NCBI GenBank assembly: GCA_010093705.1
Contig: MU006091.1
Span: forward strand, 1,673,038 to 1,737,037
Length of the DNA stretch: 64,000 nt
Direction of reading: 5' to 3'
Origin: Patellaria atrata CBS 101060
Lineage: Eukaryota > Ascomycota > Dothideomycetes > Patellariales > Patellariaceae
In this document: one piece after another, positions 1-64,000 of the stretch
Position numbering within the stretch: the stretch's first letter is position 1
How the letters are laid out: each line of letters starts with the position of its first letter
Notes under the pieces: model-generated
What the model was told of the DNA's origin: nothing
The model's input: the letters and a program-made list of their open reading frames with translations, nothing else
Databases searched by the model: none
Translations under genes and position numbers: made by a program

Positions 1-504
1 TCCAATATACCCCCTACCCTAACATCTCTGTTCGATAGCCGCACCGGACAAGATTGATATATTCCAGACACGGGGATACCCCAAATTTCCGACTACAGCA
101 TTTCACTTCAATACATCTAGCATCAGTCCCTCCCGTCTTGACCAGTACATCTTGAACCTCTGACCGCGCCCCACCCCTCCCCCCCTCCAAAAAAAAATTT
201 TTTAAAAAAAAAAAACCCCCCAAAACGAACACAGGGCTTGCTAGACCCGGACATCCACAATGTGTCCCCCCCTAGAAGAGAGATAAGGGGGAAAATAGAG
301 GGGAAAGGAGGATGGTGAGAGAGTTGGAAACCTGGAAACTTGGGATTAGTACTGCTTGATCTGGCATTTGAGGTCGGTGTGGGACCCATGGTGTTGAGGT
401 TGTTGTTCACGGGGATAGGAAGGGTGAGGGTGCGGTGTTTGCCGGTTATTAAGGGAGTCGAAAGGATGGTAAATTTTCACAAAGGCTAAGTCATTCAGCC
501 GGGA

Positions 505-507
<3 letters not shown>

Positions 508-541
<34 letters not shown>
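508..541. repeat. 34-base homopolymer G run
   Basis: Thirty-four consecutive G residues follow a purine-rich lead-in (GGGAGGA). Runs this long are rare in fungal euchromatin. It could be a real slippage-prone G tract able to form a quadruplex. It could also be an artefact, because two-colour Illumina chemistry reports missing signal as G. Confidence 0.95.
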
Positions 542-891
542 CGGAGGTGTTTTCTGCTGGTGGCAAAATCTTCTGTATATGATATATGTGTTTAGGAGAT
601 ACACCCTACTCCACCTATCCCCACCTATCCCTCATTCAAGCAAATAGACCTTCGACCTCGCCCCTCCTCCCAATCGCATGCTACCTTGCTACTCCCCGCG
701 CCGTCCGCTGCGCCCCGGAGGACTCCATATGGAATTTATAGCGCGCGTCAGGAGCAGGAAGGGCGTGGACATGCATTACGGCACCATCATCACGAGGACG
801 TTCGGGAACCGGTGGGAGGTGGAAGCATGAGGCGGAAAATGGGAGGGGAAATGGGGTTGTGGGTTGGGGCTGGAGAGTTGTTGTGCGTTCG

Positions 892-1299
892 TGTACATTT
901 GGCTCACGTCTTGAGCCCACTGCGACATCATTCGCGACGGAAGAAACTGAACTAGCTGCTTGGGAGACGGAAGGAGAGATTGTAGGTGTGCGATTTGTAC
1001 ACTTTGAGGCTGAATTGCTTCGGTCAGGCGAACATTGTTGTTGTTAGTGGTAGGTTGTGGTTCTTAGGTTCTGTAGGATCTATCGGGGAAATAGTGGTAA
1101 TGTAGGGAGAACATTTGGATTTCATTAGGAAGCTATGACTATGTACATGCGCCTCGTGACTTGAGCCACCATTCCATCATCAACGGTGGAAAAAATTGAA
1201 CCACCCGTTTGGAAGGCGCGAGGAGATCATGAAGGTATACAATTTGTACACCTTCAAGCCGAATTGCTTCAACCTGGCAAACATTGTTGGAGGTGGAGG
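892..1299. repeat. diverged tandem duplication, two ~150-bp units
   Basis: Unit 1 (about 892-1045) and unit 2 (about 1141-1299) align along their length at a spacing near 250 bp. They share blocks such as ATTTGTACAC, GAATTGCTTC and AACATTGTTG. In the best-aligned 55 bases most differences are transitions, mainly G in unit 1 versus A in unit 2. That is the direction expected if unit 2 had suffered RIP-type C-to-T change on the other strand. Read on the plus strand, both units give related peptides of the form FVHxxAELLxxGxHC, so the source may once have been coding. No intact gene remains. Confidence 0.65.
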
Positions 1300-3929
1300 T
1301 GCTTGTGATTCTACTTGTAGTGTTAGCTTGGATGGTCTGGTTTTATATATGCTTGTCGGGTACTCACTTGTGTGTGTTGTCTGTACGTGTCTTTCTTGTG
1401 TGGAGGTGGTGTTATTTGTGAACTATGAGGCTGTTAGATATCTATCTACTGCGTACAACAGTGTGTGATAAGATAAGTACGTGCTAGAAGGGGATAGTAA
1501 CTCACGATGTGGATAAAGAAGTTTCGTTGAAGAGTAGAAGGAGGCTGGAAGACTCGACATCGTATATATACTCCCCTTCACTTACTCACCTAACTGAAGC
1601 TCGCGAATTGGGGTGTCGGTTTCGAATGGACGTTTGTAAGGGAGGGGCCTGGTGACATCTTTGGAAGTCGAGGAGGGAGGTACGGACTTCAGTAGATAAG
1701 CCCATTGTAAGGGTAGGTTGTTTGTATTGTCTCGGTGCAAGTGAACTCAGATTCATTCTCTTACAAGTATATACCTCTTTTTGTAGATCGTGCGATTGTC
1801 CGCTAATTGTAGCCTAGTTCTCTGGGTGAATGACGGTTATGGTATATTTCGCCTTCCCCTTTTGTAGTTGGCTTCCATCTACATCTTTACGTCTGTAGTA
1901 GAGGTACTGGGGGACTGTTAGAATACAGTTTCGGGCGGCATTCAGTGCCTGTATGGTCAACTTCTATGCACGGACGGGACCTTTTTGTACTTGTTGATTT
2001 GGACATACAGAGGAGTTAGAAGTCACTACGAGGTGGAGTGTAAAGTAGGCGAGAAATTTGATCAAGGGGAGGAGATACTAAGATATCATTAAATTCAACT
2101 TGTTCTGAGATTGTCAAGATGTATAGAGCAGTGTTGAAAGTAATTCTACCTAGTTCCGGTTTAGAGACTCCATCCTAAACTCTCAATAGGGATTTTCCGT
2201 CACGGTTTCTCACTGCTTTCTTGATAGATGGAATTAGGCATTTTGAGCAAGGGATTACTGTGGCATACTTGCGCCTCCGTGAGTATCGGTCTAGAATTGA
2301 GCAGAAGCTAAGTAACAGAGGCAGTGCCGATGAAGGAGAGACCTTGGAGGGCTACGGATATAGGTAGCAGTAAGAGGATCAAGATTGGTACTATACGGTT
2401 GCTGTGTACCTGCGAAGTGACCTCTACCTACCTGTAAGTATAATATAACCATCACAAGCCCATTTCACGCCCACCGAATCCATAGGAATGGAAGATATTT
2501 CTTTGCGCTATCGTACGCGTGGAAAGGGTATATAAGCAACGTTCCAAAAATCGCAAACGAAGTAGAGAGCATCGTATTTGATCAAAGGATTCTGCAATCG
2601 CGGATCAAGTGTGTGCTCTAAGCCTGAAAGAAACGTTCGCCCTTGTTACATGCGGTTGTCCGTCTGTGACAGCGTTCCTTGGGTGGAACACATAAGTTTA
2701 TGGCTGTGCAGAAGGAATCCTTGAAATAATGGCCTTCGGAACGGTCCGAGCCATTGATATTATCCTACGGGTTGGTAGACACGGAAGGGTTTCTCTAACC
2801 ATGTAGAGGGCAGCTTTGGTGGATCCCATGCGAATAAATTCTATAAACTTATGTTGATACCGATACTCGCGTCAGATTGTTGTGAAGTTGTCAATTATTC
2901 CACCTCGCCCGACTAATTCCCTACTCAGGGTTGAAGGCGCAAGGACGGCACCATCCTCTTGGAGCGTTTATTGCCATGGTAGAATTGCGGATACCTCAGC
3001 GTCATAATTGACTATCATAAGGCTGGTGTAGTCCTACCAGAGTATTGAATTTGGTGAATGTCCGTAGGTTGTAGAAAGGGGCAGTGCTGTCAATGTATGT
3101 CTAGTTGAAGGAATAGCCAAGAGTTGAGGACGCACACAAGCCACTCGTCGGAGTATTTTTACCCTATCTTCCAGTAATTGGTTGAAAACTTGAGAGACTT
3201 GAGAACATAGCTATCTATTCCTCTTGCAGGTATGTAAATTGTTCTATAACGATTATATCCGATAAGAGAGATATAAAGTCAGTGCATCTGGAGAAGGCTG
3301 GGGCTGTGGTACGGATTCCTAGAACCGCTCCACTCATCTGTTGGGTCAATTCTCTCGCTATGATCTAGTAGGTAAACCTCTATTTTGTGAGTTGGGCAGG
3401 ATGAATGATAGCTTTATGGAAGTATAGTCAATACAACTCTGGATGATGAATTGCTGGGTGATGTTAAAAGGTTTGGGGTAACGGTTAGAACTAGATTGGG
3501 TCTATTCTGAAAGGAGTCGGCCTAGTGCTAGAACTGGAACTAGTGTAAATTGAACAGGGGCAAGACGATGACGAAATGCATCACAGTATTTTCCGACCTC
3601 ACGGTGATTCCAATTATTTCATAAAGCATAGAGGGGATGAATTCGCACTGCCTTCGCATGCATAGCCGCAATCCGGTGTAAAAGCATGAAAGTATACGAA
3701 GCCTAGTCCCCTTTACTGTTTCTAGCTTGCTATAAGTTACTGGCTAAGAGACCTTCGGCGAAACTATCCGGATTTTTTTTAGAGATATAATAGTCAATAG
3801 AACTTAACACTTCGTTCTACCTGTACAATCATATAAATTCTGAAGACAGCTACTCCCGAAGTAGGAGGGACAATCACAGCATTTAAACCGACTTCTTCTC
3901 ACATCTACATTTGAACAAATTCAACCATC

Positions 3930-5036
3930 ATGTCCTTCTTCAAGCGTTCATCTAAGGAGAAAGAACCATCGAGCAGTAGCAACACAAATGATGGAACTGC
4001 AGCACCAGAATGCACTATGGACAATTCTCTCCTCCGTCCACCTAGCTATGAGGATACCGAGCCTGACAAAAGGCGCTCCCGCAACTCATCCCCTCACTCT
4101 ACTCATTCATATACCAACCCCGAAGGGTCCAGTAGTACCGGCGGCAACCTCACATCTCGGACTCTCTCCAAGCGTCCCATGCCCCTGAGCCTCGCTTTCC
4201 TCTTCGATCACCAGATCACCGTGGACTCTCTCAGCAGCTTCCTAATCCTGTACTTCTCGATTGATCTGCTACACCCAGTACCCAAGCCAGATGATTTGTT
4301 CGCTTACCTTACTCCACTGGAGCTCCGTGGTTGGGTAGGATTAGGTCGGGCCATTTCACGGGGCCGCGACGTCGAATCTAGCGGACTCATGGCGGCCTGC
4401 AACCAGATAGGGATCTCAGCAGAGCACGTCAGCGAGCGCGTCATGCGCTTTTCAAACCGCGAGCGGATGCGCAGAACTGAATCGGCGGCATTAGGCACCG
4501 ATAACGAAGCGCACGAAGCCATACGGAATCATCTACTGATCGTGAAGGTGCTGATTTCACGGCCGCGGCTCGGTGTTGGCACGTCACGACTGAGAGAAAG
4601 GAAAGTCGAATTGAATCGGAGGGTGGATGATCTGCTCAGTCTGTGGATTACACCCTATCTACGTTACCTGAGTGGAGAAAGCGATCAACCGTATCCGAAT
4701 CTGCCGACGAATACCTTGAGGCAGCAGAGGAGCAGGGTTATGTGGGAGTATTTTGAGATGAGGGAAATTGTTAGAGAGCTCCCGGATATTATTTACAGTG
4801 GGACCGAGCCACCCTATTGTACTGGAGCGTTTAGACCGATTGATAATGCTTGGGGAATGCCTCAACCGGAACCAGTGACTGATTCAGAGGCGGATATCCA
4901 AGGTCTACGTCAGAGGAATAGCGTTTTAACGAAGAGAATAACAGAGTTACAGACCAGGATCAACATCTTGAATGTAGGAGAGCCGGAATCTGCAGTTGGA
5001 GTTGATGTCGCCGAGCCACCACCATATGAGCGGTAA
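3930..5036 (+). CDS. unknown protein with two PPxY motifs and C-terminal coiled coil
   Basis: This is a single-exon, 368-residue protein of unrecognised family. The first 80 residues are Ser/Pro/Lys-rich and look disordered, with a PPSY motif at residues 37-40. A predicted mostly helical core follows (about 88-280), containing aliphatic stretches and many Arg pairs. Residues about 320-345 (QGLRQRNSVLTKRITELQ) look like a short coiled coil. The protein ends with PPPY at 363-366. PPxY motifs are the known ligands of WW domains, including those of the Rsp5/NEDD4 ubiquitin ligases. A role as an Rsp5 adaptor or substrate is inference only. No transmembrane helix or signal peptide is visible. The ATG lies in an A-rich context (ATCATGT). 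Confidence 0.8.
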   Translation: MSFFKRSSKEKEPSSSSNTNDGTAAPECTMDNSLLRPPSYEDTEPDKRRSRNSSPHSTHSYTNPEGSSSTGGNLTSRTLSKRPMPLSLAFLFDHQITVDSLSSFLILYFSIDLLHPVPKPDDLFAYLTPLELRGWVGLGRAISRGRDVESSGLMAACNQIGISAEHVSERVMRFSNRERMRRTESAALGTDNEAHEAIRNHLLIVKVLISRPRLGVGTSRLRERKVELNRRVDDLLSLWITPYLRYLSGESDQPYPNLPTNTLRQQRSRVMWEYFEMREIVRELPDIIYSGTEPPYCTGAFRPIDNAWGMPQPEPVTDSEADIQGLRQRNSVLTKRITELQTRINILNVGEPESAVGVDVAEPPPYER

Positions 5037-6560
5037 TGTCAAAAGAAAATTAAAAGAAACCTATAGGGACAAGACCCAAGCACTGCTTAAAAGGCTAGAT
5101 GTGGATGGACTACTCAAGCTGACCTAATTACTAAAATGCGGAGTAAGACAATGTGGAATACAAGACCATGATCATACATCCACACTCAGCTACTTTTTAC
5201 TTTATAATCCTGCATAATCATACGCCTACCTCTTCAATCCTCATGGTTCTCTTTGTTGACTATACGCTTGTAGCAAGATATCTTCCGACTTGTAAAATAG
5301 GTAAGAGACGAGTTGGGCCGTATGTGGATATGTATACAGCAAGTATACAGTGAGAAATGAGCGCTAACTACAAAAAAGGAAGTGATATCGCAAGATGGCC
5401 GTCTTCTCAAGTGGGCTATATAAAGGAATACAAAGAATCAATTTTGTCGTGGCACACAAGCTTAGACTAATTGGCAAATCTTGTCTTCGGGCTACCGTGT
5501 TTTAACTCCCTGAGACGGTTCGAAAACTTAAGCTATGTCGCGCATACAACTAACTTCTTGATAATATAGGAAATCTAATCCCAATATTTCTTATATTCAA
5601 ATGATAGAGGGCAATGGAAAAAAACGTTGAACTTCTCTCCTCAACTTCGATCCTTGGAAGACTACCTCCTTCCAGAAATGAAATCCAGAATGACCGATTC
5701 TCTCCCTTTTCTCCTTATACATTGGACTGAATCGAAGATGTCCAGTTAAATAGTGCCCGATCAAAGACGGATATGAAGTAATTTTACCCGTGAAAAGAAG
5801 CTTACTTCAAGATACGATCGGCAAGCTATAAAGCTCCAATGGTGCGAGTTTCATAATACACTCGACTTGATTTTGGCTTTCTAGAAGGCGAGTGGCGGGA
5901 TAAAAACCACGTGGACCGGCTTTGAGAATTTTGCCTGATATTACTGACCAGGATAGTAACAGGGTACATATACCGAATCCCCCACAGTTCACCTGGTTCT
6001 ATCACGGCACCTGAACCTCAGATGAAATACTTTGCGCCCAATTAATAATGTCCGGCACCAGTCTGGATCGTATTCACTCCTGCCAAGTGACCATAAAGTA
6101 CCGTAAAGCTTCAATCTCTTAACTTAAACATTCCAGGGAACGCGAAGCACCCTGCGGCTATCGTCGACTTATATCACAGATCTAATTACAACGATTTCAT
6201 CCCGGAGAGTGGATCTAATTGACTTTGACCGTCCTCCTTACCTTAATCTTATTAGCCGCAACCCCGGATTGTCGTTCAGGACATGCCTCGACGATGAATT
6301 GCGGGGGAATGTTTACTTCAAATTGGAAAATATATACAACTTTTATTCTGGCTTCGCGGTCCGGTACGGTGGGAAGTAGGGATGAGGGAAGGTCATGTTC
6401 TCTTCATCTACACCAGACAGATTGCGCTCATTAAAAATCCGTCTGAAAATGTGGTACTTTATCGCCCCTCAAAAGGGTCGGTGGCCACATAAAAGAGTCG
6501 TGTGTGCCCAATCTAGGATTGAGTCGTAGATTCCGGGTTTTTACAACTACAGAATTCATC
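5037..6560. other. intergenic, no gene seen
   Basis: This 1.5-kb spacer separates two plus-strand genes. Short open frames on both strands lack good starts and have no recognisable content. The last few hundred bases presumably hold the promoter of the secreted dehydrogenase. I see no clear binding site. Confidence 0.5.
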
Positions 6561-8680
6561 ATGCGCGTGTCGACGTTGTTAGGGAGTGTTATTACGCTGG
6601 CCAGCGCTGGTAAGAAATCCCCTTTTATGTAGGAGGAGTGTCTAGTACTAAATATATTCCATAGTCTTCGCACAGTCCGTGTCTTATACCGACCCAGCTA
6701 CGAGAATTGTTTACCAATCTTATACCAATTCAGATGGCATTTCGTTCCGCATTGCCCTGCCCCAAGAAGTGTCCACCAACTATGATGCTATCCTCCAGAT
6801 CGTCAGCCCCGTGTCCAAACCATGGGTTGGGTTTGCATGGGGAGGCACCATGGTGTTTAATCCATTGACACTTGGGTGGGCTAATGGTGCCGGCGTTACT
6901 TCCTCTTCAAGATTCGCATTGTGAGCTGTGTGTACTCTGCTTTGGGAGACATCTCAGACTGATATGCACTAGTGGTCTCAACACACCAGGTGCCTACGAT
7001 GGGGAGACCCTCATCCCAATGAAGGGTTCAGGCACGAACAGCACCCATTGGACCATGACAGTTCTGTGCAAAGGATGCACCAACTGGACCGACAATGAGA
7101 ACAACCCATATCTGTTGCCCGGAACCAGCACCTCCGTGACATTCGCATGGGCTGTAGGAAACTCCCCAGTCTACGAGCCCGCAAATAACCAATCGTATTT
7201 CGATGTCCATCAGAAATATGGCAAATGGACTCACAATCTGAACGCTGCTCGCAACTCACAGTTTCAGGGTTGGGTTACAGCAAATGCTCAACCCGCTACT
7301 ACACCTGGAGGTCCGACAAGCACATCCACCAGTGCCGCCCCAATCTCCACAACCTCAAGCGCCGTGGTTGCAGGACCTTCAGGGGCTGTCCCAAGCTCTT
7401 GCGGTGCTCCTAACCCAAGATACAACCCAGTGCTCAAATCTGGATGGAAGGCTACCAAAGTCTTAGGCGGCATGACTAACCCCCGCTCTATCGTCTTCGA
7501 TACCGCAGGTAACATGCTCGTCGTCCAATCCGGCAGGGGTATCTCCATCCACGGCATGTCTGCCAACGGCTGCGCGTCCGACACCAAGATGCTTATCTCG
7601 CAAAACAATCTCAACCACGGTATTGCATTCAGTGTTGATGGAAAGTATCTCTATGCCAGTTCCGCAACCCAAGTGCTAAGATGGAACTATGATGCTGCAT
7701 CAAAGTCAGTGCAAGGAAGTTCTACCGTTGTTGTAAAAGGCATGTACCAAGGTATCCATACCACACGTACATTGCTTATCGCCCCTCATCAACCCAACCT
7801 ACTCTTGGTCTCTCACGGTTCCTCTTCGAACTGGGATTACCCAGTTAGCAACCCGACATCTGTACCTCGCTCTGTTGTTAAGGTCTTCGATTTGAGCAAG
7901 GCACCAAGCGGTGGCTTCGACTGGATTCGTGACGGATGGTTAGCCGGATATGGTCTTAGAAACGGTGTTGGTATCGCTTTTGATAATGGAAATATGTGAA
8001 TCATCTTAACCTACCACTTTACTGTACTATGACTAACATAAACTAGGTTGTGGGAAGTCGAAAACTCCGGCGACGATTTCACCCGCCGCGTTAACAACAA
8101 CAACGTAGACATCCATATCGACAACCCGGCCGAAGAACTCAACTACATCGGCGACGTAACCAAGGACAACAGGAAGTGGTTCGGCTACCCGACATGCTTC
8201 ACCGTCTGGCAGCCCCGCCAATTCACCGACACCACCTTCAAGGTTGGCGACCAGTTCGTCGTCGCGCCCAATAATACCTACAAGGATTCCAACTGCGTCG
8301 GCTCGTCTACTCAAGCCTCTCTCTCCTTCCAGGCTCACTCTGCCCCGATCGATCTCAAGTTCGACTCCACCAGCAGCAATCTGTTCATCACCTTCCACGG
8401 CTCGTGGAACAGACAGCCGACGACCGGCTTCAAGCTCATCAATGTGCCGTTTACAAAGGCCGCGAATGGCGAATACAGACCCGTGGCGAACCCGGATAGC
8501 AACCAGGGTTGGGAGGATATCATGACGAACCCAGATGTAACGAGGTGCGTAGGTAACGGACCCGTGATGAGCCAGGGATGCTTCAGACCCGCTGGGTTGG
8601 GCTTCGATAAGAGCGGAAGATTATATATGACGAGTGATACCACGCAGGAGGGTGAGATTTGGGTGCTCGGGAAACAGTAG
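6561..8680 (+). CDS. secreted AA8-AA12 cytochrome-PQQ sugar dehydrogenase
   Basis: Four exons (6561-6609, 6665-6920, 6973-7995, 8047-8680) encode 653 residues. The first 20 or so form a signal peptide (MRVSTLLGSVITLASA). Residues about 21-200 are a b-type cytochrome domain of the cellobiose-dehydrogenase family (AA8). It shows WVGFAWGG, a Met at 79 in GGTMVFN and a His at 181, the likely haem ligands by family analogy, plus the CKGCTNW Cys pair. A Ser/Thr/Pro linker follows. Residues about 240-653 match the PQQ-dependent pyranose dehydrogenase fold (AA12): NPRSIVFD, LNHGIAF, GYGLRNGVGIAFDNGN and KWFGYPTCF. The domain order matches the Coprinopsis enzyme CcPDH, but there is no C-terminal CBM1. 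By family knowledge it should oxidise sugars outside the cell and pass electrons through haem, for example to LPMOs. Intron 2 is supported because splicing restores SSRFAFGLNTPGAYDG in frame. Confidence 0.92.
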
Positions 8681-9107
8681 GTCAATGTTACTGTGTAAAT
8701 AGCAAGTTGTTTTAGAACCAGTAGGGCCTATCCTGTGGAGTCATCTGATAAAAGATAGATTGTTATTTTAAGATTGTGTCATATGTCGAGCAGCTCATTG
8801 CGGTTCGTGTTCTGATACCCATACACGAATTTTAATGGTGCCATTGAGAGTTCGAGAGAGCAATATCATCGTTCAATATCATGATCATCACCTCCTAATA
8901 CTATATGCGCGACCAAAGACTATGATGCACCCACCCCAATCCTATTGAACCAGTAATGTCCCATTCATGTCAAATTCCCTTATCGCGTAGCTTAGCCCCC
9001 TCACAATTTAGACTACTAGCATCCCCTAGCAAAAAACCCGCGAAACCTCTATCTCTGATACCAAAGGAGTGCGTTGTCTTGACGTGGTAGTCTTGGACAG
9101 AGCCGTC
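8681..9107. other. intergenic between convergent genes
   Basis: This short spacer separates the 3' ends of two convergent genes. It presumably holds both 3' UTRs. I see no gene or strong hairpin. Confidence 0.5.
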
Positions 9108-9991
9108 CTAGACAACCTCAAGCACATCCTTACTCGAACTCCTCACCGGACTGACCTCCGGCGTGCCCGCTGCATCCACCCTCTCCCTCACCTCGACCGA
9201 GTCCCTGAGCGGTCTCGCGTCCTCCGCGCTAGCGCCTGACATCTCGCCGCCCTCGATACTCGTTTCCTGACCCAACAGGAAATACGCACCGGCGGTCTTG
9301 TCGCCGTGGTACTTGCTTCGGGGCTCTAAGGTGGGGGAGTCGAGGGAGCGGGAGCAGTGGGGGCAGGTGCCGGTGAAGTTCGAGAAGGAGAAGAGACGGA
9401 GTGGCAGGAAGGTGGCGAGGGTGCGGAGGGTGAAGATCGTGTGGACGATGCTTTGGTGATGTCAGTTTTTCGCTGCAGCTTTGCTATAGCAACCAACAGA
9501 AGAGGGAAGAGAAAGATGTGACAGTGAGGATAGGGGGGGAGATGGTTCGGGGAACTTAAGACTTACAAATTCACCAACAAAGGCATCGTGGCATAAGTCC
9601 CCAGAATTAAATTGTGATCTTCAGACCAGTAGTAACCCCTCTTCAAGCCTACAAACCAGGCGAAGAACAAACAGGTCAAGATGCTTAACCCGATAATTAG
9701 ATCCGCCGCAAATATGCTTCCCGCTAGTAATGCACTCTTCGGCTTGCTCACCTTGCCCCCTACACCTGAGTGGGATGCATGTCGTGCCATGACGGTGTGG
9801 TGGTGTAGTATGATGAAGGAGAGCAAGGTTGAGAAGAGCTGGGGGACCAAGCCGATGGCCGGAAAGGCTTTGTGGGCGACACCTACATGTGCGAAGTTGA
9901 GGGCGAAGGCGGGGATGAAGGTGTAGATATTCAACTTGCGGAGGGCGAGGTCGAAAGCATCTTTATTCGATATCTCGTCTCTAGGAGCCAT
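9108..9991 (-). CDS. small four-helix membrane protein, unknown
   Basis: Two exons (9567-9991, 9108-9450; minus strand) encode 255 residues. The start at 9991 is an ATG in good context (CGAAAATGG). The longer frame to 10018 would begin with TTG. Four hydrophobic segments are visible: around YTFIPAFALNFAHVGVA, GLVPQLFSTLLSFIILH, LLAGSIFAADLIIGLSIL with the adjoining CLFFAWFV, and MPLLVNFIVHTIFTLRTLA, which spans the splice junction. A Cys-x-x-Cys (TCPHCS) follows the last helix, and the remaining tail of about 85 residues is Ser/Glu-rich and probably cytosolic. I recognise no family. The 116-nt intron has a GTAAGT donor. Confidence 0.75.
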
Positions 9992-10720
9992 TTTCGATAT
10001 CTCTTTTCTCGTAAACAAATATATCCCCTGACTGCTCTGATTGATCGATGGTGATTGTAAGTATTTGACTTGGGATAATTATCAAAATCACAATAGAAGA
10101 GGATAGAACAAATTCAAATGACGGGCACAAATACAAGAAATGCTCTCAGCCTTTGTAGTTTTATATTATTTACATCTGGTTTATGTTGACAATTGAAGGA
10201 TTCAATGTGTTACGCGTCCCATGCCGGCGTAGAAGCATTCTAATTGGCTCTTGGCGAAGGCGCAGCGAACAACGTACATTCCAGACAATCAATCAGATGC
10301 TGGGCCATTAAATGGGCAGGCGTATTCGAAGTTCAGACACTGTTCGTTTTGCAATAAGCAACAGGTGGTTATTATACTTTTTTGTATTGTGAAATCAGCC
10401 TTATGGTGCAATTGCGCTACTTCTTTGGTTAGCATAAGAAATGCCACTACCGACTACTGCAAGTCGAACAGGATAGTGTTTAGAATGGTTGTACGGCATC
10501 GCATTTATGTAGACTTCTAGGATCGCCAAAAATCTACGCAGTACGGAGTATGTTAACATCCATGACATAAGACTGTTCTGCAAAATAAGAGCATGAAAAC
10601 GCCTGTAGAGGCTGTAGACATCAGTACCTTGCCAAAACTATCACAGTTGACACTAATCAGTAGAACTGACGTCGACTAGCCTTATCAGGGGCAAGTTGAA
10701 CAAGATTTCGCGTGGACCAC
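9992..10720. other. intergenic, no gene seen
   Basis: This spacer carries the promoter of the small membrane-protein gene and the 3' flank of the siderophore transporter. Open frames here are short and unconvincing. Confidence 0.5.
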
Positions 10721-12779
10721 TCAGAAAACGCGACCTTTAGTCTGCTTCAACCCTCTAACATCGATGTTCTCCCAGACCAGGATACTGATAATAGCCACGG
10801 GCATGACAGCTGACCCTGCAATGGCGAGACGGCGCTGAACGATTCCATAAACTTTGACAATTGCGTCTCTTTCCGGACTGCCCCATTGATACGACAACTG
10901 TGTTGCTAGTGAGCCATAAATCAATGTTGCATTTTGCTTACTTGCTTCGGGCAGATGTTCCTCGAGGAGCGGAAGTAAAGAATTAGTCCAGATGGTTCCA
11001 GCGATGGATTGACCAATAGAGCCACCGATAGAGGAGAATAGACCGAGCAAGGCAAAAACTACGGCAATTTCATTATGGGTGACAACTGCCATGACAGCAA
11101 TCTGCTGGCAAATGACGAGTGTACCACCAGCGAAAGCGATGAAAATTTGACACATTATAATGTATCCTAGATGGGTGTGCGGATGGCGAAAGTGAACGAG
11201 GAGAGCTGTGCCTAAGGTAGTGAATGGTATGGCGATCATTGCGAGAAGCTTGAATTTTCCAGTCCAACGGATAATCCTATCATCATGATTAGCCTTCTTG
11301 CACAAGAAAATATAACCTCGTAGAGACAGATGACTTACAAACCAACAATTGGGGAGATGCCGCAAGCACCGAGCGTATAAATGTTGAGGACGTATCCCGC
11401 ATCTCTGATGCTCAATTGATGCACAACTTGTAAATACGAGGAAAAGTAAATATCCCAGCAGCTGTCGAATGTCAGTATCAAATATAGAACATCGATAGCT
11501 AGTGCTTACTAAAAGCTCACGAATAGAGAACCGGAGAGAATGCATGCGCCTAAGATTGTTCGATCTTTCATGTACCGAAACGGTAAGAAAGACACTGGCG
11601 CAAAGAACTTCTCCCAGATACCGAAAGCTATCAGAACTACGACGCCTAAAACGATCATAGCAATGATATGCGCTGATTTCCACCTATTTAAGGACTGCGC
11701 AGCTAAGGTCAGGGGAAGTAATATCAGAGCAAAACCCGCAACCACGAGAAAAGTTCCGATAACTAAAAATATTAGTGCACTACTTTAGACATTGTTCTAA
11801 TTCTCTCACCGTCAAACTCTCTAATATAGTATATAAGAGACTGGGAGAAATTGCGACCTGAAGAGCCCCTCGGTGGAGCAATTCCTTGTTTCTTCGCTTT
11901 CATATGGTAGAAGACGAAGATTACGATTAGCGGAAGAGATATTATCAGAGTGATAATACTGAAGGCGCCAAAAGCCCATCTGAAATTGCTATGTTCGTAG
12001 AACTGTTGTGCCGCATCAGGCCCAGCAAAGGTGGTCGCGATATATGGAGTGCTAATAAGACCGAAGATAATCGAGCGATTCTTAACGGACGTCGCGTCGG
12101 ACACGAGAACAGCTATAACGTAATTCATTCCATTGAATCCGACCCAGTAGAAAACCTATCATGTTTTAAGCATCCCCATTTGTAACTGAACAGAAAACAC
12201 ACCTGAGCTGCAGCATAAGTCTCTACGTTCTGGCAGACTGCCATCAAAACCAGGCCTGAGATATCGTTAGCATCCTATTGACATTGATTAGAAGAGATAA
12301 TACCAAGTGTACAGAAGAACAACATCAGGGAGAACCCTTCAACACGGCCCCAGATGTCTATCAGTTTTGCCAATGGAAGCCTGGTAACACCTGCAATAAT
12401 CCCTGACATAACATTGGTGGTCGCGAGAAGGGAATGCTGATTAAATGAAGACGTAACATATGGGGCAAGATTCGATGTAATCTGCTGCTGTAGAGTATCT
12501 ACGAAGCTGATGACATAGATTCTAGGAGATGTTAGCCACTACAATAATCAAAGAGTACAGACGACAATACACGACAAAAGTTAGGACCATTGCTCTATTT
12601 GTCCATACGGATGTAATGGCCTCCACTTGTTTAACGCCGTCTTGTTTAACCTCAATTTCAAATTCAACACCAACCCTTCTGTGTTCATGGTGTTGTGCTT
12701 CTTTGGACCCAGCATCGTGCGAATGCTTCGAGTCTGAGGCATCGAGCCTGGGAGCTCGTTTTTCATCAGCCTCAGCCAT
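10721..12779 (-). CDS. MirB/Sit1-type siderophore-iron transporter (MFS)
   Basis: Seven exons on the minus strand (12571-12779, 12304-12521, 12203-12255, 11810-12155, 11510-11762, 11339-11461, 10721-11276) encode 585 residues. The N-terminal ~50 residues are hydrophilic, with GVKQVEAITSVWTNRAM just before the first helix, a hallmark of the fungal siderophore transporter (SIT) family. About 14 hydrophobic helices follow. Family-like segments include ISFVDTLQQQITSNLAPYVT, GFNGMNYVIAVLVSDATSVKNR, GRVEGFSLM and VVFALLGLFSSIGGSIGQSIAGTIW. The protein should be a plasma-membrane H+ symporter importing ferric hydroxamate siderophores. The substrate cannot be read from the sequence. All introns are 47-62 nt. 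A candidate iron-responsive GATA site lies about 870 bp upstream. Confidence 0.92.
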
Positions 12780-14257
12780 ATGGAGAAGAAATCGAGGTTG
12801 AAAAGGATTAAAAATTCAGAACGAATGCAAACGCTTGCTATGAAGTTAGAATTCTCTCCGAAGCTTTTTATTTATGCACGAAGGCCGTGGGGGAAATGGA
12901 ATCATATGTGAACTGGCAGTCCCAGGCCCAAGGGTCTGTTCACCCTCAGGCCAGATGGAAAAATTATTTCCACGTTAATTAAGCAGCTAGTGGTGACACA
13001 TGCAGTAGAGCGACAAGAACAAACCTGGATCTAGATTTGATCCATCATTGACTGATTTAGCGTTTCCTCCGATTATGGCGGGATTATTGAATTCAGTTGT
13101 AAGGGAAGAGAACATTTCAAGCCTCGGGGACAAGCAATGTAAGCGTTGACATGGTCGAGAAGCGAAGGTTCCCTTGCATGAATACCAGTATGCCGATAGG
13201 GTAGTATAAAGTACTTATATTTTGCACGTAGAAACAAAGATAAAAGAAATTCTCCGTGAAGGCCTTCTTAAGGAATTGGGATTGAAATCATTAACGTTTG
13301 GCTGATTGGAACTACTACCAAAGGAAACCAAAGAATGAAATAGATGCTCACACCACCCGTTCTGATGATGATGATATTGATGCAAATCTTGTCAAGGTGA
13401 TCAGTAGTTCTTGAATCTTTAAAGAGAAAGGAGTATCTACCGAGAGAAGATATACTCTGCAGTTCTTCATAATCGAGCCGACCATCGTCAACTTGGGAAT
13501 GGCCGGTTGTGTCAAGGGTGATAGACACCCAGTGACGCCGTCTCAACGGTTTTCGGGCATAGTGACAGTTGAAGGAAGGTCAATTGTATTTAGCTAGAGA
13601 GATCTTCCAACTTCCTTATGCGACATCGGATGGAATTGGTTGGCAAAGGATCAGATAACCTAATATCAACCCCCGTGGAGTCCTCCCTGGCTCATAGGCG
13701 ACCACTCTCAGTCTCCGGCGAAAATTCTGATCTTATCGGTTCGATCGATTAGATAACATGATTCGCGCCACCAACATCGCCATCTAGCTATCGCTTGTAG
13801 CGATCCATAACTGAAATTCTTGTAAGAAGTGAATGAAAAATTGGTTTCCTTTTTCATCTTCTGCGTCTTCTATGGTATGCTACTCCGAGGTAAACTATGA
13901 TAAAGACATTTTAAAGTAGTGACTCAGTTCGGATGTATTCACGAAGGGCGAGCCGACGTGTGGAAAGAGCAATTCGTGAGGCTGACGAGAAAACATTTCT
14001 CTCATTAGGATTTTTATATATGTTACTTTCCGTGAGGTAATCATTTGCTTCCAAATTGAAACTACAATAATGGCGTCTACCTGCTAATGCATAGTGTCAA
14101 ACATGAAAGAAACGATTATAATCTTGCTGTTACTTCTCCTTAATTGACGATATTTCATAACGGCTGACTGAACAACATATCAATCTAATCCGCTATATGA
14201 CCACGACTAAACCCCCGCATCAAGAGAAAAGAACTTTCATTCTGTTCGAATACTACT
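12780..14257. other. intergenic upstream of siderophore transporter
   Basis: This 1.5-kb spacer holds a GATA-type site (listed separately). It also has a weak minus-strand coding-like stretch at about 13270-13550. There, splicing a 5' GTAGAT to an ATCATCATCAG acceptor would give a short Ser/Asn-rich frame. No start with adequate context was found, so no gene is called. Confidence 0.45.
13649..13658 (+). promoter_or_regulatory. candidate SreA-type GATA site
   Basis: The ten bases GATCAGATAA match the extended consensus (G/A)ATC(T/A)GATAA known for fungal iron-responsive GATA repressors (SreA, Sre1, SREP). The site lies about 870 bp upstream of the start codon of a siderophore-iron transporter, a classic target. 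The match is direct; function is inferred. An exact match in a spacer this size is expected by chance only about once in a hundred tries. Confidence 0.45.
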
Positions 14258-14762
14258 TCAGTGAGCCGTCTCGTCGGAGGAGACCTCAGTCCGGAGCTCT
14301 TGAAGCCTAAGAATTGAGCTGACTTCCGCGAGTAAACCCAACCATGCTACTCCAATTGACGCGTATCTGACATCAGCGATGAGTTGAGAGGCGGAACTTA
14401 TGTCACACATCAGTTACTATTCTGATCCTGGAAGAGGAACTTACAGAGTCCAATGTATTATGAAGGATGACCATTCCTGCACACGTGATAATATTTCTAT
14501 CGTTCGAAATGTTTGTTCGGCAGTATCAATGAACTCAATGAGCCGTCGCAATTCCTTCCCAAACCTTTGAAACTGGTTGTACCACAGTGCGCGGCGGAAT
14601 TGGTTCGCATGTCGCCTGCGAAGTTGCTTACAGATCTCAGCAATCTCGATAAGTCTGTTGTATTTGATCTCATTGAAACCGTATATAATCTGCGAGGAAA
14701 CGGTGTGATGTGACTCCATCGAGAAGATCGATTTACCAAGCTCTGCGGAAAGTAAGACTTTG
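14258..14762 (-). CDS. 3' part of unresolved gene, weak HeLo-like helix pattern
   Basis: Two minus-strand exons join cleanly. The upstream one runs from about 14762 to 14445, ending at a GTAAGT donor. The last one (14396-14258) enters after a TAAG acceptor and ends in TGA. The 48-nt intron keeps one frame open for about 150 codons. The peptide is strongly helical: IKYNRLIEIAEICKQL, FRRALWYNQFQRFGKEL, RLIEFIDTAEQTF, then ASIGVAWLGLLAEVSSIL. The Trp-Phe-Leu-FID spacing is loosely reminiscent of HeLo-type domains of fungal prion and NLR proteins, but this is weak. I could not find a credible start exon upstream, so it may be a decayed gene. Confidence 0.3.
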
Positions 14763-17700
14763 CCTATGGAGAGGTGGAAGGCCAGATAGACGGATGCCAC
14801 GAATATAGAGGTTTACCGAGCTCACCGGGCTGAAAAGATGTCAATGTTTCCTTTTCGTTGTTCCCACGGTTACGGTTGAAGTGCTGATGCTTTGCGCCTG
14901 GCTACGACTCGAAAATGCCGATAACGTCGGTGTTTCGTAGTACGAGCACCACTAAACTTCTGCGTTAATGAATGCATGGATATGACTAGCCGTGAAGGGA
15001 AAATGATAAGCTGGTGGGCCAAATAGATTTCGATGGCGAAATCTTCATCACGCCAACATCTACACAGTGCAAAGAAGAGATAGTATTGTGCCATCGAGGA
15101 AGTGCGCATGAATTGTAGATAAAACTTATGATGGACCGATTGATCTTCCTTTTAGAGATGAAGTGGTAGACTTTATATAGTAAGGGGACCAAGGGGTGGT
15201 TGGGAGTAATATAAGATAAAGGAAAGTATTTCAAGGACGAGAGTTTCTATTCGGCACAGACTTAAACGTAGAACGATTTCACAAAATATTTTTCTTACCG
15301 ATAATTGACTCCTTTATGAGAGATAGATAAAATTCGGAAGGTTATTATAACGATCTATGCTGAAATACAACAAAGTAGCGCAAAATGTTGAACAGATGGT
15401 GCGTTGCGGACAGCCATCTGCGGCGTTGAAAATTCTATAGCGTAGCAACCCCTTTGCATTCGTAACGCATTTTGAGTAATGCAGTTGTCAATCTTCTTAC
15501 ACAGTCCCTTATGCCTGCTTATGTATCAGTATATGGAGCGTCTCTTATTGTCTCTGCGTCAAAACTTACCAATTAGTAGATGAGGATGTTTGCGAAGTCG
15601 CGAGGTCGCGGCCTACTGTAACAATGAAGGGAAGCGCGGTGAAAATCCCCAGGTCCAAGTGTCCCTCGGTTCACCCAACCTTACAGCAACACCACTCCCA
15701 TCCATTATAAAAACGGCTTAATTGCGCATCGAGCAGTATCCTAGCACTTCGAAGCCGACTTGTCTTTGAAGACAGCATCTCTTGCTCCCATTCAAAGCCC
15801 AGGATGACTCTATAACTCCTTGACATAAGAGCGCAGAGCCCACCAATATCCCGTCCACACCACATGTTCCTCAGCGGTACCTAACGATTCCCACAAGTGC
15901 ACATAAGACGTGTATTAGAGCCGAAGTAGTAAAATTAATATGCATCTGGAGTAGTAGCCGTGGCGGCTGTGGTGGTGATGGTCAGGAAAGCCCCTAAATC
16001 GAGTCTCATGCTGCTGGTGCGGGAAGGCACCGTGCAAGCGCTCACGGTCGATTACCACGTTTTATGTTATTCTGGACAAAACCTCTAGGACGATACTCAT
16101 GTTGAACTCAGGGGCAACCTGGATGAGTTGACTTCCTGGTCCTTATGACCGCCGCACAGTTTCCACCTCCGCACCCATATCAACTCGTATTAAAGAACAA
16201 TGAAGAGATAGCATACCGATCGCCCTCTTTCTAGCGCTTGCAAAATGCAACTACAATAGTAGGAATGGAATCCTGATCAGGTGTCAAGCACAAAATTCTT
16301 GAGAGGTGAATGTTAGGCGGTTGTTGGTGATGGATATATTGGATGGCTTTAATGTACCCGAACCTTCCACTCGTTATGCTCAGTTATCTACTTCCCCTAA
16401 AGCCAGAAGCGGAGGTATCTACAAGAACCCACTTGGTTGGTAGCAGTTGCTAATGAGATGTAATCGAGATTTTCTAGTATAAAGTCCTGAACGCATTTAC
16501 TATGGTAAAGAATAACGGATGATATACAAGAAAACAGGATCTTCCGACCCGCTCACTTCGCTCAATTTAGGGGTGATTTACTCCACTTGACGAGAAATCC
16601 CGAACGCGGTCTCGAGACTGATGTAGAACTACTGACACTTTGATATACTGATAATTCTGAGTGCTTTTGCCTCCAGAAACTATTCTTATAACTAACAAAT
16701 AGCCTTTTTTCCAGTAGAAACCACTTGAATCGCAATTGTTTTGAAAAGAGTACGAATCAGTTGTTGTGAGTTAGTGAGTCGTAGTTTATATTCAACAGAC
16801 ATCTTAGCTTTTAGTCCCGTTACTTTCTTCTATTATCTTCTCCGCAGGTTTAACCGAATCTTACGCTCTTCATAGGATATGAATATTCCAAAGGAGATTT
16901 CGAGAAACATTCTGTAGAACTACCCCACGCCCTGGATATATATTGACTAAGGCGACATTCCACTCCTCCAAAACTTTGTCCACGAGCGAAGGTAACTTAA
17001 GAACCATGAAAGCGTCTGAGGTTGTTACTACAAAAGTTCTTTTAACTTTTACAATACCTGCTCCATACATCACCTGCTCTCTGTCCTATTACATCTACTT
17101 GAACTATCAGATACTACCTCTAGCTATGATAACAATAAGAAGAAATGGTAAGGTCTTCACCATGCTAGGGAAAAGGTCACATTCACGCGTGTAACACTAT
17201 CATGAACTTATGAAGCACCGAGTTTTGCTTGGACAATAATCCATTTAGACTTTTTCTAGTTACATGAAGGAGCTCCATATGTTGACTGTTCATCCCAGGT
17301 CTTCGATTGAGGTATTACTGGATGCGTCAGAGCTCAGAATGATGAGAAGATATGACCACGTCGTTGCGAGAGTCGAGTAGACTGATGAGGTAAAGACATC
17401 TCGCATGACATGATAAGATGAAAAGGCGTTAATCATTTCGCGATAGCGCGAGCAATTTTCATGAAACCATTCCATCAAACCGCAGAAACAAGACACTCAA
17501 TCGCAGACATTTTGGAGAGGCAAATAGAAAATTCAACAAGATGTATCGAGGTCTTCCAACGTTACGGCCGAGAGCGACAGTGGCAGATTATCAAAGTCAA
17601 ATGAGCCAACCTGTTACCAAACGAAACCCAAAGACCCGTACACAAGAAGATCCCGTATACAACCGGACGCCATTTGTCCTCAAAAGAGCATCAAACTCCA

Positions 17701-17825
17701 TCAAGATCAGTCAAGGAGAAAGGAAATGAAGGCAACTGAATTACAGAAATAGGAAACAACACGACATAGAAACAAGGTACAAACATAACTTTTAAGATCG
17801 GCAGCATAGAAGCTTACGATTGGAA
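14763..17825. other. long gene-poor stretch
   Basis: These 3 kb hold no gene I can support. A minus-strand frame at 14870-15109 begins with a real ATG and might be the missing 5' part of the neighbouring gene. However, joining it needs an unusual GTAACC donor and gives no recognisable domain. The frames near 15671, 16870-17194 and 17290-17729 have poor composition and no family signal. The 3' flank of the Mei2-like gene lies at the right end. Confidence 0.45.
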
Positions 17826-19940
17826 TCAGCGACGAGATTGCCACTTGCGACCCTGAGGAGCATGATAACCGAGGGTCTGTTCAAATCGCACGTAGGTTGG
17901 AGACGGCCTACGAGAAAATCTGCCATGGGATGGGTAGTGACCTGAATTGACATTGGAAAATTGGGACCTAAAGGAATGGGATGCAGAAACTGAAGCATGA
18001 TAACGACCTGTACCAATGGGACTAAGGTTATTAGGCGCATTTTGGTCCATGTCTCTCAAAGCTTGATGACGGAGAGCTTGCGGGGTGCCACGGTCGTACT
18101 GGTCATCGAAAGATCGGCGGGCTCGGTTTGCATTTCCGCCATGGAACAATCCTTTAGGACTGATTGTTAGAAGGAGGCGGAGCGACTTGCGGTGGAGGAT
18201 CTAAGACGGATGAGCTTACCAATGACTCGTGCATTCTCAATAGATCGTTGAAGCTTACTGTAGTTGTTTGGTGGTGGAAAGTCCTTCTCTTCACCTGGAA
18301 CTGCTGGGTAAGGATCGCCATGCACGTAAAAGAGCTGGTCGTGTTAGTCAACAACTCATCAAGTGAGAGAGAGAATAGTACCTTTGGACGATAATCCGGA
18401 TGTTCAAGTCGAACGCTCGAGTTGCGGAAGTGCTCAACAAGCACCTCTACACCTTGTTGAGTCGCGAATGCAAGAGCGACTTCCTTGCGAGACGTAGGGA
18501 ATCCAGGCCAGGATCTGCCATTGACACGACGGAAGAAATTGACAACCGCGTCGGGATCAACGAAGTTGACGAAGGCATAACCTACACCACGACCGGTGGA
18601 GTAATCAATGCGATTATAAAGGAAATCGAATTGTCCTCTGCTTCCATTGTCCATCCAGTTCTTGAATGTAGCCTTATCAACGTTAGTTGTCAAAGCACTG
18701 GAACTGCACGTGGAAGTACTCACAAAGTCCATTTCATTGGGAATATTCCGAATCATGACGGTGGTGCGAAACTCCTCAAAGCGCTCAATCTTCGCAATGT
18801 CAATCGTGGTATTGATGCCATTGCAGCGAGGACGCCTAGGACTGAAGGCGTTTGAGCGATGGCGGTTGTTCGACTGAGACACATGAAAAAAAGCGACATG
18901 GTATCCAGTCTACGGTATGTTAGTCTTCAATCATTCGGAAAGAGACATATGCGACCTTGCTTGCACTCACATTGTTGATCGAGATCCTTGCAGGAGCTGT
19001 ACCGTTCCAGTTCAAGATGGCCTGCATTTGAAAATAACTCTGGCAATTGAGATAAATCTGAAAGCAGCTATTGTCGTGTTCTATGACCCAATGATGACGG
19101 AAGTCGCCAAATTGCCTGAGGAAGTACATCAGATCGAAAAGCATTTCGATACCAACCGGATTGTGGTGTTCAGTGCCAAATTCTTTCGTGGCTCTGAACG
19201 TGAGCTGGGTGAGATCTGGATTAGTATCCAAGAGGTCATCAGGTGCGTACATCGCCATGTTGTTAATGACCCGGTTGGATTCACCATTGCTGATGAACAA
19301 TGCTCTAACTCCACCATTAACTAAGGGATGGTGAGTAGATAGAGCATGATAGGCCACCACGGCATCTTCCACATTCGGGAAGAAGAGATAGACGTAAGTG
19401 CCATCTGTACGAGAAAACATGATGTTGCACTCTACTTCGTCAACCTGCCAATATCATTAGTCTATTTCTTTGAGAGGCGGGGAACGAGTCAATGGGTTGT
19501 GGTTAGTAATCGAGGAATTGCGTAACAGAAGGACTTACACTTAGGATTTCACGAAGAGCGTAACCGCAAGCAATGTCAGCGTAGCGAAATCCTTTAAGGA
19601 CAATAGTGCGGGTTTGCTGTTGGTATGAGTTGAAGAAGGAAAGGGTTGACGAGGATGCTGTCGCAGATTCGGAAATTGGAAGTTCGAACTGGACGTCAGG
19701 CATAGAACCCTTGTTGAGATCCTTAATTGTAGGACTGTCGGCGACATCATCATCAGACCCAGCGGTTGCAGACTTCGTTGGGACTGTGGACTTGGCCGTT
19801 GGCGAGAACTCGATTGCATTCGGGGAAAGCCTGTAAGCAGTAGGCGAATACACAGTGTCGATTGTACCTTCCGGCGTAACTGGAGGAGACGAACGCTCGC
19901 TGACGCCGAAACGCAACGATTGCGGAGTTTCTTGGTTCAT
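17826..19940 (-). CDS. mei2: Mei2-like RNA-binding protein, three RRMs
   Basis: Six exons on the minus strand (19539-19940, 18971-19444, 18724-18909, 18382-18672, 18220-18334, 17826-18151) encode 597 residues. Residues 1-110 are Ser/Thr/Pro-rich with several SP/TP sites. RRM1 starts about 112 (TIVLKGF). RRM2 is near 215-290 (MLFDLMYFLRQFGDFRHHWV). The C-terminal Mei2-type RRM3 starts about 341 (TTVMIRNIPNEMDF, then DFLYNRIDYSTGRGVGYAFVNF, FRNSSVRLEHPDYRPKLF). A conserved tail PPPNNYSKLQRSIENARVIG follows. RRM3 is diagnostic: Mei2 in fission yeast binds meiRNA and switches cells into meiosis. Its role in filamentous ascomycetes is less clear. Introns are 47-94 nt. The one that interrupts RRM3 after NEMDF is supported by alignment to the family. 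Confidence 0.93.
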
Positions 19941-22186
19941 GATGAAGACTTGACGATGAAAAGAAGATGACAAAGGACAAAGATTGGAAGGGGAAATGAC
20001 AAAGTAGATGGTCAATGTCTGGAAGACGGCGAAGTGATATCAATTGATACACAAGAAAGATGCGATGCGGTAAATGGGTTGGTGAAGGAATGCCACAACA
20101 CCGAAAAGGTATTTCTCAGCGATGTTGCGTCGTGTGTGGATGGAAAGGAAAAGTGAGAAAAGATGGAGGGAAGAGTGAACTTATAAGTTCTTTCCGTGAG
20201 CAAGTTTTGAAGACAAGCGAGCGTCGAGGCCTTCCAGGTTCTTCCCCAAAGAACAAACGGATTGGACCCTTATGGATTTAAGGTTGAGCTGATTATTCGT
20301 CATCCTCAAGAACGGGAAAACTGTATAGAATACCTTACCGGGTAACCGTAATATATTAGACCGAGTACTTATCTTACCGGGAGAGGGAGGGCAAAGGATA
20401 TCGTCCCGGAGCTATGGACCTTCAGGAGGATAGGGCCGAAGGGTATTACTCCCCTTGAAAGATTCGAATACCCGCTTCGAGCTATTCTTACGGGGTCAGA
20501 ATGCATACTAACAGTCTAACTGCGCTTTGCTATACCCCTATAACCAAAGGAACATACCGTAAGAGGATATTGTAGAAGGGCGCTCAAGCTACCTTAGAGT
20601 ATTGAGCTTTCCAACTACCTTGGACTTCACAATGCTCTAGAGCAGTCAATACTCCCTTTATTAAGATTCGCTCAAAGTACGGAGATGTAACTTGTTATTT
20701 TCGAAAAATTTGAACCACATATTAGGACCCTTCTTGAGTTGTGGTCTAGCTATTCTTCAAGATGTCTTCATTTCAACTACTTCCGCTCGGTAGGGGCGCA
20801 ACCTTTCGCGGCGTCAAAGCGGCAGCTCGCCCAAATCTATGGGCATTCTTAACTCAACAATCAGTCAAGAGTTGCATCATAATACCCCTTTTCTCAGACA
20901 GTCTCAAGCAATTACGAAGTTATTCATCAATCTAAAACAATTAGATCCTATTAAATAGGGGTACAGATCTAAACACACAGTACTAAGGGTAACCTGAGCG
21001 ACCGGACTTACCTTGATCTCCCTACCCTGGGCTGTCGCTAAGGTAGGGTAATTTTACATGAGCGTATCTGTCCACGGCATACTGTGTCCTCGACGTCATC
21101 GTAGTCTTCAGTTTCCTGCTTGATATGCGTAATATACACGAAGAAGCTGTTTAGGTTTTCCTGAGCATTTGCCTTACCTTACGGTCATGTCACCGTCTCA
21201 TCTCAGCTGGGCTCGCTGTAATGTTTGTGGGACTCTCGGTTTTCAGACAGAGAAGGGCTCTTATGAGGGATCTTAGCAAATCTTCAGCATCCTACCACCA
21301 AATGGTTTTTCCTGATCTACCCACGCATAAAGCCACTCCAAAGCGGCGTATTCGAATATACTTGAATTCATCTGCGGGGGTTTATGGTCACGCGAATACT
21401 ACATATTCATTGGTAGAATACTTGTCCCTTGATGGGAAAATCAGTGGTGTGAACCTCCTCAAGAGGGTGCTTAGAGGTGCTTCAAGTGGGCTGTATCTAG
21501 GTGCCGACGCCCTTCGAGACTTTTACCCGTCCACGGAGTCCTACAATGGCAAGTTTGGGAGACATAACTTTTTCAAAGCGCGAGATTGTTTCAGGGGTAA
21601 AATGAGGTCACAAATGAGAATATAGATATTCAAATGCGACATAAATATTGTTCCCTATCTTATGCAATATGAAATGCGATAAAGCTAAAGACCAGTTCAG
21701 AACCTGAAGTGTACATGAGGATCAGCTAGAATATTGTCCTTTTGGAAGGAGCACCTTGAACTGGGACGACGTTAGAATAAGGAAAGCACGGGGCTTGGAT
21801 GGTCGTCCGTTCCTGCAGTTTTGGGCCGCACCAGCATCCTTTTAAGCTTAGCCGAAAGCTGTCTCCGCTCGAACCCTGTCGGCCTTGTAAGCGTCGCTCG
21901 ATCAAGATTTCATTAGAATTGTCTATCGTTGTTTTTTACTGCTGATAATGATATCTGGTCTTGATGCAATGTGAGAGTTGTTGAATTAACCTTCAGAGCT
22001 TGCGAGGATATCTGATACAGTAATCTCGACCCGCCCCAAGACAATAGTTCTCCCAATTTCTTCCTCACAATCTCACTCGATAAAGACATCACAAATATCA
22101 TCAGAAAGTCAGAAACAGTTCACGAGAGTTCATCATAATCTCCCAAACTATCCTGATCGAGCGAGTTCCCTACGAGACGAGCCACA
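19941..22186. other. intergenic between divergent mei2-like and SEC15 genes
   Basis: This 2.2-kb divergent promoter region is mostly featureless. A plus-strand ATG-started frame at 21221-21625 encodes 134 residues with a basic N-terminal half (TPKRRIRIYLNSS). It matches nothing I know. It is listed separately at low confidence. Confidence 0.5.
21221..21625 (+). CDS. possible hypothetical protein, 134 aa
   Basis: This uninterrupted ATG-started frame is longer than most in the surrounding spacer. The product is basic (HKATPKRRIRIYLNSSAG), with GLYLGADALRDFYPSTESYNGKFGR-like composition in its second half. There is no signal peptide, membrane helix or known motif. It could be chance or a decayed gene. 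Confidence 0.22.
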   Translation: MFVGLSVFRQRRALMRDLSKSSASYHQMVFPDLPTHKATPKRRIRIYLNSSAGVYGHANTTYSLVEYLSLDGKISGVNLLKRVLRGASSGLYLGADALRDFYPSTESYNGKFGRHNFFKARDCFRGKMRSQMRI

Positions 22187-25021
22187 ATGCCGGCGTTGAT
22201 TGATTCTGGGGATGATCTAGCCGCAGCCGTTCAACAGGTATGCGACAACAATGTTCATCAATTATGATACATGTCTACGGTATAATAACACTACTTCTAT
22301 CCTCAGATTACCCTATCCGCTTCGGATACAGATTACGTCGATCAGTTGGTCCCGGTGTTGAAAGATGTTCGTTATTCGGATCGCGCAGGCCAGTTGGTCC
22401 AAGCTCTCAACCAGTTTGCGTCCGAACGTGAAGCCGACATTGAACGCATGTGCAATTCTAACCACCAAGAGTTTATCTCCTCCATCAATCAGTTGCTGAG
22501 TGTACGACAAGGCTCCGTAGATTTGACTGCCGAAATTCTTGAGCTCAACCAGTCCATCCAGAAAAGCACAGAAAATCTTGCCGGCCAGAAGAAGTCCTTG
22601 GTAGAAGCGAGGGGAGTTCGGCAGAATATTAATGATACCACTGAAGCTCTAAACGCCTGTCTTGAGGTCCTTCGTTTGGCTAATCAGGTCCATGATCTAC
22701 TGGGGAAGAAAAACCATTATGCTGCTCTTCGTGCTTTAGATGAGTTGCAGAATGTCCATCTAAGGGAAGTATCTCGGTACAAAATCGCGGAATTGATTGA
22801 AAAGTCCGTACCTGCCACCCAGAAGCTCATTGCCGAAGCTGTAATGTCTGATCTAAACACCTGGTTGTATCGTATCCGGGAGGCTTCGCAATACCTTGGT
22901 GAAGTGTCTTTCTTTCAAACAGAGATGCGCAGGGCTCGCCAGCGGGAAAGGGCCGATAATGACGATTATTTCACCAGGTTCAAGCTCAACTCTGCAGTCG
23001 AGTTAGTCGCTGATGAAAATGATGAATTAGATATCCTTGACAGCGAAGAGAATCAAATCCACGTTGACTTTTCTCCATTGTTCGAATGTCTACACATACA
23101 CGAGACCCTTGGACGTCGCGAGGTTTTTCAAACTGAATATGCAGCTACAAGGAGGAGGCAGAAGGAACTCCTGATCCCTTCGTCCATAAACCTTCTGGAA
23201 GAGGAAGATGCGGATCTCAGTAGAATACTAGAAGATATTGCGGGCTTTGCGATCATCGAGAGAGCAACCATGAATAGGACAGACAGCTTGCGGTCGAATG
23301 CTGATGTTTGTATTCCATTGATATTATCGGTAACATGAGCTAATTAATTCTAGGTTGAAGAGCTATGGGATTCCATGTGCCATAGTGCCGTGACCCTTAT
23401 TTCTGGTGCTCTACACACAGTAGATAGCGATGAGAAGCTTCTTCAGATCAAAGGTCGAATTTCCCTGTTTATGCAGACTATGAGTGTAAGTCGAAAACAT
23501 GGAATAACAGGCCAAATGCTCACTGAATTCTTCCCTCCAGCACTGGCGCTATTCTACTTCTTCCTTCGATGCATTAATGCTTAGTTTATTCAATAAGTAT
23601 GCTGAGGTTCTCAAACGTCGCTTCAGCGAAGACTTCTTAGAGGTGTGTTGCTCTGTTAACCCTTCTTCTGATAGCCAATTCGCTCAACCCCTGACTTTAG
23701 ATTGTATCGACCGATGATTATATGCCAATGCGGATAAACAATCCTGAAGAGTATGACAAAGTCGTAAGCGTCAGCTGGTACTCACCTGAGACCGCTTTCG
23801 AGGAGCTCGCGTAAGTCTTCAGTTGTGCTAGGTTGCTATACGAAATTCGCGCGTTTGATGTTGATGTCTTGGCAGGTTCCCTTGTGTTTTTCCTTTCTCA
23901 CAGATGTACCCTCTTTGCTGCATCGACATCCGCAACTTTCTAAATCAGATCTACCTCTTCTCGGATGACCATTTTGAACGCTCAAGCGTTATCGACGATA
24001 CTCTAAAATCTGTAAGTATCTTCTTCATTCACCCCCTTGATATCACTCTAGGAACGACTTCGTCATGTCCAGCTACAATTCGCGTCTATTGCATCTGCTA
24101 GTCAATACTTCACTTTACCTAACTAAGAATTTCCTCCAATTAGTCCCTCGACACGCTTCTCTGTCAAGACGTGTGTGCCAGTCTCGTTGAACGTCTCCGC
24201 TCTCAGTACCCTGGCCAAATCGTACAAATCCTCACAAATCTTTCACACTTCGAGACAGCTTGTCACGATCTCTCAGAGCTGTTGTTTCAAGCTCGCCACT
24301 CCTCGTCCGCTGTTGGCCCTGTTGTCCTCCAGGCAACTACTCAATTCCAAAAAGGTCGGCAACAAGCTGAACAACGGATTTTTGAATTAGTCAAGTCCAA
24401 AATCGACGACCTGGTCGATAATGCGGACTACAATTTGTACGTACGCAGCCATAATCCCACTGTAATTGCAAGTCTAACGGGTGAAATAGCGATCTTGTTA
24501 GTCCACCATCTAGACAGGGTGGTGTACGCCAGGTGGTGGGTGCCGGTGGTACTCATAGTGGCTTTATTGTTGACCTTAGGGGTTATCTTGACTTATCATT
24601 TAATTCTACCCTTGTTGGGCTTGCACCTGTTCTTCGGGAAGAGCTCTATACGGATTGTATTATCCACACCGCCAACCAATTACTCGTAAGTACTGTTCAA
24701 AGTTAATGTCATATTCAACATGGCTAACTAGTGTTGTAGGAACTCATCATTAGCCCTTCCGTTCACCGCTTAAGTCGCGGGGTGATAGACCAATTCGCGG
24801 CCGACGTGGCCTACTTCGTAGAATTTGTACAGCAACTCCAAATGCCATCAATGGCACAAAATCTCGAAGAGCTGACGCAGGTGGTGGCATTGCTCACCTC
24901 AAACAATGGCGAGGAGGAGTTCTTTGACGTTGCGTCACGTAACCGTCGATATGGCAAGGTAGATCCCCAGCAAGGGGCAGAGCTTTTGGAGAAGGTATAC
25001 AGGGGACGAGCTCTTGGGTGA
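22187..25021 (+). CDS. SEC15: exocyst complex subunit Sec15
   Basis: Nine exons (22187-22237, 22307-23305, 23354-23485, 23541-23642, 23701-23810, 23876-24011, 24144-24436, 24490-24685, 24740-25021) encode 766 residues, close to the length in other filamentous fungi. Sec15 is the exocyst subunit that receives the Rab GTPase Sec4 on secretory vesicles and tethers them to sites of growth. The N-terminal third is long coiled coil (ILELNQSIQKSTENLAGQKK). Family landmarks are LHTVDSDEKLLQIKGRISLF, SSFDALMLSLFNKYAEVLKRRFSEDF, PFSQMYPLCCIDIRNF and EELYTDCIIHTANQLL. Splicing out 24437-24489 replaces an apparent hydrophobic tail with the expected Sec15 sequence. Intron 2 uses a rarer GTTTGT donor. Confidence 0.94.
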
Positions 25022-25443
25022 TCATTTTCTTCTATATAATAGATACCAATGAAACGTAGCGATACTTCATCATACATTGGTGATCTCATTCCTCTTGTGG
25101 TGTGCGGCGTATGATCGACTAATTTCAAAATTCGCTCTTCTTCAACATGTAATATGATTTCGGATCAGATTCAATGACCGAGTATCCTAGTTTGTACTTG
25201 TTATGTTATAACATCTCCCTATCATTAAAAACATGCTTTCTAATCCTAGTATTGCGTTCTATTCCCGCGATTATCTGCATATTATTCCGAAACCGTACCC
25301 TTTCACTTACACTACTATGGAGCATATACTATATAAGACACTGTACCTCCCTCTATATAATATCTCTTTCTTCCTCCATTCTTGGAGTGTCCGCAAAATA
25401 CTACCGAAAAGTTGATGTCAGAGGTCGCCCCTATCCTAACATC

Positions 25444-25761
25444 TCACCACACCCCCCTACCTTTACCCCTTACCCCTAACTCAAAACTTGACCCATCGAA
25501 CAAACCTCCCCATAAACCAGACGCATCATCTTTCTCAGGCCTCAATTTCCTACATATGTCATCTCCTGGCTGTCTCCCAGCTCCAGTGCTGAACGTCTCC
25601 CCGACATCCAACCGTCGAAAGCACCAAACCTGCTCACATTCCTCCCACAAAACTTGCTCATCTCTCTCCAAAGACCCCGATACTTTCCATCGAGGTCCAT
25701 AGAGCTCTAGATTCTCGAAGAATGACTCACAGCGTTGAATTTCCCCATCGGTTTTCAACAT
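25444..25761 (-). CDS. possible hypothetical protein or gene remnant, 105 aa
   Basis: This ATG-started frame has coding-like residues (ENLELYGPRWKVSGSLERDE, LWEECEQVWCFRRL) and stays open about 30 codons upstream of the ATG. No domain is recognised. A partner exon was not found, so it may be the remnant of a longer gene. Confidence 0.25.
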   Translation of the reverse strand: MLKTDGEIQRCESFFENLELYGPRWKVSGSLERDEQVLWEECEQVWCFRRLDVGETFSTGAGRQPGDDICRKLRPEKDDASGLWGGLFDGSSFELGVRGKGRGVW

Positions 25762-26550
25762 TCGCTTCCGAAAATGTTCTAAAGAGGAATGGTGCGAATT
25801 ATGAGCAAGTTTATGAGCAGATTTGGGGCGGAAGAGTTATGTCCCGAGAAGCTTTGGGGCAGGGGTGTAGTTTCCTGAAGGGCAGGGGAGTTGTTTTGTA
25901 TTATACGGCTGTTTGGTTACGGTATCAAGACACGGTATTGCCGAGGGGGGAGGGTACGGCTCGGTAGGGCAGTTTGGAGGAAGCGCCGTGCTTCGGGGGA
26001 TCAGGGGCCGCCCCGATGGGTGAAGTTTAGGGGGACGTGGACCGGTCGCATGCTTGGTCACTGGGGCAACGGGGAGCTATGTGAGGTCTGAGATCGAGGA
26101 AGTAGATCATAAAGGGATTGAACTAAGCTCTATTGCTGTTGTATGCTTGAGTTGTCATCATTTCCTTCTTTAACTGAGTTCTGAACTTTGTTTTTGGGCT
26201 TTCTAGTTGAGTTATGCCACACTTCACTTTCATGCAAGCTCGGGACATCATCTATCTCGCACTTCTACCACAGAAAGTCACCGTACTTAGAGTCCAAACT
26301 GCTGTTTGTCATCACCCTTGTGACTTCAAGCTACTTAGATTATTGCATTTCGCTTCTTGAGCTGTAGATCGTTTGAACGCAGACTTATTTACAACTATTC
26401 TGAGCGTCTATAGGCCACGTGGTGATTTGAACGAGCTATCCACACTCATCTGCTTACTTCCCTAAGTATTCTGATAGCAGTAGATTCTCCACTATTTCAC
26501 AACGCAGAACTCCAGATCAATATTCCACACCCACTCTCATACACAGCTAC

Positions 26551-26703
26551 ATGGCGCATCTACTCCTTAATCTTCTCCTCCAGTTCCTCCTTCCTATTCT
26601 CATCGTCCTTGCCGTCCTACTCCTCTTCTTAGTTCTTTACCTCGCCCTCTTCCTCTTCTACTTCCTCTTTCTATTCTTCTTTTCTCCAATAACTCGGCCC
26701 TAG
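26551..26703 (+). CDS. possible 50-aa hydrophobic microprotein
   Basis: An ATG opens a 50-residue frame that is almost entirely Leu, Phe, Ile, Val, Ala and Tyr: a long transmembrane-like stretch with only a short SPITRP tail. It is encoded by a CT-rich tract, so the Leu/Phe bias could simply follow from base composition. No ribosome or transcript evidence can be read here. Confidence 0.25.
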   Translation: MAHLLLNLLLQFLLPILIVLAVLLLFLVLYLALFLFYFLFLFFFSPITRP

Positions 26704-27237
26704 CTTGTACCAACGCCCCTTAGACCGGCTGAACAAGAGAAACAAATAAACACAACACCAACAGTCTACTGCGGAAGGTCGATAGAGCATAAGTCAATTC
26801 GAGAAGCAGTTGGATGGCAAAAGCAATTCTACAATCAAAAAATGTCGATAATTCAGATCGACGAAACACACAAGTGCCACGATACGGAGGGAATTGGAAC
26901 ACGGCTGTGTACAGGAACACTAAATCACGGCAAATTGACTATAAAGAGGCGTTGATACCAACTAGTGACAGCAGAAGATTTCTGATCTGTACACTCTGAA
27001 GCGAAGAACGAAGAGCAGGACTGCGAAGTAAAAATGCAAATAACTCAAATATGTTTTCAGAGGATTCTTTCTAGCAGAGACTAAAGAAAGCAGAGAGCCT
27101 TGATTGGTATATTGGACGAAATCGTAGTTTCACCATATGAAGACCATGGCCGGTTCGAAAGGTCTGTATTTCCACTCCATACACCATATGATACTGTACA
27201 CAGCGATCTATCTCTTCAATCTTTGAATAAGAAGCTA

Positions 27238-29626
27238 TTATAAGTCCGGCAGCGCAATCATCGTCCTCTGCACCTCCTTCACCTTCGCCAAAAAGCTCAT
27301 CTTCTCGTTCTCTGTCGCAAACTCCACCCTAGCGCCACAAATCACCCTTTTCCTATCCTCACTTGCCCTCCTCGCCGTGACACTACTCCTGCGTTGCATC
27401 TTCCCTTGTTCCGTCAATGGTATTGATAACCCCTTGATCTTAACCTCCTTGCCCCCTTCGTCCTTCACTCTAACCGGTGTGCTGCTCGAGTTGAGATAGA
27501 ACGCTAGATACCCGTTCCTGAAGTGCGCAGAGAAGTGTATCATTGCTAACACCCCTGATGTGCCCTCGTCCTCCCATAGTCGCAAGTTTTCCAGAGCGCA
27601 CATCTGCTCTTGGTATGCCAGGACGCCGGAGAAGCCATCATGAATGCGAAGCGTCTTTTCTGTTTTGTAGGAGCCGAGGAGTGATCGTCCAAAGATTTCA
27701 GCTTGGAAAAGGTTTGCGGACCGTTCATTACTGAAAACATAGTTGATCCAGTTCGTCTTTACAACCTTTAGCGGTTTGGCATCGTAATGGCTGTCGTGAA
27801 ACTTAATTTCAGTGGGAATGGCTATGGAGATCTTTTCAGGGGAAAAGTAGGAGGCATAAGGAATAGCCTCTATGCCGTCGGCGACTAAGGGGGTTAGGGT
27901 CAGTATTACATAGTAATAGCGGACAGCTTGTGGGGTCTTACGCTTTTGCTGCATTCGAACCGTTCTGTCGTCCGAGAAGACCCATATGCTCGTTATTATG
28001 CGAACCGATTCATTGGATAGCACATCTCGCCTACGAACGATGCATATTCGACAAGCTCTGCACGATTCCACCATCTCCATCTCATTCGGTCTATTCTCTT
28101 CATCCACCGGTTGTGTATATTCGACCAAGGTTCCCTGTCTACGTGAAGTTAGCCATGCTATCTGTATAAAAATTGGTCAATACAGGGACATACACATCAC
28201 ACAGTATAGCGGAATTCCGAAATGCAGCACGCTCAAAGGTATCCTGCTCAATGGGAGATATCGCCGTTTTCTCTGTATCAACCGTCTCTCGGTCCGGGAT
28301 TACTACCTCGGGACCAAGCGACGGCACTACCTCAGGGTGTGAAGATGTTATGGCGCAATATTGTCGTTCAAGGTTCGGTAGTGTAGATTCGTAGGTTTTT
28401 ATCCCTGGATCAGGCGGCTCTTTTAAAGCTGGAGGTGGTAAGGACATCAATGGATAAATACTGGAGACAACTTTGACGTCTCCCGCCTCAAGTTCCGGTG
28501 TATCGATTACAGTCGAGAGGGGTCCTTGACTCTTTCTTTGGGATTGTCTCCTCACAGGTGCAGAAGGGGTTGCTCGATGTATTAATGGGCTGTGATGGCC
28601 ATCTGAGAAGGCGTCGGATTCCCGTCGCGACATTATTGAAGATACATCCGAGCCTACGAGCTCCGGGGTTCCTAGTAGCGTCAACTGAGAGTCATGCCGT
28701 CTATCTTGAGGGCTTAAAATAGAACGGTTGATGTCTAAGTGGGATATAACACTCTCTGGCCGGGTTTCTGGCTGCTGTGCTCCAAGTATGGGAGTGCCTG
28801 GGGCAGCAAGTTGGGTGACAATCCTATGCACCTCATCGATTTTCGCGCCAAGATCTCCCGTCAGTTGATTGTGGATCTCATCAAACTTCTCTGCCATAGG
28901 CGTTACGATCTGCGTCAGTCGAGAGAGTGATTTGCTATCGGTATGTTAGAGGGCATGAAAATAAAGAATAGGCTCAATTAGGACTAGCGCGTAAATGGTA
29001 AGTGGGAAAAATAACTTTGAGGCAAGAGATTAAAAAAACACCTTTGCCAATGTGATATCGCCCTAGCAAAAGCACGAAAGTATAGATGAGGAGGTATACG
29101 AATATGCCAGGATTGAAGCTGCTGTTGCTTTGAAAGTGTGGAAATTCGCATACCTCTGTATGGCCTGAGTTGTCAAAGTGAGAGTACACATGTGCATATG
29201 CAGCATATTCCGCAAGGCCTGTATGTTTCCTCCCTCTGTAGTCCACATCATGGTCTTATAGCTCAACACTACTAGCTCGCTCCACGATCTTTCAACCGCA
29301 AAACCACCACCTGTACGTGTTTTTTTTATAACCTGGTATTGCTCTACGAGGGACTCTAGATCGCGCAAGGTTTGATGACACGAGTGTAGAATGGTAGCTA
29401 TTCCTGATTTTATTTCTGAATCTGCCCGAGATAAGAGACTGTCGTCGACATCTGCGAAGAGAGCTTCTGCGAGGAGCTTGAGGCCTTTGGCGAGACCATT
29501 GACTTCTGTTTCCACTTCGAGAAATTCAGACGGAGCTCCTTTCCTGCCGGCCGTAAACGCCCGTCCTATCTTCCAAGCCAGTTGAGACATCATCAAGATA
29601 TCACCGATCGAAGGTATGCCCGCCAT
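27238..29626 (-). CDS. protein with fungal STAND-type N-terminal domain
   Basis: Four exons on the minus strand (29154-29626, 28194-28934, 27942-28138, 27238-27884) encode 685 residues. Residues 1-155 match the helical N-terminal domain common at the front of fungal NACHT/NB-ARC proteins: GDILMMSQLAWKIGRAF, a GAPSEFLEVETEVNGLAKGL segment, then TEGGNIQALRNMLHMHM. Instead of a nucleotide-binding domain there is a long Ser/Pro-rich region (about 200-400), then a C-terminal half of unknown fold (SIWVFSDDRTVRMQQ, IHFSAHFRNGYLAFYLNS). It is therefore an orphan N-terminal-domain protein. Signalling or heterokaryon-incompatibility roles are inference. The 57-nt intron 27885-27941 is divisible by three, so its retention would not break the frame. 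The first intron (219 nt) may hide a 21-nt exon. Confidence 0.8.
29042..29062 (-). other. candidate 21-nt microexon
   Basis: Inside the unusually long first intron of the STAND-type gene lies a 21-base segment flanked by a TTTTGCTAG acceptor and a GTG donor. Including it adds exactly seven codons (reading AISHWQ plus a shared codon) without shifting frame. It would split 219 nt into introns of 91 and 107 nt. Confidence 0.3.
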
Positions 29627-31274
29627 GATGGTTAGAGAGGGGGGATGATAGCGAAATTCAATGAACAGCCCACGACGAGATAAGTAGCATGAGGACGAGA
29701 GGGCAAAAAGTACAAAAGGGAAGAGAATGAAATTTTTTTTTAAGAACTAGAAAGTTCAAGTATCGTACGAAGGTCGAAGATATACTATGCAGGGTAAGGT
29801 TGTATAGCCTCAGTCTTGACCGAGGGAGAGACAAATACAGGGCTTTCAGCAGATCCACTGATCCAGGCAGACCTTTTGGGGCCTTAATCCAGCATGATGG
29901 TAAAAGCCAGCAACCCCTCATGGCCCTTATGGATTATGAGAGGGTGTGGGAATGTTCCCCTGTACCTTTGTTGTACCTGTGGCTGATTATTACGATCAAT
30001 TGATATCGTGGGGTCGAAATGTTGCACGTGGGGTAATCGATTTGTTCTCATCCTCCACAAGGGGGGAAACTAACAATATATGTCAGAATTTCACAAAACC
30101 CAAATAGCCAACTGGTAGTAGGTAGAGAAGGAACATGTCAAGATTGAGGCTGTGATTGTCTTTCTCACTTGGCGAACGGTTAAAGATCCACTTGAGACGA
30201 TACAATTGCCATTGAAGAGGAGTTGATTCCAGTAGTAGGCGCTATTGTATCGAAACACCACATATGCACTCTGAAGCAGCCAAGTTAAGAGCTTGACTGT
30301 CCCACAGCATGCTCTTGCAATAAAAGAGGGAAAAAACGCATACGAATCCGAACAGGCGCGGCGTTGATTTCGCAGAAGGTCCCGAGCATCACCATCTACC
30401 GCGAGGATAAGTCAAAGCCCCGGTGACCCAAAGACGTAAGCCGAGAGCTATCATAATGTGTTCCGTCCCGTTCCGCCCGTATTTACAATTACACAATCTA
30501 GTTTACACTGCTATAGATGCGGAATGCTCTCTAGCCGGATCTCACAATGCAGAAGGACGTTGCATCATCTAAGCAAGAGGAGAGAAGAGTCTACCCGTTG
30601 TCAGTAATAGACTTTGGAAATTCCCTGACGTTATTGACCTGATGAGAGACGGTCTAGGTTCGCTGCGAGTATAGCCTGTTGAAAAGGTCAGTCAACTTTG
30701 GAAAGTATCCAGCGAAAGGGGGAAACTGACCCAAATAGAGGATTAAAGGCAGATAGCCACTGGACTTTAGTGTTATCGACAGCTCTTGTCTATGAGGAGG
30801 AATTCATTACACATACTAGTGAATCGCGATCCGCGAAACGTCGATGATTCTCGCAATGCGCTCCTAGTAAACTGTTAGATGAAATTCGGTAGGGAGTCAA
30901 CACTGCGAACCTTGGTTTCTTCTGAGAATGCCATATCATGTATCTTGGCTTCCTGGGAAGCAGAAGATGAAATAGATATCGCTACTTCAAGGACAATAGA
31001 GTTTTCTCGTCGTGAGTAGCAATAGTTGATGCTCCGGACCCCTTTGGAATGATTGAGCTCCAAAATGTGGCGGTTGAACTTCGGCGAGGCAGGAACTCCA
31101 TCATTTTTCTCCCGACGCGATTTAGAAAAGACGAGAGTCTTACGCTTCAACTTTTAGTAGAATTGAGACTTCTACAGATTTGTAGTCTTTGACTATAGGG
31201 GGGTCGGAGTCGCATTCTATCTATTTGCATTTAATAACATCTAGAAAGAGCTGTGCTCAACTAGGATCGCCATC
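29627..31274. other. intergenic between divergent genes
   Basis: This 1.6-kb divergent promoter region contains no gene I can support. A minus-strand frame at 30875-31150 begins with TTG rather than ATG and has no recognisable content. Confidence 0.5.
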
Positions 31275-32277
31275 ATGGCCACCGCACGACACTACAATCA
31301 GGACAAAGACAGCACTGTCTACATCGGCAACCTTGACGAACGGGTCACAGATAGTTTAGTATGGGAGCTCATGCTACAAGCGGGTCGCATTGTGAACGTT
31401 CATTTACCGAAAGACAGAGTCTCCCAGACACATCAAGGCTACGGCTTTGTCGAATTCATCAGTGAAGAGGACGCCGATTATGCTGCGAAGATCATGAATC
31501 AGGTGCGGCTCTTTGGAAAACCTATAAGGGTCAATAAAGCGTCAGCAGATAAGCAGAAGACCATTGAAGTGGGAGCTGAGTTGTTCATCGGGAATTTGGA
31601 TCCTTTGGTGGACGAGAGAACGTTGTTTGATACTTTTAGTCGGTTTGGGAGCTTAGTATCAGCGCCAAAGGTATGTTTGCGGCTATCTCTACAAATTGCA
31701 AAGTTAACTTGGTCATTAGGTGGCTCGCGATGATGCCAACCTTTCCAAAGGCTATGGCTTCGTGTCCTTCTCTACGTTTGAGGCCTCAGATGAAGCTATC
31801 GAGCACATGAACGGTCAATATCTGATGAATAAGGCGATCACTGTGCAATACGCGTACAAGAAGGATGGAAAGAATGAACGACATGGAGATCAAGCAGAGC
31901 GCATGTTGGCCGCACAAGCTAGGAAACATAATGTCGCACCTGCAGTACAACCTATTACCCCACAAATCTTCAATGCCCCGAATGCACCCGCTGCTACCTA
32001 TAACAGCGTTCCACCTCCCGTCCAAGTGCAACAGCGACCTCCCCCTAACCCTCTCCCTCCACCACCATCAGGTCTCCCTGCTAGACCTCCACCGTCGCAA
32101 GCGGGATACGGAGGGCCTGCTACATTCCTCCCTCAAGGCTTCAATGCTCCACCTCCCGGTGGGCTCCCCCAACCCCCTCCTGGGTTTGCACCGCCACCGC
32201 CAGGCTTCTTTCCTCCACAAGGAGCTCCTCCTGGTCCTCCACCAGGATTTCAGCAACCTCCTGGATTTAGAAGGTGA
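31275..32277 (+). CDS. HSH49: splicing factor SF3b subunit 4 (Hsh49)
   Basis: Two exons (31275-31670, 31720-32277) encode 317 residues. Two RRMs lie at about 13-88 ([18 protein letters not shown]) and 101-178 ([20 protein letters not shown]). A Pro/Gly-rich tail ([19 protein letters not shown]) then runs to the end. This is the layout of SF3b49/Hsh49, the U2 snRNP subunit that binds Cus1/SF3b145 and contacts pre-mRNA near the branch site. The 49-nt intron interrupts RRM2 just after SAPK. Start context is good (ATCATGGCC). Confidence 0.95.
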
Positions 32278-33203
32278 TCAGATGATGGACCTTGGATTTA
32301 ACTTACTGAAGGATTGGGCGTTGACTAGGTTAGGAAACTTGTGTAAATATAACTCTTCGTGAACCGGATCTAAGGGCCCAGTCTAACATGTAATATATAA
32401 TTTAGTGATTCGACCATCGTCATGACTCAGTACGAGATGGGCTGCCCCAGATATATGGCAGACATTGCCGCAGCTACGTCCTGTTCGGATATCAGATATT
32501 TCTCTGAACGAGCTAAGGGGTAGTGCTGATTTCATCCCGTCGTGATGGATACTTCTCAATCACCAGCGCACTGTTGGTCTTAGGGTATCAACAGTTGTGT
32601 CAGATCGTAAACCGCTTGTGAGTGTTGATACAGCTACGACTCTTGCGGAAGATCTAGTGGGACCTCCACGGTAGTCGAAGCTACTTCCTCAGAGTATAGA
32701 AAAAGCGTCCATCTCGAGTAGCGTTGTGTATCCTACCTTCAGCCGCAATACCCAAGCAGTACCTGAGTCGTTTGCGACAATCAGATTCGTTCGCTGGCTA
32801 CCCGCATCATAGTTCAAGTTTACTACACAAAGAGCCACACCTTAAAGTCACTTTTCGACTAATTTTTTGATTCTGCCAGCACCTGATGCCCCGAGAAAGC
32901 TCTGACTCAGTTACTAGTATCATTACTTTGAGATGCGTCTACTACCTGCGTTTGCTTATCTCCCCACATTTGTCACCAAGTCCTAAATCTGATCATACGC
33001 TCCATGATGAAATGAGACTGTAAGATAGTATATCATATCTACATATATATAAGAGCTCTCTGATTCCATAAACTGGAAAGCCTTCTCCAAAACATCTCAG
33101 GACCTCCTACACCGGAAATACAACCACCAAATCAAAAAGTGACGTCTGATTACCCCATCGGCTTAAGGTTGATCTAGGGTACTACAACAAAAAAAAATGG
33201 ATA
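32278..33203. other. intergenic, no gene seen
   Basis: This holds the 3' flank of HSH49 and then a featureless spacer. A TATATATAAG box-like stretch near 33042 lies about 160 bp before the His-rich reading frame and could serve it. Confidence 0.45.
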
Positions 33204-33512
33204 ATGCAACCACGCTATTCTCCAACCGGGTACTATCACTCTCCTCATCAATACCACAACCACACCTATTCCCACCACCACCATCCTCATGACAATCCCT
33301 TTATCCTCCCTCCTCCCAATTCCCCTTACATCCCTCACTCATACGTCTCCGCTGCATATTCCATCCACCCCCACTCTTCCACACACTCCCACCGCTCATA
33401 CCCCTCTTCATCTTCACCACCACGTTCACACGAGTCCTATCCGACCCTGACACTATCGGTTCCCTCTACAATGGCATACCCAGATACTCTTACGTCCCCC
33501 TCAACCCTCTAA
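33204..33512 (+). CDS. possible His/Tyr/Pro/Ser-rich protein, 102 aa
   Basis: This single-exon ATG-started frame has strongly biased but structured composition: repeated YHSPHQYHNH, SHHHHPHDNPF, PPPNSPYIPHSY and HPHSSTHSHRS patterns. There is no signal peptide and no known domain. A His-rich protein could bind metal, but that is speculation. Its stop overlaps by 12 bp the stop of the convergent gene to its right. An overlapping ATG at 33197 opens only a short frame. Confidence 0.4.
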   Translation: MQPRYSPTGYYHSPHQYHNHTYSHHHHPHDNPFILPPPNSPYIPHSYVSAAYSIHPHSSTHSHRSYPSSSSPPRSHESYPTLTLSVPSTMAYPDTLTSPSTL

Positions 33513-33931
33513 ATATTCCCTCTCAGCCACTCCAACATCACAATCCGGCATCGCCATTTCGATAAGGAGATAAACCACTTCGTGGCAACTGTTCCTAACT
33601 GCATCAAAGTATTTGAGATAGGGACAAGAGTGACTGGAAGTAACAAAGCATCGGTTGGAATCTGGAACGGCCAGAGGGGGATCAAGTGACTTGGGGACAG
33701 ACAGAGGGATATGAGGGTTGAGGAGGTCGTGGGGGGTAGACGGTGGGATTCCGATGAAAACAGTGCGATTGTAGTTGACGAAAATATGGGGGTCTCCAAA
33801 CGCTGAGGAGCTATGAGGGTATTAGTGGAGATGAATGACTAGGGACTTTCGTTGAGTGAGCCAGTAATTGTGACGCCTTTGTGAAGTGTTAGCGTTGGGT
33901 CTTCTTCAGTTCGATTAAGGGTTTGGGGCAT
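33501..33931 (-). CDS. hypothetical protein, 128 aa, two exons
   Basis: Exons 33847-33931 and 33501-33802 (minus strand) encode 128 residues. The ATG has A at -3 (GAAAATGCC). Exon 2 gives a well-formed peptide without internal Met starts until late: FGDPHIFVNYNRTVFIGIPP, DLLNPHIPLSVP, FDAVRNSCHEVVYLLIEMAM. Its third codon positions favour C and T, like neighbouring genes. The 44-nt intron has a weak GTCCCT donor but a CTAAT branch site and a CTCAG acceptor, and it restores frame. No family is recognised. It is easy to miss because exon 2 has no early ATG. Confidence 0.55.
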
Positions 33932-34838
33932 TTTCTCGTCTCTTTCCTCGAGTATGCAGTGTACCGTCATTCATTCATTGTAGCATAACGCTGTATAAGA
34001 CAACCCAATCTTATTATCAGTACTCGGATCTGCACCTTCTACACAGGTTTACCGCAGTTGAGATACAGACTATATCAGGTACCAGTTAGACTGAAGACCA
34101 GCAGGCCAACTAAGACGCCTAACTCCTTGCACAAACACTAGTTATATCCTCTAAGTTTCACTTCTAGTATGGCCTCTTACACCTGATTGGAGTCGGTCGT
34201 CTATCTATCGACCAATGCTTTAAGCAACAAGTCGTTCAACGGATATTCACTTCGGCTGGAATATAATATTTACTATTCAGTACGCTAACAGGATAATATG
34301 TATTAGGCATAAGTTAAGAATCCCACGGGATAATAGTTAAACCTAAGATAATGTCTAGTATAGCGATGATCATCCCTAGATCTTAGGGATAAGCAAAGAG
34401 AGAATACTATAAAGAGGATAAGAACGCTTCAAGGTCCGTCACCAATTCCGGTATTGATTATATACTAGAGTTAGAAACATCCTATGGGTTGAGCTTAAGG
34501 TAAGCTGATACGTATAGTAATGGGTATCTATACAGCCTGGGGGAACAGTACGTTCTAGAGAATCTCTTATAAAACGTATAGAAAGGGTCTGGATGGGTAA
34601 CATACAGTAGGCGAGGATCGGGCGGTATAGGAGGGGATGGTGAGGAGAAAGGGGTTGGAGATGGGAATAGGAAAGGAAAGGGGGAAGGAAAATGGGAAGT
34701 GTACGTAGTAGAAAGTCGGATAGTTCTTAAAAGGGGTCATGATGTATGGATTTACGTGCTAATACGAAGCACCAACTGCTCGATCAGAACTAGAGGAAAT
34801 AACAGGTACCGGTAGCATACTACCTATTACCCTATCCA
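33932..34838. other. intergenic, no gene seen
   Basis: This is an AT-leaning spacer. A purine-rich tract (about 34615-34700, mostly G and A) is the only visible structure. Confidence 0.5.
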
Positions 34839-35858
34839 CTACTCCAAAGGATAATCTATCTCCCCAACCCTCGTTCCATCAGGCCAGAAGTCATCCAAAT
34901 TGATATACTTCTCCATTACCAACGCTTTGAGGATACCATGACCATACTTCACAACCGCCGCTGTCTCCTCCTCATTTCCCCAAGGGACAACAGTAGGCCA
35001 AAAGACGAGATGCGCCCCGTAGTGTACACACACCCTCCTCATCCACTCTTGCTTCACCCACTTATCCGCGTCCGACATAGCGTCCACATAACCCCTCATA
35101 AACGCCTTTCGTAGTCCTCGTTTGCCCCTAAACTTGTCTAATAAGTACGCCTCCGCACAGAACTGCCCTACGTCCAGCGCGCTGCATCCACGACGCATGA
35201 TCTCCCAGTCAACGACCGTGAGCGCTTTCGTTTCGGAATGTACGATTATATTTCCGGGCCAGAAATCGCCGTGGAGGACACACTCGTTATCCTTGAATAG
35301 GAGAGCGCCAAACTGCTCATCCACCTTACGGCCTAGCTCGGGGTCGTAGCCACACTTCTCTAGCGTTGCGGGGAGGTTCTCGTACACGTAACGGTTGATC
35401 GATTTGGCTGTTTTGTTGTCGCCGATATCGAGGTCCTCGGTGACGAAATGGAGATGGGCGAGCCAGGTGCCGATGCGGATACCATAGGCCTGAATGTCCA
35501 GCTGCGGATCCGTGTACGCTTCTTTCAGGGTACGATCCCCGGCGTCAGAGATGTGGAGCATCTTCTTGACCGTATCGTAGCCTATGACTCGTGGGAGGGA
35601 GATCAGATCGTCCACCGGCAGGAGGGGTGGGATCTTCGTGAGTGCGGCCATCTCAAAGTCCATCCTATCGACGAGAAGGGGAATGTGCGACATCGCTTTG
35701 ATGAACGCCTCAGCGTGCTTGATGACGCTGGAATGTTCTCCGTTCTTGATACGGAAGGTGAAATTGGCGGTTCCACCGGACAGAATAGATACGCCGGTGA
35801 ACGGAATGTCATTGGCCTTGAGATAGGCCGCAATGCCAGGAACGGTGGTAAGACTCAT
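34839..35858 (-). CDS. APH-fold small-molecule kinase (phosphotransferase family)
   Basis: This is a single exon of 339 residues. Key kinase-like features are SGGTANFTFRIK near the N-terminus (glycine-rich turn), VIK at about 45-47 for ATP, HGDFWPGN at 196-203 (catalytic Asp198 and metal-binding Asn203) and VVDWE with Asp217. This is the aminoglycoside-phosphotransferase/choline-kinase superfamily. The arrangement is most like methylthioribose-kinase or homoserine-kinase-type members. The real substrate is unknown; antibiotic resistance is not implied. The start at 35858 (MSLTTVPG) fits the domain. The frame stays open 93 codons further but begins with TTG and is low-complexity. Confidence 0.85.
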   Translation of the reverse strand: MSLTTVPGIAAYLKANDIPFTGVSILSGGTANFTFRIKNGEHSSVIKHAEAFIKAMSHIPLLVDRMDFEMAALTKIPPLLPVDDLISLPRVIGYDTVKKMLHISDAGDRTLKEAYTDPQLDIQAYGIRIGTWLAHLHFVTEDLDIGDNKTAKSINRYVYENLPATLEKCGYDPELGRKVDEQFGALLFKDNECVLHGDFWPGNIIVHSETKALTVVDWEIMRRGCSALDVGQFCAEAYLLDKFRGKRGLRKAFMRGYVDAMSDADKWVKQEWMRRVCVHYGAHLVFWPTVVPWGNEEETAAVVKYGHGILKALVMEKYINLDDFWPDGTRVGEIDYPLE

Positions 35859-37068
35859 GTTGTATGCGTATAGATGATTGAGTTGTAGATGAATCGAATA
35901 GAAGATGATCGAGTAGAGGACGTTAGAGTCGAATATGCTCCAATAGAACTTGATTAGGTTGAAGGTGGATGAGGTAGAAGAAGCGTGAGTTGAAGAAGCG
36001 TCAGTTAGAAAAGTGTGACTTGTAGAAGTGTTACTGGAAGAAGGGTGGAAAGATACGGTAAGTAAAGAACGAAGCTTTGAGGTGACGTCGTCTGGGTTAC
36101 TGACAATAGGGTTTCTGAAGTTAAGAAATAAAGTCAAGGTCTTATGGCAGATATATCAGAGTGGTTGCAGTGCCGAGCGAACGGTGACTATAAACAGATC
36201 GTTCAGTGAAGACCAAATGAAGTTAGAACCAGTCAAGTAGTCAGATAGACCAATTACAGGAAAACGAATTCAAACGCCCAAATCATAAAATCCGATTATG
36301 ATTAAGACATTGATGTTTGATTAGTTTTTCAGAGAGTCATACATCTATTAAAAGGCATGACCACATATCAGAGCGAACGTGATAGTCCTATCTCCTGCTA
36401 GGTCACACCTGGTACTGTACTCCTCGATTGATAGCAAGGGAAAGGATAATGCGAAGTCAATAATTATGAGAAGATGAGCACAACAATGATAGGATTTCAT
36501 CACCACAAAACCTTTTAGGTTATCGTTCTGAAAACAAAGATTCCGCACCAAAGTGCTACTACAGTATAATAACTCGATTGAAGAGAAACACTTGGGACTT
36601 TCCTGCGACTATCATTTGATATTTACACGGAGCTACCTGATAGTACTCGAGTACTTGTCCCTTCTGGTCCATACCAAAAATGATCCTACCCGTATCTCTG
36701 TTTTGTAGCCAAATAGCGATCCACTATTCGGAGGAGAATCCAGACAAGGTATTCAAACTTCGAAATACACATCCAATAGGTGTGACGGGTTTGGTAACTT
36801 AATCCTCGAAGACTTGAACCATCGGTTCGAGGTTACCTCAGATTGCGCTGCGTGCAACGATCTTGGCCATATCCTTCAACCTAGGGCCTGAATGGAGACG
36901 GGTTGCTACGTTACGCCAACGAGGAGTACTGCAATTTCAGCTGTGACTTTTGCGAGGCCGAGTACATTGCCCCTAAAGTCTTACCTAATTGAACTCGTGC
37001 TTTTCAGCGTCGAGAGTGTATGATTTTCTAACTGAGCTTTGAATGCATTATCAGTAGTGGACTATGAA
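35859..37068. other. intergenic, no gene seen
   Basis: This includes the promoter side of the kinase gene, where a Ser/Thr-rich frame remains open without an ATG, and the 3' flank of the dehydratase gene. No other feature is visible. Confidence 0.5.
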
Positions 37069-38306
37069 TTACTTCTCACCGCTGGTTCCAGTTATTGCGG
37101 TGGCTTTGACAGCAATACCACCTGCAGGAGTTTGAGCCCAGAGCTCATATTTCTCCGGTGAAAGCTCCTTGCCGCAAAGTGTGAGGGGTTCATCTACGTA
37201 GAGCGGTGCAAGATTCCGGTATTGGATCTGTAGGATGTGCTGTTCCTTTCTGTTTCCAGGGTTTACGACGCATTTAAGATGGTTTTCGAGTAGTAGGCTC
37301 AGGAGCGTGAATGTCAGGGGGCCATGGACCAGTAGGTTGCGGTGACCTTCGATTTTGCGGCAGTATTCTGGGTCAAGGTGGATTGAGTGCGCGTTGAAGG
37401 TTAAAGCACTATATCTGAAGAGTAGTGAAGGAGTTGGTGTAATTGTATAGAAGAAGTCGGGTTTGTGTGGTGCTATTTGCAATACGTATTAGTGAGGTGC
37501 CAGACCCGTGGCATCTTTATAGATTCATAACGGAAAGTGTCTAACGTACGCTTCAATATTTTGTCATTGATCTGGACTGCCAATGCTGCTGCAGTTTCTG
37601 GACTCCTTTCTGTCATAAATACAATGTTCCTTCGTTCGATGATTCTTGCTCCATTAAAGGAGTCTTCATGGGCAGCCCAGAGTAAGTTGCGCTGGTCCCC
37701 GTCCGTAATACTGAAATCTAACTTGACTGGGGCTATTCGCCGCTCGATACCTACAAAGATCTTCTCATCTCCTATAAGTCCTTTGATCTGTATATCCCGA
37801 ATACTCTCCATACAAACCCACCGTCGGGCCTGGACCATTGGATGGAGGTCGAATCTGAACGTAGGATTTATCTTATAATACCCGCCTGCCCACATTCTTC
37901 TCACAAACGGAGGCCCAGGCGATTGTAAAGGATCAGTGCCATCAGGTAACAACCTGTCTGCTGATATAGCGGGATTGAAGTAAACGAGATGGGAACCAGT
38001 CGGTAGAGGAAAGGATGCATTCCGCGGGGGAAGCTCTTTCCATTGAGGAAACCATGCTTCGGGAACGAATGATTTCAATGTTCTTGAGAGACGATATACG
38101 TTATCGGGGATTAGGTTATCGTAAATAAGTGGTAAGGTTCGACGGGGCATAGACTTGATCAAGTGGTCCAAAGTTGAGGCATCGCGTCGAGGTAGGGGGT
38201 AAGTGTAGCTAGTTGGTATAGCGAATCGCTTTCGGTATAGGTATCGCGAGGAACTACAAATTAAGAAACCATCTAGACAAACTATATTTGGTGGTTTGAC
38301 ACTCAT
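37069..38306 (-). CDS. HTD2: HTD2-like mitochondrial 3-hydroxyacyl-thioester dehydratase
   Basis: Two exons on the minus strand (37550-38306, 37069-37472) encode 386 residues. The N-terminus is Arg-rich and nearly free of acidic residues (RYLYRKRFAIPTSYTYPLPRR), consistent with mitochondrial import. The C-terminal half carries the hot-dog dehydratase signature: RYSALTFNAHSIHLDPEYCRKIEGHRNLLVHGPL, here cited in pieces as RYSALTFNAHSIH and LLVHGPLTFTLL. By family, it dehydrates 3-hydroxyacyl-ACP in mitochondrial type II fatty-acid synthesis. Several fungal relatives act on C4-dicarboxyl-CoA thioesters instead, so the substrate is uncertain. The GTACGT-CAAATAG intron rejoins ILK to PPHKPDF. Confidence 0.85.
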
Positions 38307-38438
38307 GATATCAATTGTTCCTCTACAAGAGAGAAAGGAAGCCGTTAAGGTAGGTATAGTTCTAAGAAGGTCTGTGCTCTCCAAGCTTTTTCATCTAACC
38401 TCGACACGTTTCCCAACTGAACGCCAGGTATACAAATA

Positions 38439-38523
38439 TCCCTATATGCAGATATCTCTCTATGCGGGTATCCCTCTATGCAGGTCTCCCATTTCTCTAT
38501 GCAGATATTCCTCCATGCTACAA
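38439..38523. repeat. degenerate 16-bp tandem repeat, about five units
   Basis: Units begin at 38439, 38455, 38471, 38492 and 38508, with consensus near TCYCTMTATGCRGRTA. A 5-base insertion separates the third and fourth. The array fills the 231-bp gap between the PHA2 stop and the HTD2 start. Confidence 0.75.
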
Positions 38524-38537
38524 ATGTATAGCCATTC

Positions 38538-39572
38538 CTAGCTCTCTTTATGCCAGCATCCCAACCACTTCACGTGTTCTACCACATCACCCAAATCAGC
38601 CAAAGCTCTGTTCACTGACCCTCCTTGAACTGCTCTCAGTCCAACGAATTCAATAACGAAGGTATAGTTCCACGGAGCAGTCCCACTTGGCCTTGTTTGG
38701 ATGCTCGTGAGATTGATATCATGATCCCTGAAGACAGCAAGGGCTTCAACCAGCGATCCTGGCCTATCTCGTACGGTGAGTGCAACTAGAGATTTGTAGT
38801 CGTCCTTTGTTCCATGGGATTGTTCAGGCCGCGCGAAAGGAGAGGGTTGAGCATTCTGCTTCTTGATAAGGAAAAAGCGGGTCTTATTGTCATTCTTTTC
38901 TTGAATGCCTTCCGCGAGTATCTCAAGGCCATGTACATGTGCGGCCGAAAGAGACGAAATTGCTGCACTGGTACCGGTTGAATCACTGGCAGTCAATTCT
39001 GCCGCCCGTGAAGTTGATGTCGTATCCACGCGCTCGACGCCTGTGAGGAAGGTATCCAGAAACAACGTGCATTGGCCCCACGCCTGGGGATGGGAGTATA
39101 GCCTTTTGATATGCTTGATGGATACGCGAGGTGTGCCTTTCGGACCAGCTGCGTTGGGATCGTTGACCGTTTGAGGACTTCTCCCTGACGTCCACTCCGA
39201 TTCAGTTCTTGTAGCAGAACGTCCGAGTAGACAATGGCGAACATCAAAGTAGACCTCCCCACAGACAACGATATCAGGGTATCTTCCTTGGATGTCGGCG
39301 AGAAGATCTAGAGTTGCCATGACTGCTCCGTTGGTCGAGTTCTCCACGGGCACGACCCCACGTATAGCAATATCGTTCTGTACTGCATCAAAAACACTTT
39401 TGATCTCTACTTGCGGTTCGAATTGGAACCCTTCCTCTTCATAGGCGTTTAATGCTGCCTAAGTCATTATCAATTCAACGAAAATTGTAGAGTATCAATG
39501 TTATAGCAACGGTACCTGGTGCGTGTAAGTCCCAACAGGCCCCAGATACGCTACTTTATTGGGAATATTCAT
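38538..39572 (-). CDS. PHA2: prephenate dehydratase
   Basis: Two exons on the minus strand (39516-39572, 38538-39458) encode 325 residues. The N-terminus (KVAYLGPVGTYTHQAAL) is the classic prephenate-dehydratase start. VVPVENSTNG is the substrate-pocket loop, and NKTRFFLI contains the catalytic Thr-Arg-Phe. A C-terminal ACT domain (ALTVRDRPGSLVEAL, NLTSIQTRPS) should bind phenylalanine for feedback control. The enzyme turns prephenate into phenylpyruvate, the committed step to phenylalanine. An in-frame ATG 27 bp upstream (39599) has poorer context (T at -3), so 39572 is preferred. The last-step ESRP-like motif reads QTRP here. Confidence 0.94.
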
Positions 39573-40449
39573 GTTGTCGAGGTGGTTAGAGAGCTTCATA
39601 GATTTGATTAGATTAAAATGATATATACCATCGGTGAAATGGTACAGTACGTGAAGCTTACGTAAGCACACTGATTATGAGCCAAGGTATAACGAGAGAT
39701 ATTTCCAGTGTCTACAGTTTAATAGAGTGGTAGTGGAAGGGAGCTGTAGAGGTTGCAGTGCTTGCACCATGGAAACTTGAAAGTAAGTTGACACTCAAGT
39801 ATCAATTTGTCAAACTCGCGATTTACGTAAGCAAACTCGACGTGTGTGATTTGGGAATCTGAGGGCAAACACTCTACTTTATTCTTCATTCGCGTCGGGG
39901 GTGACGTACAGGTGAATGTCAACACGGTTACTCCCATCATTTTCTCGCAACATGGCAACTTTTTATCTTATCACGGAACTTAAGAAAAACAACATCAATG
40001 TAGAATCTATCTCCGTCAGAGCCACCCCTTCAACATACCTACCGTGATGTTCTACACAAACAGCAAGTCAAATATGCTTTTCAGTCGGTTCCTAGTACTA
40101 ATCCAACAAGCCTAGACGTCTCCTACGTCAAAACTGTAAGTCGAATTCTAACTAGGCTTATAATGCCTTGACTTTCGAAGCACGTCTAGTTTCAGAATCT
40201 AACCTTAAAAGGTTCCAACCTGGTATCGTTGGATCAGCTTTAGCGTCACTCAAAGAAGATGGAATACATACTCGTTGGCTTTTTAACGCCACCGATTTAC
40301 AACTTGGAGTGGCGAAGAGAAGCATTTAGCACTTCCTTCTCTTCGGGCCTACTTACGTCCACGAGACGCTGACTGCGAAGAGCCGTCAGAGAACCCGGGC
40401 CAGGGGTTCCTGGGAGAGACTCCTCGCTCACTGCGAGGTTGCAAAACCG
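39573..40449. other. intergenic, no gene seen
   Basis: This spacer lies upstream of PHA2 and downstream of eRF1. It has no supported gene and no tRNA-like fold. Confidence 0.5.
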
Positions 40450-41814
40450 TCAATCGTCGTAGAACTCATCCTCGTCGTCGTAGTCAGCAAGCTGCTCAAA
40501 GTTGACTTTGTAGCGCAAAATGGCTCCAATTCCACCAAAACCTTTGACGAACTGGTTCCCTTCACTTGAACGATCCGAGACAAACTCGAGTGTGGCACCG
40601 AAGTCACGATATTTTTCGGCAAGCCATTCCAAGAACGGTTGCTGCTCAACTACTTCCATCTCCTGGCCGGTCTCCTTGTCCATGAACATCGAACGGTCTT
40701 GTTCTTGGGCTTTATTGGTGTGGAGAATAATCTCAGAACTATCAGAAGACTTCAGAGTCCAACGGATTGTTTCAAGATTCTCATAAACAATGAGAGTTTC
40801 GGCAGCACCAAGCTCCAAAGCCTTCAAGGTATCCTCAATTCCATAACAAACTTTGCCACTATCTTGGCTGATTTCGTCAAAGTACCTATTGATGAGCTTC
40901 TTCTCTTGGATGAATTTGACATTACTGAGCGTCTCGGCAGCAAGTTCAATAGCTTGGTTGAAGCCATTCTCCCCACCATAGGAGACGTCCACAACTTTGA
41001 TCACCTTAGCCTGAAGACGCTGATCGAACATGTCGGATTGATTAAGATCATTCTTGAAATCGGCAGAACCGGCGAGGATCAGGCCAGCAACGTTAACTTT
41101 GTCATTGGTGATGAAGTTTTGTACTGCTAATTCGGCTACCTTGCGGACGTAGTTGTGACGTTTCTCTTCTCGAAGACGGGCGAAACGCAGGGCAGACTGG
41201 CCACCACGCCCGTGCTTCTTGGGTAGATCGACAGAAAACTTGTGGACAATGTCACGAGTATTGCCGCTCAACGTGCCGAACAGAGCGCCATTTCCATCCA
41301 TGATGATGAAGCCGAACTTCTGGTCCGATTCTAAGAGCTCGCTCAGAGCCTCGGTGTGGAATTTGTTGTCACAGAGATAGAGCGAAGTGTTGATGGGCTT
41401 GAATGGCTCGAAATCGATGTTGATCTTTCTTTCTTTGCCTTCAGCAGTGATGATTTCGCCACAGTATACAACCAAGCCGTTGGGCGGGACCTTTGAGTAA
41501 AGTTTAAGGCGCTGTTGGGTGGAGGTAATGGCAGAGAGGACAGACAAGCGATTCACACGCGACTTGATGTTGGAGGCAGTGCCCTAACAGATGAATTGTG
41601 AGTTTCAATCTCGCTCATCACAGTCTCAGGTTTCAAGACATACAAATTCTTCAGCCAACATCTTCGCAGCGCGGGACACCTGATCCTTGGGTGGAATGAT
41701 GAGTGAGATCATGGAGGTGCCGTTGCCCCTGGCAGCCTCGAGACGCTTGATGAGTTTCTTCACCTTCCATATCTCGATATTCTTCTCGGCATCGTTTGCT
41801 TGAGGAGCACTCAT
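40450..41814 (-). CDS. SUP45: eukaryotic release factor eRF1
   Basis: Two exons on the minus strand (41644-41814, 40450-41583) encode 434 residues, the usual eRF1 size. NIKS (62-65) and YLCDNKF (126-132) are the stop-codon recognition elements. [10 protein letters not shown], with GGQ at 184-186, triggers peptidyl-tRNA hydrolysis. The acidic C-terminus ([10 protein letters not shown]) belongs to the eRF3-binding domain. All three hallmark motifs are intact, so standard recognition of three stop codons is expected. The 60-nt intron falls just before the NIKS loop ([11 protein letters not shown]), with a GTATGT donor. Confidence 0.97.
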
Positions 41815-42952
41815 GATGGGCTAGTTACAGCAGGGAGAGCAGGCTGGGTGCTTGGGAGCAAAGGAGGGGTTGTTTCGGTCAAGTTTTTCTGCTCTGGGAA
41901 AAAGAAAGAAAACAGCGGCACAGAGCCCCAACCGCTGGGACAAGGCTTGTCTGAGCGGTGGCCGCTATTCGAGGGATCTGTCGAGGAAACAAAACTTTAG
42001 GTGTGAGAGGCAAAGTAGGAGTTATGAACTCTCCGTTGGCTGAGAGATGGAAGCGAGTGCGGCTGGGCTCTGAAATTTCCAGATGACTCGTTTTTGGTGT
42101 TGCTGAATTACGGCCTACCGCCCTGCCATTTAAAACCGGCAGAAAAGAGGGACCCAAACTCGCTAGCAGATTTGGGTGAGCAGGCGGCCTGATCTTTGGG
42201 CGATAAGCCGCAGAGTCTGCGCCCATATTTCCGCAGACCTGGGTGCTACCCCGCCCGTAAGCTCAGGCACCCAAACAGACGGAACTAAGGGCGGTGAATG
42301 GATTTCCGCCCTCCGCTCGTCTCAGTCTCACGTATCAAACATGGAAAATAGGCCAGTTCTAACCGGGAACTTCAGCGAGGAGATATTCGTTAAAGTATTA
42401 CGGTATCCTTTCAGTTAGCTTAGGTAACTATCAAACGGACCTTGAGTTTTGAGGTGGAATTAGTGATGGTGTGTAGGTAAATAAATGATGAGCCAAGAGG
42501 GCTTCCTATCACTCCTCACTCATGATCCCGTCATTATGCATCTTCGGCTCTTGAATCCATCAAAGACTACCTTACACATAACATGTTCTCGTGATACACC
42601 AACATGAAGAAAGGTAGACATACAGCATGTAATTCCATCTACTTCCATCCTGTGCGAAGAACTCGCCCCCGTCGGCCAAAATTTCCGTCTTTGCTTATGG
42701 ACATCCTGGTTCCAAGAGCGATAAGTGTGGAGAAGTTCAACAGGAGAGAACTACCTACCTACTAGAGATAACTTTAGTTCCCGCAAGTCCTAGACTGCAA
42801 TCCTTCATCACCTGTTCACTTTTCCTTTCTTCTTCTTCATTTCTCTTCATCTTGCACCTTCTCCATTTCTCTTGTTTTGATAGCAACATAAGAACTGAAG
42901 TGTCCTGCGTTGTGTGGAAGTCCATTTGCTCTCCGCATCTCCCACCCCCGCC
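41815..42952. other. divergent promoter region of eRF1 and AVT1-like genes
   Basis: The first 500 bp beside the eRF1 start are GC-richer than most spacers here. They carry short shadow frames on both strands, typical of a strong housekeeping promoter and 5' UTR. No discrete site can be assigned. The 300 bp before the transporter are CT-rich with TTCTTCTTC tracts. Confidence 0.45.
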
Positions 42953-45058
42953 ATGACTTCCCCAGCACGCCAAAACTCACAATCCACAATTGGGGACGGC
43001 GACGATCAAAGCGGATACTTGGAACCTGTAGACTCGAGGCAAAGCTACAATTCTCAGATATCCACTCCTACCATTCGACCGAGCCCACACAATGGCTTAA
43101 CTTCAGATTCGGACCTTCGCCGGAGGAGGTACGATACCTATACTTTACTTTTCTTTTTGTGTGAAATGCTTTCACTATGATACTGGGGCTGATTCGAAAA
43201 TGTTGATTAGATCATCCATGGGATTGGCTTTAACTTCAATTCGACAAGCTGGAGGTGTCAACAGTATTGACAATTTTGCTCGCTCTTGGCAACGCGCCGC
43301 AGGTTTCCATGAGATAACCCCGATACGGCCCCCTTTTATGATTGCAGATGATGCCGAGACTTACGATGAAGAGGATGGCGGTAGAGCCCAGGGTCCCAGT
43401 GCTCATCACCGTTCACTTCTGCGGGCCGCTTTGGAAGCTGAAGCAGCCCATCACTCAGATACCGTCATCGAAGAGAATGATGGTGAAAACCAACCATTAC
43501 TCCCTTCCGGCGTTCAACAGAGACTAAACCAAGGAAAAATTGCACGGAGAGAGAGCATCTTCTCCATTGAACCGTCTCTTTCGTCTGTTTTTGGAGGCAG
43601 TTATGGGACCTCGTACGGAAGTCTAGCCACCCGTGTTAACGAGTCGTCGATGCGACATGCCGGTAAACTGTTCATACAGCAACAAGTCGAAGGTGTAACA
43701 GAGCCTGATAAAGAACGGGAGCCTCTCTTCGTCAGACAGGTGGAAGAAGACGGCAAAATCATCAATGTTGTTGTCGGCCAATCAACTCTGCCACAGACCA
43801 TTTTCAACTCGGTAAACGTCCTGATTGGTGTTGGTCTTCTGAGTCTCCCACTTGCTCTCAAATATTCCGGTTGGGTCATCGGTATCCCCTTTCTCATCTT
43901 TTCCGCCATCGTCACCCAGTACACTGCAAAACTACTGGCTAAATGTTTGGATGTCGATAGCTCTCTTATTACCTTTGCTGACTTGGCCTACGTTTCTTTC
44001 GGTAGTCGAGCCCGCCTGGCTACGAGCATATTGTTCACCTTGGAGCTTCTAGCATCTTGTGTAGCTCTTGTTATTCTTTTCGCCGATTCATTGAATGCAC
44101 TCATTCCCGGTTGGGATGTTCTTGGCTGGAAGATTGTCTGCGGATTCGTTTTGATACCCCTTGCGTTTCTTCCTTTGCGGTTACTGAGCTTTACCAGCGT
44201 TTTGGGTATTTTGTGTTCTTTTGGAAGTAAGTTCAGTCTCACCCTATCCTTTCCGGAATCCTCGCTGACCCCGTGCTCCAAGTTGTTCTAGCAGTAATAG
44301 TCGACGGCCTCGTCAAAGATGAGCAACCCGGTTCCCTTCTCCACCCAGCAAAAACCTACCTCTTCCCCGAACACTGGACTACGGTACCCCTAAGCTTCGG
44401 TTTACTTATGGCTCCCTGGGGCGGCCATAGCGTCTTCCCCAACATCTACCGGGACATGCGACATCCTTACAAACACCACCGCGGCCTCAGGATAACCTAC
44501 CTCTTCACCTTTACCCTCGACACTGCCACTGCCGTCGTCGGCCTCCTCATGTTCGGTTCCCATGTTCGTGATGAGATCACCAGCAACATATTCATGACTC
44601 CAGGCTTCCCGGCTGCTATCTCCTACTTCATCGCCGTCTGCATTGCTATCATCCCACTTACGAAGGTGCCCCTGAATGCCCGCCCGATTATCTCAACCGT
44701 GGAGATCTACTTTGGGCTCGATGCGCGCGCGGTGGCGGGAAGTAGTGGGATGATCGGGGTGAACGGGTTTAATCGGGGATTGCTGATAGTGCTCATCAGA
44801 GTTGTGACGGTGGTGATTATTACGTTTATTGCGATTGTGTTTCCGAGCTTTGATAGGATCATGACACTCCTAGGTGCTGTAGCATGCTTTACGGTGTGCA
44901 TTATCCTACCCGTTAGCTTTCATCTGAAATTATTTGGAAATGAGTTAGGGAAGGCAGAGAAGTGGGGGAATTGGGCTCTTATTGTAGTCAGTTCAGTTAT
45001 GGCGGTTGTTAGTACGGTCTTTGCTTGTCTGCCTAAGGAGCTTCTTGGGGCGAGGTAA
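42953..45058 (+). CDS. AVT1-like vacuolar amino-acid transporter
   Basis: Three exons (42953-43128, 43211-44226, 44292-45058) encode 652 residues. The first ~250 are hydrophilic and Ser/Gln-rich, the long cytosolic N-terminus seen in Avt1-type proteins. About 11 hydrophobic helices then follow from STLPQTIFNSVNVLIGVGLL, the amino-acid/auxin permease signature. Other landmarks are MAPWGGHSVFPNIYRDMRHP and CIAIIPLTKVPLNARP. Family knowledge predicts H+-coupled movement of neutral amino acids across the vacuolar membrane. Substrate and direction are not evident. The second intron restores CSFGTVIVDGLVKD across the junction. Confidence 0.92.
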
Positions 45059-45316
45059 TGCTCTTTTGTTCCGAAGCATATGTACAGGCACTTGCTTGTC
45101 CAGGCGTCTTTGGTTGGAGCATTCGGGTTTTTCCTAGCATATTGGGGAGTTTTTTCAATGTTTCAGAGTTTCCAAGGAAGCCTCATATCTAGGTGCATCC
45201 GTCGCGTTTTCGAAATCAGGTAATAGTCACATTCGATAATTCTTCAATTTTACGAAACGATAGGGTAGTTCTAATCTGAAACCAATCAACCGGTCTAATT
45301 TCATCCTTAGAACCGC

Positions 45317-46155
45317 TCAAGGCCTAGCATCACCTTTCCAACTCTTGACATTTTTGAATATCCCCGCTTCCACCCTCTCCTGACTCTGCAGCACCCTCTT
45401 CGTCCACCCACTCATCGGCTCCAGAGGGACTACCTTCTTTCCCAACTTATTGCTCACATCAAACTCGTGCAGTGCCAAGAAAGAAGGGGCCGGTGGTGAT
45501 GTGTCGTCGGAAGCGCGAATCTGGTGGATGAGCTTGTAGCGGACGGTGCGGATGTAGCCTGGCTCGAGGGACATCTGCTCGTTGTGTTCGTCGCGGTACC
45601 AAGCGTCGAGGTCCTGTTCGGTGCCTGGCTGAGGGGCCATGGATGCGACCATTACCGTGGGGGAGAAAGCTGGGGAGCGGAGTTGTGAGTTGGGGGTGCA
45701 AGGAGCGGAACGGTGATGGTAGGAGGTAAGACGTAGAAAAGAGATGGTTGATAAAATCGTCACTTCCTACCTTCGTCATGCGGCCCTTTCTCAAAGGTCT
45801 GGACCCACTCATAAATCCTCGTATCAATCTCTACCATATCATGTATATTACCCCCTCCCGGTAGAGTTCTATGTGTCATCGGGATGCTTCTGAACTTGTC
45901 GCCATGTATGCCGCTCAGGTCCTGTATCTTGTATAATGCTAGGTATGGCTTCTGCTCGTCCGTGTCGACGCATTCGAGTCGAGATGCGTGTGAGCATATA
46001 CCGGTCGACACCATGTCCGGAATGTGGACTTCGTTGTACCATTTGTTAAATGCAGAGGTGCTGAGGAGAGACTTGGGCTTGAGGCGTGATTGGGACATTA
46101 TAAGCCCGGGGCCGGAGAGAGCTGGGCCATTATACGTGGTGCGGGTTGGAGGCAT
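45317..46155 (-). CDS. EthD-like dimeric alpha-beta barrel protein
   Basis: Two exons on the minus strand (45771-46155, 45317-45669) encode 245 residues. Two related halves are visible: the first with KWYNEVHIPDMVSTGI and the second with AWYRDEHNEQMSLEPGY. Each has the W-Y-x(2)-E-H-(x)n-M pattern of the EthD/dimeric ferredoxin-like barrel fold. Similar fungal proteins occur as hypothetical proteins or in secondary-metabolite clusters. No catalytic role can be assigned. The 101-nt intron joins HDE to AFSPTVMVASMAP. Confidence 0.8.
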
Positions 46156-48950
46156 TTTTGCTGAAAAGTGAACAGAAGCTGGAAAAGGAAGAACTGAATT
46201 TGAAACGGACTGAATTGTATGCCACACTACTACTTAAGCTCAAGCAAAGACGATTCTGTTATTGAGTTAAAGAGAAGGTTGAAAGATATGGATTCCCCGC
46301 GTCTTGTGGGGAAATAGATCGGTTCTGGGGACTTCCATGGCTAGGACCTAAATAAGGTATTCGGGAATATAGTTGTATATTTACACTACCTATAGCTGTA
46401 GAAGATGAAGCTGGATATAGAGAGCCGTGGTGTAACAGGAGCGGAAGGATGCCGCCAAGCGAAAGACGGTGTTGGCTTGATGATGTTGGACTTCTTGTCG
46501 CTGGTTGAAAGTATTGTTTTACAACCTCTTTTCCTTTTTGTTTCTCTATGCTATATATTCTCTGATGACGGCGGATAACTCTTTGAGCGTCCCAGTTACA
46601 ACCGTCATGGAGAAATCGATGCTGGTGGGTTTGGGCCGTGTTGGTGGAGAGTGTTGGAATGGAAATCTTTCTCCGCAGGTGCTTGGACGTTGTCCAGAGT
46701 AACCTTCAGCCGGATATGAGGTGCTGTAGCCTCATGATTCCATGAGAAATAATCCAAAATCTTCAAACGTTGACAGAATAATACAAACAGGACATTAACG
46801 CGGTGAAAGGCGAAAAACAGACCAATCTGAGGCCATGCGACGAAACCACCGGACGAGAACGCGGTGCCGTGGTGTAAGGTGGTATGAAAGACTCGTTTGT
46901 AAAGGAGAATGATTACGAATCAGAAGATTATCTCTCCCATGCGAATGAATATGGATAAGATGATGATATGGGAAAAGAGATGGCGATATTTAGTGGGAAG
47001 AGGCGATGTCGCCACGAACTTCGCCTTGGTCGCCTCTCTCTCGCCATCCTCGCCATCTATCCTTGGCATACAGCAGGTCAAACTACAAGATAATATCACT
47101 ATAGTCACCGCTATAACTTTGAAATCAAAGAGGGAGCCATCGAGTCGAATTTTCGATAGCTGATTATGGATAAGACATTCCTCTTATGATGAAAGACCCA
47201 GCTTGTACAGCATAAAAAGAATTCCCCGGACGGACAATTAGGCACATCATCAGACGAGCACACTCCCCCATTACCCCCACACAAGCACATCTCCAAGCTA
47301 CAGTACATGTTAACTGTATCAATCTCCGGATTTGGTCATGTACTTCAACGTTCGCATATCGTCGAACGTCTAGCGGTTGTGTTGGATCTCTACGCACTTT
47401 CGTTGGTCGGTGATATATTGCGCTTCATTGCTGATCCCTGGCCTTTTCATCTCTCCAGAAGCTTAACTGTCGTGACTGTCCACCGCCAGTTCTTCACTAC
47501 GGGAACATCCGCGATGCGTGGGGTCAATATGGGGGGGGCAGCTGTGGCAGGATTCATGACACAGTATGGGCATATTGCATCACATGCATCCCCAGAGCTT
47601 CGGTCGGGTTGCCGAGGTGGCGCGCCGATGGGGAGACCCGGGGAGGCAGGGGAAGGGAGAGGGGTGATTGGTAATGTTGATGAGGTAGGGTAATGTATTT
47701 CTTTAAGGCATTCTACCCTTACGAGTCTTGCTTTGTTGTGCTCCTGCTTCACTTTTAAAACTTCAGGTTGAAAGAGGGTTCTAGTACACAAATATGCCCA
47801 AGTTGCGTTAATCAACTCGAATACTGTCAGTATTCTTAGATATGCTCGATCAATATATGTAGACCCATAGGGAGAAGCTTGAGAGGCACTTCTTAGCGCT
47901 CAGTGATTAGACAATTGTTGTCTCTAAAGTCCTGATTCAGAGAGCGCATAGAAAGAACGCACTTCTACTTCCCCTTTTCCGGACGTTTGATCCCCATTAC
48001 CTCCTATACTCCTTCCCGCTTTTGCATCGATAGCCGCCAGTCATCCCTTCCATGTAGATATTATAACGTTAGCACCGCGACAGATATGCGTATTTTCAAC
48101 ATTGAGCGGGAAAGGGACAATGCAAAAGTCTTTAGAAGGGGGGTTTTCTTACCCTTCCATTCTCTTGAAGCTCTATATTGTAAGAGAGAAATTGAGTGTA
48201 CTTCTACCTTGGTTCGATGTAAAGGGCTGAAATCAGGCTACCTTTGTGTTAAATGGCCATCGCCACCGTCAAGTCCAATTCTGTAGAGATGCGGGAAATG
48301 AGGCTGTGGGAGCGGCAAGAGGCAAGAGGCAAGAGGCAAGAGTGATTGGTAAGAGAAGTGTTTTCCGTTGACATTGTCTGCTTGGCTGGATGCATTGTGG
48401 GTAGGGAGAGAGGTGGATATTGTACCCGACCCTACCCATCAAAAGCTAAACTGATAAATCGTCTATCCGATTGTAAGTACATTCATTCACTTTCTCTTGA
48501 CCTCCCCGTTTATCAAGTCCCATTAGTGAAATATGTTTGTATTTTAATATGTTTTCTTTAACATCATAGTCAAATAGGAAAAGATATATCATAAGTATGC
48601 AAATCCTAAGCACTAAGACGTCCCTCTACTTACATCTCTGTCCTTTCCCTTCCTCACTATCTGATACCTGGAGATTCAGTTTGACTCGATTGCTTGAAAA
48701 ATCCGGTGGGCATGCTCTGGGTTCATAAAGGGGACGTGGATAAGGAGACTTCGGAAGTGGAAATGAAGATGATAGCATCAGGCCTTTGCGACAAATGGGA
48801 GAGATAATTTTTCACTAACGGGGATAGGACATACAAAACTACAGTTTTAACATCGGCAGACCTAACATTCAAACTCCACTTATGCATAACTAATATATCC
48901 TCGTCCTTCAAATCCTCGACCCTTCGCTACTCCTCATAGTCTCTATATCC
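46156..48950. other. gene-poor spacer, 2.8 kb
   Basis: No supported gene was found. A locally GC-richer island at 47440-47700 carries overlapping frames on both strands (Gly/Arg-rich on plus, Pro-rich on minus), and I cannot choose between them. A short GGCAAGA array lies near 48314. The right end is the 3' flank of the large ankyrin gene. Confidence 0.45.
48314..48341. repeat. (GGCAAGA)4 microsatellite
   Basis: Four perfect 7-bp units are followed directly by GTGATTGG. This is an ordinary minisatellite-like tract, useful at most as a strain marker. Confidence 0.95.
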
Positions 48951-51900
48951 TTACTTGAAAAACCTACTCGAAAACTTACTCACTCTCTTCCCCGCGCTCC
49001 CCAATATATCATCAAACGTCTGCGGCCCCTGTCCGGTTGGAGCGGGCTGGCTCTGCGCACTTCCGGCTGGGGCACCTCCACCCTGTTGATTCACATTCCA
49101 CGAGTTTGATGGGCTCGGACTTTGCGTGAATCCCGGCGCATATTGACTCTGTGATGGTCTGGGACTTCCTCCCGGGGGTGTGCCGTACGGGGGATTCGGA
49201 TACCCATGCGGTGGTTGCTTATACTGTTGTGATTGCCGCTGTGGTTGGGACTGGAGGGTGCTGGTCGATTGGTTGAGTGTGCTCGGATATGAACCATACC
49301 CGCTATCAACATAGGATCCAGCTCCTGAGCTGTGAGGTTGTGAAAATGGTGGGCTGACTTGGGTCATTGGCGCCCTTGGTGGATACCCAGCCCCTGGTGT
49401 TGGTCCTTCCATTGGCACCGATCCTATATAGGTTTCGGAATGATATCTTCGAGGGTCGGGAGGATGTTGACTACCTATACTATTATTGGACAGGTGTGAA
49501 GTCAGCGGTGGACGGGCCCCTGGAGAGCCGTAGCTGGAGTCCCGTCCACTTGGACGATAACTAGTAGGAACAACACTTGAGCCGATTGAGATGGATGAAT
49601 CGGTACCCCGGTTTGGCACTACTGCGGAAACAGGACTGTTTGAGGAGCCCAGTTCGTATACCGGGCCGCTGTTCTGGCGTTGGGGTGTCCCGATTGCTTT
49701 ACGGCGGATACTGTTAGACGTTGATGCCATTGGCTGTGCCTGGGTTTGAGCGTAAACATTATGATTATGAGGTTGAGCTTGCGATTTTGGAGGGGATTTC
49801 TTTGCGATGCTGAGACTTGGCGGGTAGGGAGAAGTCTCGGCTGGAAGCTGGTATGGTCTTTGATCCTGACCATAGCCAACATTATATGGTTGATAAGAAT
49901 CTCTCTGAGGCGGGCCGTTTGAATAGTGCGATGATGTTGCTTGTTGGTGTTGATACTGATCTTGAGGAGGCCGCTGGTGTGGTGAATAATTGAGCCCTTG
50001 GGGCGGATACTGGCCTTCTGATAGAGGAGCTAGATGTCCTCCCGTCGTCGTGAATTGAGAACCGTAGGCGCTTTGTCCAGGTAGCGGAGGATGAACCTGT
50101 GTACCTTGCGGCCGCCTTACCGATTTCCGGACTGATCGGAACCGTGATATGGTAGGATTCCGTTTCACCTTTGCCATAGCCTCATCGAGCAACTTTAGGA
50201 TCTTTGCTTCATCGGTTGAATCTTCAGTGATCTGAAGGCTCACTACACTTGCGCCTTCATCGACTGTGGCATTGTCACCCTCATCCTCATCTTCGTATTC
50301 TTCCTCGTCATCTTCCTCATCATCATCATCTTCGTCCCCATCGTCTTCAAATTCATCATCGCTATTAGCTTCCTCTTCCTCATTGTGTTCGCGTTTCAGA
50401 GCGTCCAGAGCTGACCCAAGCACCGGATCTCGAGCTTGAACATTAGCCCCATTCTTCAACAATGTTTCGACAACTGACGTTTGGTGATAATAAACGGCCT
50501 GGATAAGTGCTTCATCCAGCATCCTGTCAGAGGGGTTCTTATCCAGCAGGAGGGAGACAGTCTTCGAACATCCCTCGCGAGAAGCTGCGGTTAATGCATG
50601 CCCGTACAAACCACCAGTTACATGTATGTTCGCACCATGTTCTAGTAAGCTGGCGACAATTTCTACACGATCCATGTACGCCGCAGCTTGTAGAGCGGTG
50701 CCGTACTTCCCGGATACTTCGTTGACGTCCAAGTCTTTCTCGAGTAAATAGTCAACAAATTCTTTTGAAGCCTTCAGTGCCGCCGCTTGAAGGCAGTTAC
50801 CATACTTCCCACCTGATCTCTTGAAGTCGACTTCGTATTCGTCAACGAACTTTTTGAATATCTCAAAATTATTGCCATAGGATGCAGCTTGAGCGACAGT
50901 TCCGAAGAGGCCCCCTTCTAGATGTGGATCTGCGTCGTGTAGGAGTAAGAGGTCCACACATTGGTCATTATCATACCGGCAAGCTGCTGCTTGTAAAGCT
51001 GTATGATACAGTCCTCCGACTTGGTCAACGTCGACGTCCCTCTCCAGGAGATCCTCAATAACGGCGTAATTGCCTGCATAGGATGCCGCTTGCAAGGCAG
51101 TACCATATTCCCCACCTACTTCATGGATGTTAGCATCGGCTGAAATAAGAGCGAAATAGCAAGCATAGTCTCCTGAAAGTGCAGCAGCCTGTAACGCATT
51201 GCCATATTTTCCACCGCTGAGATTGACATCAGCCTGATGAGCGAGCAGAACATTGACGCAATCAACATCAGTAGCGAAGGCTGCGGCTTGTAATGCGGTA
51301 CTCCATGGGCCACATTGCTGATTTACATCTGCGCCGTGTTCCAGCAACTGTTTACACATGTCCTCCTCCCCCTCTGAAGCAGCAGCATGGAGAGCAGCAC
51401 CGTACATTTCACTGATCGCGTGGATATTTGCTCCTCGCTGTAGTAGGTACTCCACGCCGTCTATGTCTCCCGTGGATGCGGTAGCAATAAGAGCAGTATT
51501 TCCATCCTTATCGGTGCCCTCTATATCAGCGTCGTGATCCAACAGTAACTGGAGCGATTCTTTAGGAAGACCAAATCCAGTTAATACCAGTGGTGGTGAG
51601 TTACTTTCGCCCCCTTTTACGTTAGCGTTAGCGCCTTGTTTGAGCAGTACTTCCAGCGTCTCGTGATCCTGTTCGTCTGCAGCCGCAATAATCGGGTAGC
51701 CATACTCTCCTCCGCGAATGTTCGGGTCCGCTCCACGCATCAAAAGAAGTTTAACAACATCGGTATTTCCAGTGTAACTTGCAGCCTGCAGAGCGCTTCC
51801 ATATTTTCCGTTTGGATCCTGGTTAACTTCAGCACCGTGGTCCAGAAGCATCGTCACGATCCCTAGATCACTATTCAGAGCAGCGGCCTGAAGAGCGTTT

Positions 51901-54900
51901 CCGTAATCACCACCTTGCTTATTAGGATCCGCTCCTTTATCCAGCAGAATTTTGACGATCCCTTCACTTCCGTCGTATGCAGCTGCTGTGAGAGCGGTAC
52001 CGTATCTATAAAAAAAATCAGTAACTCACTAAGGAAATAAGCATTAAAGATGGATATAACGCACTCTTTGCCTTCGGCATTTGGATCCGCACCGAATCCA
52101 ACCAGTAGAGCAACAGTAGATTCATTCTCATGATCAGATGCATCATACAACGATTTGTCAAGCATCTCTTGGTTGGTCCCTCGCTTCTGCAATAGTTCAA
52201 GACATTCATCTCGTCCATAGGATGCCGCAAGGAAAAACGCATTCTGATGACGGATGGTACCGGAATGGTCAAGCAGTTTTTGGACAATATCAACATTGCC
52301 ATTTTTCGACGCAATTGCAAGAGCTTGCTCCATGGATGGGTTGTCTGGATTTTTTTCTAGTAAAGCATGGACACAATCGGTGTGTCCATATGTTGCAGCT
52401 GCAGTGACAGCGCTTCCGTAAGTGTTGATCTTACGGTTAACATTCCACCCTTTCTCTAGCAGCAAACGTACCACGCCATCATGACCACTTCGCGCAGCAG
52501 CTCCAAGTGCGCTACCGTACCGATACTCTTCGTCCGGATCTACATCTGCTCCCTTATCGAGCAACATCTCGCACGTCTCTCGATGGCCGAAGTACGCTGC
52601 AACGTTGATTGGTCTCAAATGTGTTCCACCAGTGATGTTGACATCCGCACCGTTGTCCAGTAGTATCTTAACTACATCTTTTCTGCCGTACTCCGCTGCA
52701 ATATAAAGTGGAGTTCCGAACATCTCGTCTTTACCGTTCACGGTGGCTCCTTTTTCAATCATGTATTGAACCAGTGTAACATGACCTTCGGAAGCAGCAT
52801 TCCACAGAGCGGTTTTCCCTCCGTCTCGTCGTTGAGCATTAATTTCCGCGCCACCCTTGAGAAGACGGTCGATCAAAGAGATATCACCTTTTCGACAGGC
52901 CCAATATAGTGGTTGGTAACCCCATAGATCCATTTCATGGAGCTCATCTTCATGATAGTTGTCAAGCAAGTAATCCAGAAGCGCAGCATAGCCGGTAAAC
53001 GCAGCAACATGAACCGGAGTAAACTTTTCAGAGCCCGCAACGTCTTGTGTTTCTGCATAGCTCTTCCACCATATTTCCCTACTAGGTGACTCCTTGTACC
53101 AGAATGGGTCGCTGAGGTCAAGCTCTTGAACGAGATCAGGTGGCGCCTCCATAGCATGTTGAATCCAAAAGTTTCCAGGATAGGTGAGCATTCGGGTTGG
53201 GGTATCTTCAATTTCGTTTTCTGCATCGTAATCCACAGCCTCTTCTTCTCCTGCGTTGGTCTCAATATCCTGTGTATCCGCTCCTTCGGTGGCATCATTT
53301 TCGACGCCTTCATCTTGTACTTGCTGATTATCATCCTGATCATACTCGAATCCTTTATCCTCATCGCCGCTATTCTTTTCAACATGATCACTCGACGAAA
53401 CCGGCTTTCGACCCACTTGTAGAGAAGCGGGAAGCGCATTGTTGGTCTCAATATCCGATAAAGCTGCATCACCCTGAACTTTCTCAGTGTTCGTGTTGTT
53501 ATTGCGATTCTCATCATTCTCTTCCGAATTTGTATCATCTACACCGTCCTCTTCCTCATGCTCAATCTCTGCTTCTTCAGCTGCTGGCACTTCAGCCAAA
53601 GTAGTCTTGCGCACATAATCGAGGCAACGAAGGGCAATGATCCCATGCTGCAGGTCGACGGGCTCTAGAGATAGCTGGTCTTTGGCATATCGTTCCAGAT
53701 GCTCTTTCGCTGCTTTGTCGATCCACTCGACCGTCTCATCATCGTATTCGTTTATTGTAATGAAACCTCCACAGCTTTGCACATGCCGCTTGAGAGCTTC
53801 CGCGTCATTACGCTCATATTCTGGTAGATCCGCTATAACAGCAAGGTCGTATATTGTGGGCGCTACTGCAGCGATGATGAGGCATCGAAAGATCTCTTTA
53901 GTATACTCTATTCCATAATTTGTCGGATTGAGTACCTGGTTAAAGAGTCAGTTTGGATCTTATGCGGGATTGTATTTAGATTCTCTAAGCGCGCTTACTC
54001 TGCGACGAATGTGCTCGAAGATTTCCGTCAATCCGTAAGGGAAAGCTTCTAAAAACTTTCTTATCGTCGAATTATCCACCTGAGCAGGATCGAGATTCTT
54101 TAATTCTTGAATCACCAGACTGACATATATGTAATTACTTTGCGCTTTTCCGTAGATATGTCGTTTAATGAAGTAGGCAAGTCCGGAATTGTACCCCTTT
54201 AACACCGCAAGTCTGTCAACCTCGTAGGAGATCTGGGCTTTAACACCGTCATTGATAAAACTGATGTTCTCTTTATCTTCCATATCTATCACCAATGCGC
54301 CTTTCAACGCTTTTTCGATATCTGGTCGGCCCGACCTACTTAATAGAGTCCATTTGACCGGGGTATCCTCAGAGTTATCAGCGTCCTCGGAATTAACCTC
54401 ATCTAGGTCTACAACTTTGTCCTTTTCCTCTGGTTCTGAGGCTATAAGATACAACTGAAGTAACCCTAGAAACTCGGTTAAAGATTCAGTATCCATTTCA
54501 TCCAACCCGTTGATAATAAAATGAACGGTGCCAACGCTGGAGTTCCGCAGAATATTCTGCATGTGATTCCACATAACAGACGCGGCGGCTACTTCAAATG
54601 TGATCTCAGAGTTGTCCCCCTTTTTACCCTTGGTCTGATCACTGAGGAGATATTCCGTCAGGTCTGGCTTCTTCTCTATCATTTGCCGTACTAGAACCTT
54701 GAAAACATCGAGAGAGCTTCTTCGATTAGGATCCTTTTCGTCGCAAAAGAAGTAGGCTGTAAAGACAGTCAGACTCTCGTCTTTGCTAGTTTCAGATTTC
54801 AAATCTTGAATAATCGAAGAGGCTATGACAGCTTGACCTTGACCGGCGGAACCATGAATCCAGAGCACCTGAGACTTCTCACTCTTTTTCCATTCGACGT

Positions 54901-56259
54901 ATTGATCATTACTCGTAATCCAAGCGCCTTGGTTTGCAGGTCGACCTTTTACGCTTGCTTCCATGTCTTTTGCCGGATCCGTTACCATCAGAGCGCGGAG
55001 AATTGCAATCCAAGCCCCGTCATCTACCAATGCTTGACGCTTTGCATTCTGGCGGCCCTTGATGATACCACGAGACTTCTGCACCATGGTGCTTATCTCC
55101 CCTGAGACCGCCACGTACCGTCCGTCTTTAGGCCCTTCGAATTTATTGAGTTGAAAATGGTCAGAAGCTAGGGAACTTTTGTTGTATCCTAGGATAGTTG
55201 CTGAGTCTTCTTCCACAACATGTTCCTGTGCAAACACTTGTTAGGAAATTGTTCGCACTCGAAGTGAGGAGTAATATGAATACCATATGTTTCAAACCGG
55301 ATCTGCCCAGTATGGTATGCTTGAGCAATAAGGCCGCTGTATCACTTTCATACTGTTCCCAAAAGCAGAACAAGCCGATCTTGGCATCTCTTGCAACGGA
55401 GACAAATTGCTCGAGTAAATCTTTAAGGAACTCATTTCCGGCCTCCAGAATTTTCATTAGGCCAGAATTGATACCTAGACCTACAGCGCTTGCTAGTTCA
55501 GCGAACATTGATGCTTTTGCTTGAGACTTCGTGCCCCTGAATGGAGTTCCTAGGAAAACGCATCCAACTATAGAGCTAAAGATGTTGGGATAGTAATTCT
55601 GATGTAGTTTCGCGGCCAGAACTGCCTAAGCTTCAATTTCAGAGGGATGTTTATCATTGAATTACCTGTTACTGACCCTTTCTGTGATAATACCGCCTAG
55701 ACAGTGGCAAACAAAGACGATTGGTCGAGTTGATCCCCTCTGTGGATTCCATTAGTATATGATCTTGTTGGGGGATGTTATTTAAGGACTGGGAACATCA
55801 TACTGGTCTATTATAAACGAGAGCTTGCATCAACTGATTGGCAACATTCTCGAGTTTATTGTCAATGGCACCTTTTCCGAACCATTGGCTAGTATACTCG
55901 AAAACCATGATTCTGCAACTGGGAATCTTGCTATAGAGCATGTTTGCATCGGCCAGCCAATCTGTTTTCTCCTTTCTCCACGTATAGATTGGGTTTGCGC
56001 CCAGTCCAGGGACAGCGACGATACTGAGGGATGTTAGCTGTTACCCTACCCACCCCAGGACCTTGGTGACATACTCGACAGAGATTTCATGATTGCTTGA
56101 CTTTCCCGCTTCATTGGGATTAGGGATAACTTTGAGACCTTGATTAATTTGCTGTGCGGCGTCATTATCAAGACGGAAAACACGTCTTTGAGATGTTTCT
56201 CTTACAGTTTGATCTAGTTTCGAGTGCTTCGGCTTAGGATCACGGGTAACCGTTGCCAT
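48951..56259 (-). CDS. large hydrolase-like/NACHT/ankyrin STAND protein
   Basis: Seven exons on the minus strand (56075-56259, 55804-56023, 55677-55739, 55284-55625, 53999-55225, 52065-53935, 48951-52005) give 2,320 residues. The order is: an alpha/beta-hydrolase-like N-domain (VDIVAVPGLGANPIYTW, FVCHCLGG); a NACHT-type NTPase with VLWIHGSAGQGQA as Walker A and HFIINGLDEMD as Walker B; an acidic linker; about 27 ankyrin repeats (NALQAAA and TALQAAS cores); a highly acidic Asp/Glu run; a short basic segment; and a long Gln/Pro/Ser-rich tail. This is the architecture of fungal NLR-like proteins linked to non-self recognition. The usual P-loop GxGK[S/T] reads GQGQA, lacking the Lys. The nucleophile-elbow Ser is Cys. 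The donor of exon 3 (GTCAGT) and the exon 4/5 join are the least certain splices. Confidence 0.85.
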
Positions 56260-57085
56260 TATATTGGTTCCATAAAACGGTATGCACCGCACAATATTCT
56301 AGATGTTTAAGCGGACACAGTCGTGATAATGAAATTACAATCTAAAATATACGGCATATAGATCGAGGAAGCTTCATAAACAACACCAAGAAATAGAAAA
56401 GCACAAAGCAGCGAGAGAAGGTCTGATTTCGATAAGGTCTCCTTTATTGGTGAGACATTTCTTCTTTTGGAGACGTATCTCAGAGAGCTTCCAGAAGATA
56501 TATCGAACAATAATCCTGGAGGCTTGTAGACAAGCATCTATTTAGAACTAAGGGGAGACATGCTGCAAGACGCGCGCTCGCGAGTAGTTTTGGGGGCGAG
56601 TTTCAAAGTTCTACGCCTTGCAGTCAGACGGTACGTTTGTTTCCCGGTTGGTGAGACTATTTAAGGGATACGCGAAGCCCGAAAGGGAATACTGTCGCTG
56701 ACCAAAAGAAAATAGGATTTACAGCCTCCTTTGAAATTCCATAAGCCGCAAGGGTACCAGTACAGTACAGGGCCTATATCTGAAACTCACGCCTAGATAA
56801 AGAACTACAGCGGAGTAGTTGATATATAGGGCGAGCCAATGTACTTGTACTTACGCGAGAGAACCACACGCCAGACACAGGGCGGTTACAGTACGTAATC
56901 TGGTGGACTGGATATGGATATGTAGACATTTGAGGTAGTCAATGATAATAGTAGTAAGTGGGTCATATCAACAACATAAATTGCGGCAATGTTGATTGTT
57001 CAAGTAGTTGCTAGAAATTCGTAAAGGTACTATATCTGTCCGTGTCCTAGTTTTGAACCGAGGTCCAAACTCCAGGGGAGAAATA
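56260..57085. other. intergenic, no gene seen
   Basis: This is the promoter side of the ankyrin gene and the 3' flank of the next. Only short frames are present. Confidence 0.5.
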
Positions 57086-58190
57086 TCACCTTTCTTCACC
57101 TAAATCTGCCTTCCGCCTTTGCTGTTTCCGTCTCTCATGAAATCTTCTATTGTAAACTAGTGTGGCAATGAGGTTCTGAAGTACGAGGCCGAGCAAGACC
57201 AAGACCAGAGCGACAATGAGTGCCAGTGGCGCAATGATAGCAAAAACGGAAAATCCGTAAGATACCGCATGAAAAGCCTCGTTATCCTGGAGGTAGGTAG
57301 TGCCCAATCCAACTTGCATGGCTGACAGAGCAATGGTGGTATATGCAAATAAAGTGATTAATGAATTTACGTTGTCGCGGAAGAAGTCCCCATATGTTGT
57401 ACAACTGCTGAGGTAGCCTCGTACTTTGCGCATCCGTAGCCGATATATCAGGTTGAGTCTACCCAGACGAAGCTCACCGTATTTATATCGCTTGTTGACG
57501 TCTAAGACATTGGGGGAGGTGAGAAATTGCGCGACGAGTACGGTCCATTTGGGCCAAGTCAGTTCCTCGGGTAGTAATCCCGCTTCCGTGGCCAATTTGA
57601 AATCACTTTGATGCTGAATAAGTGCCGTATAAGATTGTAGAAAGCCCATTGCGCAAGAATACAACTGGTGACTCTTGCAAAGGTACTCTTCCCATACCTT
57701 TGGTTGTAACAGAAATCGAGGTATAGGTTTGATGTATATACGACGAGGAGACCACACGAGATGCAAATCCGTCTGTTCCGTAATGACTATTTCCCGCATC
57801 TTGATTTTTTGCACATGAAGTGGTCGAGGGGGCATAGGTAACCCAACAAGCCATAGGTGTTCACTGATCTCGTTCAACCTCGTAACACTGAGCTCCTTCT
57901 GCAGATATTCCGAATCATTTGGACTGGCAAGTTCAATCTGATTGTTCTTATTTCGGTAGGAGGCTGAATAGAGCGGTGTCGCTACAGTGGGCTTCTGAAG
58001 TGTTCTATCTGAAGTTCCGGTTCCGCGCCTTGTAGGCGGTACAGCGTAATCGTCATTAGAACTATCGTCGTCGAATATGCTTAAGGTAAACGGAGGGTAT
58101 AGAGGCTCTTGTCCCTATCGGCGAAGTTAGTTCCTCTCTACTCTCTACTTAACAGAGATGGAACGGAATGCAAACCTTTATGTCACCCAT
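57086..58190 (-). CDS. fungal membrane protein of unknown function (DUF6601-like)
   Basis: Two exons on the minus strand (58176-58190, 57086-58114) encode 347 residues. The first exon is only five codons. It is chosen because splicing (GTTTGC donor, GATAG acceptor, CTAAC branch) joins MGDIK directly to the open frame GQEPLYPPFTLSIFDDD. The body has the conserved look of a fungal-specific family: VWSPRRIYIKPIPRFLL, LPEELTWPKW, KYGELRLGRLNLIYRL and LSAMQVGLGT. I recall this as DUF6601 but cannot check. Two membrane segments lie near the C-terminus (around SLITLFAYTTIALSAM and VFAIIAPLALIVALVLVLLG), followed by a basic tail. Function is unknown. Confidence 0.75.
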
Positions 58191-58783
58191 TACGCCATAT
58201 AGATTTACTGTATAGTTTGACTGCCTTCCAACTCAGCACACCAGTTCCAAGAAGAGAGATCTCATAGCAGAGTGGAAAAGAGGAGATACATATTAGAATA
58301 TATAGCACGCCCTATCTGCATTCTACCACATGAGGAAAAAGGTCGTCCCCATCCCCTCGTATTGATCGCAAGAGAATTTGGCCCCCATTATTGTCTCCAT
58401 TAGTAGGGGTTGTTGCAGGCCTTGGAGCCCCAATTCCCGTCTTCTGTGGAGGGGGCTGAGTCATGAAAGCTTATAGGCGTCCCCTGGGCCCTGGCTGCAG
58501 TTAGATGCGCCCGGAAATCCCGCCTGAATCGAGGCAACTCTGCCAATCTCACCACCAGAAGCCAACCTTCGGATGACGTCCCGTATGTGAAAAGCTTCGC
58601 GAAAGCTCTTTTTACAGACACACTCTGCGTCTCTATCCGAACCCCGTGTGATCACATTCCTGCGCTCACGTTCGCACTTATCAAAGGTTAAATCAGATTC
58701 AACACCAACAGCCTGGTTGCACCGTACGTTCTATCTTGAAATCCAAGCATGAGAACGATAGAAGGAGTCGTCGATACATCACC
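58191..58783. other. divergent promoter region
   Basis: This lies between two divergently transcribed genes. Minus-strand frames at 58400-58655 are short and have no recognisable domain. No binding site is called. Confidence 0.45.
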
Positions 58784-59935
58784 ATGCCTAGGGTGTATCC
58801 GACAATTGACGGCAAACCATCGAGCTCTCTCTCTCCATCCATCGTAGAGTCAATTGCTGGCTTTTCTGCTGGTGTAATGGCGACATTGGCCGTACATCCT
58901 TTCGATGTCCTTAAAACGCGCCTTCAATGTATGCTCGAATATACAACAATCAGCATGTGGATCTAACTTGCGCCTTAGTGGATCAGAATTATCAATCGAA
59001 ACCAGGTGAATCTATCCGAATACTTCGCAATATCGTCCGCAATGAGGGTAGCTATGGCGCCCTGTACCGCGGTCTTATGCCGAACATGATCGGTAATTCT
59101 GTCAGTTGGGCATTATACTTTCTATGGTGGGTTTATTTCAGTGGCAATCCCGATCCATATTCCTCTGACACTTGAAGTGCAGGTATCGCAATTTCAAAGA
59201 TGCCTTCCAAGAGTATAGAGGCGAGGGCGGTCGCTTGACATCTTTGGATTATTTCCTTGCCTCCGGAACATCAGGTGAGGGTTGCGTCAGGTCATGACCC
59301 TAAACACACTCTAATAGCATATATAGGTGTTATGACAGCAATCTGTACTAATCCAATATGGGTAATCAAGACGAGAATGCTCTCGAGTGGCCGCAATGCC
59401 CCCGGAGCATACCGCAACATCTGGCACGGTGTCACTGACATATATGGCAAGGAAGGCGGGGCCGGGTTCTACAGAGGGCTTTTACCATCCCTTTTCGGAG
59501 TATCTCATGGTGCTATTCAATTCATGGCCTACGAGCAGTTGAAGCATTACCGGGGCTCGAAGATAGGAGGCGAATCCAAACTTAGCAACTTCGACTACCT
59601 CTATCTGAGTGCGCTTTCCAAGATCTTCGCGGGTAGCATAACATACCCTTATCAAGTCGTCCGTTCGCGGTTGCAGACCTATGATGCTCAACTTTCGAAG
59701 CGTTCTGCGCGAGATGTTGTACACCAGGTCTGGAAAGGAGAAGGCTGGCGTGGATTCTACAAAGGGTGCGATTTCCCGCCAGCATACATTCAAGGATTTA
59801 CGAGCATGTGTTAACCATTTTAGACTTGCTCCGAATATTATCCGAGTCCTACCGTCAACATGCGTAACATTTCTTGTATACGAGAATACCAAGTTCTATT
59901 TACCCCGCTTCTGGTCGCCAGAGAAAAATCTCTAA
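58784..59935 (+). CDS. FLX1: mitochondrial FAD/folate carrier (Flx1 type)
   Basis: Five exons (58784-58928, 58979-59126, 59183-59274, 59327-59765, 59824-59935) encode 311 residues, the standard mitochondrial-carrier size. Three solute-carrier repeats are present, each with its PX[D/E]XX[K/R]-type motif: PFDVLKTRLQ (39-48), NPIWVIKTRM and YPYQVVRSRLQ. The Trp in the second repeat marks the FAD/folate/NAD subgroup. Repeat-end motifs (EGSYGALYRGL, GFYRGLLPSL, GWRGFYKGL) are intact. It should sit in the inner mitochondrial membrane and move flavin or folate. FLX1 is the best guess within that subgroup. Every intron (50-61 nt) falls where splicing restores carrier motifs. Confidence 0.92.
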
Positions 59936-60579
59936 AGGATGCAGTTTGAAACTGCGAACATCATCTGTAATTATACAACCGTGTTTGGAGAATTGGTGCA
60001 GCCGGAACCAGCGTATTGTGTAGATACCCAGGACGCTTGAGTGGTACTGTATTTCGTAAAGTTAAGCCATTCTATGATCGCAATAGGAGTTGTCTGTCAA
60101 ATTCATGGAAGGGTTCTGGAGAGCAGGTGTGCTTGCACTCTGTTTATCCTGACGGAGCATTGATCTCTTTCATTCACCTGTGTCCAGATGATGAACGGCG
60201 TGTACAGTACTTATGATCGGATATGATTGCTCCTTGCGAGTTGCCAAATATCAAATATCACCATCTACTCTCTTACTTGCAGTGCTGTATATCGATTGCG
60301 ACCGCCTTCAACAACACTCTCGTATTTTTCATACAAGCTTCCACGCGTAATGAAGTAGCTCTAGAGTGTTGTAAAGAAGCTTGAATGATGCTGATGTGGT
60401 TGTATGCGCCAAGCAATAGAGATCAAGACCTATCTGGTACTATAATTAGAACTAGCCGACCCACACAATAAATGCCAAAGGGAAAAATCATATCCGGAAA
60501 TCGGCCCTCTGTTACCTCATTGTTGTGGTAATTCTTACTTATCTATTATATGTCTATTCACGGGCCGGCGAATAAACAA
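59936..60579. other. intergenic upstream of tRNA-Thr
   Basis: This holds the 3' flank of FLX1 and the 5' flank of the tRNA gene. The A-rich stretch immediately before the tRNA (AATAAACAA) is typical of Pol III start regions. Confidence 0.5.
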
Positions 60580-60602
60580 GCCTTCATAGCTCAGTTGGTA
60601 GA

Positions 60603-60660
60603 GTAATTACTCCCCCTTCTTCACCTTTTCGGCTTGAAATCAGCCCACTAACATTGTCAG
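60603..60660 (+). other. spliceosomal-type intron inside the tRNA D-arm
   Basis: The 58-nt insertion starts GTAATT, has a pyrimidine-rich stretch (CTCCCCCTTCTTC), a CTAAC branch motif at 60648-60652 and ends TTGTCAG. Branch-to-AG distance and total length match mRNA introns elsewhere in this window. Its removal joins tRNA position 23 to 24 and restores G10-C25. Because a G is present at both edges, the boundary is ambiguous by one base, and one of the two choices gives exact GT-AG ends. Confidence 0.75.
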
Positions 60661-60674
60661 GCGTTTCACTAGTA

Positions 60675-60695
60675 AAGATCAGGAAATACACTGGT
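60675..60695 (+). other. canonical tRNA anticodon-loop intron
   Basis: Twenty-one bases separate A37 from A38, the site cut by the eukaryotic tRNA splicing endonuclease. The intron contains ACT (60690-60692), which can pair with the AGT anticodon, as expected for the conserved anticodon-intron pairing. Confidence 0.8.
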
Positions 60696-60737
60696 ATGAA
60701 AAGGTCATCAGTTCGATTCTGATTGAAGGCATATCTA

Positions 60738-60754
60738 TTTTTTTGTTTTTTTTT
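60738..60754 (+). terminator. Pol III poly-T terminator
   Basis: Seven T residues, one G and nine more T residues begin seven bases after the tRNA 3' end. This is a strong RNA polymerase III stop signal, and it argues that the gene is transcribed as a tRNA. Confidence 0.85.
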
Positions 60755-61134
60755 AATATTCTTGTTTGCCCGATATTCATTCTACCGAACAGTCAATATC
60801 AGGGGTAACGACTCCCTTTTTTCATTCTTCCGTATAGTAGACGCTCCTAGAAGAAGTCCAGAGCATCAAAGGGACGGTGAGTGTTTACAATCGAGCGTCA
60901 AAAGGGCTGTGCTACTCTGTACTGCGGTGACCACAAACATCTGCGGACAATTTGGAAGTGCTGGAGGGCTGAGTCACAATTGATTTTTCAGCATGTCTCG
61001 TGGCGTAGACATTCTTTGTGTTTCAAGTGCAAAACAATTATATAGTTCGATAGAACTAGAAATTCAGCACAGTTATCATTATTATCCTACTACAGTGAAA
61101 AGGTATTTCGAGCATACTCCGTACACGACATCTA
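60755..61134. other. intergenic between tRNA-Thr and PTH1
   Basis: This 380-bp spacer holds only short frames. It presumably carries the promoter of the peptidyl-tRNA hydrolase gene. Confidence 0.5.
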
Positions 61135-61977
61135 ATGTCAAAAGATCATCAGGGGCTCGAGAAGGTCCGTGCATCCAAATTTCAGTATCAAGAACACCAC
61201 CCCCTTGTCCCACCACCATCAGATTCTGAGCCTGTCTCACGACGACAGCGACGAAAAGGAAAGCGAAGTCCATCCCCACTGTTGATTCCACAAAGCTCAG
61301 AGAATCCCAATCTATCAAATTCAGCTCATCCCTTATCCCCGGTCCAGTATCTACAAGTACTGACACACGATGCTCTCTCTATCCCATCTTCTCTCCCATT
61401 AACGATAATGCCCCCAACATCCTCGATCCCTCTCCTCATCGCCTCCATTGGCAACCCTGGCCCCGCCTATGCCGACACGCTGCACTCCGCTGGCCACACT
61501 GCACTTGACGCTCTGCGTGTCCTTCTCAACTACCCATCCTTTTCCAAATCTCGTGCTCTCGGTAGTCTAGTCTCCCTCCCGCCGTCCCCCGACCTACCAT
61601 GGACGCTCTACCAATCTCCAACCCTAATGAACGTGTCCGGTCCCGCCATTTCCTCTGTATGGCGCGCTTGGCCGTACTCTGGAGTGGGAGCCGGAGGCGT
61701 GTTGGTTATCGTGCACGACGAGTTGGAAAAGGGGTTGGGGAGCGTGAATGTGAAGAGGAGCGGGAGTCCGAGAGGCCATAATGGGCTCAAAAGTATTATC
61801 AAGTCCCTACCCGGGGTCGACTTTGTGAGAGTTGGAGTGGGGATCGGTAGGCCTGAGAGTAGGGAGCCGGGAGTAGTTTCGAACTATGTGCTCAGCAAGA
61901 TGAACGGGAGAGAGAGGAAAGTCGTGGAGGATTCCGCGTGGGGGATTCTGAAGGCACTTCAGGAGATCAGGGGTTAG
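61135..61977 (+). CDS. PTH1: peptidyl-tRNA hydrolase (Pth1 family)
   Basis: This is a single exon of 280 residues. The enzyme core starts near residue 97: ASIGNPGPAYADTLHSAG carries Asn107 and catalytic His117; LMNVSG, VIVHDELEKGLG with the active-site Asp, and SPRGHNGLKSI follow. Family knowledge: it cleaves peptidyl-tRNA that drops off ribosomes, often in mitochondria. The first ~90 residues are an extra Ser/Pro-rich extension with a basic patch (SRRQRRKGKR). An internal ATG (61408, MPPTSSIPLL) lies exactly where bacterial-type enzymes begin, so the true start could be either; the long form may add targeting information. It lies 400 bp downstream of the unusual tRNA gene. Confidence 0.88.
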   Translation: MSKDHQGLEKVRASKFQYQEHHPLVPPPSDSEPVSRRQRRKGKRSPSPLLIPQSSENPNLSNSAHPLSPVQYLQVLTHDALSIPSSLPLTIMPPTSSIPLLIASIGNPGPAYADTLHSAGHTALDALRVLLNYPSFSKSRALGSLVSLPPSPDLPWTLYQSPTLMNVSGPAISSVWRAWPYSGVGAGGVLVIVHDELEKGLGSVNVKRSGSPRGHNGLKSIIKSLPGVDFVRVGVGIGRPESREPGVVSNYVLSKMNGRERKVVEDSAWGILKALQEIRG

Positions 61978-62639
61978 TGTTGCGAGTGAAGCTATGATTG
62001 CGGACTGGGAAAAGTTTGCGAAGTTTGGAATGTGTTCGGTGATACTGCTTCCGGAGTTGAGGAAAACATATTCGCAAAAGACGGATCCGGTTCGATTACG
62101 AGACTGGATAGATAGGGGGCAAAGAGTTCCGTATGTTACGAAGAAGTATTAATGCTCTTGATATGGATTCGACGCTGTGGATCCATGGATGCTGTACATA
62201 ATTGTATAATTGTAAGGATATAACCTGTACATAGTATAGACTTCGTCATGACTCGGTAAACTAGAAAATCGATTGTAACCAAGGTTGATTTCATGTACTA
62301 GTGCTGCATAACACTACAATAGTTGGAATTTGTGTATCACTGCTCATCTACCTGATCCACGCTGGTAATTTTATATTACCACTCAAATTTCATCACATCT
62401 TATTCCCTTCCGGAATAGAGTGAAATTTTTCCTTAAAGTAGTTCAATCCACTTCAAAAACTAGGCGTCAAACTGCTCACATTCGATATGGTACTTGAATT
62501 ATTAACAGTGTATAGCAGTACTTCCTATTGCCCAATGTAATATTGCATAAGTAGAAGAAATTGGGCAAAGGAATATTTTGCCAGTTAAGAGTTTTATAAT
62601 ACAACTATTCTTTGCACTGCGGCAAACATGCATGGTATC
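61978..62639. other. intergenic between convergent PTH1 and CWC2
   Basis: This convergent spacer contains a 52-codon plus-strand frame just after PTH1, listed separately. The rest is AT-rich 3' flank. Confidence 0.5.
61994..62152 (+). CDS. possible 52-aa small protein after PTH1
   Basis: An ATG 17 bp after the PTH1 stop opens a frame with quite protein-like content (MIADWEKFAKFG, DPVRLRDWIDRGQRVPYVTKKY). The frame is also open upstream into the PTH1 3' end. It could be a small downstream ORF on the same transcript, a remnant, or chance. No family is recognised. Confidence 0.3.
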   Translation: MIADWEKFAKFGMCSVILLPELRKTYSQKTDPVRLRDWIDRGQRVPYVTKKY

Positions 62640-63842
62640 TCAATCACTATCATCATCGCTTCCATATCCAACCAAGGGCCCTGAAGGTTTCTGGACTGGC
62701 TGTGACGTTGAGAATTTCACTGGCGTTCCCAACATCTGGTTCTTCAGAGTTGCTAGAACGGAACCTGACAATATGCCACCATTTTCTATTGCCTGAGGCT
62801 CCTTGATTTCATACTCTCTCCCAGCATTGCTCTCCTCAATCATCAATAACTGCTCATCAGTGAGTGCTTCACCATCCCCATGCTCTAACGCAGCCTTTTC
62901 TTTGGCATACCAAACATCATCCGAAGCTTCGTAGCCTTGCAATCCAAAACTACCTTCGATCTTCCGCCGCTTCTTCTGTTCGGGGTCTCGTCCTTCAATC
63001 TCAGCGACGTAGTCTGCGGGTAGTGCTCTTCTTATGGCTTCAGCGGCCTGCTCTTCTATCTTTCTCGCCTCTCTCTTTTGCGCCTGCGGGTTTGGATCTA
63101 CTGTCGCCCATCGCACATTAAGGACTTCATTATGATCTAGCGCTTGATGGGCCATGGCCTCTTTCGCAAACTGTGAATTCGCTTCGTTGGTGTAGGTTAC
63201 GAATGCAACACCACGTGCATTCAGAACGCGTATACGGTCTACTTGGCCCCATTCTTGAAAATGGCGGGCGACGATTTCTTCGATATCGTCAGTTACATGG
63301 ATACGACCTACGTATAGCGTGCGATTTTGTCTCATAAAGCTGCCCACACCTCCCATATCATCCCGGTAGTCGCTGTGCTTGTCGCGCCCGAAGCAGTCGA
63401 CGTTCGGATTGTATAGATCATGAAGGCCTGGTAGCCTGTGCAGATATTCGCATTCCTGACCCTTGGGACATAAGCCCCGCGCGAAGAACAGACAAAAGTA
63501 GCTTCCGGGTACACGGTCTGCACGGGTGTAACCGCTGTCGCGAGCAATGTTACAGCGTGAGGGAGCCGCAGTTTTTGAAATGTATTTGTCTTCACGATCG
63601 CCGCCCGACCATTTGTTATACCAGATATTGAAGATGGTACCAGTTTGTGGCGGAGGTTCGGATTTGAAAGTACTGGGATCGACTTGAGGACGAGCCGGGC
63701 GCCTCTTTTTGCGGATGATCTTCTTAACTTTCTTCTCTGGGTTGGTGGTTGTAAGAGCGGTTGATGGAGGTGGTGAAGCGGTTTCAGGGAGCGGAGATGT
63801 CGTTGATGTGGGAAGTACGGGAACTGCCTCTACTTCAGCCAT
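62640..63842 (-). CDS. CWC2: pre-mRNA-splicing factor Cwc2
   Basis: This is a single exon of 400 residues on the minus strand. After a basic N-terminus (KKIIRKKRRPARPQ) comes the Torus/zinc-finger region with WYNKWSGGDRED and a CCCH finger (Cys117, Cys125, Cys131, His135; CLFFARGLC, CEYLHRLP). An RRM follows at about 174-247 (RTLYVGRIHV, RGVAFVTY). A helical and acidic tail ends in GYGSDDDSD. Cwc2/RBM22 belongs to the NineTeen complex, contacts U6 and the intron, and helps shape the spliceosome active site. Motif content and order match the family fully. The start ATG lies in the sequence GCCATGATGG read on the plus strand. Confidence 0.95.
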   Translation of the reverse strand: MAEVEAVPVLPTSTTSPLPETASPPPSTALTTTNPEKKVKKIIRKKRRPARPQVDPSTFKSEPPPQTGTIFNIWYNKWSGGDREDKYISKTAAPSRCNIARDSGYTRADRVPGSYFCLFFARGLCPKGQECEYLHRLPGLHDLYNPNVDCFGRDKHSDYRDDMGGVGSFMRQNRTLYVGRIHVTDDIEEIVARHFQEWGQVDRIRVLNARGVAFVTYTNEANSQFAKEAMAHQALDHNEVLNVRWATVDPNPQAQKREARKIEEQAAEAIRRALPADYVAEIEGRDPEQKKRRKIEGSFGLQGYEASDDVWYAKEKAALEHGDGEALTDEQLLMIEESNAGREYEIKEPQAIENGGILSGSVLATLKNQMLGTPVKFSTSQPVQKPSGPLVGYGSDDDSD

Positions 63843-64000
63843 GATGGAAGAAATCGGTTTTGTTGGGAGAGAGGGTGAGAGACGCGTTGGTTATTATTTG
63901 GTATATCTTTCAAAATTTAAAGCTTTGATGCGTTCAGTCGAACTGTCGAATCATGATATGGCCCGTGCGCAGTAGACCAGCAAAAACCCTAGGCTTATTA

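Follow-up and report, generated by a model that had tools for sequence, protein, structure and literature searches.

A candidate spliceosomal intron in the D-arm of a tRNA-Thr(AGU) gene of the fungus Patellaria atrata

The tRNA-Thr(AGU) gene and its surroundings

The window analyzed here is a 64,000-nt stretch of contig MU006091.1 of Patellaria atrata CBS 101060 (assembly GCA_010093705.1), to which all positions refer. Positions 60580-60731 (+) comprise a tRNA gene (Table 1) that matches the Rfam tRNA model RF00005 end to end, with 42.4 bits and an E-value of 1.1e-6, in a search of the last 6 kb of the window with permissive filters (gathering score 29). The same locus was not found by the Rfam search of the whole window, either with the gathering filters or at E-values up to 1, and ARAGORN, run on the whole window, made no call at 60580-60731. 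With long introns allowed, ARAGORN placed a tRNA-Cys(ACA) with an intron of 74 nt at the locus; once 58 nt were deleted from the D-arm, it read a tRNA-Thr(AGT) whose 21-nt intron sits at 37/38. The former model, with its single large intron in the anticodon loop, was rejected because it requires a poor anticodon arm, as opposed to the perfect one of tRNA-Thr. The Rfam match and the ARAGORN call obtained after the deletion thus agree with an earlier sequence-only reading, which had placed a complete tRNA-Thr(AGU) at these coordinates.

Removal of both inserts leaves a 73-nt tRNA in which all 21 of 21 stem pairs are Watson-Crick and all 19 of 19 conserved positions checked are present; with the structure intact in this way, a decayed tRNA pseudogene was rejected as an explanation of the locus. 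By eye, ACTGG of the 21-nt intron and CTAGT around the anticodon can form five pairs, one of them G-U.

Table 1. Features of the tRNA-Thr(AGU) locus, with positions in the 64,000-nt window
Feature	Position	Strand	Basis
TATTATATG, TATA-like, 28-36 bp 5' of the tRNA gene	60544..60552	+	sequence; role inferred
tRNA-Thr exon 1 (positions 1-23), holding the complete A box	60580..60602	+	Rfam, ARAGORN, sequence
58-nt D-arm insert, between positions 23 and 24	60603..60660	+	deletion enumeration, motif scoring
tRNA-Thr exon 2 (positions 24-37), anticodon AGT	60661..60674	+	ARAGORN, sequence
Canonical 21-nt tRNA intron, 37/38	60675..60695	+	ARAGORN after 58-nt deletion, BHB-like check
tRNA-Thr exon 3 (positions 38-73), with B box GTTCGATTC	60696..60731	+	ARAGORN, sequence
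T runs (T7, T9), probably the Pol III terminator	60738..60754	+	sequence

The boundaries of the 58-nt insert were approached by enumerating the D-arm deletions that leave a legal tRNA geometry. Among the enumerated deletions, of which the best 25 were listed in rank order, only the removal of 58 nt yields nine of nine Watson-Crick pairs in the D and anticodon stems, and it does so in two registers with an identical product, 60603-60660 (GT...AG) and 60604-60661 (TA...GG). When G-T pairs are allowed, four further deletions reach nine of nine, three of them of 58 nt (starting at 60602, 60605 and 60606) and one of 56 nt. Because the enumeration scored tRNA pairs, the boundaries are set by the tRNA rather than by a search for GT-AG ends; because they slide by one base, the GT-AG register is one of two equally good ones. 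The length of 58 nt and the location between positions 23 and 24 are as described in the sequence-only reading. Its statement that excision restores the D-stem stands in that a fully Watson-Crick D-stem is regained, but not in the sense that the stem was abolished, since GAGT in the interrupted gene gives four pairs with one G-U. Excision of the 58 nt also repairs the junction of the D-stem with the anticodon stem. A perfect 12-bp palindrome, GAGTAATTACTC (60601-60612), spans the 5' junction of the insert, and a target-site duplication was rejected, given that the edges of 60603-60660 share, by eye, just one base.

Both internal promoter elements are complete, the A box TAGCTCAGTTGG at 60587-60598 and the B box GTTCGATTC, and the locus is the sole site in the window that fits the box patterns used at an A-to-B spacing of 31-259 and forms 10 or more of the 12 acceptor and T-stem pairs. 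Together with the T7 and T9 runs just downstream, the boxes are as intact as had been claimed. The longest T run within the insert is 4, so that premature termination by Pol III would not be expected.

Downstream of the tRNA gene lies a peptidyl-tRNA hydrolase gene (61135-61977, +) and, beyond it, a gene for a Torus/RRM protein (62640-63842, -), both recognized by their Pfam domains. The Torus/RRM protein resembles the spliceosome component Cwc2, and the location of these two genes beside the tRNA gene is probably a coincidence. With the Cwc2-like protein as the query, 10 stretches in viral contigs matched the peptide pattern and 0 were confirmed. Elsewhere in the window, an RRM_2 (Mei2-like) protein gene (18154-20015, -) contains candidate introns 61 and 94 nt long, and a large ankyrin-repeat gene (48951-55237, -; Pfam domains on 48951-51857), the upstream part of which we take to resemble a NACHT-type NTPase, has candidate introns that measure 59 and 63 nt. 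A match to the C/D snoRNA sn668 at 91-158 (-) is below threshold (26.6 bits, gathering score 40, E-value 0.31).

Splice-site motifs of the insert and of introns in the window

The insert starts with the donor GTAATT and includes a pyrimidine tract, a branch-site-like motif, ACTAAC (60647-60652), and a CAG acceptor. The 5' GTAATT, the CTAAC, the terminal CAG and the pyrimidine tract (19 pyrimidines in the best 20 nt) are all found as the sequence-only reading listed them, with one correction: CTAAC, said to lie eight bases before the CAG, in fact stops 8 nt short of the insert's 3' boundary and 5 nt short of the CAG. In the register 60603-60660, the insert thus combines GT...AG ends with a branch motif at the proper distance from the CAG, as in U2-type introns. 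ACTAAC agrees with the fungal branch consensus RCTRAC, and its distance of 8 nt from the end falls inside the branch-to-acceptor range of 6-36 nt which, like a CAG, is usual in the introns of fungi, U3 introns among them (PMC5832005).

GT...AG ends are found in 494 of the 127,884 58-mers on the two strands of the window (0.39%). On a motif score that uses fungal splice-site weights, the insert obtains 8.1, a value reached by one 58-mer out of 127,884, namely the insert itself; with these weights, the chance of such a score in any of the five 58-nt registers is about 4e-5, to be read as an order of magnitude. A 20-nt tract with 19 pyrimidines is matched by 0.8% of 42,628 58-mers.

For comparison, we assembled 12 candidate introns of coding genes in the window whose removal joins open frames. 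These were kept from 19 candidates, and the seven that were dropped (19k alt, Sec15 c, 58k, 22k, 11k, 42k and 24k) were alternatives or were less convincing by eye. Protein evidence served to find or check three of the 12, namely the introns of the eRF1 and Hsh49/SF3B4-like genes and the first intron of Sec15, with Pfam support from the eRF1, RRM and Sec15 domains in the host genes; across these junctions the proteins are presumably continuous. An initial intron caller was discarded: at score 10 it could not tell GT-AG ends (31) from five decoy pairs of ends (23-27).

The 12 introns are 48-94 nt long with a median of 57, and the insert, at 58 nt, has a length typical of mRNA introns in this window, in accord with the sequence-only reading. 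Their scores, from a set chosen partly on motifs, range from 6.0 to 10.2, five below and seven above that of the insert. The acceptor is CAG in 4/12 and TAG in 8/12. The branch motif ends 9-25 nt before the intron end, which puts the 8 nt of the insert one base outside, and the best 20-nt stretch has at most 16 pyrimidines in all 12, as against 19 in the insert. At donor position +5, 11/12 have G and the insert has T; this proportion may overstate the donor consensus because four of the seven dropped candidates have a base other than G at +5 (GTAAAT, GTGAAT, GTGTTT and GTTACG). GTAATT itself recurs as the donor of two low-confidence candidate introns, 36973-37072 (-) and 51066-51168 (+). The donor, weak for this genome, is the main misfit of the insert. 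Among GT donors of fungal U3 introns, 88/136 match GTRWGT, and three of the six positions are described as absolutely conserved (PMC5832005); the G at +5 may be one of these.

The possibility that the insert is a copy of an intron in the window (an introner) was rejected, as non-self blastn matches extend over only 10-16 nt with E-values of at least 0.99. An assembly or sequencing artefact would be very improbable, given that the tRNA features checked are intact and the intron signals are coherent. Taken as a sequence type, spliced or unspliced, the 58-nt insert is very probably of the intron kind.

Predicted folds and competing explanations

When both inserts are removed, the cloverleaf is the lowest-energy fold. 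With the 58 nt alone removed, the best predicted fold has the D-stem without the whole cloverleaf, and for the unspliced RNA the best predicted fold is at -40.6 kcal/mol as against -8.9 for the cloverleaf. In this unspliced fold, GAGTAATTACTC forms a small hairpin, which could hide the donor and hinder U1 or, alternatively, could hold exon 1 back from premature formation of the D-stem. A pairing between ACCTTTTC of the insert and GAAAAGGT, a stretch of the anticodon arm and variable loop, was dismissed as chance because 17% of 1000 shuffled inserts have an equally long pairing run with the gene's 3' portion.

The predicted misfolding of the unspliced RNA and the weak GTAATT donor both count in favor of the main rival explanation, in which an intron-like insert recently hit a redundant copy of tRNA-Thr(AGU) and is not productively spliced, so that the copy is now silent or gives dead RNA; the source would perhaps be a reverse-spliced or transposed mRNA intron. 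Short insertions in the D- or T-arms of eukaryotic tRNA genes, described by Yoshihisa in 2014 as lying mostly in one of many synonymous copies and as supposed pseudogenes (PMC4090602), point in the same direction. No decay is apparent in the features checked, that is, the 21/21 stem pairs, the 19/19 conserved positions, the canonical intron, the boxes and the terminator, an observation with which a recent insertion is equally compatible. We consider such a freshly interrupted, unspliced copy unlikely, albeit the strongest of the competitors.

Excision by the tRNA endonuclease offers another route, under which the 58 nt would be a non-canonical tRNA intron recognized through a bulge-helix-bulge (BHB), as in red algae, nucleomorphs and archaea. 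When flexible bulges are permitted, the GT-AG register scores 9.0, a value that 1.4% of 12,700 background positions attain and that comes close to the 9.5 of the canonical 21-nt intron, so that this test gives no clean separation; the classic 3+3 bulges also accommodate a central helix of 4 bp, two of them G-U. However, a check by hand shows that under the classic geometry neither flanking helix forms its first pair, and the flexible version depends on G-U-rich pairs that involve the D-loop and are absent from the predicted best fold. A BHB origin would, furthermore, leave the GT, the ACTAAC, the pyrimidine tract and the CAG unexplained. The structure for the tRNA endonuclease is thus marginal, and we regard this explanation as weak and highly improbable rather than dead.

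Group I introns follow a U at the 5' site and have G as the last intron base. None of the five 58-nt registers that give nine stem pairs (starts 60602-60606) combines these two features, and the Rfam searches of the whole window and of the last 6 kb returned no group I match, although a form this small could escape such scans. Fungal rRNA forms of 56-81 nt, a range that includes 58 nt, are described in PMC3160393; a tiny degenerate group I intron is nevertheless the least credible of the explanations considered and appears barely conceivable.

The reading we prefer is that the 58-nt insert is a spliceosomal intron that is probably spliced from the transcript of a Pol III tRNA gene. Under this reading, drawn from the anatomy of the sequence, the tRNA-Thr(AGU) gene would carry two introns, a short one of the U2 type at 23/24 and an ordinary tRNA intron at 37/38. 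With both boxes and the terminator intact and no run of more than 4 T in the insert, Pol III would be expected to transcribe through both. The spliceosome would then take out the 58-nt intron in the nucleus, which would let the D-arm fold natively; removal of the 21-nt intron by the tRNA endonuclease and ligase would follow. That the spliceosome acts first is suggested by the preference of the unspliced RNA for misfolded structures. Transcription, splicing, the order of the steps and the use of the tRNA are all inferred.

Related systems and significance

Introns of the mRNA type occur in fungal rRNA genes, and one such intron was reportedly found in a fungal 18S rDNA in 1993; the host in these cases is a structural RNA, as it is here, but an rRNA rather than a tRNA. 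Splicing mutants of fission yeast are said to be impaired in U6 splicing. As of 2017, no small structured RNAs other than U3 and U6 were known to have frequent intron interruptions (PMC5832005); the sequence-only reading, too, states that U6 genes of some fungi carry mRNA-type introns. The U6 introns are a close parallel in that an mRNA-type intron resides in a small structured RNA gene (PMC5832005), one that is transcribed by Pol III; U6, however, is itself a part of the spliceosome, whereas the host here is a tRNA gene with an additional intron of the endonuclease type. Introns are present in 138/310 fungal U3 genes and, like the insert, are short, have GT-AG ends, RCTRAC and CAG, and lie in the 5' half of the RNA (133/138 U3 introns; PMC5832005). 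In contrast, about two thirds of the U3 donors conform to GTRWGT, which GTAATT does not, and the host RNA differs.

Among tRNAs, those of Cyanidioschyzon merolae and of nucleomorphs similarly have D-arm introns next to others, the tRNA-Ile(UAU) of C. merolae containing three, in the D-, anticodon and T-arms (PMC4090602). The determinants in C. merolae seem to be BHB motifs, whereas the insert described here has spliceosomal signals, and the non-canonical tRNA introns of Guillardia theta measure 3-24 nt as against 58 nt here (PMC4090602). The accessible text of this review of non-canonical tRNA introns in eukaryotes mentions no spliceosomal case, and the accessible portions of PMC4494063, PMC3978253, PMC8393795 and PMC11782384 likewise have no mention of a spliceosomal intron in a nuclear tRNA; unclassified tRNA introns of fungal mitochondria are mentioned in PMC8393795. 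Our literature search, with most subscription papers and bioRxiv preprints outside its scope, produced no report of a nuclear tRNA case, in line with the view of the sequence-only reading that none is settled.

Five pattern scans for relatives in viral and prokaryotic collections, three of them in viral contigs and two in genome contigs, with the fungal distribution outside their scope, gave no relevant match; two of the five returned a single match each. One match, in a Tannerella MAG (L001, 2425-2590, -), is by eye an apparent broken copy of tRNA-Gly that adjoins an intact tRNA-Gly, and another, in a viral contig, falls where ARAGORN calls a tRNA-Pro; both were set aside as not relevant.

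The introns of tRNAs and those of mRNAs are regarded as separate worlds served by separate enzymes. If the preferred reading is true, the spliceosome can accept a pre-tRNA made by Pol III, a single tRNA requires two unrelated cutting machines, and tRNA joins the short list of structured RNAs with spliceosomal introns, so far U6, U3 and rRNA. The finding would also bear on intron gain, via insertion into a non-coding gene transcribed by Pol III, and would mean that similar genes escape annotation pipelines; being missed or miscalled by tRNA finders, further such genes would stay hidden. More generally, we lean, by a narrow margin, toward the view that nuclear tRNA genes of some fungi hold spliceosomal introns, such that a Pol III pre-tRNA would need the spliceosome along with the tRNA endonuclease and the supply of this tRNA would be tied to pre-mRNA splicing capacity.
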